A program made the position numbers and the translations under genes. 64,000 nucleotides of DNA, taken from Thalassovita gelatinovora (lineage in GTDB: Bacteria > Pseudomonadota > Alphaproteobacteria > Rhodobacterales > Rhodobacteraceae). The notes under the pieces were generated by a model that worked only from the letters and a program-made list of their open reading frames with translations, ran no database searches and was not told the DNA's origin. Shown piece by piece: positions 1-64,000 of this stretch (positions are counted from its first letter, which is position 1; each line of letters opens with the position of its first letter). The DNA is taken from positions 210,496 through 274,495 of the forward strand of contig NZ_CYSA01000007.1 of assembly GCF_001458355.1 (NCBI RefSeq). The letters run 5' to 3'.

Positions 1-65
1 ACCCTAGCATGATTTCGGCTTTGCGTCCATCTGGGACGCAACACCTCACGGAATTGGGAAAACCG

Positions 66-548
66 ATGCGCCTGATCGCCGCCCTTTTTACTTTGCTTTG
101 CCTTGCCGCCGCCGCTTTGGCCGGTCAGGCGCTGTGGCAGCAGGTCAGTGCGCCCGAAGCCGTGATCGCGCCGCAGCAGAATCGAACCGCACAGGCCAAT
201 CAGGCCACACCCCCGACCGTGCCCCGTGTCGCGCGGCATTGGCCCGCGATTTTTGGTGAACCACAACCGCCGGTTCCGGCCCCCGCAGCGCCAGTCGTCA
301 AGGCCGAACCACAGCCGCCGCAACCGCCCAAACCACCCTTGGACAGCCTTGGTTACACGCTAAAGGGTGTGGTGCAGGCCGGGACCGGAACTTGGGCAAT
401 CCTGTCCCATCCCACCGGTGAGCGGCTGTTGCGGGTGGGCGATGCGCTGACTCAGGGGATCATGGTGGCACGAATCGACGATGCCGGACTGTGGGTATCG
501 CGCGACGGCGACGATCCCGAATTGATGGGCTTTCCGAAACAGCCCTGA
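66..548 (+). CDS. gspC: Type II secretion system protein C-like (GspC/N)
   Basis: Encodes about 160 residues: a hydrophobic N-terminal anchor (residues 5-20), a Pro/Ala-rich periplasmic linker, and a C-terminal HR-type domain (roughly residues 98-160, from LDSLGYTLKGVV to the end). In the type II secretion system the HR domain links the inner-membrane platform to the secretin. An ATG at 9 is in frame, but the ATG at 66 places the membrane anchor at the N-terminus. There is no PDZ or coiled-coil domain, so it is a short GspC. It is transcribed towards gspF/E/D, the opposite of the usual co-directional order. Identification rests on the HR-like domain and the neighbours. Confidence 0.68.
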   Translation: MRLIAALFTLLCLAAAALAGQALWQQVSAPEAVIAPQQNRTAQANQATPPTVPRVARHWPAIFGEPQPPVPAPAAPVVKAEPQPPQPPKPPLDSLGYTLKGVVQAGTGTWAILSHPTGERLLRVGDALTQGIMVARIDDAGLWVSRDGDDPELMGFPKQP

Positions 549-569
549 ACGATTGCCGGCAAACCCGTC

Positions 570-1781
570 CTACCCGGCCACGATTGCCTGTAGGTCGAAG
601 ATCGGCAGCAATACCGCCAGCACGATCACCAAGACCATACCGCCGACGATCATCATCAGCATCGGTTCCAGCAACGCCGCGATGCGTTTGCGTTCGGTCG
701 ACAGCCGATGTTCGACCAGAATCGCCGCCCGTTCGGTCATCTGTGCCAGCCGGACAGAAGTTTCACCGGCATGGATCAGTTGCCGGGCAACCGGCGGCAG
801 GAAGCTGAGCCGTTGCAGCGACGAAGACAGGCTTTCCCCTTGGCGTACTGCGGTCGCGACCTGTTGGGCTTCACTGCGAAACCCGGCCACGGTCAGCACA
901 TCCACCGCGCTGTCGACCGCGCTGAGCACGGCGTGGCGGCTGCCCAGCACCAGAGCCAGCGTGCGCATATATTGCACCGCTTCGGCCAACCGCTTCAGCC
1001 GACCCAGAACCGGCAACCCGAGGACAACCCGGTCACGGATGTCCTTGAGCACCTCAACTCGGGGCGTCGCCACGCCCAGCACCAGCAATGCGACAAAACC
1101 AACGGCCAGCCCCACCAGATGCGCCTGTATCCAATCCGACACGGCCAGCACGGTGCGGGTCAGTTGTGGCAAGGGCCGGCCCGACATTTCGAACATCGCG
1201 ACGATTTCCGGCGCGACGGTGGTCATCAGGATACCGCAGACCAGCATCGACACCGCCGCGACAAAGGCGGGATAGATCAGCGCGGTGGAAATCTGCGCCT
1301 TGTCCGTCCCCAATTGATCGAGATGATCGGCCAGTTCGGAAAACACCCCGGCCAGATCCCCAGCGGATTCACCCGCCCGGATCGCGGCCAGAAAATAGGG
1401 CGGAAATCCCGCGCCGGTGCCATCGAGCGCTTCTGACAGGGCCGCGCCGTCCATCAGCGCCGCCCGCGCCTGAGCCGCCACCGCGTCCAGCGCCGGATGA
1501 CCGCCGGTCCGCACCGCTTCGAGCGCCGCTTCGACCGGCAATTCGGCTGCTAGCATCACTGCCATCTGGCGGGTGAAGACCGCTTGCAGATCGGCGTTCA
1601 GCCGGCTGCGAAGTCCCGATTTCATGCCGCCGGTGGCCCGGTTCCGGGTGGCCGAAACTTCGGCAACGAAAAGTTCCTGCTTGGTCAGCTGCGCCGCTGC
1701 GTCCGCTTCGGTTTCGGCTACAACGGTGCCGGATTTGCGCCGCCCTGTCCTTGTATAGGCGGTATAAGCATAGGCCTTCAC
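570..1781 (-). CDS. gspF: Type II secretion system inner-membrane platform protein GspF
   Basis: Encodes 403 residues, the family's usual length. It has a short cytoplasmic N-terminus (MKAYAYTAYTRTGRRKSG) and two T2SSF repeats, each a helical cytoplasmic bundle, separated and followed by hydrophobic segments (around residues 165-190, 220-240 and 372-398). GspF is the polytopic platform protein that couples the GspE ATPase to pseudopilus assembly. The start is a GTG that overlaps the gspE stop (GTGA), indicating translational coupling. The end converges on gspC with only about 20 bp between. Confidence 0.92.
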   Translation of the reverse strand: MKAYAYTAYTRTGRRKSGTVVAETEADAAAQLTKQELFVAEVSATRNRATGGMKSGLRSRLNADLQAVFTRQMAVMLAAELPVEAALEAVRTGGHPALDAVAAQARAALMDGAALSEALDGTGAGFPPYFLAAIRAGESAGDLAGVFSELADHLDQLGTDKAQISTALIYPAFVAAVSMLVCGILMTTVAPEIVAMFEMSGRPLPQLTRTVLAVSDWIQAHLVGLAVGFVALLVLGVATPRVEVLKDIRDRVVLGLPVLGRLKRLAEAVQYMRTLALVLGSRHAVLSAVDSAVDVLTVAGFRSEAQQVATAVRQGESLSSSLQRLSFLPPVARQLIHAGETSVRLAQMTERAAILVEHRLSTERKRIAALLEPMLMMIVGGMVLVIVLAVLLPIFDLQAIVAG

Positions 1782-3307
1782 GCGACGTCCCCAACCACGC
1801 GCAGGGTTTCGGTCAGGCTGGACGTTCCCGCCGCAGCTGCCGTCAGCCCCTGCCCGAACAGGGTTTCACTGACGCCCAGCGCATGCGTCTTCATTTCGGT
1901 TTCGGTGGCGCCCCGATCAATCGCGGCGCGCAGGGTTTCGCCCACTTCGATCATTTCGAAAATCCCGATCCGACCGGAATGGCCGGAGCCACCACAGGTG
2001 TCGCAGCCGAAAGGTTCATAAAGCACATCAGGCACCGCGATGCCGTGACGGCGAAAAAGGTCGGCTTCGTCTTCGGTTGGTTGGTGCGGGCGGCGACAGT
2101 CAGGGCAAAGTTTGCGCAATAACCGCTGCGCAATAACCCCGCGCAAAGTGGCGGCGATCAGGAAATTGTCGAGGCCGAGATCGCGCAGCCGCACGATGGC
2201 CCCGATCGAGCTGTTGGCATGCAGAGACGAAAACACCAAATGCCCGGTCAGCGCGGCCTGAGTCGCGACGCTGGCGGTTTCGGGATCGCGGATTTCACCC
2301 ACCAGAATCACATCCGGGTCTTGCCGCAGCGTGGCACGCAGACCGGCAGCGAAGGTCATGCCGATATCGGCGTTGATCTGACTTTGCGATATGCCGGGCA
2401 GATCGTATTCGATCGGGTCTTCGACGGTGACGATATTGCGTTCGGCCCGGTCAGCCAGTTGCAACAGCGAATAAAGCGTCGTTGTCTTGCCCGCGCCGGT
2501 CGGGCCAGTGGCCAGAATGATCCCGTTGGGCAGCGCCGACAGCCGTTTCAACAAGGTCTGCTGCGTCCGGGTCAGGCCCAGATCGGTTAGCGGCATCAAC
2601 CCTGCCGAGCGATCAAGAATCCGCAAAACGATGCGTTCGCCGTAATGACCGGGCAGCGATGATACCCGTGTGTCGATCATCCGCCCGCCCAGCGTCAGCG
2701 GAATGCGCCCGTCCTGCGGCAGCCGGGTTTCGGCGATATCCAACCCGGCCATCACCTTGAGCCGCGACACGATCCGTTTCACCGGCACGTCGGGGCGGTC
2801 CATCACTTCTTGCAGGAAGCCATCGATCCGCATCCGCACCCGCAGCCCGTGTTCATGTGGTTCCACATGCAGGTCCGACGCCCCGTTCAGCACGGCCCGT
2901 TTCAGCAACCGATTGACCAGCTGGATCACCGGCGCGTCGCCGGGATCGTCCAGCAGATCGCGCTGCCGGGCATTGGCAGCGCTGTCTTCGAGATCGAACA
3001 GAAGTTCGGGATCGGTGCCAGTATCGGCATCGGTTTCGCCGGCGTTGTATATTCGCGCCAGCGCGGTTTCGAACCCGGCCTGATCGGTTTCCTGCACATC
3101 GACATCGGGGACCAGACCCAGCCGCCGCTGCGCTTCGCGCAGGCCAAGCTGGGTGACGGCGGGGCCGACGATCAGCCGCCCGTCCTCCAGCAAAACCTGC
3201 TGATCACGGGCAAAAGCGAAGGGCAGCTTAGTTGCCAAACTGGATTCGGCTGGGAAGCGGTGGGAAGTTTCGGCGTTGCGCGACATCATCGACGAATCCG
3301 GCATCAA
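1778..3307 (-). CDS. gspE: Type II secretion system assembly ATPase GspE
   Basis: Encodes up to 509 residues of the secretion/pilus ATPase family. Visible features are the N1E-like N-terminal domain, Walker A GPTGAGKTTT, Asp box and Walker B region (VILVGEIRDPETA), His box (TGHLVFSSLHAN), and a tetracysteine zinc module (CPDC...CDTC), typical of GspE. It powers pseudopilus growth at the cytoplasmic face. The start is uncertain: the ATGs at 3307, 3304, 3289 and 3286 lie inside gspD (57-80 bp overlap), and a TTG at 3238 overlaps only the gspD stop. No convincing ribosome binding site separates them. Confidence 0.93.
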   Translation of the reverse strand: MMPDSSMMSRNAETSHRFPAESSLATKLPFAFARDQQVLLEDGRLIVGPAVTQLGLREAQRRLGLVPDVDVQETDQAGFETALARIYNAGETDADTGTDPELLFDLEDSAANARQRDLLDDPGDAPVIQLVNRLLKRAVLNGASDLHVEPHEHGLRVRMRIDGFLQEVMDRPDVPVKRIVSRLKVMAGLDIAETRLPQDGRIPLTLGGRMIDTRVSSLPGHYGERIVLRILDRSAGLMPLTDLGLTRTQQTLLKRLSALPNGIILATGPTGAGKTTTLYSLLQLADRAERNIVTVEDPIEYDLPGISQSQINADIGMTFAAGLRATLRQDPDVILVGEIRDPETASVATQAALTGHLVFSSLHANSSIGAIVRLRDLGLDNFLIAATLRGVIAQRLLRKLCPDCRRPHQPTEDEADLFRRHGIAVPDVLYEPFGCDTCGGSGHSGRIGIFEMIEVGETLRAAIDRGATETEMKTHALGVSETLFGQGLTAAAAGTSSLTETLRVVGDVA

Positions 3308-5195
3308 ACGGTTGGTTCAGGTCAACCCCGTCAAAGGGCAGCGCCCCGGACGGTGATTTCGGGTACTTTCCGTCATCCAGGGGTTCGATGGCAAGGCTTG
3401 CTTTGCGCGCATCACGGGCGATTTTGCGGCTGAGGTCCTGCGCTTCTTGTTCGGAATTGACCACCTGTGGGCGCAACAGCACCAACAGAACCCGTTGGTT
3501 CTTGGTGGCGTTCTTGCCCCGGAACAACCCGCCGATCAGCGGCAGTTTGGAAATGCCCGGCACCCTTTGGCTGACTGACCCTGAGCCGTTTTCCAACAAT
3601 CCGCCAAGCAAGATCACGTTGCCATCACGCACCAGAACGGATGTCGACAGCGACCGTTTCGAAGTGATTTCCCCGCCCGAAGCCGCCTGCGACGAGGTCA
3701 GGTTCGACACTTCTTGCTTGATATCCATCCGCACGGTGCGGTCGGCGTTGATCTGTGGCGTGACGTTCAGGGTCAGGCCGACATCCTGCCGTTCGATGGT
3801 CTGAAACGGGTTTTCCACCGCGCTATCGCCGACGGTGGAATAGGCCCCGGTGACGAAAGGCACGTTCTGCGCCACGACGATTTCGGCTTCTTGATTGTTC
3901 AGGGTCATGATCGACGGGGTCGATAACAGTCGGGTCGAGGTGGTCGAGGCCACGGCAGACAGGAACCCGGCGACGCCGCGGTCGCCCTGTGACGGCACCC
4001 CGGCAATGATCCCGCCCGATCCGGCATCGATGGTGGTGCCGTTGAGGACCGAGGCCACCAGATTGGTCAGGCTGGGACGGCCCTCCAGCGTGAATTGCGC
4101 CCCGCCAACCACCGCATTGTTCAGAATTCCGGCCCATTGCACCGCCAGATCGGCAAAGCCGTCGACCGACATTTCAAAGATCACCGCTTCGACCAGAACC
4201 TGACGCGGGCGGCGGTCAAGATAGCGGATCATGCTGACGATATCGTCCATCCGGTCCTGCGGTGCCGTCACCAGCAATGTATTGGTCTGTGGTTCCGGCA
4301 CGATATGGATGGGGGCTTCGTTCGCGCCTTGCTGTTCGTTGGTGATGGCGCGCAACACTACATCCGCCAGCGCGGCAGCATCGGCATAGTTCAGCCCCAC
4401 CGCGTGACTGACGACGTTGTTTTGCTGGGTATCCAGCCGCGATGCCAACACCCGGATCTTTTCCCGAAAATCGGCGGAACCGGACACCACAAGGGCGTTG
4501 GACCGGCGATCCACCGACAGCGCCGCGCCGTCCGGCAAGATGCCCATCGACTGAATCACCTGAGCCACTTCGGACGCGTTGGCATTGCGCAGCCTGATCA
4601 TCTGAATCGGTTCATCGCGCGGTTGGTCCAGACGGCGGATCAGCGCTTCGATCCGGCGGAAATTCTGACCGCGGTCGGACAGGATCAGCATCTTAGAACC
4701 GGGCACCGGGGTCAGGATCGCATCGGCGGGCAACAATGGCCGCACCACTTCGACGACATCTTGCAAGGGTGCGTTTTCGACTTCGATCACCCTTGTTTCA
4801 TAGGTGCCTTTGCTGCCGGCAACATCCGGTCCCGACGCCAATCCGCGCGCATTGCGCATGGCCACGATCCGATCCGCCCCGCCGCCTTCGATCAAGGTCA
4901 GGCCATTGAGTTCCAGCACGCTGAGAAAGACTTCGTAAAGTTCATCTGCGGACATGTCGTCGGGGGCAAGAACAGTGACGTTGCCGCGCACTTCGGGGTC
5001 CAGAATGAAACGGCGGTTGGTCGCTTCGGAGACGATTTCGATAAAGCTGCGGATATCGGCATCGCGCAGATCCAAAGCCACCTGCGCCCGCGCCGGTTGG
5101 GCATCCAGAACGAGGATTGCCAAGGGGCCGATACCCGTCGCGAGCATCAGCCCGAACGCGGCCAGTGCAGGCCGGATCGACGCTAGAATTTTCAT
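3228..5195 (-). CDS. gspD: Type II secretion system secretin GspD
   Basis: Encodes 655 residues. A signal peptide (cleavage near residue 37, after ARA) is followed by an N0 domain (VALDLRDADIRSFIEIVSEATN), N1-N3 ring domains and the C-terminal secretin domain with the VPGISKLPLIGGLFRGK signature (residues 555-575). It forms the outer-membrane channel of the type II system. The short tail after the secretin domain could hold the pilotin-binding S-domain. It is first in a gspD-E-F run on the minus strand. The pseudopilin genes gspG-K and gspL/M are not in this window. Confidence 0.95.
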   Translation of the reverse strand: MKILASIRPALAAFGLMLATGIGPLAILVLDAQPARAQVALDLRDADIRSFIEIVSEATNRRFILDPEVRGNVTVLAPDDMSADELYEVFLSVLELNGLTLIEGGGADRIVAMRNARGLASGPDVAGSKGTYETRVIEVENAPLQDVVEVVRPLLPADAILTPVPGSKMLILSDRGQNFRRIEALIRRLDQPRDEPIQMIRLRNANASEVAQVIQSMGILPDGAALSVDRRSNALVVSGSADFREKIRVLASRLDTQQNNVVSHAVGLNYADAAALADVVLRAITNEQQGANEAPIHIVPEPQTNTLLVTAPQDRMDDIVSMIRYLDRRPRQVLVEAVIFEMSVDGFADLAVQWAGILNNAVVGGAQFTLEGRPSLTNLVASVLNGTTIDAGSGGIIAGVPSQGDRGVAGFLSAVASTTSTRLLSTPSIMTLNNQEAEIVVAQNVPFVTGAYSTVGDSAVENPFQTIERQDVGLTLNVTPQINADRTVRMDIKQEVSNLTSSQAASGGEITSKRSLSTSVLVRDGNVILLGGLLENGSGSVSQRVPGISKLPLIGGLFRGKNATKNQRVLLVLLRPQVVNSEQEAQDLSRKIARDARKASLAIEPLDDGKYPKSPSGALPFDGVDLNQPFDAGFVDDVAQRRNFPPLPSRIQFGN

Positions 5196-5421
5196 AACCT
5201 GCTCTTTCGTCCCGGGCAGATTTCCCTTGTCCCGGGGTTGCCTGCCACTTGTAATTTCCCGGCATCATAGCCGAATGGGCGTCAAAAGGCACTCTTTTTG
5301 GTTTGAAGCGGTCGATCTGTGACTCGTTGGCTACAACCCGCCCGCCCCCGGAAGTGTGGGCACAATCGCTGCGACCGCAACGAAACCGGTTTTGGCACGA
5401 TAAATCCCGGAAAATTCGGGG

Positions 5422-6366
5422 TCAGACCAGCACGGCCAGCAGGATACTGAGGGTCACAAAGGACCCAAAAGTCGCCCCCAGAAGCGCGATCGAGGCCACG
5501 CCTTCGTGGCCGTAATCCAGTGCGAAAACGGTGTAGATCAGAAACATCGGCATCGCCGCCGACAGGATCACCGCCATGTGCATGTCCGCCCCCAGCATCG
5601 GCAGGCCGATCAGCGGCAGCAACAGCGCCGCCGCAGCCACCAGCGCCGGGTGCAGGATCAGCTTACCCAAGATAATTTGCGTCGCCAGAACCTGATTTCC
5701 TTTCAACGGCAGCCCGAACAGCGATCCACCGATCACGAACAGCGCCAAGGCGCTGGCAGAAGCCGCCAGCATATCGAGCAACCGCAGCCCCGCCGCAGGC
5801 AGCGTGACCCCCGACAGCATGACCGCCAGCCCGGCCAGCAAGCCGATGAAAAGCGGCCGTTTCAGGATCGACAGGAACAGCGATCCCAGCATGTGCCAGC
5901 GGCTTTTATGCGTCTGGTCGCGCGACGATTCCAGCAACACCAGACCGATCGGGATCAGAACGAAATTTTCCACGACGAAGTTCAACGCCAGAATGATGCC
6001 CGCCTTGTCGGGAAACAGCAGCAACATGACCGGATAGCCGACAAAGCCGGAATTGGGACAGCTTGCCCCCATCACCCCGATGGCGCGACGCGCCGGGCCT
6101 GTGCCCTGCACCGACAAGATCGCATACATCACCGCGATCGTCGCCACCCCGCCGACGGCGAAAACCACGATATAGGACAGGTCCAGCACTTCGGCCAGAT
6201 CGCGTTTCACCAATGCGGCGCATAGCAGCGCGGGCAGGGCGATGTTCTGAACGTATTTCCCCATGATTTTCATGTCGGTCGGGCTGAACATGCCGAACCG
6301 GACCACGGCAAAGCCAAAGGCGATGGCCGCGAAGATCGGGAAGGTGATGGAAAGGATGTCGATCAT
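5422..6366 (-). CDS. AEC family (auxin efflux carrier-like) transporter
   Basis: Encodes 314 residues with about ten hydrophobic segments arranged as two five-helix halves with a central cytoplasmic loop (SSRDQTHKSRW), as in the bile/arsenite/riboflavin-type AEC family. Members move organic anions such as malonate or malate; the substrate here cannot be read from sequence. The ATG at 6366 overlaps the TGA of the upstream HD-domain gene (ATGA), so it is preferred over an in-frame ATG at 6381. It is probably co-transcribed with the HD hydrolase and aroC. Confidence 0.87.
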   Translation of the reverse strand: MIDILSITFPIFAAIAFGFAVVRFGMFSPTDMKIMGKYVQNIALPALLCAALVKRDLAEVLDLSYIVVFAVGGVATIAVMYAILSVQGTGPARRAIGVMGASCPNSGFVGYPVMLLLFPDKAGIILALNFVVENFVLIPIGLVLLESSRDQTHKSRWHMLGSLFLSILKRPLFIGLLAGLAVMLSGVTLPAAGLRLLDMLAASASALALFVIGGSLFGLPLKGNQVLATQIILGKLILHPALVAAAALLLPLIGLPMLGADMHMAVILSAAMPMFLIYTVFALDYGHEGVASIALLGATFGSFVTLSILLAVLV

Positions 6367-7022
6367 GTCTGAAAGGTCCAATGTTGCGGCGGTTCGGTGC
6401 CGATTTCGTCAGCGAGATCGGACAGGTAGCGGTGCATTGACGAAAGGCGTTTCTGCGCCAATGCGCGCCCGGTTTCGGTTGTCATGCCGTCGGCCAACCG
6501 CAACAGCTTAGCCGGCCAGTGATCCAGCGCATAGGCGCCGTCATCCGGGGTGCGGTGGATGGCGAAAGGGTCATCGGGGTGATGGATAGGGCGGTTCAAC
6601 TGGCCCGACACGGCAAACGCCCGGGCAATGCCGATGGCCCCGATCGCATCCATCCGGTCGGCATCGCGCAGGATGCGGGCTTCTTGGGTTTCAGGCTCTA
6701 TTCCAGCGGAAAAGCTGTGGGCTTCGATGGCGTGACGGGTTTGGGCAATCTCGGTTTTGGAAAATCCCAGTGTTTGCAGATGCGGCGCAGCGGCCTTTGC
6801 GGCCAGTTGCGACGCCTGCGTCCGGTTCGGTGCGTCCTTGGGCAGGTTGACCAGATCGTGCAGGTAAGCCGCTGCCAGCAGCACCTTGCGATTGCCGCCT
6901 TCTGCCGCTGCGATCCGGGTGCAAGTGGACCAGACCCGATCCAGATGCGCCAGATCATGGGCGCTGTCCTGCGCCATGTCGCGCCCGGCAATATCCCGCA
7001 GGGTCTGACGCAGAGGGTCCAT
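6363..7022 (-). CDS. HD-domain phosphohydrolase (YedJ-like)
   Basis: Encodes 219 residues with metal-binding HD-superfamily motifs: SAHDLAHLDRV near residue 20, YLHDLVNLP near 53 and RDADRMDAIGAIG near 132. These proteins hydrolyse phosphomonoesters or nucleotides in the cytoplasm; the substrate is unknown. The ATG at 7022 shares a base with the aroC stop (TGATG), so it is chosen over a GTG one codon upstream. The 3' end overlaps the AEC transporter start. Confidence 0.85.
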   Translation of the reverse strand: MDPLRQTLRDIAGRDMAQDSAHDLAHLDRVWSTCTRIAAAEGGNRKVLLAAAYLHDLVNLPKDAPNRTQASQLAAKAAAPHLQTLGFSKTEIAQTRHAIEAHSFSAGIEPETQEARILRDADRMDAIGAIGIARAFAVSGQLNRPIHHPDDPFAIHRTPDDGAYALDHWPAKLLRLADGMTTETGRALAQKRLSSMHRYLSDLADEIGTEPPQHWTFQT

Positions 7023-8128
7023 CACCCGATGGTGCCGCGATTTTCGCCGATCTGACCGCGGTGCAACAGCAGGTGATCGAGGATCACGCAGGCCATCATC
7101 GCTTCGGCCACCGGAACCGCGCGGATGCCAACGCAGGGGTCGTGGCGGCCCTTGGTGATCACCTCGGTCGCGGTGCCGTCCCGGCGGATTGATTGGCGCG
7201 GGGTCAGAATCGACGACGTCGGCTTGACGGCAAAGCGCACCACCACGTCTTGCCCGGTGGAAATCCCGCCAAGAATGCCACCCGCGTGGTTCGAGGAAAA
7301 CACAGGCTGACCATCATTACCCATGAAGATTTCATCGGCGTTTTGCGACCCGCGCAGTTTCGCCGCTGCCATGCCTTCGCCGATCTCGACGCCCTTGACG
7401 GCGTTGATCGACATCATCGCGGCGGCCAGATCGGTGTCGAGCTTGCCATAGACCGGGGCGCCAATGCCGGCAGGAACGCCGCGCGCCACCACTTCGACCA
7501 CGGCGCCGACGGAATCGTGATCCTTGCGCAGCTTTTGCAGGTAATCTTCCCAGTGTTGCGCGATGTCGGCCGTTTGTGGAATCCAGAAATCATTCTGATC
7601 AATGGCATCCCAGTCGAATTTTTCCCGGTCGATTTCAAGATCACCCATCGCGGTCATGTAGCCCTTGATCTGCAATCCCGGCACCATCGCCTTGATCGCT
7701 TCGCGCGCCACACCTCCGGCGGCCACTCGGGCGGCGGTTTCGCGGGCCGAAGACCGGCCACCGCCGCGGTAATCGCGGTTACCGTATTTCAAATGATAAG
7801 TAAGGTCAGCATGCCCGGGGCGGAAGGTTTGTGAAATCTCACCGTAATCGCGTGACCGCTGATCGGTGTTTTCGATCATCAACTGAATTGGTGTGCCGGT
7901 GGTTTTGCCGTCAAACACGCCCGACAGGATTTTCACCGCGTCGGGTTCATTGCGCTGTGTGGTGTTTTTGTTCTGCCCCGGACGGCGCATGTCCAGCCAG
8001 TGCTGCAACATCGCCGCATCGACCGGCACTTCGGGCGGGCAGCCATCCACCGTTGCCCCCAAGGCAGGCCCGTGGCTTTCGCCCCAGGTGGTGACGCGGA
8101 ACAGGTGACCGAAAGTGTTCATGCTCAT
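7022..8128 (-). CDS. aroC: Chorismate synthase
   Basis: Converts 5-enolpyruvylshikimate-3-phosphate to chorismate using reduced FMN, the last step of the common aromatic pathway. The 368 residues match the family. The N-terminal signature [18 protein letters not shown] and the core [19 protein letters not shown] (residues 121-139) are intact. The start ATG at 8128 ([10 protein letters not shown]) follows a good AGGAG; in-frame codons further upstream are not needed. It heads a coupled aroC-HD-AEC run. Confidence 0.97.
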
Positions 8129-8227
8129 TGCAGCGCTCCTTTGATGCCTGCAATACAAAGGGTGGCCGTGGCGCTCAAGCTGTTTTGCCTTGAAACGCGT
8201 GATCTGTGGCGCTAGGTCTGCGCTTAC

Positions 8228-8318
8228 CTCGGGGTGCCTGCCACGCGTTGTGACCGGCTGAGATGCGATATTGCGAACCCGTTGAACCTGAACCGGTTAA
8301 GACCGGCGGAGGGAAGGT
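8228..8318 (+). promoter_or_regulatory. TPP riboswitch (THI element)
   Basis: Contains the conserved thi-box segments in order: GGGGTGCC (from 8231), GGCTGAGATG (8256-8265), ACCCGTTGAACCTGAACC and the 3' GGCGGAGGGAA. It lies about 55 nt upstream of thiB. The TPP aptamer binds thiamine pyrophosphate and represses thiamine genes; a thiamine importer is an expected target. Confidence 0.95.
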
Positions 8319-8327
8319 TTGGATAAT

Positions 8328-8369
8328 GGTATCCGTTCTGACTCCGCCCGTCGCAGTGAGGAGGATACC
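8328..8369 (+). promoter_or_regulatory. Expression-platform hairpin sequestering the thiB ribosome binding site
   Basis: GGTATCC (8328-8334) is perfectly complementary to GGATACC (8363-8369), and inside it CTCC (8342-8345) can pair with GGAG (8360-8363). Together they would mask the thiB Shine-Dalgarno GAGGAGG (8358-8364). No U-run follows, so control is inferred to act on translation rather than by termination. Confidence 0.65.
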
Positions 8370-8370
8370 A

Positions 8371-9351
8371 ATGAAGTATCTTGCATTTGCCACGGGATTG
8401 TTTGCTGCCACCACAGCCGTGGCCGAAACACCCGTTTTGACAATCTACACCTATGACAGTTTCGTGTCCGACTGGGGCCCCGGCCCGGCGGTGGAAAAAG
8501 CGTTCGAAGAGGTCTGCGATTGCGACCTTCAATTCGTCGGTGCCGGCGATGGCGCGGCTTTGTTGGGGCGGTTGAAGCTGGAAGGTGCGCGCACCGAGGC
8601 CGACGTGGTTCTGGGGCTGGACACCAACCTGACTGCCGCTGCCGCCGCGACCGGGCTGTTCGCGCAATCCCCGGTCAGCGCCGAATACGCTCTGCCGGTG
8701 GCGTGGAACGATCCGCTTTTCGTGCCTTATGACTGGGGCTATTTCGCCTTCGTTCAGAATGCCGATCTGGAAAATGCCCCCGCCGATTTCAAAGCGCTGG
8801 CTGACAGCGATCTGAAAATCGTCATCCAGGACCCGCGCAGTTCGACCCCCGGTCTGGGCCTGCTGATGTGGGTGAAAGCGGCCTATGGCGACGAGGCCCC
8901 GGCGATCTGGGCGGGCCTGAGCGACAACATCGTCACAGTGACCAAGGGTTGGTCCGAAGCTTACGGGCTGTTTCTGGAAGGCGAGGCGGATATGGTTCTG
9001 TCTTACACCACATCGCCCGCCTATCACCTGATCGCCGAAGAAGACGCATCGAAAACGGCGGCGCCTTTTACCGAAGGACATTATCTTCAGATCGAAGTCG
9101 CGGGCAAAATCGCCGGAACCGATCAGCCTGAATTGGCCGATCAGTTTTTGCAGTTCATGGTGACAGATGCGTTCCAGTCGGTGATCCCGACCACCAACTG
9201 GATGTATCCCGCCGTGACCCCCGAAACGGGGTTGCCGGAAGGATTCGAGACCCTGATTCAGCCTGAAAAGGCCTTGATGGTGCCCCCAGCCGATGCGGAT
9301 ACCATACGCGACGCGGCGCTGGCCGAATGGCTCGAGGCGTTGACGCAATGA
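8371..9351 (+). CDS. thiB: Thiamine ABC transporter, periplasmic binding protein
   Basis: Encodes 326 residues with a Sec signal peptide (cleavage near residue 18, AVA-E) and the family opening PVLTIYTYDSFVSDWGPGP. It binds thiamine or its phosphates in the periplasm. The ATG at 8371 is seven bases after GAGGAGG; an in-frame ATG at 8326 sits beside the aptamer and would add 15 residues before the signal peptide. The stop overlaps the thiP start (ATGA). It lies directly under a TPP riboswitch. Confidence 0.96.
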   Translation: MKYLAFATGLFAATTAVAETPVLTIYTYDSFVSDWGPGPAVEKAFEEVCDCDLQFVGAGDGAALLGRLKLEGARTEADVVLGLDTNLTAAAAATGLFAQSPVSAEYALPVAWNDPLFVPYDWGYFAFVQNADLENAPADFKALADSDLKIVIQDPRSSTPGLGLLMWVKAAYGDEAPAIWAGLSDNIVTVTKGWSEAYGLFLEGEADMVLSYTTSPAYHLIAEEDASKTAAPFTEGHYLQIEVAGKIAGTDQPELADQFLQFMVTDAFQSVIPTTNWMYPAVTPETGLPEGFETLIQPEKALMVPPADADTIRDAALAEWLEALTQ

Positions 9352-10880
9352 TCAGAAGTGGCCCGGGATACGCGGCGGCAGGGTTTGTCCTGCTGTTCAT
9401 TTTCGGGCCGCTGATCATGGTTTTTGTCAAAGCCGGGGGCGGGGTTTTACCCGGCCCCGGCGATTGGGCGGCGATCCGGTTTTCAATCACCCAAGCAACG
9501 TTGTCGGCGCTGTTCAGCACGGTTTTGGCAATCCCTGTCGCCCGTGCCTTGGCGCGGCGGCAATTTCGCGGCCGTGGGGTGTTGATCACACTGCTGGGGG
9601 CGCCTTTCATCCTGCCGGTGATCGTGGCGGTTCTGGGCCTGTTGGCGGTTTTCGGGCGTAGCGGCGCGCTAAACAGCCTGCTGATCTGGATCGGGGTGCC
9701 ACCCGTGCAGATCTATGGCCTGCACGGGGTGGTGTTGGCGCATGTGTTTTTCAATCTGCCGCTGGCCACGCGCATCCTGCTGCAAGCCTGGCAGCAGATC
9801 CCGGCGGAACGGTTCCGGTTGGCCGCCAGCCTGAACCTGAGCGCGGGCCAAATCGCCCGGCAATTGGAATTTCCGATGTTGCGGGCCGCTGCGCCGGGGG
9901 CGTTCGTGGTGATTTTCGCGCTCTGCCTGAGCAGTTTCACCGTCGCACTGACCCTTGGCGGCGGGCCAAAGGCGACCACGGTGGAATTGGCGATCTATCA
10001 GGCGTTCCGGTTCGATTTCGATTTGGGTCGTGCCGCGATGTTGGCGGTGATTCAGACCCTGTTGGTGGGCATTGTGGCGCTGTTCGCGCTCAAATATTCG
10101 CACGGCGAAGGATTTGGCGCCGGGTTGGATCGGGTGGTGACGCGCTGGGATGCGCAATCGACCCTGTTACGGCTGAATGATGCTTTGATTCTGATTTTTG
10201 CGGCGCTATTTTTATTGCTGCCGCTGACGATGGTGGTGATCAACGGCATCGCTGGCTGGTCCAGAATGCCCGCTCAGGTCTATTCGGCGCTGTGGGTTTC
10301 GGTGACGATCGCACTGTTGTCGACCGCGCTGACGCTGGCGCTGGCGCTGCCTTTGGCATTGACCGCGCTGCGGCGCGGATGGATCGAAGTGATCGGGCTG
10401 TTCGGAATTGTCAGTTCACCGCTGGTTCTGGGCACCGGGTTGTTCCTGATCGTGCATCCCTTTGCCGATCCGGCACGGTTGGCCTTTGCGGTGACGGGTC
10501 TGGTCAATGCGCTGATGGCGCTGCCGTTTACCCTGCGCGTGCTCATCCCGTCCTTGCGCGCGTCCGAGCAGAATTATGGCCGGTTGGCGGATAGTCTGGG
10601 CCTGACCGGCTGGACCCGGCTGCGGTTGCTGTTGCTGCCCCGGGCGCGGCGGGCGCTGGGGTTTGCGGCCGGTCTGACGGCGGCGATGTCGATGGGTGAT
10701 CTGGGGGTGATCACGTTGTTCGCCGATCCTAGCCACGCCACCCTGCCACTACAGATGTACCGGCTGATGGGAGCATTTCGGATGGAAGCCGCCGCCGGGG
10801 CCGGGTTGGTATTGCTGATGTCCAGTTTGGGCCTGTTTTGGATATTGGACAAAGGAGGGCGCGGTGATGTTGACGCTTGA
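9348..10880 (+). CDS. thiP: Thiamine ABC transporter, permease
   Basis: Encodes 510 residues, a double-length permease with about twelve membrane segments and two binding-protein-dependent transport domains (EAA-type loops near residues 150-180 and 410-440). ThiP forms the whole channel as one fused chain. The ATG at 9348 overlaps the thiB stop (ATGA). The end overlaps the thiQ start. Confidence 0.95.
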   Translation: MIRSGPGYAAAGFVLLFIFGPLIMVFVKAGGGVLPGPGDWAAIRFSITQATLSALFSTVLAIPVARALARRQFRGRGVLITLLGAPFILPVIVAVLGLLAVFGRSGALNSLLIWIGVPPVQIYGLHGVVLAHVFFNLPLATRILLQAWQQIPAERFRLAASLNLSAGQIARQLEFPMLRAAAPGAFVVIFALCLSSFTVALTLGGGPKATTVELAIYQAFRFDFDLGRAAMLAVIQTLLVGIVALFALKYSHGEGFGAGLDRVVTRWDAQSTLLRLNDALILIFAALFLLLPLTMVVINGIAGWSRMPAQVYSALWVSVTIALLSTALTLALALPLALTALRRGWIEVIGLFGIVSSPLVLGTGLFLIVHPFADPARLAFAVTGLVNALMALPFTLRVLIPSLRASEQNYGRLADSLGLTGWTRLRLLLLPRARRALGFAAGLTAAMSMGDLGVITLFADPSHATLPLQMYRLMGAFRMEAAAGAGLVLLMSSLGLFWILDKGGRGDVDA

Positions 10881-11562
10881 ACTGGTGCGGATCGTTCAGG
10901 ACGATTTCAGCCTAGCGGTTGATTTTACGCTCGAACAGGGTCGCATATTGGCCCTGATCGGCCCGTCGGGGGCAGGAAAATCGACCCTGCTGAACGTCAT
11001 CGCGGGATTTTTCCCACCGCAATCGGGTCGGGTGATGTGGCAGGGGCGTGATATCACCGGGCAAGTGCCCGGCCAGCGGCCAATCGCGATGCTGTTTCAG
11101 GACAACAACCTGTTCCCCCACCTGAGCGCGCTACAGAATGTCAGTCTGGGCCTGCGTCCCGATCTGAAACTGGATCAGGCCGAACGGGATCAGGTGCAAG
11201 ACGCGCTGCGCCGGGTCGGATTGGCGGGGCTGGGGGATCGCAAACCCGGCAACCTGTCGGGCGGACAACAAAGCCGGGTGGCCTTGGCACGGATTTTGGT
11301 TCAGCGCCGGCCGCTGGTGTTGCTGGACGAACCGTTTGCCGCGCTGGGTCCGGCGCTGAAACGCGATATGTTGCGGCTGGTTCGGGACGTGATGGCCGAT
11401 ATTGGCGGCACCCTGATCATGGTCAGCCATGACCCCGATGATGCGCGAATGATCGCGGATTTGACGGCAGTCGTGGCCGATGGAACGGTCAGCACGCCGC
11501 AGCCCACGAAAGACCTGTTTGAAACCCCATCCGCCGCGCTGCGGGCCTATTTGGGCGATTGA
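10867..11562 (+). CDS. thiQ: Thiamine ABC transporter, ATP-binding protein
   Basis: Encodes 231 residues with Walker A GPSGAGKST, signature LSGGQQSRVALAR, Walker B LVLLDEPFAAL and the switch His in MVSHDPDD. It drives thiamine import with ThiP. GGAGG at 10855-10859 is spaced correctly for the ATG at 10867; a GTG at 10864 is in frame but close to it. It overlaps the end of thiP, completing a thiBPQ operon. Confidence 0.95.
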   Translation: MLTLELVRIVQDDFSLAVDFTLEQGRILALIGPSGAGKSTLLNVIAGFFPPQSGRVMWQGRDITGQVPGQRPIAMLFQDNNLFPHLSALQNVSLGLRPDLKLDQAERDQVQDALRRVGLAGLGDRKPGNLSGGQQSRVALARILVQRRPLVLLDEPFAALGPALKRDMLRLVRDVMADIGGTLIMVSHDPDDARMIADLTAVVADGTVSTPQPTKDLFETPSAALRAYLGD

Positions 11563-11634
11563 ATAGTGGCTGATGCTTGCACCGGCAGGCCGGGACGGCC
11601 ACAATCGATTTGATGTCACTGAAAGGACCGCCCG

Positions 11635-12444
11635 ATGGATTTCATGTCGTTGATCTGGATTTTTGTCCTGCTTATGGTGCTGCAGCCGGTTCTGCAGAAA
11701 AAGGTGCAAGAGGCGATGCGCCAGCGCAAGATCGACGAAATTCAGCGCAAACGCGGATCGCGGGTGATCGTGTTGGTCCACCGGCAGGAAACCATGAGCA
11801 TCCTTGGCATTCCGTTGATCCGTTATATCGATGTGCAAGACAGCGAACAGGTGTTGCGGGTGATCGACAATACCGATGATGACACCCCGATCGATTTTGT
11901 CGTGCATACCCCGGGCGGTATGGTTCTGGCTGCGGTGCAGATCAGCCGGGCACTGAAGAAGCACAAGGCCGATGTGCGCATTCTGGTGCCGCATTATGCA
12001 ATGTCGGGGGGGACTCTTCTTGCTTTGGCTGCGGATCAGATCGTGATGAACCGCCACGCGGTTCTGGGTCCGGTTGATCCGCAGTTGGGGCAACAACCCG
12101 CCGCTTCGATATTGGCGGCGGTGGCGAAGAAGCCGGTGAAAGACCTGGAAGACGCCACGCTGATCAATGCTGATATTGCGCAAAAAGCCATCGTTCAGGT
12201 TCGCACTGAAGCCGAAGACCTGTTGGCCAGCCACATGGATGCCGCGCAGGCCAAGGAAGTCGCCAACAAGCTGGCGTCAGGCGTGTGGACCCACGATTAC
12301 CCGATTTCGGCCGAAGAAGCGCAGCAGATGGGGCTGCCGGTCAGCACCGACATGCCGATCGAAGTGATGGATCTGATGCGTCTTTATCCGCAGCCAGCCA
12401 ATAAACAGGGCGGGGTGGAATACCTGCCGCGCAAACACGGGTAA
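11635..12444 (+). CDS. Membrane-anchored Clp-fold serine proteinase (SDH_sah family)
   Basis: Encodes 269 residues. A single N-terminal membrane segment (residues 4-20) is followed by a ClpP/SppA-like fold: HTPGG at residues 91-95 (oxyanion region) and the nucleophile motif YAMSGGT with Ser124. The pattern matches the serine dehydrogenase proteinase family (SDH_sah), related to SppA signal-peptide peptidases. Its active site is probably cytoplasmic or membrane-proximal, and the substrate is unknown. It begins about 70 bp after thiQ, and a link to thiamine uptake is not implied. Confidence 0.85.
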   Translation: MDFMSLIWIFVLLMVLQPVLQKKVQEAMRQRKIDEIQRKRGSRVIVLVHRQETMSILGIPLIRYIDVQDSEQVLRVIDNTDDDTPIDFVVHTPGGMVLAAVQISRALKKHKADVRILVPHYAMSGGTLLALAADQIVMNRHAVLGPVDPQLGQQPAASILAAVAKKPVKDLEDATLINADIAQKAIVQVRTEAEDLLASHMDAAQAKEVANKLASGVWTHDYPISAEEAQQMGLPVSTDMPIEVMDLMRLYPQPANKQGGVEYLPRKHG

Positions 12445-12482
12445 GCCCTGCCGTTTTCCAGATGAAGGCCCAGAGCGACCGC

Positions 12483-13337
12483 ATGACCAAGACATTGATT
12501 TCCTTTGGCCACGGCTATAGCGCCGCTGCGCTTGCCAAGCTGCTGATCCCGCAGGGATGGCGGGTGATCGGCACCACCCGCAAACCGGAAAAGTTCGAAA
12601 GCCTGCGCGCGGCAGGGGTGGACCCGGTGCAGTGGCCCGATACCGACCTGTCCCCGGTTCTGGATCAGGCCAGCCATTTGTTGATTTCCGCCGGGCCGGA
12701 TGCCGACGGTGATCCGGTGCTGCGGCTTTACCGCGATCAGATCGCGGCGCGGGCGGATCGGTTCGACTGGGTCGGGTATCTGTCGACCACCGGGGTTTAC
12801 GGCGATCATGGCGGCGATTGGGTCGACGAGTTTACCCCGCTGACCCCGGCCACCAAACGCGGCCAGATGCGGGTTGCCGCCGAAACGGAATGGCGCGGTA
12901 TTGCCGGGTTGCCGCTGCATATTTTTCGGCTGGCGGGCATCTATGGCCCCGGTCGCGGTCCGTTTGCCAAGGTCCGAAACGGTACCGCGCGGCGGATCAT
13001 CAAGGAAAATCAGGTGTTCAGCCGGATTCACGTCGAAGATATCGCGCAGGTACTGGAAGCGTCGATCCAAACCCCCAATCCGGGTGCGATTTATAACCTG
13101 TGCGATGACGATCCAGCCCCCCCCGAAGACGTGATCGCCCATGCGGCAGAGTTGTTGCAGATGCCGGTGCCGCCCGCCATCCCGTTTGAAACGGCGGACA
13201 TGACGCCGATGGCGCGCAGTTTCTATGCGGAATCGAAACGGGTGCGGAATGATCGCATCAAGACCGAATTGGGCATTCGGTTGAAATATCCCAGCTATCG
13301 CGATGGGTTGGCTGCGATGCTGACGACCGGGGGCTGA
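12483..13337 (+). CDS. NAD(P)-dependent epimerase/dehydratase-like protein (YeeZ type)
   Basis: Encodes 284 residues. The N-terminal Rossmann motif is FGHGYSAAALAKLL instead of the classical GxxGxxG, as in YeeZ-like extended SDR relatives. The motif LSTTGVYGDHGGDWVDE (residues 101-117) is the SDR substrate-loop counterpart. The reaction is unknown. The ATG at 12483 is chosen because it starts the Rossmann strand directly; an ATG at 12462 would add seven residues. Confidence 0.82.
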   Translation: MTKTLISFGHGYSAAALAKLLIPQGWRVIGTTRKPEKFESLRAAGVDPVQWPDTDLSPVLDQASHLLISAGPDADGDPVLRLYRDQIAARADRFDWVGYLSTTGVYGDHGGDWVDEFTPLTPATKRGQMRVAAETEWRGIAGLPLHIFRLAGIYGPGRGPFAKVRNGTARRIIKENQVFSRIHVEDIAQVLEASIQTPNPGAIYNLCDDDPAPPEDVIAHAAELLQMPVPPAIPFETADMTPMARSFYAESKRVRNDRIKTELGIRLKYPSYRDGLAAMLTTGG

Positions 13338-13343
13338 TTCCGC

Positions 13344-13534
13344 TTATTTCGGCCCGATTGCAACCAGCGTCACCACCAGCAAGGCCACACCCATCGCCAG
13401 AGTGGCGTCAGAAGAGGACGACGCGGCTTCGGCGACGATGACTTCGGGTTCCATGATCGGTTCAGCGGATTGCCAGCCCAGAGGGGATTTGCACCAAGTG
13501 TCAGGCAAAGCGGCAGGACAGTCAGACGTTTCAT
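13344..13534 (-). pseudogene. Small secreted/membrane protein gene with a frameshift, coupled to dxs
   Basis: The ATG at 13534 overlaps the dxs stop (ATGA) and reads a clean signal peptide, [20 protein letters not shown], then GNP. In that frame the rest is unconvincing (LNRSWNPK...). One frame over, from about 13468, the sequence reads AEPIMEPEVIVAEAASSSSD followed by a hydrophobic C-terminal segment ending at 13344. The span is 191 nt; adding one base gives a 63-residue protein of the kind seen in Rhodobacterales: signal peptide, EPxxEPEV box, Ser-rich turn, terminal membrane helix. It is either a real single-base deletion or a sequencing error. The function is unknown. Confidence 0.6.
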
Positions 13535-15459
13535 GCTCTTTTTTCTCCGATAGTAGCAATTCCAAGCGCATCAAGGACTTTGGCCTCGATATCGGACGCG
13601 CTCAAGCCCGCGACGTCATACATCACGTCGGGGGAGGCCTGATCGATGAAAATATCGGGCAGAACCATCGATCTGAACCGCAAACCGCTGTCGAAGACAC
13701 CGTTTTCGGCCAGTAATTGCGCGACATGACTGCCAAAGCCGCCAATGGCGCCTTCTTCTATGGTGATCAGCGCTTCGTGATCATGGGCCAATGTCAGGAT
13801 CAGATCTTCGTCCAGCGGTTTTGCGAACCGGGCATCGGCCACGGTTGGTCTGATCCCTTTGGCGGTCAGGTTTTCACAGGCTTTCATCACCTCCTGCAAC
13901 CTTGTGCCAAAAGACAGGATCGCGACCCGGCTGCCCTTTTGGATCATCCGGCCTTTGCCGATCTGCAACGGCGTGCCGCGTTCGGGCAGGTCGACCCCGA
14001 CCCCTTCGCCGCGCGGATAGCGGAAAGCGATCGGCCCGTCATCATGCGCCGCAGCGGTGGCGACCATATGGACCAGTTCGGCTTCGTCGGCGGCGGCCAT
14101 CACCACCATGCCGGGCAGGTTGGCCAGAAAAGCGGTGTCAAAGCTGCCTGCATGGGTGGCACCGTCAGCGCCAACCAGACCGGCGCGGTCGATGGCAAAG
14201 CGCACCGGCAGGCGTTGAATGGCGACATCATGCACCACCTGATCATAGCCGCGCTGCAAGAAGGTCGAATACATCGCGCAGAACGGTTTCAGCCCACCCG
14301 CAGCCAGAGCGGCGGAAAAGGTCACACCATGCTGTTCGGCGATACCGACATCGAAACAGCGGCTGGGATAGCGTTCGGCGAACAGGTTCAAACCGGTGCC
14401 GTCAGGCATCGCGGCGGTCACCGCGCAGATCTTGTCATCACGCGCCGCCAGATCCAACAACGCCTTGCCAAAGACGTTGGTGTAGCTGGGCGCGTTCGAC
14501 GGTGCTTTTTTCTGTTCGCCGGTCAACACGTCGAATTTGGCGGTGGCATGACCGCGATCGCGGGCGCGTTCGGCTGGGGCATAGCCTTTGCCCTTCTTGG
14601 TCTGCACATGGATCAGAACCGGCCCGGTGGCCCGCGCCTTGACCGTGCGTAGCACCGGCAGCAATTGGGTCATATCGTGGCCGTCGATTGGACCGATATA
14701 GGTAAAGCCCAGTTCTTCGAACAAGGTGCCGCCGATGGTCATGCCCTTGAGCATTTCCTTGGCCCGTTTAGCCCCTTCGCGGAACGGTTCGGGCAGCAGG
14801 CTAACCGCGCCCTTGGCGGCGGCCTTGAAATCTTGAAACGGTTCGCCGGAATACAGCCGGTTCAGGTAATTCGACAACGCCCCCACCGGCGGGGCAATCG
14901 ACATGTCATTGTCGTTCAGGATGACGAAAAGCCGCTTTTTCAGGTGGCCCGCGTTGTTCATCGCTTCGAACGCCATGCCCGCGCTCATCGACCCGTCGCC
15001 GATCACCGCGATGGCGTCGCCCAGACCGCCTTCGGCGCTTCCGCCCAGATCACGCGCCACGGCAAACCCCAAAGCGGCAGAAATCGAGGTCGAGCTATGC
15101 GCCGCGCCGAACGGGTCATAGGGGCTTTCGCTGCGTTTGGTGAAGCCCGATAGCCCGCCTTGCTGCCGTATCGTGCGGATACGATCACGCCGCCCGGTCA
15201 GGATCTTGTGCGGATAGCTTTGATGGCTGACATCCCAGATCAGTTTGTCCTTGGGGGTGTCGAACACCGCGTGCAGGGCGACGGTCAGTTCGATCACGCC
15301 CAAGCCCGCGCCGAGATGGCCGCCGGTTTCCGACACCGCGCTGATGGTTTCGCTGCGCAATTCATCGGCAATCTGGCGCAGTTGCGGATCATTCAGCCGT
15401 TTCAGGTCGGACGGCTGATGGATTTCATCGAGCAACGGGGTTTTGGGTTTGTCTGGCAT
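13531..15459 (-). CDS. dxs: 1-deoxy-D-xylulose-5-phosphate synthase
   Basis: Condenses pyruvate and glyceraldehyde-3-phosphate using TPP, the first step of the MEP isoprenoid route. The 642 residues are full length. The thiamine-binding motif [18 protein letters not shown] is followed by [12 protein letters not shown], and the transketolase-like central and C-terminal domains are present. A strong GGAGGGGG precedes the ATG. It follows ispA and is probably co-transcribed with it. Its TPP need is met in part by the thiBPQ system nearby. Confidence 0.97.
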
Positions 15460-15477
15460 TGGCCCCCTCCGGGGAGT

Positions 15478-16347
15478 TTAGCTTTGCCGCGCAATAACGA
15501 AACGGGCGGCGTCCCGCAAGCTTTCGGCGGCGTCACCGTAGATATCCAACGCGGTGTGAGCCTGTTCGATCAGTTCGGCAGCACGGGCGCGGGCACCGTC
15601 CAGACCCAGCAGCGACACGAAAGTGGCCTTGCCCGCCTTTTCGTCCTTTTGCAGCCTTTTGCCAGCGGTTTCTTCATCACCCGTTACATCCAAGATGTCA
15701 TCGGCGATCTGAAAGGCAAGCCCTAACGCCTGCGCATAGGTGCGCAGCGGCGTCGCATCGGCCCCGGCCAGAACCGGCCCGGCGGCGGCGGACCATTCGA
15801 TCAGTGCCCCGGTTTTCCCCGCCTGCAATGCGGTAATCTGATCCAGCGTCAACGGGTCTGGCGCGGTTTCTGCGGCGATATCAAGCGCCTGTCCCAAAAC
15901 CATACCTTCGGCACCGACGGCGCGGGCAAGGCCCAGAACCAGATCGACGCGCACGGCGGCATCGGGCGAACATTCGGGACGGGCCAGCAATTCAAACGCG
16001 AGCGTCTGCAACGCATCCCCGGCCAGTACGGCGGTGGCCTGATCCCACTGGATATGCACCGTGGGCAGTCCCCGGCGCAGATCGTCGTCATCCATGCAGG
16101 GCAGGTCGTCATGCACAAGTGAATAGGCATGCAAAGCCTCGACCGCGGCGGCGGGCCAGATCGCCTGTTGCGGTGCAATGCCGTGCAGCCGCGCCGTTTC
16201 CAATACCAGAAAGGCGCGCAGGCGTTTGCCGCCGGTGCTGGCATAGCGCATCGCCTGCACCACGGGCAGATCGCCCATCGGTGCGATGACGGCATCCAGA
16301 TGCGCCTGCACCTGCTGCGCAGTGTCTTTCAAACGGGTTTCGAACAC
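15478..16347 (-). CDS. ispA: Polyprenyl (farnesyl/geranyl) diphosphate synthase
   Basis: Encodes 289 residues of the trans-isoprenyl diphosphate synthase family. The first Asp-rich motif is DDLPCMDDDD (from residue 80, with the bacterial two-residue insertion) and the second is DDILD. It elongates DMAPP/GPP with IPP. It starts with a GTG immediately after the xseB TAA. Its position in an xseB-ispA-dxs run is the classical bacterial arrangement. The chain length (C15 is most common for this position) is an inference. Confidence 0.94.
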   Translation of the reverse strand: MFETRLKDTAQQVQAHLDAVIAPMGDLPVVQAMRYASTGGKRLRAFLVLETARLHGIAPQQAIWPAAAVEALHAYSLVHDDLPCMDDDDLRRGLPTVHIQWDQATAVLAGDALQTLAFELLARPECSPDAAVRVDLVLGLARAVGAEGMVLGQALDIAAETAPDPLTLDQITALQAGKTGALIEWSAAAGPVLAGADATPLRTYAQALGLAFQIADDILDVTGDEETAGKRLQKDEKAGKATFVSLLGLDGARARAAELIEQAHTALDIYGDAAESLRDAARFVIARQS

Positions 16348-16590
16348 TTACAGACCTTCGACCGGCTTCAATCCTGTCGGGTTTCCGTCCCCGTCAAGGG
16401 TGATCGCGGCAACCTTTTCTTCGGCTTCTTTCAGCTTGGTTTCGCAGCGCTTCTTCAATTCAGCACCGCGTTCATAGAGCTTGATGGAATCGTCGAGCGC
16501 GACATCGCCGCGTTCCAGTTGACCCACAACCTGTTCCAGCTCTTTCATCGCGTCTTCGAAGCTCATTTCGCCGACGGGTTTATCGCTCAT
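16348..16590 (-). CDS. xseB: Exodeoxyribonuclease VII small subunit
   Basis: Encodes 80 residues, the normal XseB size, with the core motif FEDAMKELEQVVGQLERGDVALDDSIKLYERG. It forms the helical small subunit of the single-strand exonuclease with XseA. The ATG overlaps the stop of the upstream deacetylase-like gene (ATGA), and the TAA abuts the ispA GTG. Confidence 0.95.
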   Translation of the reverse strand: MSDKPVGEMSFEDAMKELEQVVGQLERGDVALDDSIKLYERGAELKKRCETKLKEAEEKVAAITLDGDGNPTGLKPVEGL

Positions 16591-17516
16591 GCGCCCTTCT
16601 CCATCAAAACCTGAACATGCGCGGCGGTCGAAGCCGCCAGCGCCGTCAGATCATATCCGCCCTCCAAAGTCGAGACAACGCGGCCCGCGCAATGTCGTAA
16701 AGCCAGATCGCAGAGATGTTCGGTAATCCAAGTATAATCGTCCACTTCCCATTCCAGCTGTGCCAGCGGATCGGCGCTGTGGGCATCGAAGCCGGCGGAA
16801 ATCAGGATCAGTTCGGGTTTGAATGCTTCGATCATCGGAAACACCTGACGCACATACATGTTGCGCATTTCCAAGCCGCCGGTTTGCGGCGCCAAGGGCA
16901 GGTTCACGATCTGATCGTATTTTCCGCGTTCGGATTCGGTGCCGGTACCGGGCCAAAGCGGCGACTGGTGCGAGGAAAAGAACAGAACCTTGTCATCGGT
17001 CCACAGCAATTCTTGGGTACCATTGCCGTGATGCACGTCGAAATCCACGATCACCACCCGGGTCACCCCATGCGCCATGATCGCGTGTTTCGCGGCAATG
17101 GCGACGGTCCCGAACAGGCAGAACCCCATCGGGGTTTCACGTTCGGCATGATGGCCGGGCGGGCGGCAGGCGACAAAGGCATTGGCCACTTCGCCGGTCA
17201 TCACCGCATCGATTGCGGCACAAGTACCACCAACGGCGCGGCGCGCGGCTTGCAATGATCCCGGTGACATGAAGGTGTCTTCATCCAGCGCGATACAGCC
17301 TTGCTGTGGTTCCGCCGCCGCGATCCGGTCGATATAGCTTTGCGGGTGGCACAGACCGATCAGCCGATCCGGCGCAACCGGCGCGTCGCGCCGATCCAGT
17401 GCGGTAAACCCCTGCAAGGCCTCTGTCACGGATTGCAGCCGGCCAACCTGTTCGGCATGGCCGGTCGGTGTCTGATGTTTCAGGCAATCCGAATGCGTAT
17501 AGAAGGCCGTCGTCAT
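16587..17516 (-). CDS. Histone deacetylase/acetylpolyamine amidohydrolase-family protein
   Basis: Encodes 309 residues of the arginase/deacetylase superfamily. Zinc-site and catalytic motifs are intact: RPPGHHAE (residues 118-125), DFDVHHGNGTQ (158-168) and SAGFDAHSADPLA. Bacterial relatives remove acyl groups from polyamines or proteins. It overlaps xseB, so it heads the isoprenoid run. The true substrate is unknown; acetylated polyamines are possible given the polyamine loci downstream, but that is inference only. Confidence 0.9.
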   Translation of the reverse strand: MTTAFYTHSDCLKHQTPTGHAEQVGRLQSVTEALQGFTALDRRDAPVAPDRLIGLCHPQSYIDRIAAAEPQQGCIALDEDTFMSPGSLQAARRAVGGTCAAIDAVMTGEVANAFVACRPPGHHAERETPMGFCLFGTVAIAAKHAIMAHGVTRVVIVDFDVHHGNGTQELLWTDDKVLFFSSHQSPLWPGTGTESERGKYDQIVNLPLAPQTGGLEMRNMYVRQVFPMIEAFKPELILISAGFDAHSADPLAQLEWEVDDYTWITEHLCDLALRHCAGRVVSTLEGGYDLTALAASTAAHVQVLMEKGA

Positions 17517-17553
17517 TTCCCCCCCTTAGCGCGATCCGCGACGCGGTTTTGCA

Positions 17554-18051
17554 CTATTGCGAATCCTGGCATGCAATCGCTTCTTCCAGCGCGACCATGG
17601 ATCCACCAAGTTCGATCGACATGACTTCGCCGTTATCGTTATACAGGGTCAGCGTGTATTTCGAAGCCAGATCCCACAGGAAATCTTCGCTGTCGAAATA
17701 GATATCGGCCCCCGGCATGCCGTTCAGATAGATCCCCGTCGCTTCGCCTTCATAGCTCTGTCCGTCGAGATCAAAGCTGATGTCGTATTGCGCGCCTTCT
17801 TCGATCCCGCCCCAATTGTCATGGAACGCGGTCAGGTAGGCGGACTCTTCGTTCAGATCGAAACCGATCCGAACCAACACGCCGTTGTCATACTCGGCCT
17901 GAATCAGGCAGCCATTGCCCAGCGTTGGATCGATCATTATATCCCAACCGCCGGCTTCGCCCCAATATTCCAGATCAGCCGCCGGCGCCATCACCGGGGC
18001 GGTCAAGGCAACGACAACTGTCATCGCCGAAAGAGTTTTAAACAAGTCCAT
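17554..18051 (-). CDS. Hypothetical secreted protein
   Basis: Encodes 165 residues with a signal peptide (cleavage near residue 24, after APA). The mature part is acidic, rich in Asp, Glu, Tyr and Gly, and looks like a beta-rich small globular domain. It has two Cys (CLIQ near residue 48 and CQDSQ at the C-terminus) that could form a disulfide. I do not recognise the family. It is followed by the deacetylase-like gene and preceded by petR, all on the minus strand. Confidence 0.75.
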   Translation of the reverse strand: MDLFKTLSAMTVVVALTAPVMAPAADLEYWGEAGGWDIMIDPTLGNGCLIQAEYDNGVLVRIGFDLNEESAYLTAFHDNWGGIEEGAQYDISFDLDGQSYEGEATGIYLNGMPGADIYFDSEDFLWDLASKYTLTLYNDNGEVMSIELGGSMVALEEAIACQDSQ

Positions 18052-18203
18052 TGTCGCTCTCTATCTGTTCGCAGTCGTTTTGATTCTGCGTTGGTAACTC
18101 TTGCGCGTGAAAGCTAGCACAATTCTTCCAGAAACAAGGCGTTATTCGGTCGGTCCGGACGCAATCCCAGATGCTGAAGCGACGACTCAACCGGGTCGCC
18201 CGG

Positions 18204-18905
18204 TCAATCGGGTGCCAACATGTATCCCGCACCCCGCACGGTTTGCAGATACCGCGGCTGTTTCGGGTCATGTTCGATCTTGCGGCGCAGCCGGGTGATT
18301 TGGACGTCGACCGCACGTTCCTGCGCCTGACCATGATCGCGGCCCAGATCTTCGACCAGATTGGCCCGGCTGATCGGTTCGCCGGGGCGGGCAGCAAAGA
18401 TTTTCATCAGCTGGTTTTCGGTCGCGGTCAACCGTACCAATTCGCTGTCGCGCCATAATTCGCCCCGGTCGACATCGTAGCGGATCGGCCCCAGCGACAG
18501 AACCTTCGGGGCGGTATCTTCAGGCGTCAGCGCCGGCATCCGCCGCAGGATGGCATTGATCCGCAGCAACAATTCCTTGGGTTCGAACGGTTTGGACAGG
18601 TAATCGTCCGCCCCGGCTTCCAACCCTGAAATCCGGTCTTCGGTTTCACCCTTGGCCGTCAGCAGCAGGATCGGTGTGGTGATCGTCTGGCGCAGATCCC
18701 GGGTCAGGCTGATGCCGTCTTCGCCCGGCATCATCACGTCCAACACGATCAGATCGAAATCCAATCCTGACAGCAATCGACGTGCATGTGCCGCATCGCG
18801 TGCCGAAGAGACCAGAAACCCATTGCGGATCAGGAATTTTTGCAGCAACCCGCGAATGCGTTCATCGTCGTCGACGATCAATAGATGGGCATCGACATCG
18901 TTCAT
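18204..18905 (-). CDS. petR: OmpR-family response regulator (PetR-like)
   Basis: Encodes 233 residues: a receiver domain (acidic pocket VDDDE at residues 11-15, phospho-Asp56 in LIVLDVMMPGEDG, Lys in SKPFEPKELL) and a C-terminal winged-helix DNA-binding domain (ITRLRRKIEHDP...VRGAGYML). In Rhodobacter capsulatus petP and petR form a pair upstream of the cytochrome bc1 genes. The same pair order is seen here, but petABC does not follow. The start overlaps the petP stop (ATGA). No sensor kinase is adjacent. Confidence 0.85.
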   Translation of the reverse strand: MNDVDAHLLIVDDDERIRGLLQKFLIRNGFLVSSARDAAHARRLLSGLDFDLIVLDVMMPGEDGISLTRDLRQTITTPILLLTAKGETEDRISGLEAGADDYLSKPFEPKELLLRINAILRRMPALTPEDTAPKVLSLGPIRYDVDRGELWRDSELVRLTATENQLMKIFAARPGEPISRANLVEDLGRDHGQAQERAVDVQITRLRRKIEHDPKQPRYLQTVRGAGYMLAPD

Positions 18906-19399
18906 GCGCCATTTTCCTTGATAGCATGGTATTTGCGGCGCATTTCGGCATCCATCATCGCTTCCAAAACCTGCCGGAACCCGGCCACCGCCTGTGGCCC
19001 TGCGGCACGGTACGCCGCCCGCATACGGGCGCGTTGGGCATCGGACAATTTGCGTTCTAATTCGTGCCCTGCATCTGTCAGGTACAGGTGGCGTTCGCGT
19101 TTATCGGCCTTGCCGACACGGCTTTCCACCAAACCGTCTTCGATCAATGTGCGCAACACCCGGTTCAACGATTGTTTGGTTACCCCCAGCAGCACCAGCA
19201 GATTGTTGACCGTGGTGCCAGGGGCGCGGTTGATGAAATGAATCGCCCGATGATGCGCCCGACCATAGGCCATGCTGGCCAAGATGCGATCGGGATCGGC
19301 GGTAAAGCCGCGATAGGCGAAAAACATCGCCTCGATTCCCTGCCGCAACTGTTCGTCGGTCAGAAAAAGAAGTTTTTCACCCGTGGTCACATCCGCCAT
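18902..19399 (-). CDS. petP: MarR-family transcriptional regulator (PetP-like)
   Basis: Encodes 165 residues with a MarR-type winged helix (NLLVLLGVTKQSLNRVLRTL, then wing ESRVGKADKRERHLYLTDAG). It fits PetP, the small partner encoded before PetR in Rhodobacter. The start ATG follows GGGGGA. It is translationally coupled to petR, and the 173-bp divergent region shared with ilvE holds two perfect inverted repeats that may be its operator. Confidence 0.82.
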   Translation of the reverse strand: MADVTTGEKLLFLTDEQLRQGIEAMFFAYRGFTADPDRILASMAYGRAHHRAIHFINRAPGTTVNNLLVLLGVTKQSLNRVLRTLIEDGLVESRVGKADKRERHLYLTDAGHELERKLSDAQRARMRAAYRAAGPQAVAGFRQVLEAMMDAEMRRKYHAIKENGA

Positions 19400-19445
19400 A
19401 AATATCCCCCGGAATTCATCAATATGCCCGCAATACGGGCAGCTT

Positions 19446-19480
19446 AAGTCAGTCTTATTGACTTTCCAAGATCAACTTGG
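19446..19480. promoter_or_regulatory. Two inverted repeats in the petP-ilvE divergent region
   Basis: AAGTCA (19446-19451) and TGACTT (19459-19464) form a perfect inverted repeat with a 7-nt spacer. Directly after, CCAAG (19466-19470) and CTTGG (19476-19480) form a second with a 5-nt spacer. They lie 47-81 nt before petP and about 93-127 nt before ilvE. MarR dimers bind such palindromes; assignment to PetP is inferred. Confidence 0.45.
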
Positions 19481-19572
19481 TACCGAATCGCAGTTTTCGC
19501 GCAATATTATGTCCGTTTCGGACCGAAGATGCGCAATATTTGCAAAGGCGCGTAGGCGCAGGAGGACGGGAT

Positions 19573-20439
19573 ATGGCCGGATACGATGATCGCGACGGTA
19601 AAATCTGGATGAACGGCAAACTGGTGGACTGGCGCGATGCCAAGGTCCACGTGCTGACCCATGCCCTGCATTACGCGTCGTCGGTGTTCGAAGGCGAACG
19701 CTGCTATAATGGGACCATCTTTAAAAGTGTTCAGCACTCCGAGCGGCTGCGCAATTCCGCCAACCTGCTGGATTTCGACGTGCCCTATTCGGTGGAGGAG
19801 CTGGAAAAGGCCAAATACGACGTGTTGACCGCCAATGGCTGGACCGATGCCTATGTCCGCGCCATCGCTTGGCGCGGCGCGGGCGAAGACATGGGCGTGG
19901 CATCGCGCAACAACCCGGTTCAGGTTGCCGTCGCGGCCTGGGAATGGGGCAATTACTATGGTGACGCCAAGATGAAAGGTGCCAAACTGGACATCGCCAA
20001 ATGGCGCCGCCCCGATCCGGCCACCATCCCCTGCGAAGCCAAGGCTGCCGGGCTTTACATGATTTGTACCATGTCAAAACACGCCGCCGAAGACAAAGGC
20101 TGTTCCGACGCGATGATGTTCGATTATCGTGGCTATGTCGCAGAAGCCACCGGCGCCAATATCTTCTTCGTCAAGAACGGCGAAGTGCATACGCCGAAAC
20201 CCGACTGTTTCCTCAATGGCATCACCCGCCAGACCGTGATCGGCATGCTGAAAGAACGCGGCATCACAGTGACCGAGCGCCACATCATGCCTGAAGAGCT
20301 GGAAAGCTTCGAGCAATGCTGGTTGACCGGCACCGCCGCCGAAGTCACCCCGGTCGGCCAGATCGGCGATTACAAGTTCGAAGTCGGTGCGCTGACCCGC
20401 GACATTTCGGAAAGCTATGAAAAGCTGGTGCGCAGCTGA
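19573..20439 (+). CDS. ilvE: Branched-chain amino acid aminotransferase
   Basis: Encodes 288 residues of fold-type IV PLP aminotransferases. The PLP lysine is Lys157 in IPCEAKAAGLYM, and the class IV signature follows (EATGANIFFVKNGEVHTP). It reversibly transaminates Leu, Ile and Val with 2-oxoglutarate. AGGAGG precedes the ATG at 19573. It is divergent from petP. Confidence 0.93.
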   Translation: MAGYDDRDGKIWMNGKLVDWRDAKVHVLTHALHYASSVFEGERCYNGTIFKSVQHSERLRNSANLLDFDVPYSVEELEKAKYDVLTANGWTDAYVRAIAWRGAGEDMGVASRNNPVQVAVAAWEWGNYYGDAKMKGAKLDIAKWRRPDPATIPCEAKAAGLYMICTMSKHAAEDKGCSDAMMFDYRGYVAEATGANIFFVKNGEVHTPKPDCFLNGITRQTVIGMLKERGITVTERHIMPEELESFEQCWLTGTAAEVTPVGQIGDYKFEVGALTRDISESYEKLVRS

Positions 20440-20475
20440 TCAACCGGCGTAACCGGCCCTCGTTCTTCTGTTCAC

Positions 20476-20575
20476 AAATATCCCGGGGGCGGTGCGCACC
20501 GCGCGGCGGGGGCAGCGCCCCCTCTGCTTCGCCCAAGGGGCGAAGCGCATCCTGCGCGCGCCGTCAGGCGCGCAC
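20476..20575. repeat. GC-rich dispersed intergenic palindromic repeat, copy 1
   Basis: Begins AAATATCCCGGGGGC and contains GGCGGGGGCAGCGCCCCC and CTTCGCCCAAGGGGCGAAG, then a GCGCGC inverted pair. The same blocks in the same style recur at about 40515-40569. It lies between convergent ilvE and the permease gene, where it can also fold as a bidirectional 3'-end structure. Confidence 0.7.
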
Positions 20576-20596
20576 AATCAAGTCACGTCAGGCACT

Positions 20597-21808
20597 TTAC
20601 GACGGGCTCATCCCACGCATCCGTTCGGACCGGCGGCGCAACAATTCCACCGTGGTCAGCAACAGGATCGAAATCGCCACCAAGATGGTCGCCACTGCCA
20701 AGATGGTCGGGGATATCTGTTCACGCAGGCCGGTGAACATCTGCCAAGGCAACGTCTTCTGTCCGGCAGACCCGACGAACAGCACCACCACCACTTCGTC
20801 GAAAGAGGTGATGAAAGCGAACAGCGCCCCGGAAATCACCCCAGGCAGGATTAGCGGCATTTGCACCTTGAAAAACGTGGTGACCGGATCGGCCCCCATA
20901 TTCGCGGCAGCCCGGGTCAGCGACCGGTCGAACCCGACCAGCGTCGCAGTGACCGTGATGATCACGAAGGGAATACCCAGAACCGAATGTGCCAAAATCA
21001 CCTTGACGTAGCCGACGAAATTTTTCGGCAGCCCCAAAGTGCCTTCAAGCCAGTTGCCGATATCGGAGTAGAAGAAGAACATGCCGGTGGCCGAAATGAT
21101 CAGCGGCACGATCATCGGCGAAATCATCACCGCCATGATGGCGCGACGCCCCGGCACATGCGATTGCGACAGACCGATGGCGGCCAATGTTCCCAGCGAC
21201 ACCGAAATGATCGTCGCGATCGGTGCGATGATCAGCGAATTCTTGAACGAACGCTGCCATTCGCTGTTGGTGAAGAAATCGACGTAATGTTTCAGCGAAT
21301 ACCCCGCCGGATCGAAACGCAGCATTTCCGGCGTGAAGGTGAAGAAGTTTTCAGCGTTGAAGCTGAGCGGCATCACCACCAGGATCGGCGTGATCAGGAA
21401 GACGAAGATGGCGCCGCAGATCACCCGGAAACTGTAGAACCACAGCACCTGACGCGATGTCAGATAGGGCAGCAATTTGGCGCGATACCGGCCTTCGTAA
21501 AGCCAATAGGTGAACCAGTGGTAGAACCAGCCCGAAAGCGCGCCCAGAACCACGCCCGGCACACCAGCAAAGACAAAGCCCAAGGTTGCGAAGCCGAGGA
21601 TGGAAATCCATTTGGACAGCGTCTCGTTTTTCAACAATGCGATATAGACAAAGCCCATGAAGGCGATCAGCGCAGCGCCGATCACAACCCCAAGAAAACC
21701 GGATCCATTGGCGGTACCGACGAACAGCCCCAGAAAGGCCCCGGCCGCTGCAATCGTGGGCAGGACCAGGGACAGGGGTTTGCGGGAGATAGGAGTGAGT
21801 GCAGCCAT
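20597..21808 (-). CDS. Polyamine-type ABC transporter permease (PotC-like), long form
   Basis: Encodes 403 residues. The C-terminal 270 residues are a PotC-like permease with the EAA loop (LTRAAANMGADPVTTFFKVQMPLI). The N-terminal 130 residues add about three extra hydrophobic segments (near 12-30, 37-58 and 67-90) not found in ordinary 260-280-residue PotC. It is last in a potA-potD-potB-potC-like operon on the minus strand. The substrate class (spermidine/putrescine) is inferred from the paralogues. Confidence 0.88.
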   Translation of the reverse strand: MAALTPISRKPLSLVLPTIAAAGAFLGLFVGTANGSGFLGVVIGAALIAFMGFVYIALLKNETLSKWISILGFATLGFVFAGVPGVVLGALSGWFYHWFTYWLYEGRYRAKLLPYLTSRQVLWFYSFRVICGAIFVFLITPILVVMPLSFNAENFFTFTPEMLRFDPAGYSLKHYVDFFTNSEWQRSFKNSLIIAPIATIISVSLGTLAAIGLSQSHVPGRRAIMAVMISPMIVPLIISATGMFFFYSDIGNWLEGTLGLPKNFVGYVKVILAHSVLGIPFVIITVTATLVGFDRSLTRAAANMGADPVTTFFKVQMPLILPGVISGALFAFITSFDEVVVVLFVGSAGQKTLPWQMFTGLREQISPTILAVATILVAISILLLTTVELLRRRSERMRGMSPS

Positions 21809-21813
21809 GATCG

Positions 21814-23187
21814 TTACCCCAGTTTCACGTTGTCGATGCCGACAATCTTGTCATAGGCCCAGTACAGGATCAGCACGACAGCCAGCAGGATGGTGCCCAA
21901 GGCCGCAGCCAGACCCCAGTTCAACGAACTGGAAATGTGATAGGCGATCCGGTTCGAGATGAAGACGCCTTTGGTACCGCCGACGATTTCAGGTGTGATG
22001 TAATACCCAATCGACAGGATGAAGACCAAAATCGACCCGGCACCGATGCCCGGCACCGACTGCGGGAAATAGACCCGCCAGAACGCGGTCCAGTTGGTCG
22101 CCCCCATCGATTTCGCCGCCCGCAGATAGGTCGGCTGGATCGTCTGCATCACCGAATACATCGGCAAGATCATGAACGGCAACAGGATATGGGTCATCGC
22201 GATGATCGTACCGAGTTGGTTATTGATCAGCACCAACCTGGCGTCATCGGGCACGATGCCCAGCCAGACCAGAACTTCGTTGATCACGCCTTGTTGTTGC
22301 AACATCACCTTCCATGCCGAGGTGCGCACCAGAAGCGAAGTCCAGAACGGGAGCAGCACCAGGATCATCAGCATATTGGCAGACCGCGCCGGCAGGTTGG
22401 CCAGAATCCAAGCCACCGGATAGCCCAGCAAGATGCAGGACGTGGTGATCACCAGCGACATGAACAGCGTTCGCATGAACAGGGTGATCAGAATTCGTTT
22501 GTTTTCCGGCTGCGCAACCGCGCCTTCTGCGGTGCGCTGCATATCGATGGCATTGAGGAAATAGCCATTGGTGTAGCGAACCGAATGGGTCTTGATGGTG
22601 CGCCAGGTTTCCAGTTCACCCCATTTGTCGTCGATATCGATCAACTTGTCCTTGAACGGACCGTCGGTTTCTGGATCTATTTTCTTGATCTTGCGCCCGG
22701 TTTGCCGGAACAGCGACGACAGGCCGGTTTGTTCGTAATTCAGCCGCGACCCGAGCTTGGTATGTTCCTTGGCTTCGACCGCAGCGACCATATCGGTAAC
22801 GAAAGCCTGATACAGCGCTTCGTCCGGCAAAGTGTCGCTTTCGGCATCCCAGTTTTTCAATTCGGCCACGGTCAGCGGCAGCGTTTGTTCAACGAAACCG
22901 TTTTCCACCGACCTGAACAGCATCGACCCAATCGGAATGATAAAGGAAAACAACACAAAGATCAGGAGGGGAGCAATCAATGCAAGGGCGCGCAGTTTTT
23001 GCCGTCGCAAGGCTCGGCTCAGGCTGCGCTTCAACGGTGTTCCGTCCGCAGCAAGGACAGGACCGCCATTGCGACCTGAACTTTGGGAATCCGTTTCGCG
23101 TGCGTCTAGCGCCGCCGCTTCGTGAAAAGCGTCTTCCGGTGTGGGCGCGTCAGCAGTTTGCTGACCGGTGCCTTTCAGTTCGCTCAT
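21814..23187 (-). CDS. Polyamine-type ABC transporter permease (PotB-like), long form
   Basis: Encodes 457 residues. A cytoplasmic N-terminal extension of about 65 residues precedes the first membrane helix (ALIAPLLIFVLFSFIIPIGSM). A charged periplasmic insert of about 130 residues follows, then the standard PotB core with its EAA loop (YLRAAKSMGATNWTAFWRVYFPQS). The ATG at 23187 (MSELKGTG) is preferred over one at 23232 because GGGGAC sits upstream. The stop is 5 bp before the PotC-like start. Confidence 0.88.
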   Translation of the reverse strand: MSELKGTGQQTADAPTPEDAFHEAAALDARETDSQSSGRNGGPVLAADGTPLKRSLSRALRRQKLRALALIAPLLIFVLFSFIIPIGSMLFRSVENGFVEQTLPLTVAELKNWDAESDTLPDEALYQAFVTDMVAAVEAKEHTKLGSRLNYEQTGLSSLFRQTGRKIKKIDPETDGPFKDKLIDIDDKWGELETWRTIKTHSVRYTNGYFLNAIDMQRTAEGAVAQPENKRILITLFMRTLFMSLVITTSCILLGYPVAWILANLPARSANMLMILVLLPFWTSLLVRTSAWKVMLQQQGVINEVLVWLGIVPDDARLVLINNQLGTIIAMTHILLPFMILPMYSVMQTIQPTYLRAAKSMGATNWTAFWRVYFPQSVPGIGAGSILVFILSIGYYITPEIVGGTKGVFISNRIAYHISSSLNWGLAAALGTILLAVVLILYWAYDKIVGIDNVKLG

Positions 23188-23260
23188 GATGTCCCCGTCG
23201 TATGAATTGCGGATGGGCCTTTGGCGGCCCATCCTTTGTTACAGTCTCGAAGCGGACTGA

Positions 23261-24352
23261 TTACTTGGCCAGCCAAGCCTGGAATTTCGCGTCGATATCG
23301 TCGCGATAGTCGGCCCAGAACTCGTAGTTATACAGGAACGTGTTCGTGGCATTGGCCGGATCAGTCGGCATGTGCGGAGCCATGTCGATGCCCAGTTCGG
23401 CATGTTTGCCGACCAGCGGTGCCGAGGAGGCACGGGCCGGACCGTAGGAGATGTACTGAGCCTGATCCGCCAGACGCTGGGTGTCGGTGGCGAAATAGAT
23501 GTAATCCAGCGCCTGCTTCTGGCGCTCTTCGCTCAGACCGGCGGGGATGATCCAGCCGTCCAGATCGAACACCTGCGCGTCCCACAGCATGGCGACGGGC
23601 TGTTTCTGTTCGACGATCAGGCTGAACAGACGACCGTTATAGGTCGACCCCATGACGACTTCGCCATCGGCGAGAAGTTGCGGCGTGTCGGCACCGGCCG
23701 ACCACCAGACTACGCTGTCCTTGATGGTGTCGAGCTTGGCCAGCGCTTTGTCCTGACCTTCCGGGGTTTCCAGAACGTCATAGACGTCTTCCTTGGCAAC
23801 ACCATCACAGAGCAGAGCCCATTCCATGTTGTTGATCGGACGCTTTTCCAGCGCGCGCTTGCCCGGATAGGCTTCGAGGTCGAACACGTCGCAGACATCA
23901 TCCGGAGGGGTGTCACCGACCAGATCGGTGCGATAGCCGAAAGTAGTCGAATAGACGATCTGCGGGATGAAGCAATCAGACACCAGCAAATCGCCGAAAT
24001 CGTCAGCTGCCGAGGTGCCATCCGGCGCCGGGGCCAGTTGAGTATCGGGATCGATTTCCATCGCCAGACCTTCGTCGCACAGACGCATTGCGTCGGCGGC
24101 CACAACGTCGACCACATCCCAGGTGACGTTGCCCGCTTCGTTCATCGCGCGCAGCTTGGCAACTGCTTCGTTCGAGCTGTCATCGTTGATGATATTGACA
24201 CCGGTCTTGGCGGTGTAGGGTGCATGATACGCGTTCTGCTGCGACTTGGAATAGGCGCCGCCCCAAGACACGATGGTCATGTCTGCTGCAGCAACTGCGC
24301 CTGCCGAAAGGGCGAGGGCAGAGCTGGCAATCAGAAGCTTGGTCGGTTTCAT
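23261..24352 (-). CDS. Polyamine-type ABC transporter substrate-binding protein (PotD-like)
   Basis: Encodes 363 residues with a signal peptide (cleavage near residue 22, VAA-ADM) and the family start MTIVSWGGAYSKSQQNAYHAPY, typical of extracellular solute-binding family 1/8 proteins for spermidine/putrescine-like cations. It delivers ligand to the PotB/PotC-like permeases encoded downstream. The ligand-pocket residues were not mapped. It has clearly diverged from the second binding protein at 29745. Confidence 0.9.
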   Translation of the reverse strand: MKPTKLLIASSALALSAGAVAAADMTIVSWGGAYSKSQQNAYHAPYTAKTGVNIINDDSSNEAVAKLRAMNEAGNVTWDVVDVVAADAMRLCDEGLAMEIDPDTQLAPAPDGTSAADDFGDLLVSDCFIPQIVYSTTFGYRTDLVGDTPPDDVCDVFDLEAYPGKRALEKRPINNMEWALLCDGVAKEDVYDVLETPEGQDKALAKLDTIKDSVVWWSAGADTPQLLADGEVVMGSTYNGRLFSLIVEQKQPVAMLWDAQVFDLDGWIIPAGLSEERQKQALDYIYFATDTQRLADQAQYISYGPARASSAPLVGKHAELGIDMAPHMPTDPANATNTFLYNYEFWADYRDDIDAKFQAWLAK

Positions 24353-24465
24353 TCAGTAACTCCCAGTAATTTCCCGTTCTAGAATTATGGACCCCGGGGT
24401 CACGGGTTTACCGCACGAGGTCTCAGGCGATCCCGCACCCCTGAACGGGATGCGGGGTTATCCTG

Positions 24466-25566
24466 TTACGCGTCGAGTGCGTGACAATCCTGAGGCAGCC
24501 AACCGATTTCGATCTGCTGCCCAGGTTTCAGCCGGACCTGGTCCGGCGCGTTGCGCGATTTGATGACGAAATCATCATTGCCGGCAACGCTGAGACGGGT
24601 GCGGAACACGTCGCCCATGTAAATGAATTCCTTGACCGTCGCCTTCAGAAGATGCGCGTCTTCCTTCAGCCGGTCCTTGTTGAATTCCACCCGTTCGGGA
24701 CGGATCGACACCTTGGTGCGTTCGCCCACCTTCGACACGTTGACCGGTTTGCAGTCGATCAGTTCGCCATCGTCCAGTTGCACCACGGCAGAGTCTGAAG
24801 TGATTTCCTTGACCACACCTTCCAGCGTGTTGTTTTCGCCGATGAACTGCGCAACGAAGCTGTTTTGCGGCGATTCATACAAGGTGTCCGGCGGATCAAG
24901 CTGCTGAATCCGGCCATCGTCGAACACGGCGACGCGGTCGGACATGGTCAACGCTTCAGTCTGGTCGTGGGTCACGTAAACCGTGGTGATGCCCAATTCA
25001 TGCGCCAAACGGGTAATTTCGAACTGCATATGTTCACGCAGCTGCTTGTCCAGCGCGCCCAAGGGTTCGTCCATCAAGACCAGTTCAGGTTCGAACACCA
25101 GCGCGCGGGCCAGTGCGATCCGCTGTTGCTGTCCCCCCGAAAGCTGTGCTGGGCGGCGGCCACCAAATTCACCCATCTGGACCATGTCCAGCGCGCGCCT
25201 GACCTTGGCTTCGCGTTCGGATTTGCCAATCTTGCGCACTTCCAGAGGGAAGGACAGGTTTTCGGCCACCGTCATATGCGGGAACAGCGCGTAATTCTGG
25301 AACACCATGCCGATGCCGCGCTTGTGCGGTGGAATGTTGTTGATCGGCTTGCCGTCCAACAGGATTTCACCATGAGTTGCTGTTTCGAACCCGGCCAGCA
25401 TCATCAGGCAGGTGGTTTTGCCCGATCCCGATGGTCCGAGCATCGTCAGAAACTCGCCCTTCGGCAAACTGAGGTTCAGGTCTTTTACGACCAGTGTTTC
25501 GCCGTCGTAACTCTTTTGGACGCGTTCAAACGCGACAAAAGCATCGCTTGTCGATCCGTCTGGCAA
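24466..25566 (-). CDS. Polyamine-type ABC transporter ATP-binding protein (PotA-like)
   Basis: Encodes 366 residues: Walker A GPSGSGKTTC, signature LSGGQQQRIALARAL, Walker B LVLMDEPLGALDK, switch HDQTEA, then a C-terminal TOBE regulatory domain (residues 270-360). It energises the import system encoded downstream on the same strand and is the first gene of that operon, with the promoter in the 466-bp gap upstream. Confidence 0.93.
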   Translation of the reverse strand: MPDGSTSDAFVAFERVQKSYDGETLVVKDLNLSLPKGEFLTMLGPSGSGKTTCLMMLAGFETATHGEILLDGKPINNIPPHKRGIGMVFQNYALFPHMTVAENLSFPLEVRKIGKSEREAKVRRALDMVQMGEFGGRRPAQLSGGQQQRIALARALVFEPELVLMDEPLGALDKQLREHMQFEITRLAHELGITTVYVTHDQTEALTMSDRVAVFDDGRIQQLDPPDTLYESPQNSFVAQFIGENNTLEGVVKEITSDSAVVQLDDGELIDCKPVNVSKVGERTKVSIRPERVEFNKDRLKEDAHLLKATVKEFIYMGDVFRTRLSVAGNDDFVIKSRNAPDQVRLKPGQQIEIGWLPQDCHALDA

Positions 25567-26032
25567 TGTATTTCCCCGTTCTCTAGTGGCGTATTTTACG
25601 CTCGTTCATTTCAAACTAAAGCCTGTAGCAACCAGTCTTGCAACCAAATCGCGGCACTTTTGAACAAAAAGCGACATTAAACTTCAGCCTGAAAGATTTA
25701 TTCGGTTCCTTAGCCTGCTTGAGGCGAAGTTTCAGGCGAAACCGCCCCCATCGCCAATTTTGCCAGAAAAACAGGCAGAATCGAGCGCTTAAATTTTAGC
25801 CGATATCAAATCTCCGACAAAGGATTTGTCCGGAACCTGATGGGTTTCGGTACATAATTTTTTCTGCTCGGATCATGCGCCATTTTTTAGGCAACTGTCG
25901 TTTTTGAACCTTAAAAGAGCTGTTTTACGCATAACAACATAGATCAACCGTCATAGGATTCGAGTCGTAGGTCGATTCCGCACGGTCGAACCAGCGGGTC
26001 GCATTTCATCGTATTCTTATGCGGAGGCCCCG
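25567..26032. promoter_or_regulatory. 466-bp divergent intergenic region between PotA-like and M24 genes
   Basis: There is no supportable gene. The stretch is AT-richer than its surroundings and should hold the divergent promoters of the PotA-like operon and the M24 gene. Visible elements are the inverted repeat GACAAA-GGA-TTTGTC (25816-25830), a short palindrome GCGTA-TTT-TACGC (25589-25601), and the M24 ribosome binding site GCGGAGG just before 26033. I could not assign -35/-10 boxes with confidence. Confidence 0.5.
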
Positions 26033-27310
26033 ATGACTCAGAAAGCGATATCCTTTTCTCCAGCCGAATATCGTCGACGGTTGATGCTGACACGCGCTGC
26101 GATGGCCGAACGGGATCTGGACGCGATTTTCATCGAAGATCCGTCGAATATGGCATGGCTGACCGGCTATGACGGCTGGTCGTTTTATGTTCATCAAGGC
26201 TTGATCGTCACCCATAACACGGACCCGGTGTGGTGGGGGCGCAATATGGATGCCAATGGCGCGCGTCGCACCGCGTGGATCGGCGAAGACGTGATCCGCC
26301 CCTATGGCGATGAATATGTGCAATCCACCAGTCGCCACCCGATGCAGCACCTTGCGGCGCTGTTAAAAGAGATGGGGTTTGAAACCGCCCGGATCGGGGT
26401 GGAAATGGAAAATTACTATTTCTCGGCCAAAGCCTATACCACATTGTTGGCAGAACTGCCGCAGGCCGAAATCGTTGATGCCACAGCTTTGGTGAACTGG
26501 CAGCGTGCGGTGAAGTCGGATGAAGAACTGACCTTCATGCACCGCGCCGCGCGAATCGCTGAAAAGATGGTTTTGGGCGCGATTGACCGCTCTGACGTCG
26601 GGGTGAAGAAAAACGAACTGGTCGCAGACATCTATCACGATGCGCTGACCGGGGCAGACGGGCATTGGGGCGATTACCCGGCGATTGTTCCGATGTGCCC
26701 TTCGGGTGCCGATGCCTCGGCTGCGCATTTAACCTGGAACGGGGCGGAGCTGCGGTCGGGGGAATGCACCTTTTTCGAACTCGCGGGCGTTTATCGCCGT
26801 TATCACACGCCGCTTTCGCGGACCGTGTTCCTGGGCACGCCGCCCGAAGACATGAAACGTGCCGAAGCCGCTTTGGTCGAAGGGTTGGAGGCGGGGATCG
26901 ATGCTGCCCGCGCAGGCAATGTCGCTGGCGATATCGCCCGGGCGCTGGCCGGGCCGCTGGATCGCGCCGGGATTGAGCGCGGGGCGCGTTGCGGCTATTC
27001 GATCGGCCTGTCTTATCCGCCGGATTGGGGAGAACGCACCATCAGCCTGCGAGACGAGGATGAAACCGAACTGCTGCCCGGCATGACATTCCATTTCATG
27101 CCCGGCCTGTGGACCCCGGAATGGGGGCTGGAAATCACCGAACCGGTGCTGATCACCGATAGAGGTCCGGCCAAACCGTTCTGCAACCTGCCACGCCAAT
27201 TGTTCGTCAAAGCGGATCGAAATTCGATCATGGCACCGCTGGATCACAGTGATCCGATTCTGGCCGCGTCCTTGGCCGCGCAGGAGCTGAGCAAGGAAAA
27301 CCCAATCTGA
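26033..27310 (+). CDS. M24-family hydrolase (creatinase/ectoine hydrolase DoeA-like)
   Basis: Encodes 425 residues with an N-terminal creatinase-type domain (MAWLTGYDGWSFYVHQGLIV) and a C-terminal pita-bread fold. The overall look is that of DoeA/EutD-type ectoine hydrolases or creatinase-like amidinohydrolases that act on small cyclic or amidine substrates. It is not a clear aminopeptidase P. GGAGG precedes the ATG. It lies beside polyamine transport and aminotransferase genes, so a nitrogenous osmolyte or amine is a likely substrate. The exact reaction is unproven. Confidence 0.75.
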   Translation: MTQKAISFSPAEYRRRLMLTRAAMAERDLDAIFIEDPSNMAWLTGYDGWSFYVHQGLIVTHNTDPVWWGRNMDANGARRTAWIGEDVIRPYGDEYVQSTSRHPMQHLAALLKEMGFETARIGVEMENYYFSAKAYTTLLAELPQAEIVDATALVNWQRAVKSDEELTFMHRAARIAEKMVLGAIDRSDVGVKKNELVADIYHDALTGADGHWGDYPAIVPMCPSGADASAAHLTWNGAELRSGECTFFELAGVYRRYHTPLSRTVFLGTPPEDMKRAEAALVEGLEAGIDAARAGNVAGDIARALAGPLDRAGIERGARCGYSIGLSYPPDWGERTISLRDEDETELLPGMTFHFMPGLWTPEWGLEITEPVLITDRGPAKPFCNLPRQLFVKADRNSIMAPLDHSDPILAASLAAQELSKENPI

Positions 27311-27342
27311 TCAAGCGGTGATTTCGCCTTGATCACAAAGGT

Positions 27343-27376
27343 GCGCCCGCATCCAGGATCGGAGGCGGGCGCTTTT
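27343..27376 (+). terminator. Rho-independent terminator after the M24 gene
   Basis: GCGCCCGC (27343-27350) pairs with GCGGGCGC (27365-27372) and is followed by TTTT. A second hairpin, TGATCAAG/CTTGATCA (27308-27335), precedes it. Confidence 0.75.
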
Positions 27377-27414
27377 GTTGGTTTGTGCTTGCCCCGATCA
27401 ACCGGCGCAAAAGT

Positions 27415-28812
27415 TCACGAAGCGGGCTTCCACAACCCTTCGTCCTTGATCCGTGCCATGCCTTCGTCCAACGATTTTGCCGCGCGTTCGATCAGGGTAT
27501 CGACTTCGTCGCGGGTCATCACCAATGGCGGGCTGATGATCATCCGGTCGCCAACATGGCGCATTACCAGATTGTTGGCAAAGCAGCGTTCGCGGCAGAT
27601 ATAGCCGACGGTGCCCGCATCGGATGCGAATCGGGCGCGGCTTTCCTTATGTGGTGTCAGGGCGATAGAGCCCATCATGCCGACGATATTCGCTTCGCCC
27701 ACCATCGGGTGATCGGCCAGCGCCTGCCATTTTTCTTTCAGGTAGGGGCCAACGTCGTCACGAACGTGTTCGACGATCTTTTCTTCCTGCATGATATTGA
27801 GGTTTTCCAAAGCAACGGCGGCGGCCACCGGGTGGCTGGAATAGGTATAGCCGTGATTGAATTCGCAACCGCCAATCACTTCGGCGATTTCATCGCTGAC
27901 GATGGAGGCCCCGATCGGTTGATAGCCCGAGCTGAGGCCCTTGGCGATGGTCATGATATCGGGTTTCCACCCCACGGTCTGCGATCCGAACCAATTGCCA
28001 GTACGGCCAAAGCCGCAGATCACTTCATCCGCGATCAGCAGAATTTCGTACTTGTCGCAAATCCGCTGAATTTCGGGCCAATAGGTTTCTGGCGGCACGA
28101 TGACCCCACCGGCCCCCTGCACCGGTTCGGCGATGAAGGCGGCGACATTGTCTTCGCCCAGATCGTTGATCGCCTGTTCCAGCTGGCGGGCGCGTTCCAG
28201 ACCGAATTCTTCGGGGCTTTGATCGCCGCCTTCGGTCCACCAATCGGGTTGATCGATATGGTGGATATCCGGAATCGGCAGACCGCCCTGCGCATGCATA
28301 CCGCCCATACCGCCCAGTGACGCGGCACCCACGGTCGACCCGTGATAGGCATTTTTACGGCTGATAATGATCTTTTTCGTCGGCTTGCCTTTTTCGGCCC
28401 AATAGGTGCGCACCATGCGCAGATTGGTGTCGTTGGCTTCGGACCCGGACCCGGCATAGAACACGTGGTTCAGGTTGCCCGGCGCGAGTTCTGACAATTT
28501 CTGTGACAGCGCGATGGCAGGCACGTGGGTGGTCATGAAAAAGGTGTTATAATAAGGCAATTCCTTCATCTGCCGCGCCGCGACTTCGGCCAGTCGATCG
28601 CGGCCATAGCCGATATTGACGCACCACAACCCGGCCATACCATCGAGGATTTTGTTGCCTTCGCTGTCGTGGATCCACACGCCTTCGGCGCGGGTGATCA
28701 CCCGGGCACCGCGTTCAGCCAGTTCGTTCTGTGTGGTGAACGGATGCATGTGATGCGCCGCATCAATCGCCTGCAATTCATCCGTGGGCATGTGGTTGGA
28801 GATCGTGGACAT
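27415..28812 (-). CDS. Class III aminotransferase (putrescine/omega-amino acid:pyruvate type)
   Basis: Encodes 465 residues of the PLP fold-type I class III family. Visible are GLWCVNIGYGRDRLAEVAARQM, NHVFYAGSGSEANDTNLRM, the Asp motif LLIADEVICGFGRTG, and the PLP Lys in MTIAKGLSSGYQPIG. It most resembles SpuC-type putrescine:pyruvate or beta-alanine:pyruvate aminotransferases. The ATG at 28812 is chosen (GAGG six bases upstream); a TTG lies one codon earlier. It is flanked by a GntR gene and polyamine importers. A putative GntR operator lies 64-77 nt upstream. Confidence 0.88.
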   Translation of the reverse strand: MSTISNHMPTDELQAIDAAHHMHPFTTQNELAERGARVITRAEGVWIHDSEGNKILDGMAGLWCVNIGYGRDRLAEVAARQMKELPYYNTFFMTTHVPAIALSQKLSELAPGNLNHVFYAGSGSEANDTNLRMVRTYWAEKGKPTKKIIISRKNAYHGSTVGAASLGGMGGMHAQGGLPIPDIHHIDQPDWWTEGGDQSPEEFGLERARQLEQAINDLGEDNVAAFIAEPVQGAGGVIVPPETYWPEIQRICDKYEILLIADEVICGFGRTGNWFGSQTVGWKPDIMTIAKGLSSGYQPIGASIVSDEIAEVIGGCEFNHGYTYSSHPVAAAVALENLNIMQEEKIVEHVRDDVGPYLKEKWQALADHPMVGEANIVGMMGSIALTPHKESRARFASDAGTVGYICRERCFANNLVMRHVGDRMIISPPLVMTRDEVDTLIERAAKSLDEGMARIKDEGLWKPAS

Positions 28813-28873
28813 CAAAGCCTCATTTGTCTGGAAATTACATTTGAACCGCGAATGGCGGCCGTTGATTCCAAAA

Positions 28874-28891
28874 TATGATCAAATTAAATTT
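28874..28891. promoter_or_regulatory. Putative GntR operator upstream of the aminotransferase gene
   Basis: The 14-mer TGATCAAATTAAAT (28876-28889), preceded by TA, lies between the aminotransferase start and the GntR gene's 3' end. The identical 14-mer recurs upstream of the binding-protein gene at 29691-29704. An exact shared word at two promoters flanking a regulator gene suggests its binding site. Confidence 0.6.
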
Positions 28892-28919
28892 TGTCAATCG
28901 AATCGATCATGTCACCAAA

Positions 28920-29600
28920 TCAAGACAACATCGCGCGAACTTGCTGCATACCTTGCATCATATCTTCAATATTTGCCTGCGCGGCGCGATCTTTTTCTCT
29001 GGCTTCCAGCGCGGCCACGAGGTCCTTGTGCATGTCCGGCAGGTTCTGCGTTCCGACCCGGCCACAGACGACCCGCAACGAAGGCCCGAAACGCAGCCAC
29101 AAGCCTTCGGCCAGATCGCTGAGAATCGGCGCGTCGGCCATTTGGTAAATCCGTTGATGAAAGCGGTAATTGTTTTCCAGATAGGCCTGCAAATCACCGG
29201 TCACGATAGCCTGGTCCAGCAGATCGTCAAACCTTCTGAGTTCCCGTACATCGGCAGGCTTTGCATTCTCGGCAGCGCGTCGGGCCAGATCACCTTCAAG
29301 GCATTGTCGAGCAACAATAATTTCTTCTATATTCTTTGCCGTCAACAACGGCACAATGACCCGGCGATTGCCCTGAAACTTCAGCGCGCCCTCGGCGGTG
29401 AGACGACGGATCGCTTCGCGGACCGGCGTCATACCCGCATCCAGCCGTGCGGTCAGTCCCTGAATCGTCACCGGCTGGCCCGGCGCGATTTCCCCAAACA
29501 GTATTTGTTCCCGCATCTTGCGATAGACCAATTCATGCGTGGGGAGCCGCTTTTCAACGGTATCAATAACGGTCAATTTTCGGGCACCTCGGTCTATCAC
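28920..29600 (-). CDS. GntR-family (FCD) transcriptional regulator
   Basis: Encodes about 226 residues: an N-terminal winged helix (LVYRKMREQILFGEIAPGQPVTIQGLTARL, then MTPVREAIRRLTAEGAL) and a C-terminal all-helical FCD ligand domain with candidate metal-binding positions (NNYRFHQRIY). The start is a GTG with a weak ribosome binding site, so a slightly different start is possible. It lies between the aminotransferase and the second polyamine transporter and probably controls both in response to an amine or acid ligand. Confidence 0.88.
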   Translation of the reverse strand: MIDRGARKLTVIDTVEKRLPTHELVYRKMREQILFGEIAPGQPVTIQGLTARLDAGMTPVREAIRRLTAEGALKFQGNRRVIVPLLTAKNIEEIIVARQCLEGDLARRAAENAKPADVRELRRFDDLLDQAIVTGDLQAYLENNYRFHQRIYQMADAPILSDLAEGLWLRFGPSLRVVCGRVGTQNLPDMHKDLVAALEAREKDRAAQANIEDMMQGMQQVRAMLS

Positions 29601-29688
29601 TGCTCATTTCTCAACTCTGCTTATTCGGCTTCGCTTGCGAGTTTAACGACAGCATGGATACTTTACCATATTGCCTTGTGCGGCAAAG

Positions 29689-29704
29689 TTTGATCAAATT
29701 AAAT
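29689..29704. promoter_or_regulatory. Putative GntR operator upstream of the binding-protein gene
   Basis: The perfect palindrome TTTGATCAAA (29689-29698) extends into TTAAAT. The 14-mer from 29691 is identical to that at 28876. It is 41-56 nt before the binding-protein ATG and also upstream of the divergent GntR gene, so it could serve autoregulation. Confidence 0.62.
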
Positions 29705-29744
29705 CGATGGGCACCAAGACCCTCGATCAACGGGAGATTAAAAT

Positions 29745-30830
29745 ATGAAGAATCGTTTTCTAACCGCGGCAGCCAGCCTTGCGCTGTTTGCGGGGGCCGC
29801 AACCGCCGAAGAAGTGCGGGTTTATAACTGGTCAGACTATATCGACGAAGAGTTGCTGGCCAAATTCGAAGCAGAGACCGGTATCGATCTGGTATATGAC
29901 GTGTTCGACAGCAACGAGGTTCTGGAAACCAAGATGCTGGCAGGCGGGTCAGGGTATGACGTGGTGGTGCCTTCTGGCTCTTTCTTGCAGCGCCAGATCA
30001 CTGCGGGTGCATTCCAGAAACTGGACATGGCGAAACTGCCGAATCATGCGAACATGTGGGATGTGGTCGAGAAACGCACTGTTCAATACGATCCCGACAA
30101 CGCCTATTCGATCAACTACATGTGGGGCACCACCGGCATCGGCGTGAATATCGGCAAGGTGCAGGAGCTTTTGGGTGAAGACGCTCCGATCGACAGTTGG
30201 GCTTTGGTTTTCGATCCCGCCAACATGGAAAAGCTGGCCGACTGCGGGGTACATTTCCTTGACGCGCCGGGTGAAATGATCCCGGCGGCGTTGCAATATC
30301 TGGGCGAAAACCCCGACAGCCAAGACCCCGATGTGATCGCCAAGGCCGAAGGTGCCTATATGGCGATTCGCCCCTATATCCAGAAGTTCCACAGTTCGGA
30401 ATACATCAACGCGCTGGCCAATGGCGACATCTGCGTCGCGGTCGGCTGGTCGGGTGACGTGTTGCAGGCACGTGACCGTGCGGCAGAAGCCGAAAACGGC
30501 GTCGAAATCGCCTTTCACGCGCCCAAGGAAGGGGCGCAGATGTGGTTCGACCAGATGGCGATCCCGGTCGATGCACCAAACCCGGATGCAGCGCACAAGT
30601 TCCTGAACTTCATCATGGACGCTCAGAACATGGCGGCGGCGTCGAACTATGTCTATTACGCCAACGGCAACAAGGCGAGCCAGGAATTCCTGGTTGAAGA
30701 CGTGATTGGTGATCCGGCGATTTACCCGGATGCGGCGACCCTTGAAAATCTGTTCACCACCCGGCCGTATCCAGCCAAGGTGCAGCGGGTAGCCACCCGG
30801 CTGTGGACCAAGATCAAATCGGGCATCTAA
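29745..30830 (+). CDS. Polyamine ABC transporter substrate-binding protein (PotF/SpuD-like)
   Basis: Encodes 361 residues with a signal peptide (cleavage near residue 21, ATA-EE) and the PotF opening EVRVYNWSDYIDEELLAKFEAETGI. The conserved WSDYID, YDVVVPSGSF and NYMWGTTGIGVN segments match putrescine-binding proteins. It is first in a second transporter operon. A strong terminator hairpin separates it from the ATPase gene, which would favour excess binding protein. Confidence 0.94.
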   Translation: MKNRFLTAAASLALFAGAATAEEVRVYNWSDYIDEELLAKFEAETGIDLVYDVFDSNEVLETKMLAGGSGYDVVVPSGSFLQRQITAGAFQKLDMAKLPNHANMWDVVEKRTVQYDPDNAYSINYMWGTTGIGVNIGKVQELLGEDAPIDSWALVFDPANMEKLADCGVHFLDAPGEMIPAALQYLGENPDSQDPDVIAKAEGAYMAIRPYIQKFHSSEYINALANGDICVAVGWSGDVLQARDRAAEAENGVEIAFHAPKEGAQMWFDQMAIPVDAPNPDAAHKFLNFIMDAQNMAAASNYVYYANGNKASQEFLVEDVIGDPAIYPDAATLENLFTTRPYPAKVQRVATRLWTKIKSGI

Positions 30831-30848
30831 CAAACCTGTCATCCATAT

Positions 30849-30880
30849 GGGCCTGCGCCACACCGGCGCAGGCCCTTTTT
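30849..30880 (+). terminator. Intra-operon terminator/attenuator between binding protein and ATPase genes
   Basis: GGGCCTGCGCC (30849-30859) and GGCGCAGGCCC (30865-30875) form a perfect 11-bp stem with a 5-nt loop, followed by TTTTT. Being only 16 bp before the ATPase ATG, it would reduce readthrough or stabilise the upstream message. Confidence 0.88.
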
Positions 30881-30895
30881 CCAGCAAGGACAGCC

Positions 30896-32023
30896 ATGAC
30901 TCAGACCGTATTCGCCCCTTGGGAAGACCCCGGGGAAAAGCCGCTGATTCAGTTCAAGAACGTCACCAAACGCTTCGGCAGCTTCACCGCCATCGACAAC
31001 CTGACCCAAGATATCTATGAGCGCGAATTCTTCGCGCTTCTGGGGCCATCGGGCTGTGGCAAAACCACGATGATGCGTATGCTGGCAGGGTTCGAAGAAG
31101 TGACCGAAGGCCAGATTTTGCTGGCCGGTCAGGACATGGCGCGGGTGCCCCCCAATGAGCGCGCTGTAAACATGATGTTCCAGTCCTATGCGCTGTTTCC
31201 ACATTTGTCAGTTTGGGAAAATATCGCATTCGGCCTGAAACGGAAAAAGATGCCGAAAAGCGAACTCGACGCGCGGGTCGATGAAATGCTGCGCTTGACC
31301 CGGTTGGAACGATTTGCCCGGCGCAAACCGCATCAGATTTCCGGCGGTCAACGGCAGCGCGTGGCGCTGGCCCGGTCGCTGGCCCGTGCCCCCAAGCTGC
31401 TGTTGCTGGACGAACCTTTGGGCGCATTGGACAAAAAGCTGCGGCAGGATACCCAGTTCGAACTGATGGATATTCAGGAAAAGACCGGCACCACTTTCGT
31501 GATCGTGACCCACGATCAGGAAGAATCGATGACCGTCGCTTCGCGCGTGGCGGTGATGGACGAAGGTCAGATCATCCAAGTGGCAACACCTGACAAGATC
31601 TATGAAGAACCCGCTTCGCTATATGTGGCCGATTTCATTGGCGACGTGAACATCATCGAGGGAATCGCGACGAAATCCGGTGAAGACGGTTACAAAATCA
31701 ATTGGTCCGAGGGCAAAGAACCGTTTCAGGCCAAGACCCCCCGCACCCTGAGCGAAGGGCAGAAAGCCTATATCGCCATCCGGCCGGAAAAGATCGCGGT
31801 TTCACAGGACAAACCCGACAGTGCCTTGAATTCGATCAAGGGCAAGATCGTCGACATCGCCTATCTGGGCAATATGTCGACCTACCATGTCGAAATTCCC
31901 GGCGGGTTGACCATCAAGGCGCAGACCGCCAATACCCGCCGCCTGTCACGGCGCAGTTTCACTTGGGAAGACGAAGTCTGGCTGAGTTGGACGCTGACCG
32001 CCGGATCGGTATTGGAGCGATAG
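30896..32023 (+). CDS. Polyamine ABC transporter ATP-binding protein (PotG/PotA-like)
   Basis: Encodes 375 residues: Walker A GPSGCGKTTM, signature ISGGQRQRVALARSL, Walker B LLLLDEPLGALDKKL, switch HDQEES, and a C-terminal TOBE domain. The ATG at 30896 (MTQTVFAPWED) follows AAGGA. It powers the system with the two permeases that follow. Confidence 0.94.
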   Translation: MTQTVFAPWEDPGEKPLIQFKNVTKRFGSFTAIDNLTQDIYEREFFALLGPSGCGKTTMMRMLAGFEEVTEGQILLAGQDMARVPPNERAVNMMFQSYALFPHLSVWENIAFGLKRKKMPKSELDARVDEMLRLTRLERFARRKPHQISGGQRQRVALARSLARAPKLLLLDEPLGALDKKLRQDTQFELMDIQEKTGTTFVIVTHDQEESMTVASRVAVMDEGQIIQVATPDKIYEEPASLYVADFIGDVNIIEGIATKSGEDGYKINWSEGKEPFQAKTPRTLSEGQKAYIAIRPEKIAVSQDKPDSALNSIKGKIVDIAYLGNMSTYHVEIPGGLTIKAQTANTRRLSRRSFTWEDEVWLSWTLTAGSVLER

Positions 32024-32024
32024 G

Positions 32025-32915
32025 ATGAGACGATTTTTTCTCATCTTCATCCCCTATATCTGGCTTCTGGCGCTGTTTCTGGTGCCGTTCCTGATCGTGT
32101 TCAAAATTTCGCTCAGCGACATCGCGCTGGCGATCCCGCCTTATGTGCCGGTGATCGAGTGGTCTGATGGCTGGGCGGGGTTCAAGAATTTCCTGTCGCA
32201 GTTGGATTTGGAAAACTTTGTCTGGCTGACCCAAGACGACCTGTATTGGAAAGCCTACCTTTCCAGCCTCAAAATCGCCGCTGTTTCGACCGTGCTGACG
32301 CTTATGGTTGGTTATCCGATCGCTTACAGCATGGCGCAGGCACCGAATGAATGGCGCCCGACGCTGATGATGCTGGTGATCCTGCCGTTCTGGACCAGTT
32401 TCCTGATCCGGGTCTATTCCTGGATGGGGATTCTGGGAAAAGAAGGTTTTCTGAACCAGTTCCTGCTGTGGACCGGGATGATATCGGAACCTTTGCAGAT
32501 CATGAACACGCCGACGGCGGTCTATATCGGCATTGTTTATACCTATCTGCCTTTCATGATCCTGCCGATTTATTCCGCTTTGGAAAAGCTGGACGCAAGC
32601 CTGCTGGAAGCCGCCGAGGATCTGGGATGTTCGCGGCTGTCGGCCTTTTGGCTGGTGACCATTCCGCTGTCGAAAAACGGTATCATCGCAGGTAGTTTCC
32701 TGGTCTTCATCCCGGCACTTGGCGAATTCGTCATTCCTTCACTTCTGGGCGGATCGGGGACGTTGATGATCGGTAAGGTTCTGTGGGAAGAATTCTTCTC
32801 CAACCGGGATTGGCCGGTGGCCAGCGCGGTGGCGGTGGTGTTGCTGCTGCTGCTGATCATCCCGATCATCCTGTTCCAGAAAAACGAACAAAAATCCCGG
32901 GAGATGGATCAATGA
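32025..32915 (+). CDS. Polyamine ABC transporter permease (PotH/PotB-like)
   Basis: Encodes 296 residues with six membrane segments and the EAA loop LLEAAEDLGCSRLSAFWLVTIPLS. It is of standard length, unlike the long paralogue at 21814. The ATG is one base after the ATPase stop codon. Confidence 0.93.
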   Translation: MRRFFLIFIPYIWLLALFLVPFLIVFKISLSDIALAIPPYVPVIEWSDGWAGFKNFLSQLDLENFVWLTQDDLYWKAYLSSLKIAAVSTVLTLMVGYPIAYSMAQAPNEWRPTLMMLVILPFWTSFLIRVYSWMGILGKEGFLNQFLLWTGMISEPLQIMNTPTAVYIGIVYTYLPFMILPIYSALEKLDASLLEAAEDLGCSRLSAFWLVTIPLSKNGIIAGSFLVFIPALGEFVIPSLLGGSGTLMIGKVLWEEFFSNRDWPVASAVAVVLLLLLIIPIILFQKNEQKSREMDQ

Positions 32916-33727
32916 GACGGTTTTCATGGTTCAATGCGACCTCGCTGACCTTCGGCTTCGTCTTTCTGTACCTGCCGATGCTGCTTTTGGTGATTTACAG
33001 CTTCAATTCTTCCAAGCTAGTCACGGTGTGGGCGGGATTTTCGACCAAGTGGTACGGCGAACTGCTTCAGAACGAAGCCTTTCTCGATGCGGCTTGGGTC
33101 ACCCTGCGCGTGGCGGTGATATCTTCGACCATCGCTACGGTTTTGGGCACGATGGCAGCCTATGTTCTGGTGCGCAGCGGCCGGTTCCTGGGCCGGACGC
33201 TGTTTTCCGGCATGATCTATGCGCCGCTTGTCATGCCCGACGTGATCACCGGCCTGTCGCTGTTGTTGCTGTTCATCGGTATCGGGCTGGACCGCGGTGT
33301 TCTGACCATCGTTCTGGCGCATACGACCTTTGCGATGTGCTATGTGTCGGTAGTGGTGTCGTCGCGGCTGGTCAGTTTCGACAAATCGCTAGAAGAAGCG
33401 GCTTTGGATCTGGGTTGTACACCGATGCAAAGTTTCCGGCTGGTCACCTTGCCAATCATTGCACCGGCGGTCATTTCAGGCTGGCTTCTGGCCTTTACCC
33501 TGTCGCTTGACGATCTGGTGATCGCGTCGTTTACCGCTGGTCCTTCGTCTACCACGCTGCCGATCAAGATCTTTTCGGCAGTGCGGTTGGGTGTCAGCCC
33601 GGAAATCAACGCGCTGTCGACCATCATGATCGGGATCGTCACCATCGGCGTCATTTCAGCGTCTTTGATCACGAAACGATCAATGGTGCGGCAACAACTG
33701 GAAGAACAAGAAGCGATACGTACCTGA
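32912..33727 (+). CDS. Polyamine ABC transporter permease (PotI/PotC-like)
   Basis: Encodes 271 residues with six membrane segments and the EAA loop LEEAALDLGCTPMQSFRLVTLPII. The ATG at 32912 overlaps the preceding permease stop (ATGA). Its own stop overlaps the oxidase gene start (TGATG). Confidence 0.93.
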   Translation: MRRFSWFNATSLTFGFVFLYLPMLLLVIYSFNSSKLVTVWAGFSTKWYGELLQNEAFLDAAWVTLRVAVISSTIATVLGTMAAYVLVRSGRFLGRTLFSGMIYAPLVMPDVITGLSLLLLFIGIGLDRGVLTIVLAHTTFAMCYVSVVVSSRLVSFDKSLEEAALDLGCTPMQSFRLVTLPIIAPAVISGWLLAFTLSLDDLVIASFTAGPSSTTLPIKIFSAVRLGVSPEINALSTIMIGIVTIGVISASLITKRSMVRQQLEEQEAIRT

Positions 33728-35055
33728 TGAAACGGATCATGCCGAATTACGCTTATGGCCCGGGACCGCGCGCGCGCTGTTTTTGGGGGCCAAGCACCCT
33801 GCCCGACGATCATATGCCACCGGCAAGTGGCACAATCCGCACTCAATTTGCGGTGATCGGTGCCGGCTATACCGGGTTGAACGCTGCGCTGCATCTGGCG
33901 CAGGCAGGGCATGCCGTCACCCTGTTCGACGCCGAAAGTCCCGGCTGGGGGGCGTCGGCCCGCAATGGTGGATTTTGCTGTCTGGGCGGGGCCGCGCTGC
34001 CGTTCAAGGCCATCGCCAAACGCTATGGGCAGCAGGGGTTGCAAGACTGGTGCGCCAGCGAAGTCGCCGCGATCAAACAGGTTCAGGACTTTCTGACCCG
34101 GACCGGCACCGATGCCGAAACCCATTCGAACGGCGAAACCATTTTGGCCCATACGCCCGCCTCCATGCGCGAACTGCGCGCCGAACAGGCAGAACTAGAG
34201 ACTAATTTTGGCGTCGATACGACACTGATCGAAGCCGAGGATCTGGCCGCGCAAGGGATGCACGGGCGTTTTCACGGCGCACTGACATTGCCAATCGGAT
34301 TCGGGCTAAATCCGCGCAAATATGCCGATGGACTAAGCCGCGCCTGTCTTGCGGCGGGGGTGACGATACACGCGCAAAGCCCGGTCAAATCGGTCAAGCG
34401 CGACGGGGACGGTTTCACCCTACAAACGCCGAAGGCCACGGTCCGGGCCGACAAGGTGATCTTTGCCACCAACGGCTATTCCTCCGAAGACGTGCCGGAC
34501 TGGATGCGGGCGCGCTACATGCCGATGCAATCGAACGTCCTGGTCACAAGGCCGCTGAGCCCGGAAGAAATCCGCGCCGGGTGGAGCAGCGACCAGATGG
34601 CCTATACCCACCAGACATTCCTCAATTACTTCCGGCTGATGCCGAACGGGCAATTCCTGTTCGGGATGCGCGGCGGGTTGGGGTCATCGGCCAAGGTCGA
34701 CACGGCGCTGCACCGGCGCACACGTGAACGGTTCGAAGCAGTCTTTCCCGATTGGGCGCATGTGGAAACGCCTTATGGCTGGAATGGCATTCTGGCCTTT
34801 TCGGCAAAGCTCGCGCCCTATGTCGGGCCAGTCCCGGAACTGCCGGGGGCTTTTGTCGGCTTTGCCTATCACGGCAACGGTGTTGCGATGGGGTCTTATG
34901 CCGGGGCTTTGCTGGCCGATCTTGCGCAGGGGAAAGACCCCGAACGGCCATATCCCGCCTTGATTCGCGATGTGCCGAAGCGGTTCCCGTTGGGCCGATT
35001 CCGCCGGATGCTGATCGCACCGGCATACGCCTATGCGTCGATGACGGGGAAGTAG
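33727..35055 (+). CDS. FAD-dependent amine oxidoreductase (PuuB-like)
   Basis: Encodes 442 residues of the DAO/GlpD-like FAD oxidoreductase family: Rossmann motif VIGAGYTGLNAALHLAQAGH, then SARNGGFCCLGG, with the C-terminal VGFAYHGNGVAMGSYAG. PuuB-type enzymes oxidise gamma-glutamylputrescine or related amines. Direct stop-start coupling to the polyamine permease supports an amine substrate. No gamma-glutamylputrescine synthetase gene (puuA) is next to it here. Confidence 0.86.
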   Translation: MKRIMPNYAYGPGPRARCFWGPSTLPDDHMPPASGTIRTQFAVIGAGYTGLNAALHLAQAGHAVTLFDAESPGWGASARNGGFCCLGGAALPFKAIAKRYGQQGLQDWCASEVAAIKQVQDFLTRTGTDAETHSNGETILAHTPASMRELRAEQAELETNFGVDTTLIEAEDLAAQGMHGRFHGALTLPIGFGLNPRKYADGLSRACLAAGVTIHAQSPVKSVKRDGDGFTLQTPKATVRADKVIFATNGYSSEDVPDWMRARYMPMQSNVLVTRPLSPEEIRAGWSSDQMAYTHQTFLNYFRLMPNGQFLFGMRGGLGSSAKVDTALHRRTRERFEAVFPDWAHVETPYGWNGILAFSAKLAPYVGPVPELPGAFVGFAYHGNGVAMGSYAGALLADLAQGKDPERPYPALIRDVPKRFPLGRFRRMLIAPAYAYASMTGK

Positions 35056-35095
35056 CGGGCAAAGATCCGCGCCTGCCCGGTGGGTGGGCCTTTGT

Positions 35096-36019
35096 TCAGC
35101 CCTGCGGTGTCATCCCTGCCCGCGCCTTGGCCCGTTTCAACCCAAGCGCATGTTCGCGCCAGATGATCAGCACACCCGCCAAAATGATCAAAGACGCCCC
35201 GGCCAACATCTGCGACGTTGGCACTTCGTCAAAGATGAAATAGCCGATCAGCAGCGCGAACAGCATCGAGGCGTAATCGAACGGTGCCACCACTGACGCC
35301 CCGGCAAAGCGATAGGCGGAAGTCAGGAATATCTGTCCCAACCCGCCGACCAACCCCGCGATAATAAGCAGACCCGCCTCGGGCAGGGCGGGCACGACCC
35401 AGCCGAAGGGCAATGTCAGCAGCGACAAGGTGGTCGAGGTCAGCGAAAAGAAAAACACGATGGCCGAAGTCTGTTCGGTCTGAACCAGATTGCGAATGTG
35501 GATTTGCGCCAGCGCCGCGAAGACCGCCCCAAGCAGGACAAAGGCCGCGCCCAGCGCTTGGGCGGTCCGCACCGTTTCGCCGGCAAACAAAGTCAGACGC
35601 GGTTCGATCACGATCAGAACCCCGATCAGGCCTAACCCGACCGCCGTCATTCGGAACAAATGAACCTTTTCGCCCAGAAACATCGCCGCGAAAATCACCG
35701 TCAGCAACGGCGCAGCATAGCCGATGGCAGTCACTTCGGGCAGCGGCAGAAGGCCTAGACCGGCAAACATCATCCCCATTGCACAGGTCCCGATCAGGCC
35801 GCGCCAGAAATGCCCTATCGGCGAGGCCACCTTCAACCCGGTGCGCAGATCGCCGCGCAGCCACAACCAGATCAAAATCACCGGCATGGCAAGAAGCGAG
35901 CGGAAAAACACCGCCTCTCCGGGCGGCACATGACCAGATGTCGCCTTGATCAGCGCCGCCATGGTGATGAACATCACCACCGAACACAGCTTCAGCAAAA
36001 TGCCTTTGACGGGGTTCAT
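35096..36019 (-). CDS. DMT-superfamily (EamA) transporter
   Basis: Encodes 307 residues with ten hydrophobic segments forming two EamA repeats (for example FRSLLAMPVILIWLWLRG and EVTAIGYAAPLLTVIFAAMFLGEKV). Such proteins export amino acids or metabolites; the substrate is unknown. AAGGAG precedes the ATG. It is convergent with the oxidase gene and divergent from the malonyl-CoA synthetase. Confidence 0.9.
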   Translation of the reverse strand: MNPVKGILLKLCSVVMFITMAALIKATSGHVPPGEAVFFRSLLAMPVILIWLWLRGDLRTGLKVASPIGHFWRGLIGTCAMGMMFAGLGLLPLPEVTAIGYAAPLLTVIFAAMFLGEKVHLFRMTAVGLGLIGVLIVIEPRLTLFAGETVRTAQALGAAFVLLGAVFAALAQIHIRNLVQTEQTSAIVFFFSLTSTTLSLLTLPFGWVVPALPEAGLLIIAGLVGGLGQIFLTSAYRFAGASVVAPFDYASMLFALLIGYFIFDEVPTSQMLAGASLIILAGVLIIWREHALGLKRAKARAGMTPQG

Positions 36020-36147
36020 TTCGGGGTCTCCTTGCGGTTGCGGCGATGCTGAACGGGTTAAGGAAAAAGGTCCAGCCCTTGCGTTCGCTCAAATCCATGC
36101 GAAAAGAACAAGGCCAGATTGTAGAATACACAAGGATCGTGGGCCCA

Positions 36148-37668
36148 ATGTTCGACGCCAATTACCTTATCAGCCGCTTGTCCCGGGCTATGGAAACCAC
36201 GCCGGGCAAGGTTTTCGCCACCCGCCCGGGCCTGCCCGGTGTCACCTATGCGCAGTTGTTTGCAGGGGCACAAAGTCTGGCGCAGAAATTGATGCTGACG
36301 GGGCTACAGCCGGGAGATCGGGTGGCAGTTCAGGTGGAAAAGACACTGGAAGCGGTGGAATTGTATCTGGGCACGGTTTTGGCCGGTGGTATCTTTCTGC
36401 CGCTGAACACCGCCTATACCGGGGCCGAGATGGACTATTTCATCACCGACGCCGCCCCGCGGATTCTGGTCTGCGATCCGGGCCGGATTGATGAACTGGC
36501 CCCGTTGGCAGGCGGTGCCACGGTTTTCACCTTGGATAAAAACGGTAAGGGCACGTTAATGACCGACCTGCCCGATCCTGACCCGGCATTTAAACCGGTG
36601 CCGCGCGGGGCGGATGATCTGGCCGCGATCCTTTATACCTCTGGCACCACGGGGCGGTCCAAGGGCGCGATGCTGAGCCACAAGAACCTTGCTTCCAATT
36701 CCGAAAGCCTGCGCGATTTATGGCGGTTCACCGATCAGGACGTATTGATCCACGCTTTGCCGATCTTCCATACTCACGGGTTGTTCGTAGCAACCAATGT
36801 GGCGCTGTTAGCCGGGGCTTCGGTGGTGTTCCTGCCAAAATTCGATGCCGAGGCAATTCTTGATGCGATGCCGACATCGACCGCGCTGATGGGGGTACCG
36901 ACATTCTATACCCGCTTGCTGGACAATCCGCACCTGACGCTGGAACAGTCTCGAAACATGCGGCTGTTCGTGTCGGGATCGGCGCCGCTTCTGGTCGATA
37001 CCCATGAAAAATGGCAGACCCGCACCGGACATCGCATATTGGAACGATACGGCATGACCGAAACCAACATGAGCACCTCGAACCCGTATGACGGTGAACG
37101 TCGCGCAGGCACGGTTGGCTTGCCGCTGCCCGGGGTCGAATTGCGCATCATGGGGACCCATGGCGAAGTCGCGCAGGGCGAAATAGGCGTGATCGAGGTG
37201 CGCGGCGACAATGTATTTCAGGGCTATTGGCAAATGCCGGAAAAGACCGCCGAGGAACTGCGCCCTGACGGGTGGTTCATCACTGGCGATCTGGCGACCC
37301 GCGATGCCGACGGGTATGTCAGCATCGTCGGCCGGGCCAAGGATCTGATCATCACCGGCGGGTTCAATGTCTACCCCAAGGAATTGGAAAGCCTGATCGA
37401 CGATATTCCCGGTGTGTTGGAAAGCGCGGTGATCGGGGTGCCGCATCGCGATTTCGGCGAAGCTGTGGTAGCGGTCGTGGTCAAGCAAACCCCTGACCTG
37501 ACGCTTGAACAGATCAAAACCGTCACCAGCCGCGATCTGGCCAAGTTCAAACAGCCAAAACAGACCCTGTTCCTGCCTGAATTGCCCCGCAACACGATGG
37601 GGAAGGTGCAAAAGAAGGCTTTGCGGGAAACCTTTGAGGATCTGTTCAGCCAGGAATCGCCGACCTGA
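36148..37668 (+). CDS. matB: Malonyl-CoA synthetase (MatB-like acyl-CoA ligase)
   Basis: Encodes 506 residues of the ANL superfamily. P-loop YTSGTTGRSKGAMLSH, core ERYGMTETNMSTSNPYDGERRAG, hinge VSIVGRAKDLIITGG and the C-terminal Lys motif NTMGKVQKKAL are intact. The HALPIFHTHGLFVA and FLPKFDAEA segments resemble MatB, which makes malonyl-CoA from malonate, CoA and ATP. The ATG at 36148 (MFDANYLI) is preferred; longer in-frame starts to 36046 overlap the divergent promoter. No malonyl-CoA decarboxylase gene is adjacent. Confidence 0.85.
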   Translation: MFDANYLISRLSRAMETTPGKVFATRPGLPGVTYAQLFAGAQSLAQKLMLTGLQPGDRVAVQVEKTLEAVELYLGTVLAGGIFLPLNTAYTGAEMDYFITDAAPRILVCDPGRIDELAPLAGGATVFTLDKNGKGTLMTDLPDPDPAFKPVPRGADDLAAILYTSGTTGRSKGAMLSHKNLASNSESLRDLWRFTDQDVLIHALPIFHTHGLFVATNVALLAGASVVFLPKFDAEAILDAMPTSTALMGVPTFYTRLLDNPHLTLEQSRNMRLFVSGSAPLLVDTHEKWQTRTGHRILERYGMTETNMSTSNPYDGERRAGTVGLPLPGVELRIMGTHGEVAQGEIGVIEVRGDNVFQGYWQMPEKTAEELRPDGWFITGDLATRDADGYVSIVGRAKDLIITGGFNVYPKELESLIDDIPGVLESAVIGVPHRDFGEAVVAVVVKQTPDLTLEQIKTVTSRDLAKFKQPKQTLFLPELPRNTMGKVQKKALRETFEDLFSQESPT

Positions 37669-37806
37669 CCCCGCGGCATCGGCAGGCATTGGCCGAAACG
37701 GAACCGCACGGTTTAATTCCGTCCGACGGACCCCAGATAGTTTTTCGTTCAACAGCGTATGTGGCCATTCAGACCCATGCCAGAAAAAGAACGAAAGGAA
37801 CTGGAT

Positions 37807-38400
37807 ATGACTTTCAAAACACTAAGCTTCGCCACCTTGGGCGCGGCCCTGATTGCTGCCCCGGCCTTGGCCGGATCACCGGTTGAACCCATGGCCGAAC
37901 CTGTTATCGCCGCCCCCGCCCCGGTTGTGTCCACCGGCGGCGACTGGACCGGCGCTTATGGCGGTCTGAGCCTTGGCTATGCCGATGTCAGCACGACCGG
38001 CACCTCGACGCTGAGCGGCGACGACGTGATCGGCGGTTTGAGCCTTGGCTATGATTACGATTTTGGCCAGTTCGTATTGGGTGCCGGGTTGGATTACGAC
38101 GTGTCCAATACCGACCTCAGCGGCACCGACACGTTGGAAAGCATCGGGCGGCTGAAACTGCGCGCCGGTTACGATCTGGGCCGTGGGTTGATCTATGCCA
38201 CTGGCGGTGTCGCACAGGCGTCCTTGGCCAGCATGGGCGAAGATACCGGTTACTTCGCCGGGATCGGGTATGAACACATGCTGACCGACAACATCTCGGT
38301 CGGGGGCGAGGTTCTGTATCACGCGTTCGACAATTTCAACGGATCGGGCACCGATGTTGAGGCAACCACCGCCTCGGCCAAGGTGAATTTCCGCTTCTGA
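37807..38400 (+). CDS. Small outer-membrane beta-barrel protein (opacity-like porin family)
   Basis: Encodes 197 residues: a signal peptide (cleavage near residue 21, ALA-GS), a short EP/AP-rich linker, then alternating amphipathic strands ending in KVNFRF, whose terminal Phe is the outer-membrane assembly signal. About eight strands are expected. The role is unknown. AAAGGAA precedes the ATG. It is followed by a strong terminator. Confidence 0.85.
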   Translation: MTFKTLSFATLGAALIAAPALAGSPVEPMAEPVIAAPAPVVSTGGDWTGAYGGLSLGYADVSTTGTSTLSGDDVIGGLSLGYDYDFGQFVLGAGLDYDVSNTDLSGTDTLESIGRLKLRAGYDLGRGLIYATGGVAQASLASMGEDTGYFAGIGYEHMLTDNISVGGEVLYHAFDNFNGSGTDVEATTASAKVNFRF

Positions 38401-38408
38401 TCTGGCAA

Positions 38409-38434
38409 CGGGCGCTTTGACAAGCGCCCGTTTT
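38409..38434 (+). terminator. Rho-independent terminator of the barrel-protein gene
   Basis: CGGGCGCTT (38409-38417) pairs with AAGCGCCCG (38422-38430), with a 4-nt loop and TTTT after. Confidence 0.9.
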
Positions 38435-38448
38435 CGCCTTGTCAGAGT

Positions 38449-38949
38449 CTATTTCCGGCTCGGCAACGCCCAGTCGGGACGCGGAAAATGGCAGGTATAA
38501 CCATTTGGAAGCCGTTCCAGATAATCCTGATGTTCCGGTTCCGCCTGCCAGAAATCACCAACCGGTTCGACTTCTGTCACCACTTTGCCCGGCCATATCC
38601 CGCTCGCCTCGATATCGGCGATGGTTTCCAGCGCGCAATCCTTTTGCGCCGCGTCGACGTAATAAATCGCGGACCGATAGCTCAATCCCAGATCGTTGCC
38701 CTGCCTGTTCAGCGTGGTCGGATCGTGGATCTGAAAGAAAAACTCCAACAGCTTGCGGTAGCTGATCTTGTCCGGGTCAAAGATGATTTCGATCGCTTCG
38801 GCATGGCTGCCATGGTTGCGATAGGTCGCATTGGGCACATCGCCGCCGGAATAGCCCACCCGCGTCGACAATACCCCGGGCAGTTTGCGGATCAGATCCT
38901 GCATCCCCCAGAAACAGCCCCCCGCCAATACAGCGCGTTGGTCCATCAT
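38449..38949 (-). CDS. msrA: Peptide-methionine (S)-S-oxide reductase
   Basis: Encodes 166 residues with the catalytic motif GGCFWGMQ (Cys13 counting from the first of two ATGs). It reduces the S-epimer of methionine sulfoxide. The ATG at 38949 overlaps the msrB stop (ATGA), so both epimer reductases are co-translated. Confidence 0.96.
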
Positions 38950-39392
38950 ATGTCCTCCACTTGATTGAGGTAATCGCCATAGCCTTCGGCCGTCATGTCA
39001 TCGCGATGGATGAAGCGCAGCGAAGCTGAATTGATACAATAGCGCAGCCCGCCGCGATCCGGTGGCCCGTCGTTGAACACATGACCCAGATGGCTGTCGC
39101 CATGGGTCGAGCGCACTTCGGTACGAACCATGCCGAGGCTGGCATCGCGCAGTTCGGCAATATGGGCCGGTTCGATCGGCTTGGTAAAGCTGGGCCAACC
39201 GCAGCCGGATTCGTATTTGTCCGCTGACGCAAAAAGCGGTTCACCGGACACCACGTCGACATAGATACCCGGCGCCTTGTTGTTCAGCAATTTACCCGAT
39301 CCGGGCCTTTCGGTGCCGTTTTCCTGAGTGACCCAGAATTGTTCCGGCGTCAGATTGGCCACCACATCGGGGTGTTTTTCAAATTTCGGCAT
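38946..39392 (-). CDS. msrB: Peptide-methionine (R)-S-oxide reductase
   Basis: Encodes 148 residues with [12 protein letters not shown], the [10 protein letters not shown] motif and the catalytic Cys in [10 protein letters not shown]. The two CxxC zinc pairs of the zinc-type MsrB are absent, placing it in the zinc-free class. It is first in an msrB-msrA pair. Confidence 0.96.
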
Positions 39393-39458
39393 TGCGGCCC
39401 TCCGGTCCTGTTACGTCCTGACAAGATGGCGCAGTTTGACCAAAAACAAAGTCCTGTT

Positions 39459-40508
39459 TCAATCCTTTGTCGCATTCGTGTTCAACCGCAGCACCGCCCA
39501 GCGCGCCGCATCCGCCACGGTGGCATCGGTATCTTCGGTCAACCGGCGCGCCACGGGCAACAGATCGGATTGGCCGGAATTGCCGATTGCATAGAGCACG
39601 TTACGGACAAAGCGGTTGCGTCCGATCCGCTTGATCGGACTGCCGGAAAAGAACGCCCGGAACCCGGCATCGTCCAAGACGGCCAATTCGGCCAGTTTCG
39701 GCGCTTTCAATTCTTCGCGCGCATGATAGCGCAATTCGCGCGCTTCAATCGCGAATTTGTTCCACGGGCACACCGCCAGACAATCGTCGCAACCATAGAT
39801 GCGGTTGCCCAGCAACGGCCGCAGGTCCTGCTCTACCGGTCCGTGATGTTCGATGGTCAGATAGGAAATGCAGCGCCGCGCATCGATCTGGTAGGGTGCC
39901 GGGAAAGCCGCGGTCGGGCAAATGTCCTGACAGGCGGTACAAGACCCGCAATGGTCGGTTTCGGCTGGATCAGGGTCTAATTCCAGCGTGGAAAAGATCG
40001 AGCCGATGAAAAACCAGCTGCCCAGTTCGCGGCTGACCAGATTGGTATGCTTGCCCTGCCATCCCAGCCCCGCCGCCTGCCCCAAGGGTTTTTCGGCCAC
40101 CGGCGCAGTATCGACGAACACCTTGACCTCGCCACCCGCTTCGGCAATCAGCCAGCGTGCCAGACGCTTCAGCCGTTTCTTGACAAGATCATGATAGTCC
40201 TTGTTCTGCGCATAGACCGATATCGCACCACAGTCGCGCTGCTGCAAAATCTGCAACGGATCATGTTCGGGTGTATAGCTTTCTGCCAGAACGATCACCG
40301 AACGTGCCTCGGGCCACAATGCCGAAGGGTTGCCGCGCCATTCGGCCCGGTTTTCCATCCATGCCATCTGACCGTGCCGCCCCTTGGCCAGAAACGCCGA
40401 CAGGCGCTTGGGCACCTGCGGGATATCGCCGGGCCGGCAAATGCGACAGGCATCGAATCCCTCTTGCAGGGCCTGCGATACCAGCGATTGTTTCAACCCC
40501 TGTTTCAT
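39459..40508 (-). CDS. queG: Epoxyqueuosine reductase
   Basis: Encodes 349 residues. QueG reduces epoxyqueuosine in tRNA to queuosine using cobalamin and two [4Fe-4S] clusters. Both cluster motifs are present: [16 protein letters not shown] and [13 protein letters not shown]. The ATG at 40508 (MKQGLKQSL) follows GGAG at a long spacing, inside the dispersed repeat. An upstream in-frame start at 40568 would translate the repeat itself and is rejected. Confidence 0.94.
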
Positions 40509-40514
40509 CTTGGT

Positions 40515-40569
40515 CAAAATACTCCGGGGGCGTCGCCCAAGGGGCGACGGGGGCAGCGCCCCCGACACC
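40515..40569. repeat. GC-rich dispersed intergenic palindromic repeat, copy 2
   Basis: Reads CAAAATACTCCGGGGGCG, then GTCGCCCAAGGGGCGAC and GGGGGCAGCGCCCCC. It shares the same ordered blocks as the copy at 20476. It fills the spacer between the GST stop and the queG start and supplies the GGAG nearest to queG. Confidence 0.72.
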
Positions 40570-40577
40570 CGTCCGGA

Positions 40578-41243
40578 TCAGAAATCCAGATCGGCATAAT
40601 GCGCCGGCTGCGGAAAGCCGGGGATCTGGTCGGCCAAGATCGACCGGAACGCCGGGCGCGATTTAATCTTGGCATACCAATCCTTGACCACCGCATGGCG
40701 GTTCCAATCCACGTCACGGATATAGTCCAGCGTGGACAGATGCGCAGCGGCGGCAAAATCGGCCAGGCTCATCGCGTCGCCGGCCAGCCAGCGGCGTTGA
40801 TCCAACAGCCAAGCCATGTAATCGAGATGATATTTAATCTTCTGTGCCCCGGCCTTCACGTTCTTCGAATCCGGATATCCCAACCCCATCACCTTCTTGT
40901 TGACCCGCTCATAAAGCAGTTTCGACGTCACTTCATGATGAAACTTGTCATCGAACCACGCCACCAGACGGCGCACTTCATAGCGATCATCCGGGGTGCG
41001 CGGCATTAGCGGCGGGTCGGGATAGACTTCTTCGAGATATTCGCAGATCGCCCCGCTTTCGGCCATCGTTTTGCCATCCAGCCGCAGCACCGGCACCTTG
41101 GCGGCGGGGTTGCGGCGCAGGAAGTCCGGGTCCTGTTCCCAATAGCGTTCTTCGACCAATTCGCATTCGATGCGTTTTTCGGCCAGACACAACCGGACCT
41201 TGCGGCAAAACGGGGACAGGGGAAAATGATAGAGCTTGGCCAT
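40578..41243 (-). CDS. Glutathione S-transferase family protein
   Basis: Encodes 221 residues: a thioredoxin-fold N-terminal domain (LYHFPLSPFCRKVRLCLAEK; VPVLRLDGKTMAESGAICEYLEE binds glutathione) and a helical C-terminal domain (LSTLDYIRDVDWNRHAVVKDWY). The SPFC position suggests a Ser- or Cys-type catalytic residue. The substrate is unknown. It probably shares a transcript with queG through the repeat. Confidence 0.93.
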   Translation of the reverse strand: MAKLYHFPLSPFCRKVRLCLAEKRIECELVEERYWEQDPDFLRRNPAAKVPVLRLDGKTMAESGAICEYLEEVYPDPPLMPRTPDDRYEVRRLVAWFDDKFHHEVTSKLLYERVNKKVMGLGYPDSKNVKAGAQKIKYHLDYMAWLLDQRRWLAGDAMSLADFAAAAHLSTLDYIRDVDWNRHAVVKDWYAKIKSRPAFRSILADQIPGFPQPAHYADLDF

Positions 41244-41304
41244 TGGCTATATTGTTCTTTCAATCAGCGGGCGTATTCCTGAATGCCCTCTTGAGCGGGG
41301 ATTT

Positions 41305-42033
41305 TCAATCCTCGAAACAGGCTGCGCGACCATCCAAACGGATAGTCTCGGCCCCGTCACGGACACTGGCGGCACGGCGTCGGACAAATTCCGCCGGTTG
41401 CGACGCCGACCGCGCTTTGGGCGACGGTAGGATGGCGGCCAGTCGCGCGGCCTGAACCGGGGTCAGCCGATCAGGCCCGACATCGAAATAGTGCCGCGCA
41501 GCCGCGTCGATGCCAAAGACGCCTTCATCGAATTCCGCCACGTTTAGATAAACCTCGATGATGCGCCGTTTCGACCAGACCAGTTCGACCATCGGCGTCA
41601 TCAGGGTTTCCAGCGCCTTGCGCACCCAACTGCGGCCATGCCAGAGGAACGTATTCTTGACCACCTGCTGGCTGATCGTCGACGCCCCGCGCGTTGCACC
41701 GTCTTCAATCGCGGCGCGGATCGCCGCCATGTCGAAGCCCCAGTGATTGCAGTAATTGGCATCTTCTGCCGCGACCACCGACCGCGCCATCACCGGCGCG
41801 ACGTTTTCCAGATCGGTCCATTGCCGATCAACTGAGCCCAATCGGCGGGTTTCCTGTGCGATATAAATGGTGGTAGGCGGATTAAACAGCCCGTAGGCGG
41901 CAATCCAGATCATCGCCAGGCCCCAGCCAAGCACAACAAGGCGCAGCGCCCAGATCGCCAGCCAGCGAAACGGTCGGATTGGCTGTCTTTTACCCTTGGT
42001 TTGTTTTTTCTTGGTGCGCTTCTTGCCTGCCAT
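41305..42033 (-). CDS. mtgA: Monofunctional biosynthetic peptidoglycan transglycosylase
   Basis: Encodes 242 residues: a basic N-terminus, one membrane anchor (about residues 27-50) and a GT51 domain with the catalytic Glu motif VVAAEDANYCNHWGFD and GASTISQQVVKNTFLW, plus KRRIIEVYLNVAEF. It polymerises lipid II without transpeptidase activity. The basic, Lys-rich first 20 residues are a cytoplasmic tail. Confidence 0.95.
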   Translation of the reverse strand: MAGKKRTKKKQTKGKRQPIRPFRWLAIWALRLVVLGWGLAMIWIAAYGLFNPPTTIYIAQETRRLGSVDRQWTDLENVAPVMARSVVAAEDANYCNHWGFDMAAIRAAIEDGATRGASTISQQVVKNTFLWHGRSWVRKALETLMTPMVELVWSKRRIIEVYLNVAEFDEGVFGIDAAARHYFDVGPDRLTPVQAARLAAILPSPKARSASQPAEFVRRRAASVRDGAETIRLDGRAACFED

Positions 42034-42122
42034 GGTTCAGCTATAGGCAGACCGGGGACGGCTGAAAAGCCCCGCAAACGGCTGCATCACGGACTTCGCC
42101 CGAAAAAAGCCGGGTGAAAACG

Positions 42123-42148
42123 AAAACGGCGGCCCGAAGGCCGCCGTT
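42123..42148 (-). terminator. Rho-independent terminator of gltB
   Basis: AACGGCGGCC (42125-42134) pairs with GGCCGCCGTT (42139-42148), with a CGAA loop on the plus strand. Read on the minus strand the stem is followed by TTTTCG, fitting the end of gltB. Confidence 0.82.
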
Positions 42149-42169
42149 CATCGTCTTTTGACCCCGACC

Positions 42170-45100
42170 CTATTCCGCCGGAACCGCAGTTTCTTCCAGA
42201 CTCAGAGGGTGCGGGATATGGATCAGCATTTCTTTCGGGCAGACCTGAAGGAAGTTTTTCAACTCGCTGTCCCAGTGTTGCAAGATTTCGGCGGCTTTGC
42301 GGCTGCCGGTCTCTTCCAGATGCTGTTCGATCAAGCCTTTCAGCTGATCATGCCAATAGGCCACCGTGACCGGGCAGGTCACCAGCGTTTCCATGTTCAT
42401 CAGCGTATCGGCCCGCCCGTCGGGATCGTAAAGATAGGCCATGCCGCCGGTCATCCCGGCCCCGAAATTAGCCCCGATCGATCCGAGAATCACCGCGACC
42501 CCGCCGGTCATGTATTCACATCCGTTCGAACCGCAGCCTTCGATCACCACCTTCGCACCCGAATTCCGCACCCCGAAGCGTTCCCCGGCGCGGCCCGCCG
42601 CGAACAGATAACCATCGGTCGCGCCGTAAAGCACAGTGTTGCCGATGATGGTGTTGTCTGCAGCGACCAGCGGGCTTGCCATCGGTGGACGGACTACGAC
42701 GGTCCCCCCCGACAGGCCTTTGCCGACATAATCATTGGCATCGCCCGACACTTCCAGTTTCAACCCAGGTGCCGCGAAAGCCCCCAAGGATTGACCGGCA
42801 GAACCGGTCAGTTTCACCGTCAGATGGTTCGGTTGCAGCGCGTTGCGCATTCCGAAATTCTTGACGATATGGCTGGACGTGCGGGTGCCTACGGTCCGGT
42901 CGGTGTTCTGTACCGCATAGCTGAGCTGCATTTTTTCGCCATCCTGCAAAAAGCGCTGCGCGTCGCGCACGATTTCGGCATCCAGAGTGTCGGGCACCAC
43001 ATTGCGCGGCTTGTTGCGGTCATAGGTGATATCCTTGACCCCATCGACCATCAGCAGCAGCGGATTGAGGTCCAGATCATCCAGATGCGCCGATCCGCGG
43101 CTGACCTGGCTCAGCAAGTCGGCACGTCCGATCACTTCATCCAGCGACCGGGCCCCGATGGAGGCCAGAAGTTCGCGCACTTCTTGCGCGTAGAAAGTGA
43201 TCAGGTTGACCACCTTGTCGGCGTTGCCAGTGAACTTTTCGCGCAGCGCTTCGTCCTGGGTACACACGCCCACCGGGCAGGTGTTCGACTGGCACTGACG
43301 CACCATGATGCAGCCCATCGCGATCAGCGCGGCGGTGCCGATGCCGAATTCTTCGGCCCCCATCATCGCGGCCATGACGATATCGCGCCCGGTGCGCAGC
43401 CCGCCATCGGTCCGCAGGGTGACGCGGGACCGCAGGTTGTTCATCGCCAGAACCTGATGCGCTTCGGTCAGGCCCATTTCCCAAGGCAGGCCGGCGAATT
43501 TGATCGACGTTGCCGGGCTGGCCCCGGTGCCACCATTGGCACCGGAAATCAGGATCACGTCGGCCTTGGCCTTGGCCACACCGGCGGCGATGGTGCCGAC
43601 GCCGGATGCCGCGACCAGTTTGACCGTCACCTTGCAGCGCGGGTTGATCTGTTTCAGGTCATAGATCAGCTGTGCCAGATCTTCGATCGAATAGATGTCG
43701 TGATGCGGCGGCGGCGAAATCAGGGTCACACCCTTGGTCGAATGGCGCAGACGGGCAATCAGGTCGGTGACCTTCATTCCCGGCAACTGACCACCTTCGC
43801 CGGGCTTGGCACCCTGGGCCACCTTGATTTCCAGTTCTTCGCACTGGTTCAGATATTCGGCGGTCACGCCGAACCGGCCCGATGCGACCTGTTTGATCTT
43901 GGCGGACGGGTTGTCACCGTTGGGTTCGGGTACGAAATGCGCCGGATCTTCGCCGCCTTCGCCGGAATCGGACTTGGCACCGATCCGGTTCATCGCCACG
44001 TTCAGCGTCTTGTGCGCTTCGGGGCTGAGCGCACCCAGCGACATGCCGGGCGTCACGAACCGTTTGCGGATCGAGGTGATCGATTCGACCTCTTCAATCG
44101 GCACAGCCTTGCCCAGCGGTTTGAAATCCATCAGATCACGCAGGTGAATCGGCGGATTGCTTTGCATCCTGGCCGAATATTGTTTCCACAGCTCAAACGA
44201 GGCGCGATTGCAAGCCTGTTGCAGCAGGTGCATGGTCTGGGCACCCCAAGCATGGGTTTCGCCGGAATTCCGCGCCTTGTAAAACCCACCGATCGGCAAC
44301 ACATCACGGCCACCGCGCCAGCCCATCGCGTGGACTTCTTCGACCTTGCGCTGAACACCGCTGACACCGATACCGGAAATCCGGCTGAGCATGCCGGGGA
44401 AGAATTCGGCAACCATGGCGCGGCTCAGCCCGACGGCTTCGAAATTCAGACCGCCACGATAGGACGAAATCACCGAAATCCCCATCTTGGACATGATTTT
44501 CAGCAGACCCTGGTCGACGGCATCGCGGAACCGTCTGGTCGCTTCGGTCAGGTTGCAATCCAGCAGGCCTTTTTCGATCCTGTCGGACAGGCTGTCTTCG
44601 GCCAGATAGGCGTTGACCACGGTGGCACCGCAGCCAATCAGTACTGCGAAATAATGCGGATCGATACATTCGGCCGACCGCACATTCAGCGAACAGAAGG
44701 TTCGAAGGCCCTTGCGCGTCAGATGCGAATGCACCGCGCTGGTGGCCAGGATCATTGGCATCGCGACCTTGTCTTCGTTTTGATGCTGATCGGTCAGCGC
44801 AATATGCCCGGCACCGGAACGCACGGCATCTTCGGCTTCGTTGCGGATGCGTTCCAGATGGGCGCGCAGGCCGCTGCTGTCACCGCCTGCGGGGAAGGTA
44901 CAGTCGATTTCCACCAAATCAGCGTTGAATTGACGGATCAGTTCTTCCCATTGCGCGTTGCCGACAAAGGGGCTTTCCAGAACCAGAATTTCGGTCTGAG
45001 CCGAGCTTTCATCAAGCACGTTCTTCAGGTTGCCGAACCGCGTTTTCAACGACATCACCCGGAATTCGCGCAAGCTGTCGATCGGCGGGTTGGTGACCTG

Positions 45101-46708
45101 ACTGAAATTCTGACGGAAAAAATGGCTGAGCGGGCGGTATTTCTTGGACAGGATCGCGGATGGCGTATCGTCCCCCATCGACGCGATCGCTTCTTTGCCA
45201 TCTTCGGCCATCGGTGCAAGAACCTGTTCCAGTTCTTCGATGCTGTACCCGGCGGCAATCTGGCGCTTGCGCAGTTCTGCCCCGGCAAAGACCGGCTTTT
45301 CGGTCAACCCAGACAACGCTTCGTCGAGATCATTGATTTTTCCGACCCAGTCGCCAAAGGGCTGGCTGGCGGCCAGTTTGTTCTTGATTTCGGTATCGTG
45401 GAACAACGCGCCTTCTTGCATATCCACGGCCAGCAACTGACCCGGACCCAATGCGCCCTTTTCCTTCACCGATGCTTCATCGGTCGGGACCATCCCGGCT
45501 TCGGACCCGGCGATCAACAGATTGTCCCCGGTCACGACATAGCGCATCGGCCGCAGCCCGTTGCGGTCCAGACCTGCACAGACCCAGCGGCCATCGGTCA
45601 TCGCCAAGGCGGCAGGACCATCCCAGGGTTCCATCACGCTGTTGCAGTAGCTGTACATATCACGCCAGGCTTCGGGCAGTTCCTGAGCCTGCTTGGACCA
45701 GCTTTCGGGCACCAGCATGGTTTTCGCCATCGGCGCATTGCGTCCAGCACGCACCAGAACTTCGAACACGGCGTCCAAAGCGGCAGAATCCGACGACCCC
45801 GACGGGATGATCGGCTTGATGTCTTCGGCCAATTCACCAAAGGCGCTGGATGCCATGCGGATTTCATGGCTTTTCATCCAGTTGATGTTGCCCTTGAGCG
45901 TGTTGATTTCGCCGTTATGGGCCAACATGCGGAACGGCTGCGCCAGCCACCATTCGGGGAAAGTGTTGGTTGAATACCGCTGGTGGTAAATCGCAAAGGC
46001 CGATTCAAAGCGTTCGTCCTTCAGGTCGGGATAGAATTCGGCGACCTGTTCAGCCAGCATCATGCCTTTATAGATGATCGACCGGCAGCTCAGCGAACAG
46101 ACGTAAAGGCTGCCGATACCGGCGGCGGCGGCGGCCTTTTCAATCCGGCGGCGGATCACGTAAAGTTCGCGTTCGAACGCTTCTTCGTCGATATCCTTGG
46201 CGTTGGAAATCAGGATCTGTTCGATTTCGGGCCGGGTCGCATTGGCCTTCTCACCAAGACAGGAAATATCGACCGGAACGTGACGCCATCCATAGATGTG
46301 ATGCCCCATCCGCAGCACTTCGGATTCAACGATGGTCCGGCAGGTTTCCTGCGCACCGAAATTGACCCGCGGCAGAAACACCTGACCGACAGCCATCAGG
46401 CGTCCGTTATGGGGTTCATGGCCGGTGCGACGGATCTGATCATAGAAGAATGGGACCGGGATCTGTACATGGATACCCGCGCCGTCGCCGGTTTTGCCGT
46501 CGGCGTCCACGGCACCACGGTGCCAGATCGCTTTGAGCGCGGTGATCCCGGCATCGACAACTTTGCGGCTGGGTTTGCCATTCAGGCTAACGACAAGGCC
46601 GACACCGCAGGACGAATGTTCGTCTTCGATCCGGTACATGCCGTTTTCGGCAACCCACTGGCGCTTGGCTTCTTCTGCTGCGGCCCAGTTTTCATCATAT
46701 TTCGTCAT
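42170..46708 (-). CDS. gltB: Glutamate synthase (NADPH), large subunit
   Basis: Encodes 1512 residues. The class II glutaminase domain begins at Cys34 after a short propeptide (HSSCGVGLVV). Central and FMN synthase domains follow, with the [3Fe-4S] Cys motif CIMVRQCQSNTCPVGVC and the C-terminal beta-helix GXGXG repeats (GGVAVILGSIGANFGAGMTGG). It transfers the amide of glutamine to 2-oxoglutarate with GltD as electron donor. AGGAAGGG precedes the ATG. Confidence 0.97.
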   Translation of the reverse strand: MTKYDENWAAAEEAKRQWVAENGMYRIEDEHSSCGVGLVVSLNGKPSRKVVDAGITALKAIWHRGAVDADGKTGDGAGIHVQIPVPFFYDQIRRTGHEPHNGRLMAVGQVFLPRVNFGAQETCRTIVESEVLRMGHHIYGWRHVPVDISCLGEKANATRPEIEQILISNAKDIDEEAFERELYVIRRRIEKAAAAAGIGSLYVCSLSCRSIIYKGMMLAEQVAEFYPDLKDERFESAFAIYHQRYSTNTFPEWWLAQPFRMLAHNGEINTLKGNINWMKSHEIRMASSAFGELAEDIKPIIPSGSSDSAALDAVFEVLVRAGRNAPMAKTMLVPESWSKQAQELPEAWRDMYSYCNSVMEPWDGPAALAMTDGRWVCAGLDRNGLRPMRYVVTGDNLLIAGSEAGMVPTDEASVKEKGALGPGQLLAVDMQEGALFHDTEIKNKLAASQPFGDWVGKINDLDEALSGLTEKPVFAGAELRKRQIAAGYSIEELEQVLAPMAEDGKEAIASMGDDTPSAILSKKYRPLSHFFRQNFSQVTNPPIDSLREFRVMSLKTRFGNLKNVLDESSAQTEILVLESPFVGNAQWEELIRQFNADLVEIDCTFPAGGDSSGLRAHLERIRNEAEDAVRSGAGHIALTDQHQNEDKVAMPMILATSAVHSHLTRKGLRTFCSLNVRSAECIDPHYFAVLIGCGATVVNAYLAEDSLSDRIEKGLLDCNLTEATRRFRDAVDQGLLKIMSKMGISVISSYRGGLNFEAVGLSRAMVAEFFPGMLSRISGIGVSGVQRKVEEVHAMGWRGGRDVLPIGGFYKARNSGETHAWGAQTMHLLQQACNRASFELWKQYSARMQSNPPIHLRDLMDFKPLGKAVPIEEVESITSIRKRFVTPGMSLGALSPEAHKTLNVAMNRIGAKSDSGEGGEDPAHFVPEPNGDNPSAKIKQVASGRFGVTAEYLNQCEELEIKVAQGAKPGEGGQLPGMKVTDLIARLRHSTKGVTLISPPPHHDIYSIEDLAQLIYDLKQINPRCKVTVKLVAASGVGTIAAGVAKAKADVILISGANGGTGASPATSIKFAGLPWEMGLTEAHQVLAMNNLRSRVTLRTDGGLRTGRDIVMAAMMGAEEFGIGTAALIAMGCIMVRQCQSNTCPVGVCTQDEALREKFTGNADKVVNLITFYAQEVRELLASIGARSLDEVIGRADLLSQVSRGSAHLDDLDLNPLLLMVDGVKDITYDRNKPRNVVPDTLDAEIVRDAQRFLQDGEKMQLSYAVQNTDRTVGTRTSSHIVKNFGMRNALQPNHLTVKLTGSAGQSLGAFAAPGLKLEVSGDANDYVGKGLSGGTVVVRPPMASPLVAADNTIIGNTVLYGATDGYLFAAGRAGERFGVRNSGAKVVIEGCGSNGCEYMTGGVAVILGSIGANFGAGMTGGMAYLYDPDGRADTLMNMETLVTCPVTVAYWHDQLKGLIEQHLEETGSRKAAEILQHWDSELKNFLQVCPKEMLIHIPHPLSLEETAVPAE

Positions 46709-46798
46709 ATCTAACCCTTCCTTGGCTGGTGGGTCAGGACCCTGAACGGGCCCCCGGGGAATTCTGTGGGACGGGCGGGTATGCCGCCCGGATTTGGC

Positions 46799-48232
46799 TT
46801 ATTCGGCAGCGACGGCCTTGGCGTCGTTCAGGTAATCGAGGACCGCATCGGCGCTGTCGCGTCCATCCTTGATCGCCCAGACCACCAGAGAAGCGCCGCG
46901 CACGATGTCGCCCACGGCGAACACACCGTCGAGCGATGTCTGACCCGTGGTGAAATCGGCCCGGATCGTGCCCCAGCGGGTCACGTCCAACCCTTCGACA
47001 CCCCAGAGCTTGGGCAGGTCTTCGGGTTCAAAGCCCAGCGCCTTGATGACCAGATCGGCCTCTTCCACGTAATCGGCGCCTTCGATCACTTCGGGGGACT
47101 GACGGCCCGACGCATCCGGCGCGCCAAGGCGCATTTTCTGCACCATCACGCCGGACACCGGATCACCCGCAAACCCCTTGGGCGCGGCCAGCCAGACGAA
47201 TTCGACGCCTTCTTCTTCGGCATTTTGCACTTCGCGCTGCGATCCCGGCATGTTGGCGCGGTCACGGCGATACAGACATTTGACCGAAGTCGCACCCTGC
47301 CGGATCGCGGTCCGCACACAATCCATCGCGGTGTCGCCGCCGCCGATGACCACGACCTTCTTGCCCGCCGCGTTTAGAGAGCCATCTTCGTATTCCGGCA
47401 CATCGTCACCGAAGCTGTGCTTGTTCGACACGGTCAGGTAATCGATCGCGCGTTCGATCCCGGTGGCGGTCGATCCCGGGCCGGTCAGATCGCGGGTCTT
47501 GTAGACACCTGTAGCGATCAACACCGCATCATGCTTGCCGCGAATGGCGTCGAAGCTGATATCTTCGCCGACATTGCAGTTCAGCACGAATTCAACGCCG
47601 GATTGCTGCAACTGGTCGATCCGGCGCATCACCACGTCCTTTTCCAGTTTGAAACTGGGGATGCCATAGGTCAGCAAGCCGCCGGCGCGGTCATGGCGGT
47701 CATAAACGGTGACCTGCACCCCGGCGCGGCGCAGCACGTCGGCCGCAGCCAAACCGCCAGGGCCTGAACCGATGATACCGACAGATTGATCGCGTTCCAC
47801 GGCAGGAGTGATCGGTTTCACCCAACCTTTTTCCCATGCAGTGTCGGTGATGTATTTTTCCACCGACCCGATCGTCACGGTGCCATGGCCGGATTGTTCG
47901 ATCACGCAATTGCCTTCGCACAGGCGATCCTGCGGACAGATACGGCCGCAGATTTCCGGGAAAGTATTGGTGGATTGGCTGAGCGCATAGGCTTCTTCCA
48001 GACGACCGGTCGCGGTCATCCGTAACCAATCGGGGATGTTGTTGTGCAGCGGGCAATGCGACTGACAGTAAGGCACGCCACACTGACTGCAGCGGCTGGC
48101 CTGTTCGCGGGCCTTTTCATCGGCGAATTCCGCATAGATTTCGTGGAAATCCTTGTTGCGCAATTCCGCGTCACGCTTTTCCGGCATGTCGCGTTCAATC
48201 GTCACGAATTTCAGCATCGGTTGCTTAGCCAC
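46799..48232 (-). CDS. gltD: Glutamate synthase (NADPH), small subunit
   Basis: Encodes 477 residues. The N-terminal [4Fe-4S] cysteines are CSQCGVPYCQSHCPLHNN and CGRICPQDRLCEGNC; FAD motif GIIGSGPGGLAAADVL and NADPH motif VVIGGGDTAMDCVRT follow. It passes electrons from NADPH to GltB. The start is a GTG preceded by GGAAGG. gltD precedes gltB on the minus strand, separated by 90 bp. Confidence 0.96.
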   Translation of the reverse strand: MAKQPMLKFVTIERDMPEKRDAELRNKDFHEIYAEFADEKAREQASRCSQCGVPYCQSHCPLHNNIPDWLRMTATGRLEEAYALSQSTNTFPEICGRICPQDRLCEGNCVIEQSGHGTVTIGSVEKYITDTAWEKGWVKPITPAVERDQSVGIIGSGPGGLAAADVLRRAGVQVTVYDRHDRAGGLLTYGIPSFKLEKDVVMRRIDQLQQSGVEFVLNCNVGEDISFDAIRGKHDAVLIATGVYKTRDLTGPGSTATGIERAIDYLTVSNKHSFGDDVPEYEDGSLNAAGKKVVVIGGGDTAMDCVRTAIRQGATSVKCLYRRDRANMPGSQREVQNAEEEGVEFVWLAAPKGFAGDPVSGVMVQKMRLGAPDASGRQSPEVIEGADYVEEADLVIKALGFEPEDLPKLWGVEGLDVTRWGTIRADFTTGQTSLDGVFAVGDIVRGASLVVWAIKDGRDSADAVLDYLNDAKAVAAE

Positions 48233-48456
48233 GGCGCCGCCTTCCTAAGAAATAGAATGAGTCCGGCGTTCTTTACGACACCTTATCGACTAATAAAAGT
48301 CAGAACTACTTACCTAAATGTAGAAAAGTTACCCCCGAATGGAAGAAGATCTCCATCTCAGCAAGGAAATTAGGTCCGATACGGAACTTTAAAAAATCTT
48401 TCCCCGCATTCTCAGTGCTTTATACCACCAATAACTCAATAAACACAGAGCATCCC

Positions 48457-49260
48457 ATGACCATCTTACATTTGCTCATTATCGCGCTGATTCAGGGCGT
48501 TACTGAGTTTTTGCCGATTTCATCTTCGGGTCACCTGATTCTCGTACCGAATCTGACCGGGTTGCAGGATCAAGGCCGGGTGATCGATGTTGCCGCACAT
48601 CTGGGCACACTGGCGGCGGTCGTTTTGTTTTTCTGGACCGATGTGCGGATCGGTTTGGCAGGCATTCCACGGATGCTGACCGGGCGAATCGACACGCCGG
48701 GGTCAAAGCTGGCATTCCTTTTGGTGCTGGCGACCATCCCGGTGATCTTGGCCGGACTGGTTCTGGAACTGACCGGGCTTAGCGATACGCTGCGCAGTAC
48801 GGCCGTCATCGGCTGGACCATGCTGGGATTCGGCGTGGTGCTGTATTGGGCCGATCAAAAGGGCAGCACAGAAAAGGTTGATTCCGATTGGTCCGTGAAG
48901 GACGCGATTCAGATGGGACTGTGGCAGGCGGTGGCGCTGATCCCGGGCACTTCGAGATCCGGCATCACCATCACGGCGGGCCGTTTCCTTGGCTATAGCC
49001 GGCATGACGCGGCAAAACTTTCGATGCTGATGTCTATCCCGACAATCTTTGCCAGCGGGGCACTGCTGACCGGGGAAGTCATTCAAACCGCAGATGCGGC
49101 CGCCGCGCGGGATGGAGGCATCGTGGCGGGAATGTCTTTCCTGTCGGCGCTCGTGGCGTTGAGCCTAATGATGCGGCTGCTGAGATCGACCAGTTTCACG
49201 CCCTATGTGATTTATCGCATGATCCTGGGGGGGATCCTGCTCGTGATCGCGTATCAATGA
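48457..49260 (+). CDS. uppP: Undecaprenyl-diphosphatase
   Basis: Encodes 267 residues with eight membrane segments. The BacA/UppP signatures are GVTEFLPISSSGHL (residues 14-27) and the second catalytic motif PGTSRSGITITAGRFLG. It recycles the undecaprenyl carrier for cell-wall synthesis. The ATG at 48457 starts the first helix directly; an in-frame ATG at 48415 would add 14 polar residues. Confidence 0.96.
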   Translation: MTILHLLIIALIQGVTEFLPISSSGHLILVPNLTGLQDQGRVIDVAAHLGTLAAVVLFFWTDVRIGLAGIPRMLTGRIDTPGSKLAFLLVLATIPVILAGLVLELTGLSDTLRSTAVIGWTMLGFGVVLYWADQKGSTEKVDSDWSVKDAIQMGLWQAVALIPGTSRSGITITAGRFLGYSRHDAAKLSMLMSIPTIFASGALLTGEVIQTADAAAARDGGIVAGMSFLSALVALSLMMRLLRSTSFTPYVIYRMILGGILLVIAYQ

Positions 49261-49290
49261 AAAAAGGCGGGCCAAGACCCGCCCTTTTTA
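49261..49290. terminator. Bidirectional terminator between convergent uppP and the NDUFA9-like gene
   Basis: AAAAAGGCGGG, loop CCAAGA, then CCCGCCCTTTTT. The A-run and T-run flank the stem, so it can end transcription from both sides. Confidence 0.85.
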
Positions 49291-49308
49291 AAAGCTGTTT
49301 CGTTGTGA

Positions 49309-50292
49309 TCAGCTGATCTTCAGGTTCTTCGCCGAATCCTTAATCGCGTCATACTGACCCGAGGGGCGGAACCGCCACAGGTAATCCGGCAGCACCGCTT
49401 CCAAGGCGACCGGCTTAATGCCCAGATCGGCCAATCCCCTGGCGTCGCCGGACACCACATTGTCCTTGGCCAACAGCGTCACCTGATCCCGGGTCAGCGG
49501 TGCCGTGAACAGCCCCAAGCTTATCTTGCTGGTCAGTTCGAACAGCATCGCGTTGATCCGCGCCAGCCAGAATGGCAGATTCATCACCAGCTTGCGGCGA
49601 TGGATTACGGTCAGCATGTGATCGATCAGATCGCGCAGGGTGTTCACATCAGGTCCGCCCAGTTCATAAACGCCCGGTTCGGCCTTGCCATCAACCGCCA
49701 GCATCGCAGCTTGGGCGACATCATCGACATAAACCGGCTGAAACTTGGTGTTGCCACCGACGATCGGCAGGATCGGCCCCATCCGCGACATCGAGGCGAA
49801 ACGGTTGAAGAAACCGTCTTCGGTCCCGAAAATCACCGATGGGCGCAGAATCACGGCATTCGGCATATGCGCCAGAACAATCGCTTCGCCTTCGGCCTTG
49901 GTGCGGGCATACGCGCTGGCGCTGTCTGCATCGGCACCGATGGCCGACAGATGCACGAAGGTTTCAATTCCCTGCTCGGCCGCGATACGGGCGATCCGCC
50001 CGGCACCGTCGGCCTGAATCGCGTCAAAGGTATTTGCGCCCTTTTCGCCCATCAACCCGACGCAGTTCACAACCGCATCGGCCCCGTTCATCACCGCCGC
50101 CACGCTGGCTTCATCACGGATATTGCACAACACCGGTTCGACCTGACCCGGGGTGCCATAGGGTTTGACATGCATCGCTTCGTTCGGGCGACGGACCGCC
50201 ACACGAATGCGCCAGCCGTCTTTAGCCAGACGCCGCGCGATATAACGGCCAACAAAGCCCGACCCGCCATAGATGGTCACGAGTTTCGACAT
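49309..50292 (-). CDS. NAD(P)-binding protein, complex I NDUFA9-subunit family
   Basis: Encodes 327 residues of atypical extended SDR type. The Rossmann motif is [17 protein letters not shown], with [23 protein letters not shown] and the YARTKAEGE Tyr-Lys pair. Alphaproteobacterial members are homologues of the mitochondrial complex I accessory subunit NDUFA9. It probably binds NADPH and may associate with the respiratory chain or ubiquinone metabolism. Confidence 0.9.
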
Positions 50293-50437
50293 GGGGATGA
50301 CTCCGGCTAATGAAAACGTTGCCTTTTCCTAGCTCTGAAAGGGCGTTTTCACAAGGAGATTTGCCATCACGGCAAAAAGTTGAAAAACGACGTTGACACT
50401 GCCTGCGGGCAGGGATACATCGCCCTCCACGACACCT

Positions 50438-50524
50438 GCCCAGGTGGCGGAATTGGTAGACGCGCTAGCTTCAGGTGCTAGTATTGGCAACGATGTGGAG
50501 GTTCGAGTCCTCTCCTGGGCACCA
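50438..50524 (+). tRNA. tRNA-Leu (anticodon CAG)
   Basis: 87 nt with an encoded CCA. The acceptor GCCCAGG pairs with CCTGGGC. The anticodon stem CTAGC/GCTAG encloses the loop TTCAGGT, giving CAG (50472-50474). A long variable arm (type II tRNA) precedes the T-arm GGTTCGAGTCC. It reads CUG codons, the dominant Leu codon in this genome. Confidence 0.97.
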
Positions 50525-50544
50525 TTCAAAAATCCCCGAAAAAC

Positions 50545-50574
50545 AAGAAAATGCAGCCTGACCGGCATTTTCTT
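50545..50574 (+). terminator. Probable terminator of the tRNA-Leu transcript
   Basis: AAGAAAATGC (50545-50554) and GCATTTTCTT (50565-50574) form a perfect 10-bp stem with a 10-nt loop 20 bp after the tRNA. The T-rich 3' arm serves as the tail. Confidence 0.65.
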
Positions 50575-50778
50575 ATGGGGTGCCCCACGTTTTACCCCGC
50601 TGTCCGCCGTGAGCGTCCAAGATTGAAACGCGTGTTTTGATTGCGCACCGTTCGTGCGAACCAGATAACTGCGGCCCATAGAAAACCGACTCTCTTGAAA
50701 ACAGACGCACGGCGGTAACCGGGGAAGGCGCGTATTCAAAACTTGCGAGGTCTCCTACAAATCGTTTAATCGTCGCAC

Positions 50779-51894
50779 ATGCAATTCCTTGATTTTTCCC
50801 ACAACCCATTGCTTGTCTTTGCATCGCTGTTTGTGGCGATGATGTCGGGATTCACCGGGCTTTCGCTGACCAAGGGATTGTCTGGCCGCAGCGTGGCCCA
50901 GCGAAAAGTCCTGATTGCGCTTGCCGCGATCGCATTGGGCGGCGGAATATGGTCGATGCATTTTGTGGCAATGTTGGGCCTGCAATTGCCGATCTTGTTT
51001 TATTATGACGCGGCGGTCACCCTAGCTTCGGCCCTGATTGCCATTTTGGCAACTGGGATTGCATTGCTGATCCTACATTTCCACCCACGGACGCGAACCA
51101 CATTGGTATTGGCGGGCGGTATCGTGGGTCTTGGTGTTGTCGCAATGCACTATCTTGGAATGTCAGCAATGCAGCTGTGCCGAGCGGTCTATTCGCCATT
51201 GGGTATCGTTTTGGCCATCACGTCTTCAACCGGGTTGAATATTGCGGCTTTTGCAATTGCCTATGGTCGACGCACGCAACGGAATTTGGTTTTGGGCACG
51301 TTGTTTTTCGGGTGTTCCGTTTTTTCCGTTCATTTCATTGCGATCAGTGGCACCAGTTTTATCGCGGCACCGGTCACGAACGAAGTCGGTCCCTTGATCA
51401 GTAACGAGATTATGGCGATTGGCGTGGTCCTCAGCAGCTTTGTGTTGTGCGGCGCGTTTCTGTTGACCGGAGTTACATTTCTCGCGCCAGCACAGCCACA
51501 AGCCAGCGCACCCGAAAAACCCGAAGATACTCAGGCGCAGCCTGAACCCGTTGCCAACGTTGCCAACAAACGAATTCCATACGAACAAGATGGGCGCACG
51601 CATTTCGTCGATCAGCAATCAGTGGCCGTGATCCGGGCCGAAGGGCGCTATACTTACCTGTACACGGCAAACGCAAAACTGTTTTGTGTCTGGTCAATCA
51701 CGGAAGCCGAAAAACGGCTTGATGCGGGTGTGTTCATCAAGACCCACCGCAGTTACCTTCTCAATCCGGCTTTTGTGACCGGGTTCGAACGCCTCAAGGA
51801 CAGTGGTGTGTGCCATCTAGAATTGGCCAACTTGACCAAGGTGCCCGTCAGCAGATCGCGACTGCACGCTGTGCGCGACGTGCTGGGCATCTGA
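50779..51894 (+). CDS. coxC: MHYT-LytTR membrane regulator (CoxC-like)
   Basis: Encodes 371 residues. The N-terminal 230 residues hold about seven membrane helices with three MHYT-type motifs: MHFVAM (60-65), MHYLGM (123-128) and a degenerate VHFIAI (184-189). A Pro/Glu linker (235-262) leads to a C-terminal LytTR DNA-binding domain (266-371, KTHRSYLLNP near 321-330). In Oligotropha carboxidovorans CoxC has this architecture and lies beside coxMSL. MHYT motifs are proposed to bind copper and sense a diatomic gas. It likely activates the cox genes 138 bp downstream. Confidence 0.88.
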   Translation: MQFLDFSHNPLLVFASLFVAMMSGFTGLSLTKGLSGRSVAQRKVLIALAAIALGGGIWSMHFVAMLGLQLPILFYYDAAVTLASALIAILATGIALLILHFHPRTRTTLVLAGGIVGLGVVAMHYLGMSAMQLCRAVYSPLGIVLAITSSTGLNIAAFAIAYGRRTQRNLVLGTLFFGCSVFSVHFIAISGTSFIAAPVTNEVGPLISNEIMAIGVVLSSFVLCGAFLLTGVTFLAPAQPQASAPEKPEDTQAQPEPVANVANKRIPYEQDGRTHFVDQQSVAVIRAEGRYTYLYTANAKLFCVWSITEAEKRLDAGVFIKTHRSYLLNPAFVTGFERLKDSGVCHLELANLTKVPVSRSRLHAVRDVLGI

Positions 51895-51898
51895 AGCG

Positions 51899-51932
51899 GC
51901 GCATTTCGTGCGTTCTGATGCGCATTTCGTGC
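51899..51932. promoter_or_regulatory. Candidate LytTR operator: 13-bp direct repeat with 21-bp period
   Basis: GCGCATTTCGTGC occurs at 51899-51911 and again, identical, at 51920-51932. The start-to-start distance is exactly 21 bp (two helical turns), the layout typical of LytTR dimer sites. It begins four bases after the coxC stop and lies about 100-134 nt before coxM. A palindrome CCGCATGCGG follows at 51968-51977. Confidence 0.7.
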
Positions 51933-52032
51933 AGAATACGTCTCTTTTAAAGCCAAAACAGATGCTGCCGCATGCGGTTGCATACGATCCTTTCTGACAG
52001 CGGTCTAAATTTCACGTCAGGGAGGACAAGGA

Positions 52033-52887
52033 ATGATACCAGCAGCGTTCGATTACTATCGGCCTAAGAAGATGGACGACGTGATCGCCCTTTTGGAACA
52101 GCACGGCGATGATGCACGTGTGATGGCGGGGGGGCATAGTCTGATCCCGATGATGAAGCTGCGAATGGCCGAAGTCCCGCATCTCATCGATCTGCAAGAC
52201 ATTGAAGGCCTGAGCGACATTTCTGTCGAGGGTGGGAAAATCACTTTGGGCGCGATGGTGACCCAGCATGATTTGATCAATCATGCCGGGTTGACGGCCG
52301 CTGCGCCGATTCTGCGCGAAGCGGCGCTTCAGATTGCAGATCCGCAAGTGCGCTACATGGGGACCGTCGGCGGCAACGTTGCCAATGGCGATCCGGGCAA
52401 TGATATGCCCGGATTGATGCAGTGCCTCGATGCACAGATCAATCTGGTTGGCCCGAATGGCACACGCAGCGTGGCCGCACGTGAGTATTACGAAGCGGCC
52501 TATATGACCGACCGAGAGGATGACGAAGTTCTGGTGTCGATCAGCTTTGATACGCCTTCAGGTGGGTTTGCCTATGAAAAGCAAAAACGCAAAATTGGCG
52601 ATTATGCCACCGCCGCCGCGGCCGTACAGATCGTCAAAGACGGGGGCAAAGTCGCGGCCGCATCGATCGCGATGACCAACCTGAGCGACGTACCTGTTTG
52701 GTCGGAAGGCGCCTGCGATGCCTTGGTTGGCACGAGCTGTGACGCAGCCGCGATGAAGGCAGCTGCGGCTGCGATGCTGGGCGACATTGATCCATCCGAA
52801 GACAACAGGGGCCCCGTTGCCTTCAAGCGCCATGTGGCAGGCGTCATTCTGACCCGCGCCATCACGCGCGCTTGGGATCGGGCATAA
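52033..52887 (+). CDS. coxM: CO dehydrogenase medium (FAD) subunit
   Basis: Encodes 284 residues of the molybdenum-hydroxylase FAD subunit family. FAD motifs AGGHS (32-36) and TVGG (111-114) fall at the same positions as in the Oligotropha enzyme, as I recall them. It takes electrons from CoxS and passes them towards the quinone pool. GGAGG-AAGGA precedes the ATG. Confidence 0.95.
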   Translation: MIPAAFDYYRPKKMDDVIALLEQHGDDARVMAGGHSLIPMMKLRMAEVPHLIDLQDIEGLSDISVEGGKITLGAMVTQHDLINHAGLTAAAPILREAALQIADPQVRYMGTVGGNVANGDPGNDMPGLMQCLDAQINLVGPNGTRSVAAREYYEAAYMTDREDDEVLVSISFDTPSGGFAYEKQKRKIGDYATAAAAVQIVKDGGKVAAASIAMTNLSDVPVWSEGACDALVGTSCDAAAMKAAAAAMLGDIDPSEDNRGPVAFKRHVAGVILTRAITRAWDRA

Positions 52888-52899
52888 GGGACAACAGAA

Positions 52900-53394
52900 A
52901 TGACTGAAAAAATGCACATCAAGCTGAAAGTGAACGGCGAAGACAAAGAATTTCTGGCCGAACCGCGCGAATTGCTGATTTACGCGCTGCGCGAAAAACT
53001 CAACATCACCGGCCCTCATGTAGGATGCGAGACATCCCATTGTGGTGCCTGCACCGTAACGCTGAACGGAAAATCGGTGAAATCCTGCACCATGTTTGTG
53101 GCCCAGGCCAACGGTGCCGAAATCACCACGATCGAAGGCATCGGCACCCCGGACGCGCTGCATGTATTGCAAGAAAGTTTCCGCGAACATCACGGGTTGC
53201 AATGTGGGTTCTGCACGCCGGGGATGATCATGAGGGCAACCAAGTTGCTGGAAGAAAATCCGACCCCCACCGAAGAAGAAGTTCGCTTCGGCATGGCCGG
53301 CAACATCTGCCGCTGTACGGGCTATCAGAACATCGTCAAATCCATCCTTGCCGCAGCAAGCGAGTTGAACGCCGCGAAGGAGGCCGCACAATGA
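52900..53394 (+). CDS. coxS: CO dehydrogenase small (2Fe-2S) subunit
   Basis: Encodes 164 residues. The plant-type [2Fe-2S] ligands are Cys43, 48, 51 and 63 (CETSHCGAC). The second cluster uses Cys102, 105, 137 and 139 (QCGFC and [10 protein letters not shown]). It relays electrons from the Mo-Cu site to FAD. It follows coxM by 12 bp, and its stop overlaps the coxL start. Confidence 0.96.
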
Positions 53395-55808
53395 ACGATT
53401 TGTCTCCAGAACGCCAAGAACGCTCTGCCAACCTGAAAGGCATGGGGTGTTCGCGTAAGCGCGTCGAAGATGCCCGGTTCACCCAAGGCAAGGGCAACTA
53501 TGTCGATGACATCAAGCTTGATGGCATGTTGCACGGTGATTTCGTTCGGTCCCCTTATGCGCATGCGCGGGTTGTTTCGATCAACAAAGACGCCGCACTT
53601 GCGCTGCCCGGCGTCGTTGCCGTTTTGACCGCAGAAGACCTGGCGCCTTTGAACCTGCACTGGATGCCGACTCTGGCCGGTGACAAACAAATGGTGCTGG
53701 CGGATGGCAAGGTGCTGTTTCAGGGACAGGAAGTGGCGTTTGTAGTCGCATCTGACCGGTATGTCGCCGCCGATGCGGTTGAATTGGTCGAGGTGGAATA
53801 CGAGGAACTGCCGGTTATTACCGACCCGTTTGAATCCTTGAAATCCGACGTGGTTTTGCGTGAAGACCTTGCAGGGCAAACCGAAGGCGCACATGGTCCG
53901 CGCAAGCATCACAACCATATCTTCACGTGGGAACAAGGTGAAGAAGCCGCAACCAACCAAGTGATCGACAATGCCGACATCGTTGCCGAAGAAAGCATGT
54001 ACTATCATCGCACACATCCTTGCCCGCTGGAAACCTGCGGATCGGTGGCGTCGATGGACAAGGTCAACGGCAAGCTGACGCTTTGGGGCACATTTCAGGC
54101 GCCGCATGTGGTGCGCACTGTGGCTTCGTTGTTGTCGGGGATCGAAGAACACAACATTCGCGTCATCTCTCCCGACATTGGCGGCGGGTTTGGCAACAAA
54201 GTCGGCGTCTATCCCGGCTATGTCTGTTCCATCGTGGCGTCCATCGTCACCGGCGTTCCGGTGAAATGGGTCGAAGACCGGATGGAAAACCTGATGTCGA
54301 CCGCTTTTGCGCGCGATTATCACATGACCGGCAAGATCGCTGCCACCAAAGACGGCAAGATCACCGGGTTGCATTGTCATGTGACGGCAGACCATGGCGG
54401 CTTTGACGCCTGTGCTGATCCAACCAAGTTTCCGGCAGGGTTCATGAATATCTGCACCGGGTCTTATGACATTCCGACGGCCTACCTGGCGGTGGACGGG
54501 GTCTATACCAACAAGGCGCCGGGTGGGGTATCCTATCGCTGTTCGTTCCGGGTGACGGAAGCGGTGTATTTCATCGAACGCATGATCGAGGTTTTGGCGA
54601 TCAAGCTGGACATGGACGCGGCCGAACTGCGCCGGATCAACTTCATCAAGAAAGAACAATTCCCCTATACTGCCGCCTTGGGCTGGGAATATGACAGCGG
54701 CGATTATCACACCGCGTGGGACAAGGCGCTGAAGTCCGTCGATTACGAAGGCTTGCGTAAAGAACAAGCCGAAAGGGTCGAAGCCTTCAAGCGCGGCGAA
54801 ACCCGCACGTTGATGGGGATCGGTCTGTCGTTCTTCACCGAAATCGTCGGGGCTGGTCCAGTCAAGAACTGCGACATCCTTGGGATGGGCATGTTTGACA
54901 GCTGCGAAATTCGTATCCACCCCACCGGGTCGGCAATTGCACGTCTTGGAACCATCTCTCAGGGTCAGGGCCACGCGACGACGTTCGCCCAGATCTTGGC
55001 GAGCGAAATCGGTATTTCGGCGGACAGCATCACCATCGAAGAAGGTGATACCGACACAGCCCCCTATGGGCTTGGAACCTATGGATCGCGGTCAACCCCG
55101 GTTGCGGGTGCGGCGACAGCGTTGGCGGGGCGCAAAATCCGCGCCAAGGCGCAGATGATCGCGGCTTACCTGCTTGAAGTACACGACGACGATGTTGAAT
55201 TCGACATCGACCGTTTTGTGGTCAAAGGCGCACCGGAAAAGTTCAAGACGATGAAGGAAATCGCCTATGCGGCCTATAATCAGGCCATTCCGGGAATCGA
55301 ACCGGGGCTTGAGGCGGTCAGCTACTACGATCCGCCCAACATGACCTATCCGTTCGGGGCCTATGTCTGCGTGATGGACATCGACGTCGATACTGGTGTG
55401 CCGGAAATCCGCCGTTTTTACGCGCTGGACGATTGCGGCACGCGGATCAACCCGATGATCATCGAAGGACAGGTCCATGGTGGCCTTACCGAGGCGCTCG
55501 CCGTCGCGTTGGGACAAGAAATTGCCTATGACGAACTCGGCAACGTCAAGACCGGGACGCTTATGGACTTCTTCCTGCCAACAGCCTGGGAAGTGCCCAA
55601 TTACGAAACCGACTACACCGTCACCCCCAGCCCGCACCATCCGATCGGGGCCAAGGGTGTGGGCGAAAGCCCGCATGTGGGCGGCGTGCCGTGTTTTTCG
55701 AACGCGATTCAGGATGCGTTCCGTCCGTTCGGCAATACCCATACCAACATGCCGCACGATCACTGGCGCATCTGGCAGACGGCCAATGGGCTTGGGCTGC
55801 ATGACTAA
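53391..55808 (+). CDS. coxL: CO dehydrogenase large subunit, form I type
   Basis: Encodes 805 residues of the xanthine oxidase-family molybdenum subunit. The active-site loop reads SYRCSFR with Cys384, the residue that carries copper in form I CO dehydrogenases (canonical AYxCSFR; form II has AYRGAGR). SQGQGHATT and the catalytic-base Glu759 ([11 protein letters not shown]) are intact, both about four positions earlier than in Oligotropha. It oxidises CO to CO2 at a Mo-S-Cu centre. The ATG at 53391 overlaps the coxS stop. Confidence 0.96.
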
Positions 55809-55815
55809 GTGACTT

Positions 55816-55843
55816 GGGGCAGCCTTTGCGGGCTGCCCCCTTT
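55816..55843 (+). terminator. Hairpin between coxL and coxD
   Basis: GGGGCAGCC (55816-55824) and GGCTGCCCC (55831-55839) form a perfect 9-bp stem with a 6-nt loop, then CTTTA. The T-tract is short, so partial termination or mRNA stabilisation of coxMSL is more likely than a full stop. Confidence 0.6.
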
Positions 55844-55854
55844 ACAGGTTGGAT

Positions 55855-56736
55855 ATGATGATGGATTGGACCACGCTGCAAACCGCCATGGCGGAACAGG
55901 GTTATATTGCCGATGATGATCTGGCCATGGCCGTGCATCTGGCGTTGGCTTTGGGTCGTCCTTTGCTGCTTGAAGGTGCCGCTGGCGTCGGCAAGACCGA
56001 AGTGGCGCGCGTCCTGTCGCAGGTCCGCGATACCCAGTTGATCCGCCTGCAATGCTATGAAGGTCTGGACGCGGCGCAGGCCATTTACGAATGGAACTAT
56101 CAGCGTCAGCTGCTTTCCATTCGGGCCGCTGCCGAAGACGGGGAAACTGGCCGCGCCGTAGAAGACCGCATCTTTTCCCAAGATTTCTTGTTGGAACGGC
56201 CCCTTCTCAAAGCCATTCGGCAAGATCAGCCGCCCGTCCTTTTAATCGACGAAATCGACCGGGCCGATGAAGAATTCGAAGCCTATCTTCTGGAAATTCT
56301 ATCCGAATTTCAGGTGACAATACCGGAACTTGGGACGATTACCGCGACTTCGCGCCCGATCGTCATATTGACGGCCAACGGCACGCGTGACCTGAGCGAT
56401 GCGCTGCGCCGTCGCTGCCTGTATGCTCATGTCGGCTATCCTGACCGCAACACCGAATTGTCAATTTTGCAAAGCCGTTGCGCGGGTATCAACGGGCAAC
56501 TTGCCGGCCAGATTGTCGGGTTCGTACAATCCCTGCGCAAAGAAGATCTGGAAAAGAAACCTGGCGTCGCCGAGATGCTGGATTTTGCTGCCGCCCTGAT
56601 GGGGCTGGGGATTGCAGACCTGACAACCGATCCGAAGGTGCTGCAAGCCACGCTTGCCACGCTTTTGAAAACCGAAAGCGACCGCTTCAACATCACGACC
56701 GAAATCGCCCAGCGTCTGGCCGGGAAAGCCGCATGA
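55855..56736 (+). CDS. coxD: MoxR-family AAA+ ATPase, CO dehydrogenase maturation
   Basis: Encodes 293 residues: P-loop GAAGVGKTEVAR (from residue 41), Walker B VLLIDEIDRADEEFEAYLL, sensor 1 VILTANGTRDLSDAL with arginine finger. In Oligotropha CoxD is needed to sulfurate the Mo site before copper insertion. Three consecutive ATGs (55855, 55858, 55861) make the exact start uncertain. The stop overlaps coxE (ATGA). Confidence 0.94.
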   Translation: MMMDWTTLQTAMAEQGYIADDDLAMAVHLALALGRPLLLEGAAGVGKTEVARVLSQVRDTQLIRLQCYEGLDAAQAIYEWNYQRQLLSIRAAAEDGETGRAVEDRIFSQDFLLERPLLKAIRQDQPPVLLIDEIDRADEEFEAYLLEILSEFQVTIPELGTITATSRPIVILTANGTRDLSDALRRRCLYAHVGYPDRNTELSILQSRCAGINGQLAGQIVGFVQSLRKEDLEKKPGVAEMLDFAAALMGLGIADLTTDPKVLQATLATLLKTESDRFNITTEIAQRLAGKAA

Positions 56737-57914
56737 GCAGGGTCACGAAATTCGCAGCCCGTGATCCCGGCCCGGCGGCACGCATGTCGGGGTTCATGGC
56801 ACATTTGCGCGACAATGGGTTACGTCTTGGCGTTGGTGAGGCAGAACTGTCCCTGACAGCATTGACCCATGTGCAAGCCAGCGATCCCAACGAAGTCCGC
56901 CACGCATTGCGTGCGGTGTGCAGCGGCTGTGCCGAAGATGCCGCGCGGTTTGACGATTTGTTTGATGCTTTTTGGCTCAACGGTGGGCGGGTGGCGGAAA
57001 AGACGATGCCGGCGCAATCGCCCACCGCTGACAACGTCCATAGTTCGCGTAATGCCAAAGGGCTGGATGCGGCAAGTGGAGCCGGTTCCGCCACGTCGCC
57101 CGATGGCGATGACGGTGGCGCCGCTGAGGACGGCGAGGGAAAACTGGTGGCCAGCGTGGTGCAGGCCACGATGAAGAAAGATCTGCGAGATCTGGTTCAG
57201 CCCGAAGATATTGCCGAAGCGCAAGTGATCGCTCGGAAGCTCGGTGCGGCGCTGCACGACCGCCGCTCGCGCCGTCGCAAACAGGCCCGCAAAGGCGATA
57301 AAATCCATTTTCGCAAACTGATCCGCCAAAGCCTGTCGACCGGCGGGGAACCGTTACAATTGCCCAAGAAACAGCGCCCGGATCGACCTTTGAAAATCGT
57401 GACGCTGTGCGACGTTTCCGGGTCGATGACTGTCTATGCTCAAGTTTTTCTGGCGTTCATCGCGGGGCTGATGCGCGAAGACGAGACGACCGACGCCTAT
57501 TTGTTTCACACCCGGCTTGTCCGCATCGCCGAAGCCCTGCGCGACAAAGATGCGCTGCGCGCGTTGGGGCGATTGTCGGTGCTGGCCGACGGGTTTGGCG
57601 GTGGATCAAAGATCGGGGTGTCCTTGATGCAGTTTTCGCGGACCTATGCGCGCCGGTTCGTCGATGGGCGCACCGTCGTGTTGATCCTGTCAGACGGGTA
57701 TGACACCGACAGGCCCGAATTGATCGCCGATGCCCTTGCCGCGTTGCGCAAGCGTGGCTGCAAAATCATCTGGCTCAACCCGCTGAAAGGCTGGGACGGC
57801 TATGAACCCGTGGCCCGAGGCATGGCAGCGGCCTTGCCCCACCTTGATCTGTTCCATCCTGCAAACCGATTGGCCGATCTGGAAGCACTTGAACCGGAGC
57901 TTAGACGCCTATGA
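56733..57914 (+). CDS. coxE: VWA-domain CO dehydrogenase maturation protein
   Basis: Encodes 393 residues. The N-terminal helical part precedes a Ser/Gly/Asp-rich low-complexity linker (about residues 95-145), and the C-terminal VWA domain has the MIDAS motif DVSGSM at Asp227. CoxE works with CoxD and CoxF in maturing the Mo-Cu cluster. It is coupled by ATGA to both neighbours. Confidence 0.93.
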   Translation: MSRVTKFAARDPGPAARMSGFMAHLRDNGLRLGVGEAELSLTALTHVQASDPNEVRHALRAVCSGCAEDAARFDDLFDAFWLNGGRVAEKTMPAQSPTADNVHSSRNAKGLDAASGAGSATSPDGDDGGAAEDGEGKLVASVVQATMKKDLRDLVQPEDIAEAQVIARKLGAALHDRRSRRRKQARKGDKIHFRKLIRQSLSTGGEPLQLPKKQRPDRPLKIVTLCDVSGSMTVYAQVFLAFIAGLMREDETTDAYLFHTRLVRIAEALRDKDALRALGRLSVLADGFGGGSKIGVSLMQFSRTYARRFVDGRTVVLILSDGYDTDRPELIADALAALRKRGCKIIWLNPLKGWDGYEPVARGMAAALPHLDLFHPANRLADLEALEPELRRL

Positions 57915-58714
57915 TGCCTGTTGATTTCACCGACAAAGACATTTCGAAACTGGCAAAGGACATGCGCGCGCGCGGTGAACCCTTTGCAATTGCCACGGTT
58001 GTACGCACTTTGGGGGCCACTGCGGCCAAACCGGGCGCGAAGGCGCTTCTCAATGCGCAGGGCGTGATCTTGCAGGGCTGGATTGGCGGCGGTTGCGTCC
58101 GCAACGCATTGGCAAAAGCAACACAGCGCGCGATGGCCGACGGCGCCCCCCAACTGGTGTCGTTACATCCGCAAGATCTGTTGGACGAAAAGGGGATCAC
58201 AGCAGGCGAAGACATCGAAGGTGTGCGATTTGCCCGCAATGGCTGCCCGTCAAAAGGATCGATGGATATCTTCGTCGAACTTGTCCTGCCGTTGCCCGAA
58301 TTGCGGATTTATGGCGATTCACTCGTTGCGCAATCTCTCGCCCATTTGGCAGCGCAGTTTCAATGGGCAGTCAGCCACGGAACAGCAGACACGACGGCAC
58401 CGGCGTTGGGCGAAGGCGATATGCGGATGATCGTTGTGGCCACACAGGGTAAAAGCGATCTGGATTGCCTGAAGGCCGCTTTGAACAGCGATTCCTCCTT
58501 CATTGCCTTTGTCGGAAGTCGGAAAAAGTTTGCCGTGCTGTCAGAACGTCTTGTTGCTGACGGCCTGCCCCAGGAAACCGTTGCGCAGATCCAAGCCCCC
58601 GCAGGGTTGGCGATCGGAGCCGTGACACCCGACGAAATTGCCCTGTCGATCCTTGCGCAATTAACCAGCATTCGGCGGCACGATCAGCGGCATCAAGGGG
58701 GCGACAATGAATAA
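57911..58714 (+). CDS. coxF: XdhC-family maturation factor (CoxF)
   Basis: Encodes 267 residues. The XdhC N-terminal motif (LGATAAKPGAKALL, then GWIGGGCVRNALAKA) and C-terminal Rossmann domain (residues 120-255) are present. XdhC-type proteins bind and sulfurate the molybdenum cofactor; CoxF is needed for copper/sulfur assembly in CO dehydrogenase. The end overlaps a micro-ORF by eight bases. CoxI is a paralogue and cannot be wholly excluded, but the position after coxE favours CoxF. Confidence 0.9.
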   Translation: MMPVDFTDKDISKLAKDMRARGEPFAIATVVRTLGATAAKPGAKALLNAQGVILQGWIGGGCVRNALAKATQRAMADGAPQLVSLHPQDLLDEKGITAGEDIEGVRFARNGCPSKGSMDIFVELVLPLPELRIYGDSLVAQSLAHLAAQFQWAVSHGTADTTAPALGEGDMRMIVVATQGKSDLDCLKAALNSDSSFIAFVGSRKKFAVLSERLVADGLPQETVAQIQAPAGLAIGAVTPDEIALSILAQLTSIRRHDQRHQGGDNE

Positions 58715-58856
58715 TTGCACCGCAATTACAAAACCCCTGACCGCCATCCCGGTAAATGTCGGTGCTTGTGCGGCTTCGGCCCCGGTTGTTTTGCACATCG
58801 ACAAGACGTCCATGGATTTCAAAAATTTACCAGCAACCAGCGAGATGAAAATATGA
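58707..58856 (+). CDS. Micro-ORF 1 in the cox cluster (49 aa, unknown)
   Basis: The ATG at 58707 overlaps the coxF stop (ATGAATAA) and is preceded six bases upstream by GGGGG in AAGGGGG, a strong ribosome binding site. The 49-residue product begins MNNCTAITKPLTAIPVNVG, has two Cys (4 and 21) and ends SEMKI. Codon choice looks native (CTG, ACC, GCC, ATC and GCG are common). There is no signal peptide or recognised domain. Its stop overlaps the next micro-ORF's ATG. I know no family for it. Confidence 0.55.
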   Translation: MNNCTAITKPLTAIPVNVGACAASAPVVLHIDKTSMDFKNLPATSEMKI

Positions 58857-58954
58857 AGAAACTGAAGTGTCTTATTCGCCGCTGGGTGACGCCCGCAAAA
58901 CTGAACGAAGAGCAGGCCGAGATTCTTGCTTCGATAAAATTCCCATGCTGTTAA
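58853..58954 (+). CDS. Micro-ORF 2 in the cox cluster (33 aa, C-terminal Cys-Cys)
   Basis: The ATG at 58853 overlaps the stop of micro-ORF 1 (ATGA). The 33-residue product is basic at the start (MKKLKCLIRRW), has a helical middle (PAKLNEEQAEILASIKF) and ends in Pro-Cys-Cys. A third Cys is at residue 6. It lies directly before coxG. The terminal CC pair could bind a metal such as copper or carry a thiol; this is speculation. A longer TTG-initiated reading in this frame (58715) has atypical codons. Confidence 0.55.
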   Translation: MKKLKCLIRRWVTPAKLNEEQAEILASIKFPCC

Positions 58955-58967
58955 GAAGGACCTTCTT
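58953..58967 (+). promoter_or_regulatory. Inverted repeat over the coxG ribosome binding site
   Basis: AAGAAG-GAC-CTTCTT is a perfect 6-bp stem with a 3-nt loop that ends one base before the coxG ATG and includes the Shine-Dalgarno AAGGA (58956-58960). It also overlaps the stop of micro-ORF 2, so ribosomes finishing that ORF would open it. Confidence 0.5.
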
Positions 58968-59417
58968 ATGGAACTGAACGACGAAATCACCATCAATGCT
59001 TCCAAGGCACGCGTCTACGAAGCGTTGAACGATCCTGAAATTTTGAAACAGTGCATTCCGGGTTGTGAGGAACTGATCAAGCATTCCGACACCGAACTTG
59101 AAGCGAAAGTCGTGTTGAAAGTCGGGCCGGTCAAAGCGCGGTTCAGCGGCAATGTTCAACTTGATACATCCGGCGCGCCGGATGCGTTTTCATTGACCGG
59201 TCAGGGCAATGGCGGTGCAGCAGGCCATGCCAAGGGTGGCGCTGACGTCACTTTGAAAGAAGTCGATGGCGCGACGGTTTTGACATATGCTGCCAAGGCG
59301 GAAATCGGTGGCAAGCTTGCGCAACTGGGATCACGTTTGATCCAAAGTACCGCGAAAAAACTTGCGGCGAAGTTCTTCAAGCAATTCGCGGAAGTCGTCG
59401 ACGAGGTAACAGCTTGA
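58968..59417 (+). CDS. coxG: CoxG-family SRPBCC protein
   Basis: Encodes 149 residues with the SRPBCC/START-like fold. The opening MELNDEITINASKARVYEALNDPEIL, central CIPGCEELIKHSD and the C-terminal helix LGSRLIQSTAKKLAAKFFKQF match CoxG. CoxG has been linked to membrane/quinone coupling of CO dehydrogenase. It stops right after the core domain, without the extra C-terminal tail of longer CoxG proteins, so membrane attachment may differ. It is the last gene of the cluster. Confidence 0.93.
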   Translation: MELNDEITINASKARVYEALNDPEILKQCIPGCEELIKHSDTELEAKVVLKVGPVKARFSGNVQLDTSGAPDAFSLTGQGNGGAAGHAKGGADVTLKEVDGATVLTYAAKAEIGGKLAQLGSRLIQSTAKKLAAKFFKQFAEVVDEVTA

Positions 59418-59539
59418 TCAGGCTGTCACCGGTGCCTTTCGCATCGTGGCCAGTGTAGCAGTCGGTTCCTTGCCATACCGGCCAACGACTTCGGTGCAGA
59501 GGATTATCTCTTTCAGGCCCCTGATCAGGACGGTTGGAC

Positions 59540-60862
59540 TTATTGCTGTTTCGCTTTCACAAAGGTGCCAACTGTTGTTGCATCGATCCTGTCAAACCCA
59601 TCACGCAGCGCAATAAGGTCTTCGGCCCCGTCACCGATCAGGCTTCGGGCCTTTTGTGCCAAACGCATTTCCAGCGTTTCAATCGGCATCCGGTCGGCAA
59701 GATCGTGGGAAACCTGGATGTCCGCGCCTTTGGTCAATTCGATCAACACCTGCGTTTGCTGATCCGATAGTGACGGGTCTGAGGTAACGATCACTTTGCC
59801 AGCGAAATCCTGAAGCAACGGGTCGGTGCAAAGCGCGTCTGCGTAAGTCCGGTCGTGCCCGGTCGCATGACCGTAGAAAATCATGCCCGCCAACCAAGCA
59901 TAGCTAAACTTGACCTCAAGCCCGGTTCGAGGCGTTTTGATGTCGCAAACGGAAAGCCATCGCGGGTTCACCCGTACGCGCAAACAGGTGACTTGATCGG
60001 GGTCAATATCATGCGTTTGACGCGCCGCCAGCAATGCTTCGATCATTGCATGTGTGCCGTGGCAGCAGGCGTGAAATTTGTAGCTGTTCCGTACAAACCG
60101 GAACTGTTGCGGTGGGGACGTTTGCCATCCCGTATCCCTGTCCGGCGCATCCGAATGCGTTGCGATGAATCCCTGCGGCCCCATGATACCATCATCGGCC
60201 GATGTCACGCCCAAGCCAGCCAGCAAGGCACATTCCACCCCGTTGGAGGCAGCCAATCCCGCATTATACGGTTTGCCCATCGTGCCGAATTGGGATTTGA
60301 GACCGGAAGCACGGGTGGCGCACAGGCCCATAGCGGCGCGCATCTGGACACGGCTGAGTCGGTAAAGCCGCCCGGCGGCAAGCGTTGCCCCAAAAGCCCC
60401 GGCGGTCGCCGTCTGGTGAAATCCACGATTATAGTGGGCCGCACCCAAAATCCGCCCCAACCGGATTGCCGCTTCGGCCCCGATCAGGAAACTGTCGGCC
60501 ACGTCACGCACGGATGCGCCGGTTTCTTCACCAACAGCAAGTGCGGCCGGAAAAATTCCAACTGAAAGATGACCGACATGATCGAAATGGGTATCGTCGA
60601 AATCGAGCGCATGGCTGGTTGCGCCATTGACCAAAGCGGCCATCCGCGCTGGCACCTGAACGCCGCCAAATACCGAAGACGTGCCCGAACGGGCTTCGTG
60701 ATCAGCAAAACTGCGCAGCTTGGTCGCGACCGGTTCGCCGATCCCCGCCCTGCCACATGCCAGCCAGTCGAACAGCGACGCATATGCAAGCCTGCGCACC
60801 TCTTCGGTGATGTCAGAACCCGGCATTTCCGACAGGTCGAGTATTTGATCCATCACAGTCAT
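59540..60862 (-). CDS. MmgE/PrpD-family protein
   Basis: Encodes 440 residues of the MmgE/PrpD fold, which includes 2-methylcitrate dehydratase and itaconate/aconitate-type enzymes. Visible are NGATSHALDFDDTHFDHVGHLSVGIFPAALA and FKFHACCHGTHAMIEALLAAR-like segments. The true substrate is unknown. The ATG at 60862 (MTVMDQIL) is chosen; in-frame starts further upstream add a Cys/Arg-rich stretch. It is convergent with coxG. Confidence 0.85.
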   Translation of the reverse strand: MTVMDQILDLSEMPGSDITEEVRRLAYASLFDWLACGRAGIGEPVATKLRSFADHEARSGTSSVFGGVQVPARMAALVNGATSHALDFDDTHFDHVGHLSVGIFPAALAVGEETGASVRDVADSFLIGAEAAIRLGRILGAAHYNRGFHQTATAGAFGATLAAGRLYRLSRVQMRAAMGLCATRASGLKSQFGTMGKPYNAGLAASNGVECALLAGLGVTSADDGIMGPQGFIATHSDAPDRDTGWQTSPPQQFRFVRNSYKFHACCHGTHAMIEALLAARQTHDIDPDQVTCLRVRVNPRWLSVCDIKTPRTGLEVKFSYAWLAGMIFYGHATGHDRTYADALCTDPLLQDFAGKVIVTSDPSLSDQQTQVLIELTKGADIQVSHDLADRMPIETLEMRLAQKARSLIGDGAEDLIALRDGFDRIDATTVGTFVKAKQQ

Positions 60863-61034
60863 GCTATGGCCCCGCTTCTTCATGGTTCGGAGTGTTTCAA
60901 AACCTGTTCTGCAAGAATGCACAATCTCAGGTCATGGCGTAAATTACAACGAGGGCGCAAATTCTAAAACGAAGCTCCGAGGTTTGCACGGCATCGGCTT
61001 ATAGAGATGCCGGATGATCCTTGGCCCGTTTGGT

Positions 61035-61061
61035 AAAACGCCCCGCTCAGTGAGCGGGGCG
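61035..61061 (-). terminator. Terminator of the autotransporter gene
   Basis: CGCCCCGCTCA/TGAGCGGGGCG (61039-61061) is a long palindrome. Read on the minus strand it is followed by TTTTACC, about 50 bp after the autotransporter stop. Confidence 0.82.
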
Positions 61062-61111
61062 TATCGTGATCCAAGCCAGCCAGTGTCTTCCAGGCCCCAC
61101 TCAGCCCGACG

Positions 61112-64000
61112 CTATTGCAGCGGGACAATCAATTTGAAGCTGACCCCGTAGCTTTCGAAGTCGTCCTGACCGATACCATCGTAATTCGCGGTCATGCTGA
61201 ATTGCAGACCTTCGCGGTTGGTATAGTTGAATCCGCCTTCAAGACGCGCCCGCAGGCCTTCGCTTTCGGTGGTCGCATTGGCAGACAAGGTCGCCCCCGA
61301 CGCATCGCTAAAGTTATAGATTGCATCAAGTGTGAAGAACGGTTCCCACACATCGCCGCCCAGCATGTCGAACCGGCGGGAGAAGTTGGGACCAAACCGA
61401 AGCTGACCCAGCGAAACCTTCTGGCCCGGAATTGGAACGCCAAGCGAATCCACATAGGCCTGCTGATTTTCCCGGATATAGGAAAGGCTGATATTAGGTG
61501 ACATCATCCAGTTGTTTTTCAGCTCATATTGTCCGGTCAGGCTGGCATTGGCCAGGAACCGTTCGGTTTCGAACGTATCCGTATAGGTGTTGAATGGGCT
61601 GATGTCGTTGGTCGACCGGCCCATGGCGAACCGACCGTCAAAGATCAGGTTCGGCGCCAGCCGTGCGGTGACATACGGCCCTGCCATCCAACCTTGCCCT
61701 TCAACGGTGCTGCTGGTGACGGTGGATGCGTCGCGCATCGAATCGAACTGGATCAACGCGCCGATCAGCAGGTCTTTGGACACGACGTAATCAGCCCCGA
61801 AATACCCCAGCGCGAAATGCCCGCCTGCCCCTTGGGTGCCCGAGAATTCATTGTAGAACCCTTCGAACCAGACATCCCAACGGGTATTTTGCACATACAT
61901 GCTTTCCAGATCGGGATTATGCGCCAACAACGCCATCGCCTGTGCCGACCGCAGCCGTTGGGTCGATGTGGCTATATGGTAGTTGCCCGATCCAATTGAC
62001 ATCAGATCGAATTCCAGCGGCGACATCGCCATGATATCACCGCTGGCGAAACGCAGCTGTTGACCGCCGGTGCCACCTGAATTCAATCGCTGCAACCGGC
62101 GCGACAGGCTGGGCTGGTTTGACAGCAGCAGGTTATTGCGCCGCTGCAGGAAGTTGTGGATGGTATCCACCGTCTTCTGCAACGTTGCCACACTGCTGAT
62201 TGTGCAGGTGACGGATTCGAAATCGCCCAGTACCAGATTGATTTCGCCGCCGGTGGCATTGACGGTGCTGTCGTCATCGCTGCAACGGATCGTTTCGTTG
62301 CCCACGCCGGTCGGACGGCTTTGTTTCACGGCGTAATCACCCGACGGAATTTCGATCGGGCCGAAACTTCCGGTTCCGCTTGCCGTCGCAATGGTAAAAT
62401 TCAACAAAGATTCGGTCGAGGTGAAACCGAAGTTGCCATCTTCCGTCGTTTCCTGAATGAAAGTGACATAGGCGTTGGGATTCACCACCACGGTGACTTC
62501 GATATCCGCAGGTGCCGCACCGACCCCGACACTAGAAGATAGCGGGCTCAGTACGCTGGCCAATGCCCCGACCGTGACCGAGGTCACGTTCAGACGGATT
62601 TCACAGCTGCTTTGTATACCAACGGTGCCAGCGCTGAAGCTGAAACCAGACTCCCCAGAAGTCGCGCTCAACGTCCCGCCACAGGTCGAACTTGCCCCGG
62701 TCGGATCGGCAATCCTCAGATTGCTCGGGAAAGTTCCATTGAAGGCAAGCCCGCCAACTTCGATAAAGTTCGCGCTGTTGTCGATGGTAACGATCAAGGT
62801 CGATGTGCCACCCTGAGCAATCGTTTCCGGATTGAACCGCTGCGACATGATCGGTGCATTCGCTGCCGTTACGCTGAGCGACGCGGTCGCGGTGCCGCTA
62901 TTGCCCAAGCTGGACGTTAGCTCACCGCTTTCATTGTTGTAATCGTCTACAACGGACGCGGTGACATCCACGCTGATTTCGCAAGTCGTTCCAGCATCGA
63001 CCGATCCACCAGCATATCCGAACGAAGACGTTTCAGCGACGGCCGTCATTGTCCCGCCGGTGCAGGTGCTGGTCGCGTTCGGCGTGGCCGCCACGGTCAT
63101 ACCCGCCGGGAAGCTGTCGCTGAACTCGAGCGCCGTGGCCGAAACCAACGCCGCGCTGTTGTCGATGGTGAAGGTCAGTGTTGTAACGTTGCCCTGAACG
63201 ATGCTGTCGGGTGCAAACGCCTTGGCAAAGCCGGGCGCACCCGCTGCTGTCACGCTCAGCGTCGCGGCGGCGGTGCCGCTGTTGCCCAAAGACGACGTCA
63301 GGTCGTCCGACACGTTATCGGCATCCCCCACGGTGGCCGAAGTCACATCGACGCTCACATCGCAGCTCGATCCCGCGGCAACGGTTCCACCGGTGAAGCT
63401 GACGCTATCCGTGCTGGCTGTTGCCGTCAGCGTGCCACCCGAACAGGTGCTGGTCGCGTTCGGCGTGGACGCCACGGTCATACCCGCCGGGAAGCTGTCG
63501 CTGAACTCGAGCGCCGTGGCCGAAACCAAAGCACTGCTGTTGTCGATGGTGAAGGTCAGCGTTGTAACGTTGCCCTGCACGATGCTGTCGGGCGCAAACG
63601 CCTTGGCAAAGCCGGGCGCACCCGCTGCTGTCACGCTCAGCGTCGCGGCGGCGGTGCCGCTGTTGCCCAAAGACGACGTCAGGTCGTCCGACACGTTATC
63701 GGCATCCCCCACGGTGGCCGAAGTCACATCGACGCTCACATCGCAACTCGATCCCGCGGCAACGGTTCCACCGGTGAAGCTGACGCTATCCGTGCTGGCT
63801 GTTGCCGTCAGCGTGCCACCCGAACAGGTGCTGGTCGCGTTCGGCGTGGACGCCACGGTCATACCCGCCGGGAAGCTGTCGCTGAACTCGAGCGCCGTGG
63901 CCGAAACCAACGCCGCGCTGTTGTCGATGGTGAAGGTCAGCGTTGTAACGTTGCCCTGCACGATGCTGTCGGGTGCAAACGCCTTGGCAAAGCCGGGCGC
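61112..64000 (-). CDS. Large autotransporter, C-terminal part (5' end beyond window)
   Basis: About 960 residues are visible, and the frame stays open to the window edge. The passenger is a run of 127-residue beta-sandwich repeats resembling DUF11-type modules (each with SxTCSGG and SSCDVSVDV, i.e. two Cys). The first visible repeats are near-identical; later ones diverge. A linker with a predicted coiled segment (TVDTIHNFLQRRNNLLLSNQ) leads to a 12-strand-type autotransporter barrel ending in FKLIVPLQ. It is probably a surface adhesin or stalk. The N-terminus and signal peptide are not seen. Confidence 0.9.
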   Translation of the reverse strand, partial: APGFAKAFAPDSIVQGNVTTLTFTIDNSAALVSATALEFSDSFPAGMTVASTPNATSTCSGGTLTATASTDSVSFTGGTVAAGSSCDVSVDVTSATVGDADNVSDDLTSSLGNSGTAAATLSVTAAGAPGFAKAFAPDSIVQGNVTTLTFTIDNSSALVSATALEFSDSFPAGMTVASTPNATSTCSGGTLTATASTDSVSFTGGTVAAGSSCDVSVDVTSATVGDADNVSDDLTSSLGNSGTAAATLSVTAAGAPGFAKAFAPDSIVQGNVTTLTFTIDNSAALVSATALEFSDSFPAGMTVAATPNATSTCTGGTMTAVAETSSFGYAGGSVDAGTTCEISVDVTASVVDDYNNESGELTSSLGNSGTATASLSVTAANAPIMSQRFNPETIAQGGTSTLIVTIDNSANFIEVGGLAFNGTFPSNLRIADPTGASSTCGGTLSATSGESGFSFSAGTVGIQSSCEIRLNVTSVTVGALASVLSPLSSSVGVGAAPADIEVTVVVNPNAYVTFIQETTEDGNFGFTSTESLLNFTIATASGTGSFGPIEIPSGDYAVKQSRPTGVGNETIRCSDDDSTVNATGGEINLVLGDFESVTCTISSVATLQKTVDTIHNFLQRRNNLLLSNQPSLSRRLQRLNSGGTGGQQLRFASGDIMAMSPLEFDLMSIGSGNYHIATSTQRLRSAQAMALLAHNPDLESMYVQNTRWDVWFEGFYNEFSGTQGAGGHFALGYFGADYVVSKDLLIGALIQFDSMRDASTVTSSTVEGQGWMAGPYVTARLAPNLIFDGRFAMGRSTNDISPFNTYTDTFETERFLANASLTGQYELKNNWMMSPNISLSYIRENQQAYVDSLGVPIPGQKVSLGQLRFGPNFSRRFDMLGGDVWEPFFTLDAIYNFSDASGATLSANATTESEGLRARLEGGFNYTNREGLQFSMTANYDGIGQDDFESYGVSFKLIVPLQ
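63201..64000 (-). repeat. 381-bp tandem repeats in the autotransporter passenger
   Basis: The marker ATGCTGTCGG occurs at 63201, 63582 and 63963, a constant 381-bp (127-codon) period. The two complete units (63201-63581, 63582-63962) differ at only a handful of positions, and a third begins at 63963. Diverged units continue to lower coordinates to about 62460. Near-identity in DNA points to recent unit duplication. Confidence 0.92.

Follow-up and report, generated by a model that had tools for sequence, protein, structure and literature searches.

We report that the gap between coxF and coxG in a form I CO dehydrogenase cluster of Thalassovita gelatinovora holds a gene for a 33-residue microprotein ending in Cys-Cys (ORF2). 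That ORF2 is a real conserved gene is virtually certain. The 49-codon ORF1 in front of it is a different thing, and the two are no conserved pair; ORF1 is most likely a scar, what is left after a mocA-like nucleotidyltransferase gene shrank. The microprotein gene is mostly unannotated and easily missed.

The analysed stretch of 64,000 nucleotides (hereafter the window) carries the gene order M-S-L-D-E-F-G, which matches annotated form I records (Table 1). Its CoxL has the active-site loop SYRCSFR and thus belongs to form I as defined by (A/S)YRCSFR; the best 80 form I loci from named-species genomes all read AYRCSFR (80/80). A sequence-only reading had described two overlapping ORFs of 49 and 33 codons that fill the coxF–coxG gap with no spare bases. 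Both ORFs are present, and their junctions are seen in the sequence as described: ORF1 starts with ATG, overlaps the coxF stop (58712–58714) and has AAGGGGG upstream of its ATG, and ORF2 starts with an ATG that overlaps the ORF1 stop as ATGA, its own ribosome-binding site being weak. The Pro-Cys-Cys ending noted for the 33-mer is Phe-Pro-Cys-Cys in full (...IKFPCC). The gap is not completely filled, however: after the ORF2 stop come 13 bases before coxG begins with its ATG at 58968.

Table 1. Features of the form I CO dehydrogenase cluster in the window
Feature	Position	Strand	Basis
coxM	52033..52887	+	Pfam PF00941, PF03450
coxS	52900..53394	+	Pfam PF01799, PF00111
coxL, form I large subunit, active-site motif SYRCSFR	53391..55808	+	
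coxD (MoxR-type AAA ATPase)	55849..56736	+	Pfam AAA_5
coxE (VWA protein; start inferred)	56733..57914	+	Query against annotated VWA genes
coxF (XdhC/CoxI family)	57911..58714	+	Pfam PF13478, PF02625
ORF1, 49 aa, probable mocA-like scar still open as a spacer	58707..58856	+	Junctions; frame also open in 11% of base-shuffled gaps
ORF2, Cys-Cys microprotein, 33 aa, MKKLKCLIRRWVTPAKLNEEQAEILASIKFPCC	58853..58954	+	Homologues, selection, predicted helices 2–11 and 19–27
coxG, 149 aa, without C-terminal hydrophobic tail	58968..59417	+	Pfam PF06240; CoxG length comparison

The ORF2 peptide was searched against 394 genomes of the family and matched at E <= 10 in 109 of them, many by chance. The best 30 loci (its own included) all belong to genomes among the 103 with form I CoxL; coxF lies upstream in 30/30, coxG is next in 29/30, and the ending is KFPCC-stop in 29 and RFPCC in the remaining one. 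ORF2 is under purifying selection (pN/pS = 0.24 across the last 16 codons of 33 sequences; codon bootstrap 0.11–0.44), the other two frames giving pN/pS of 1.28 and 1.54 in the 33 sequences. Codon positions 1, 2, and 3 differed 1917, 1289, and 4648 times, respectively, and the KFPCC codons themselves show synonymous change. Two checks that the sequence-only reading had proposed, a search of the coxF–coxG gaps of relatives and a selection test on aligned copies, came out in favor of ORF2. For ORF1 the gap search found no sequence relative in the homologous gaps of 32 other loci, and we dropped the idea of a second conserved microprotein. The suggested role as CO dehydrogenase accessory holds up well for ORF2, given its conservation, selection, and form I context, and the copper or thiol handling proposed with it would fit the fixed Cys-Cys.

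An alignment search of the protein database returned 205 proteins at E <= 0.1. Among the 120 listed, 119 end in KFPCC and one in KFPSC, and the names among the matches listed are “hypothetical” or “uncharacterized” with one exception (P0048, RatA according to its source). Neither ORF1 nor ORF2 matched any Pfam or NCBIfam family at E <= 1. Four plasmid records match ORF2; one annotates a hypothetical protein and three no feature, their gene tables being incomplete. In a class search (385 genomes, up to 20 candidates scored in each), the listed matches outside the family that reach the last profile position scored at most 15.5 bits. A phylum search (398 genomes) gave four matches outside the family, none ending in Cys-Cys, with a sensitivity limited in that it missed G076 and G249, both of which have the gene. 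No such protein was described in the literature titles and abstract openings covered, a scope outside which most subscription papers lie. Two other identities for ORF2 were rejected. It is not a piece of the 79-residue TTG frame at 58715–58954, since the ATG at 58853 is where alignment with full-length homologues begins. A PDB profile search pointed to TAL-effector repeats with E down to 1e-14; the match covers profile positions 4–27 without the Cys-Cys end, and we read it as summed short matches because no single stretch passed alone.

ORF1 and ORF2 are no conserved pair because the one other species of the genus examined (G076) leaves no room for ORF1, its ORF2 starting inside the coxF stop. 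As a coding sequence ORF1 is not above chance (Table 1), but where it lies and how it overlaps its neighbors is not random. In relatives the coxF–coxG gap is often occupied by a mocA-like gene, a name inferred from the annotation “nucleotidyltransferase family protein”; it is the upstream neighbor of the microprotein in 21 of 64 loci. In 18/23 cases these genes begin 7 bases short of the coxF end, and in 17/23 their stop overlaps the following ATG as ATGA. ORF1 has both features, and it is read as a mocA scar because both of its junctions copy those of the mocA-like gene. DNA comparison found no relative of ORF1, a tblastn search for a mocA remnant gave nothing convincing, and the match to the mocA-like profile is weak (15 of 2000 shuffles did as well at the C-terminus and 79 of 2000 at the N-terminus). 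The gap ORFs of Roseivivax (L091) and G086 (L028 and L210), 49 and 61 residues long, clearly match the mocA-like profile at their N-termini (0 of 1000 shuffles each) and weakly or not at their C-termini (36 and 678 of 1000).

Of the 13 loci that lack a mocA-like gene and have a gap of at least 12 bases, 9 keep a gap-spanning ORF, in some cases a very short one (7–61 residues), as would be expected if it served coupling. The best reading of ORF1 is a coupling spacer left by an eroded mocA-like gene, whose overlaps would carry ribosomes from coxF to the weakly initiated ORF2. To that extent the earlier suggestion of a leader system coupling coxG translation may still hold for ORF1. That ORF2 too is nothing but a translation-coupling element with an irrelevant peptide is very improbable and was rejected: the ATGA overlaps and the frequent gap-spanning ORFs would fit, but in ORF2 it is the amino acids and not the bases that are conserved, and ORF2 is kept where coxG is missing, namely in three clusters without an adjacent coxG.

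Form I CoxL was found in 103 of the 394 Rhodobacteraceae genomes; the DNA downstream of it was examined in 99, and coxF with sequence beyond was available in 96. Among these 96 readable clusters the microprotein is present in 67, and coxG is next in 64 of the 67 (both: 64; microprotein only: 3; coxG only: 12; neither: 17; Fisher's exact test uncorrected for kinship, P = 1.2e-8). With a quick tree of CoxD-E-F, the microprotein went along with coxG in 7.5 and opposite to it in 0.3 (means) of 12 independent pairs differing in coxG, the sign test giving a median P of 0.016 (range 0.002–0.22). A single deletion taking both neighbors could in part explain their shared loss. One of the three clusters with the microprotein and no adjacent coxG (G246) has a CoxG paralogue elsewhere. 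CoxG in Rhodobacteraceae clusters is tail-less, its length being 147–161 aa across the 76 loci with coxG. Roseivivax THAF197b (L091) and THAF40 (L105) retain coxG as a degraded remnant; the microprotein preceding it is intact in the former and matched in the latter.

Cys-Cys-stop ends 66 of the 67 microproteins, the exception being L235 (type B, ending PRSC); of the 67, 60 were found by a profile itself built from KFPCC sequences, and seven by the Cys-Cys ending or by eye, these seven being circular as Cys-Cys evidence. Conserved vicinal cysteines, the mark sought for a dithiol copper carrier, are accordingly present in 66/67. Type A members end in (K/R)FPCC or a near variant and mostly share a conserved second helix (TPEQAExLA). 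Type B members have a very different sequence, end in (F/Y/H)P(K/R)CC, and lie 15–28 bases before coxG. Marivivens sp. JLT3646 carries the gene, and the copy in Pseudosulfitobacter pseudonitzschiae SMR1 is a variant ending in ..KSPCC. The basic N-terminus noted in the 33-mer is shared by most members, the N-terminal part having a net charge of +3 or more in 54/64 (lowest 0), and by helical moment it is more amphipathic than shuffles. The predicted ORF2 model has two helices (residues 2–11 and 19–27) at modest confidence (mean pLDDT 75, pTM 0.29).

We compared Cys-Cys occurrence in the best 80 form I loci from named-species genomes, a comparison chosen after the microprotein had been seen. An ORF2-type microprotein occurs in one of these loci, the Rhodobacteraceae MAG L179, and ends in KLPCC. 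CoxG was found in 52 of the 80 (one cut by a contig end); 21 of the 52 are 147–156 aa long, and 20 of these are without the microprotein, as are the short CoxG of Shinella HZN7 and R. jaguaris. In two of the 20 loci (L169 and L184) the upstream gene has Cys-Cys at its end. A hydrophobic tail with Cys-Cys is present in 12/52 CoxG, and Cys-Cys in 15/56 complete CoxG when five plasmid loci are included. Within the last six residues Cys-Cys was found in MocA-like proteins (2/6) and CoxF (1/75), and in none of CoxM (0/82), CoxS (0/85), CoxL (0/85), CoxD (0/80), and CoxE (0/77), or 0/409 together; inside the chain it occurs in three CoxE and two CoxF proteins. The MocA-like proteins of the Rhodospirillales-type loci L169 and L175 end in ..GAPCCM and ..VLPACC, respectively, with no microprotein present, and the predicted CoxF of L184 (Rhizobium subbaraonis) ends in ..QRRFCCM. 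None of 23 Rhodobacteraceae MocA-like proteins ends in Cys-Cys by itself; that of L223 (G056) does so through the microprotein, a single 232-codon open frame at about 3090–3787 of that locus joining the two genes (..SEQAEHIRFPCC), possibly as a natural fusion. Elsewhere the microprotein is a separate ORF. MocA-like nucleotidyltransferases are enzymes of about 200 aa.

The tail of CoxG in Afipia (Oligotropha) carboxidovorans OM5 reads HWCCIGGHAHAQ. It resembles the microprotein in its form I cluster, its Cys-Cys with basic residues before it, and its coxF–coxG neighborhood; it differs in being part of CoxG, in the hydrophobic stretch before the Cys-Cys, and in the histidines after it, and the two have no sequence similarity. 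In Oligotropha-type tails (L092, L096, L098, and others) a hydrophobic stretch is combined with CC(I/L), with histidines, and with a late Cys-Ser/Thr motif, and no mention of this combination was found in the accessible parts of the cited CoxG literature. Against both microprotein profiles, 12 of 13 Cys-Cys-bearing tails (13 of the 15 were tested) scored like shuffles; the tail of L160 exceeded them with one of the two. The microproteins are without the hydrophobic stretch of the tails. The likeness therefore lies in Cys-Cys alone and is analogy, not homology. We rejected the microprotein as a detached CoxG tail, given the missing similarity (12/13) and the short CoxG without it (20/52), and a strict rule that the microprotein replaces the tail failed in the named form I loci. 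CoxG itself, a 149-aa PF06240 protein in the window, is linked to the microprotein as neighbor gene and by joint occurrence, and differs from it in that the microprotein matches no Pfam model.

Because vicinal thiols at the C-terminus, a helix that is both basic and amphipathic, and the coxG link come together, we tentatively favor a reading, drawn from sequence, in which the microprotein is an inner-membrane-surface partner of the tail-less CoxG whose Cys-Cys presents Cu(I) for the Cu-S-Mo centre. It would lie on the membrane surface beside CoxG, and its C-terminal cysteines would bind Cu(I) and offer it to the centre. Cox17-type copper chaperones have vicinal cysteines, and the microprotein is likened to them by that feature alone, as a possible Cu(I) site. 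Support for copper comes from the accessible part of PMC4240915: the enzyme of an O. carboxidovorans coxG mutant has full cyanolysable sulfur, is short of Cu with fairly high Zn, and is 51% active with no particulate enzyme. Several points argue against the Cu(I) reading: the authors of PMC4240915 conclude that CoxG takes no part in building the Cu-S-Mo centre; none of the 23 Rhodobacteraceae MocA-like proteins has a Cys-Cys end of its own; short tail-less CoxG occur without the microprotein in the named loci, and 12 Rhodobacteraceae clusters have coxG only; Cys-Cys is also found inside CoxE and CoxF chains; the CoxG-tail likeness is confined to Cys-Cys; and co-deletion is possible.

The main rival, which we consider rather unlikely, is a membrane tether with no metal role: the basic helix would sit on the membrane and the C-terminus grip CoxG or CO dehydrogenase, replacing the CoxG tail in trans, with Cys-Cys as a contact or disulfide. 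The tail-less CoxG of these clusters, the joint occurrence with coxG, and the basic, amphipathic N-terminus suit a tether, as do the proposal of CoxG as membrane recruiter in O. carboxidovorans (PMC4240915) and the recruitment of Sulfolobus G3P dehydrogenase to the membrane by CoxG-like proteins (PMC11962113), both from the accessible parts of these papers. However, the microprotein is intact in the three clusters without adjacent coxG (allowing for the G246 paralogue), precedes degraded coxG in both Roseivivax strains, and is missing beside many tail-less CoxG. A tether also leaves unexplained why no residues are more fixed than the two cysteines.

DsrC and TusE carry persulfide on C-terminal cysteines, and the C-terminal thiols of the microprotein might in the same way hand on persulfide sulfur that becomes the sulfido bridge in the Cu-S-Mo centre. 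We regard such a sulfur relay as distinctly improbable; the Cys-Cys end, the place of the gene beside coxD, coxE, and coxF, and the Cys-Cys endings or fusion on MocA-like and CoxF proteins agree with it, but the sulfuration step is assigned to CoxD in the accessible part of PMC4240915. A small structural or stabilising subunit, whether it belongs to CO dehydrogenase or to the CoxD-CoxE-CoxF machinery, seems improbable as well: it would account for the conserved second helix and for the location in the maturation block, but the microprotein is missing from 29/96 clusters.

The Cu(I) reading can be extended by analogy, in a form we think unlikely, to all form I CO dehydrogenases: a mobile Cys-Cys module would be the final carrier that hands Cu(I) to the Cu-S-Mo centre, present as a free microprotein in Rhodobacteraceae, as the CoxG tail in Oligotropha-type clusters, and as the C-terminus of MocA-like or CoxF proteins in a few others. 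Through aerobic CO oxidation, Rhodobacteraceae are regarded as an important biological sink of CO. CoxG has reportedly been described as a quinone carrier (Kropp 2025). ORF2 offers a small knockout target for both Cu(I) delivery to the Cu-S-Mo site and the electron route to quinone.

Three minor observations remain. In L176 (Nisaea denitrificans), with coxG not found within the locus, a basic 31-residue ORF ending in VPVCC lies just after coxF (about 11400–11490). The coxF–coxG gap of L268 (G321) encodes NPFPCCEEGTH in frame with the coxG ATG and with no stop between, which is either a microprotein in decay or an extension fused to the N-terminus of CoxG. In the window, the minus strand at 61112–63961 holds a very large ORF with 127-residue repeats, its frame open to the window end.
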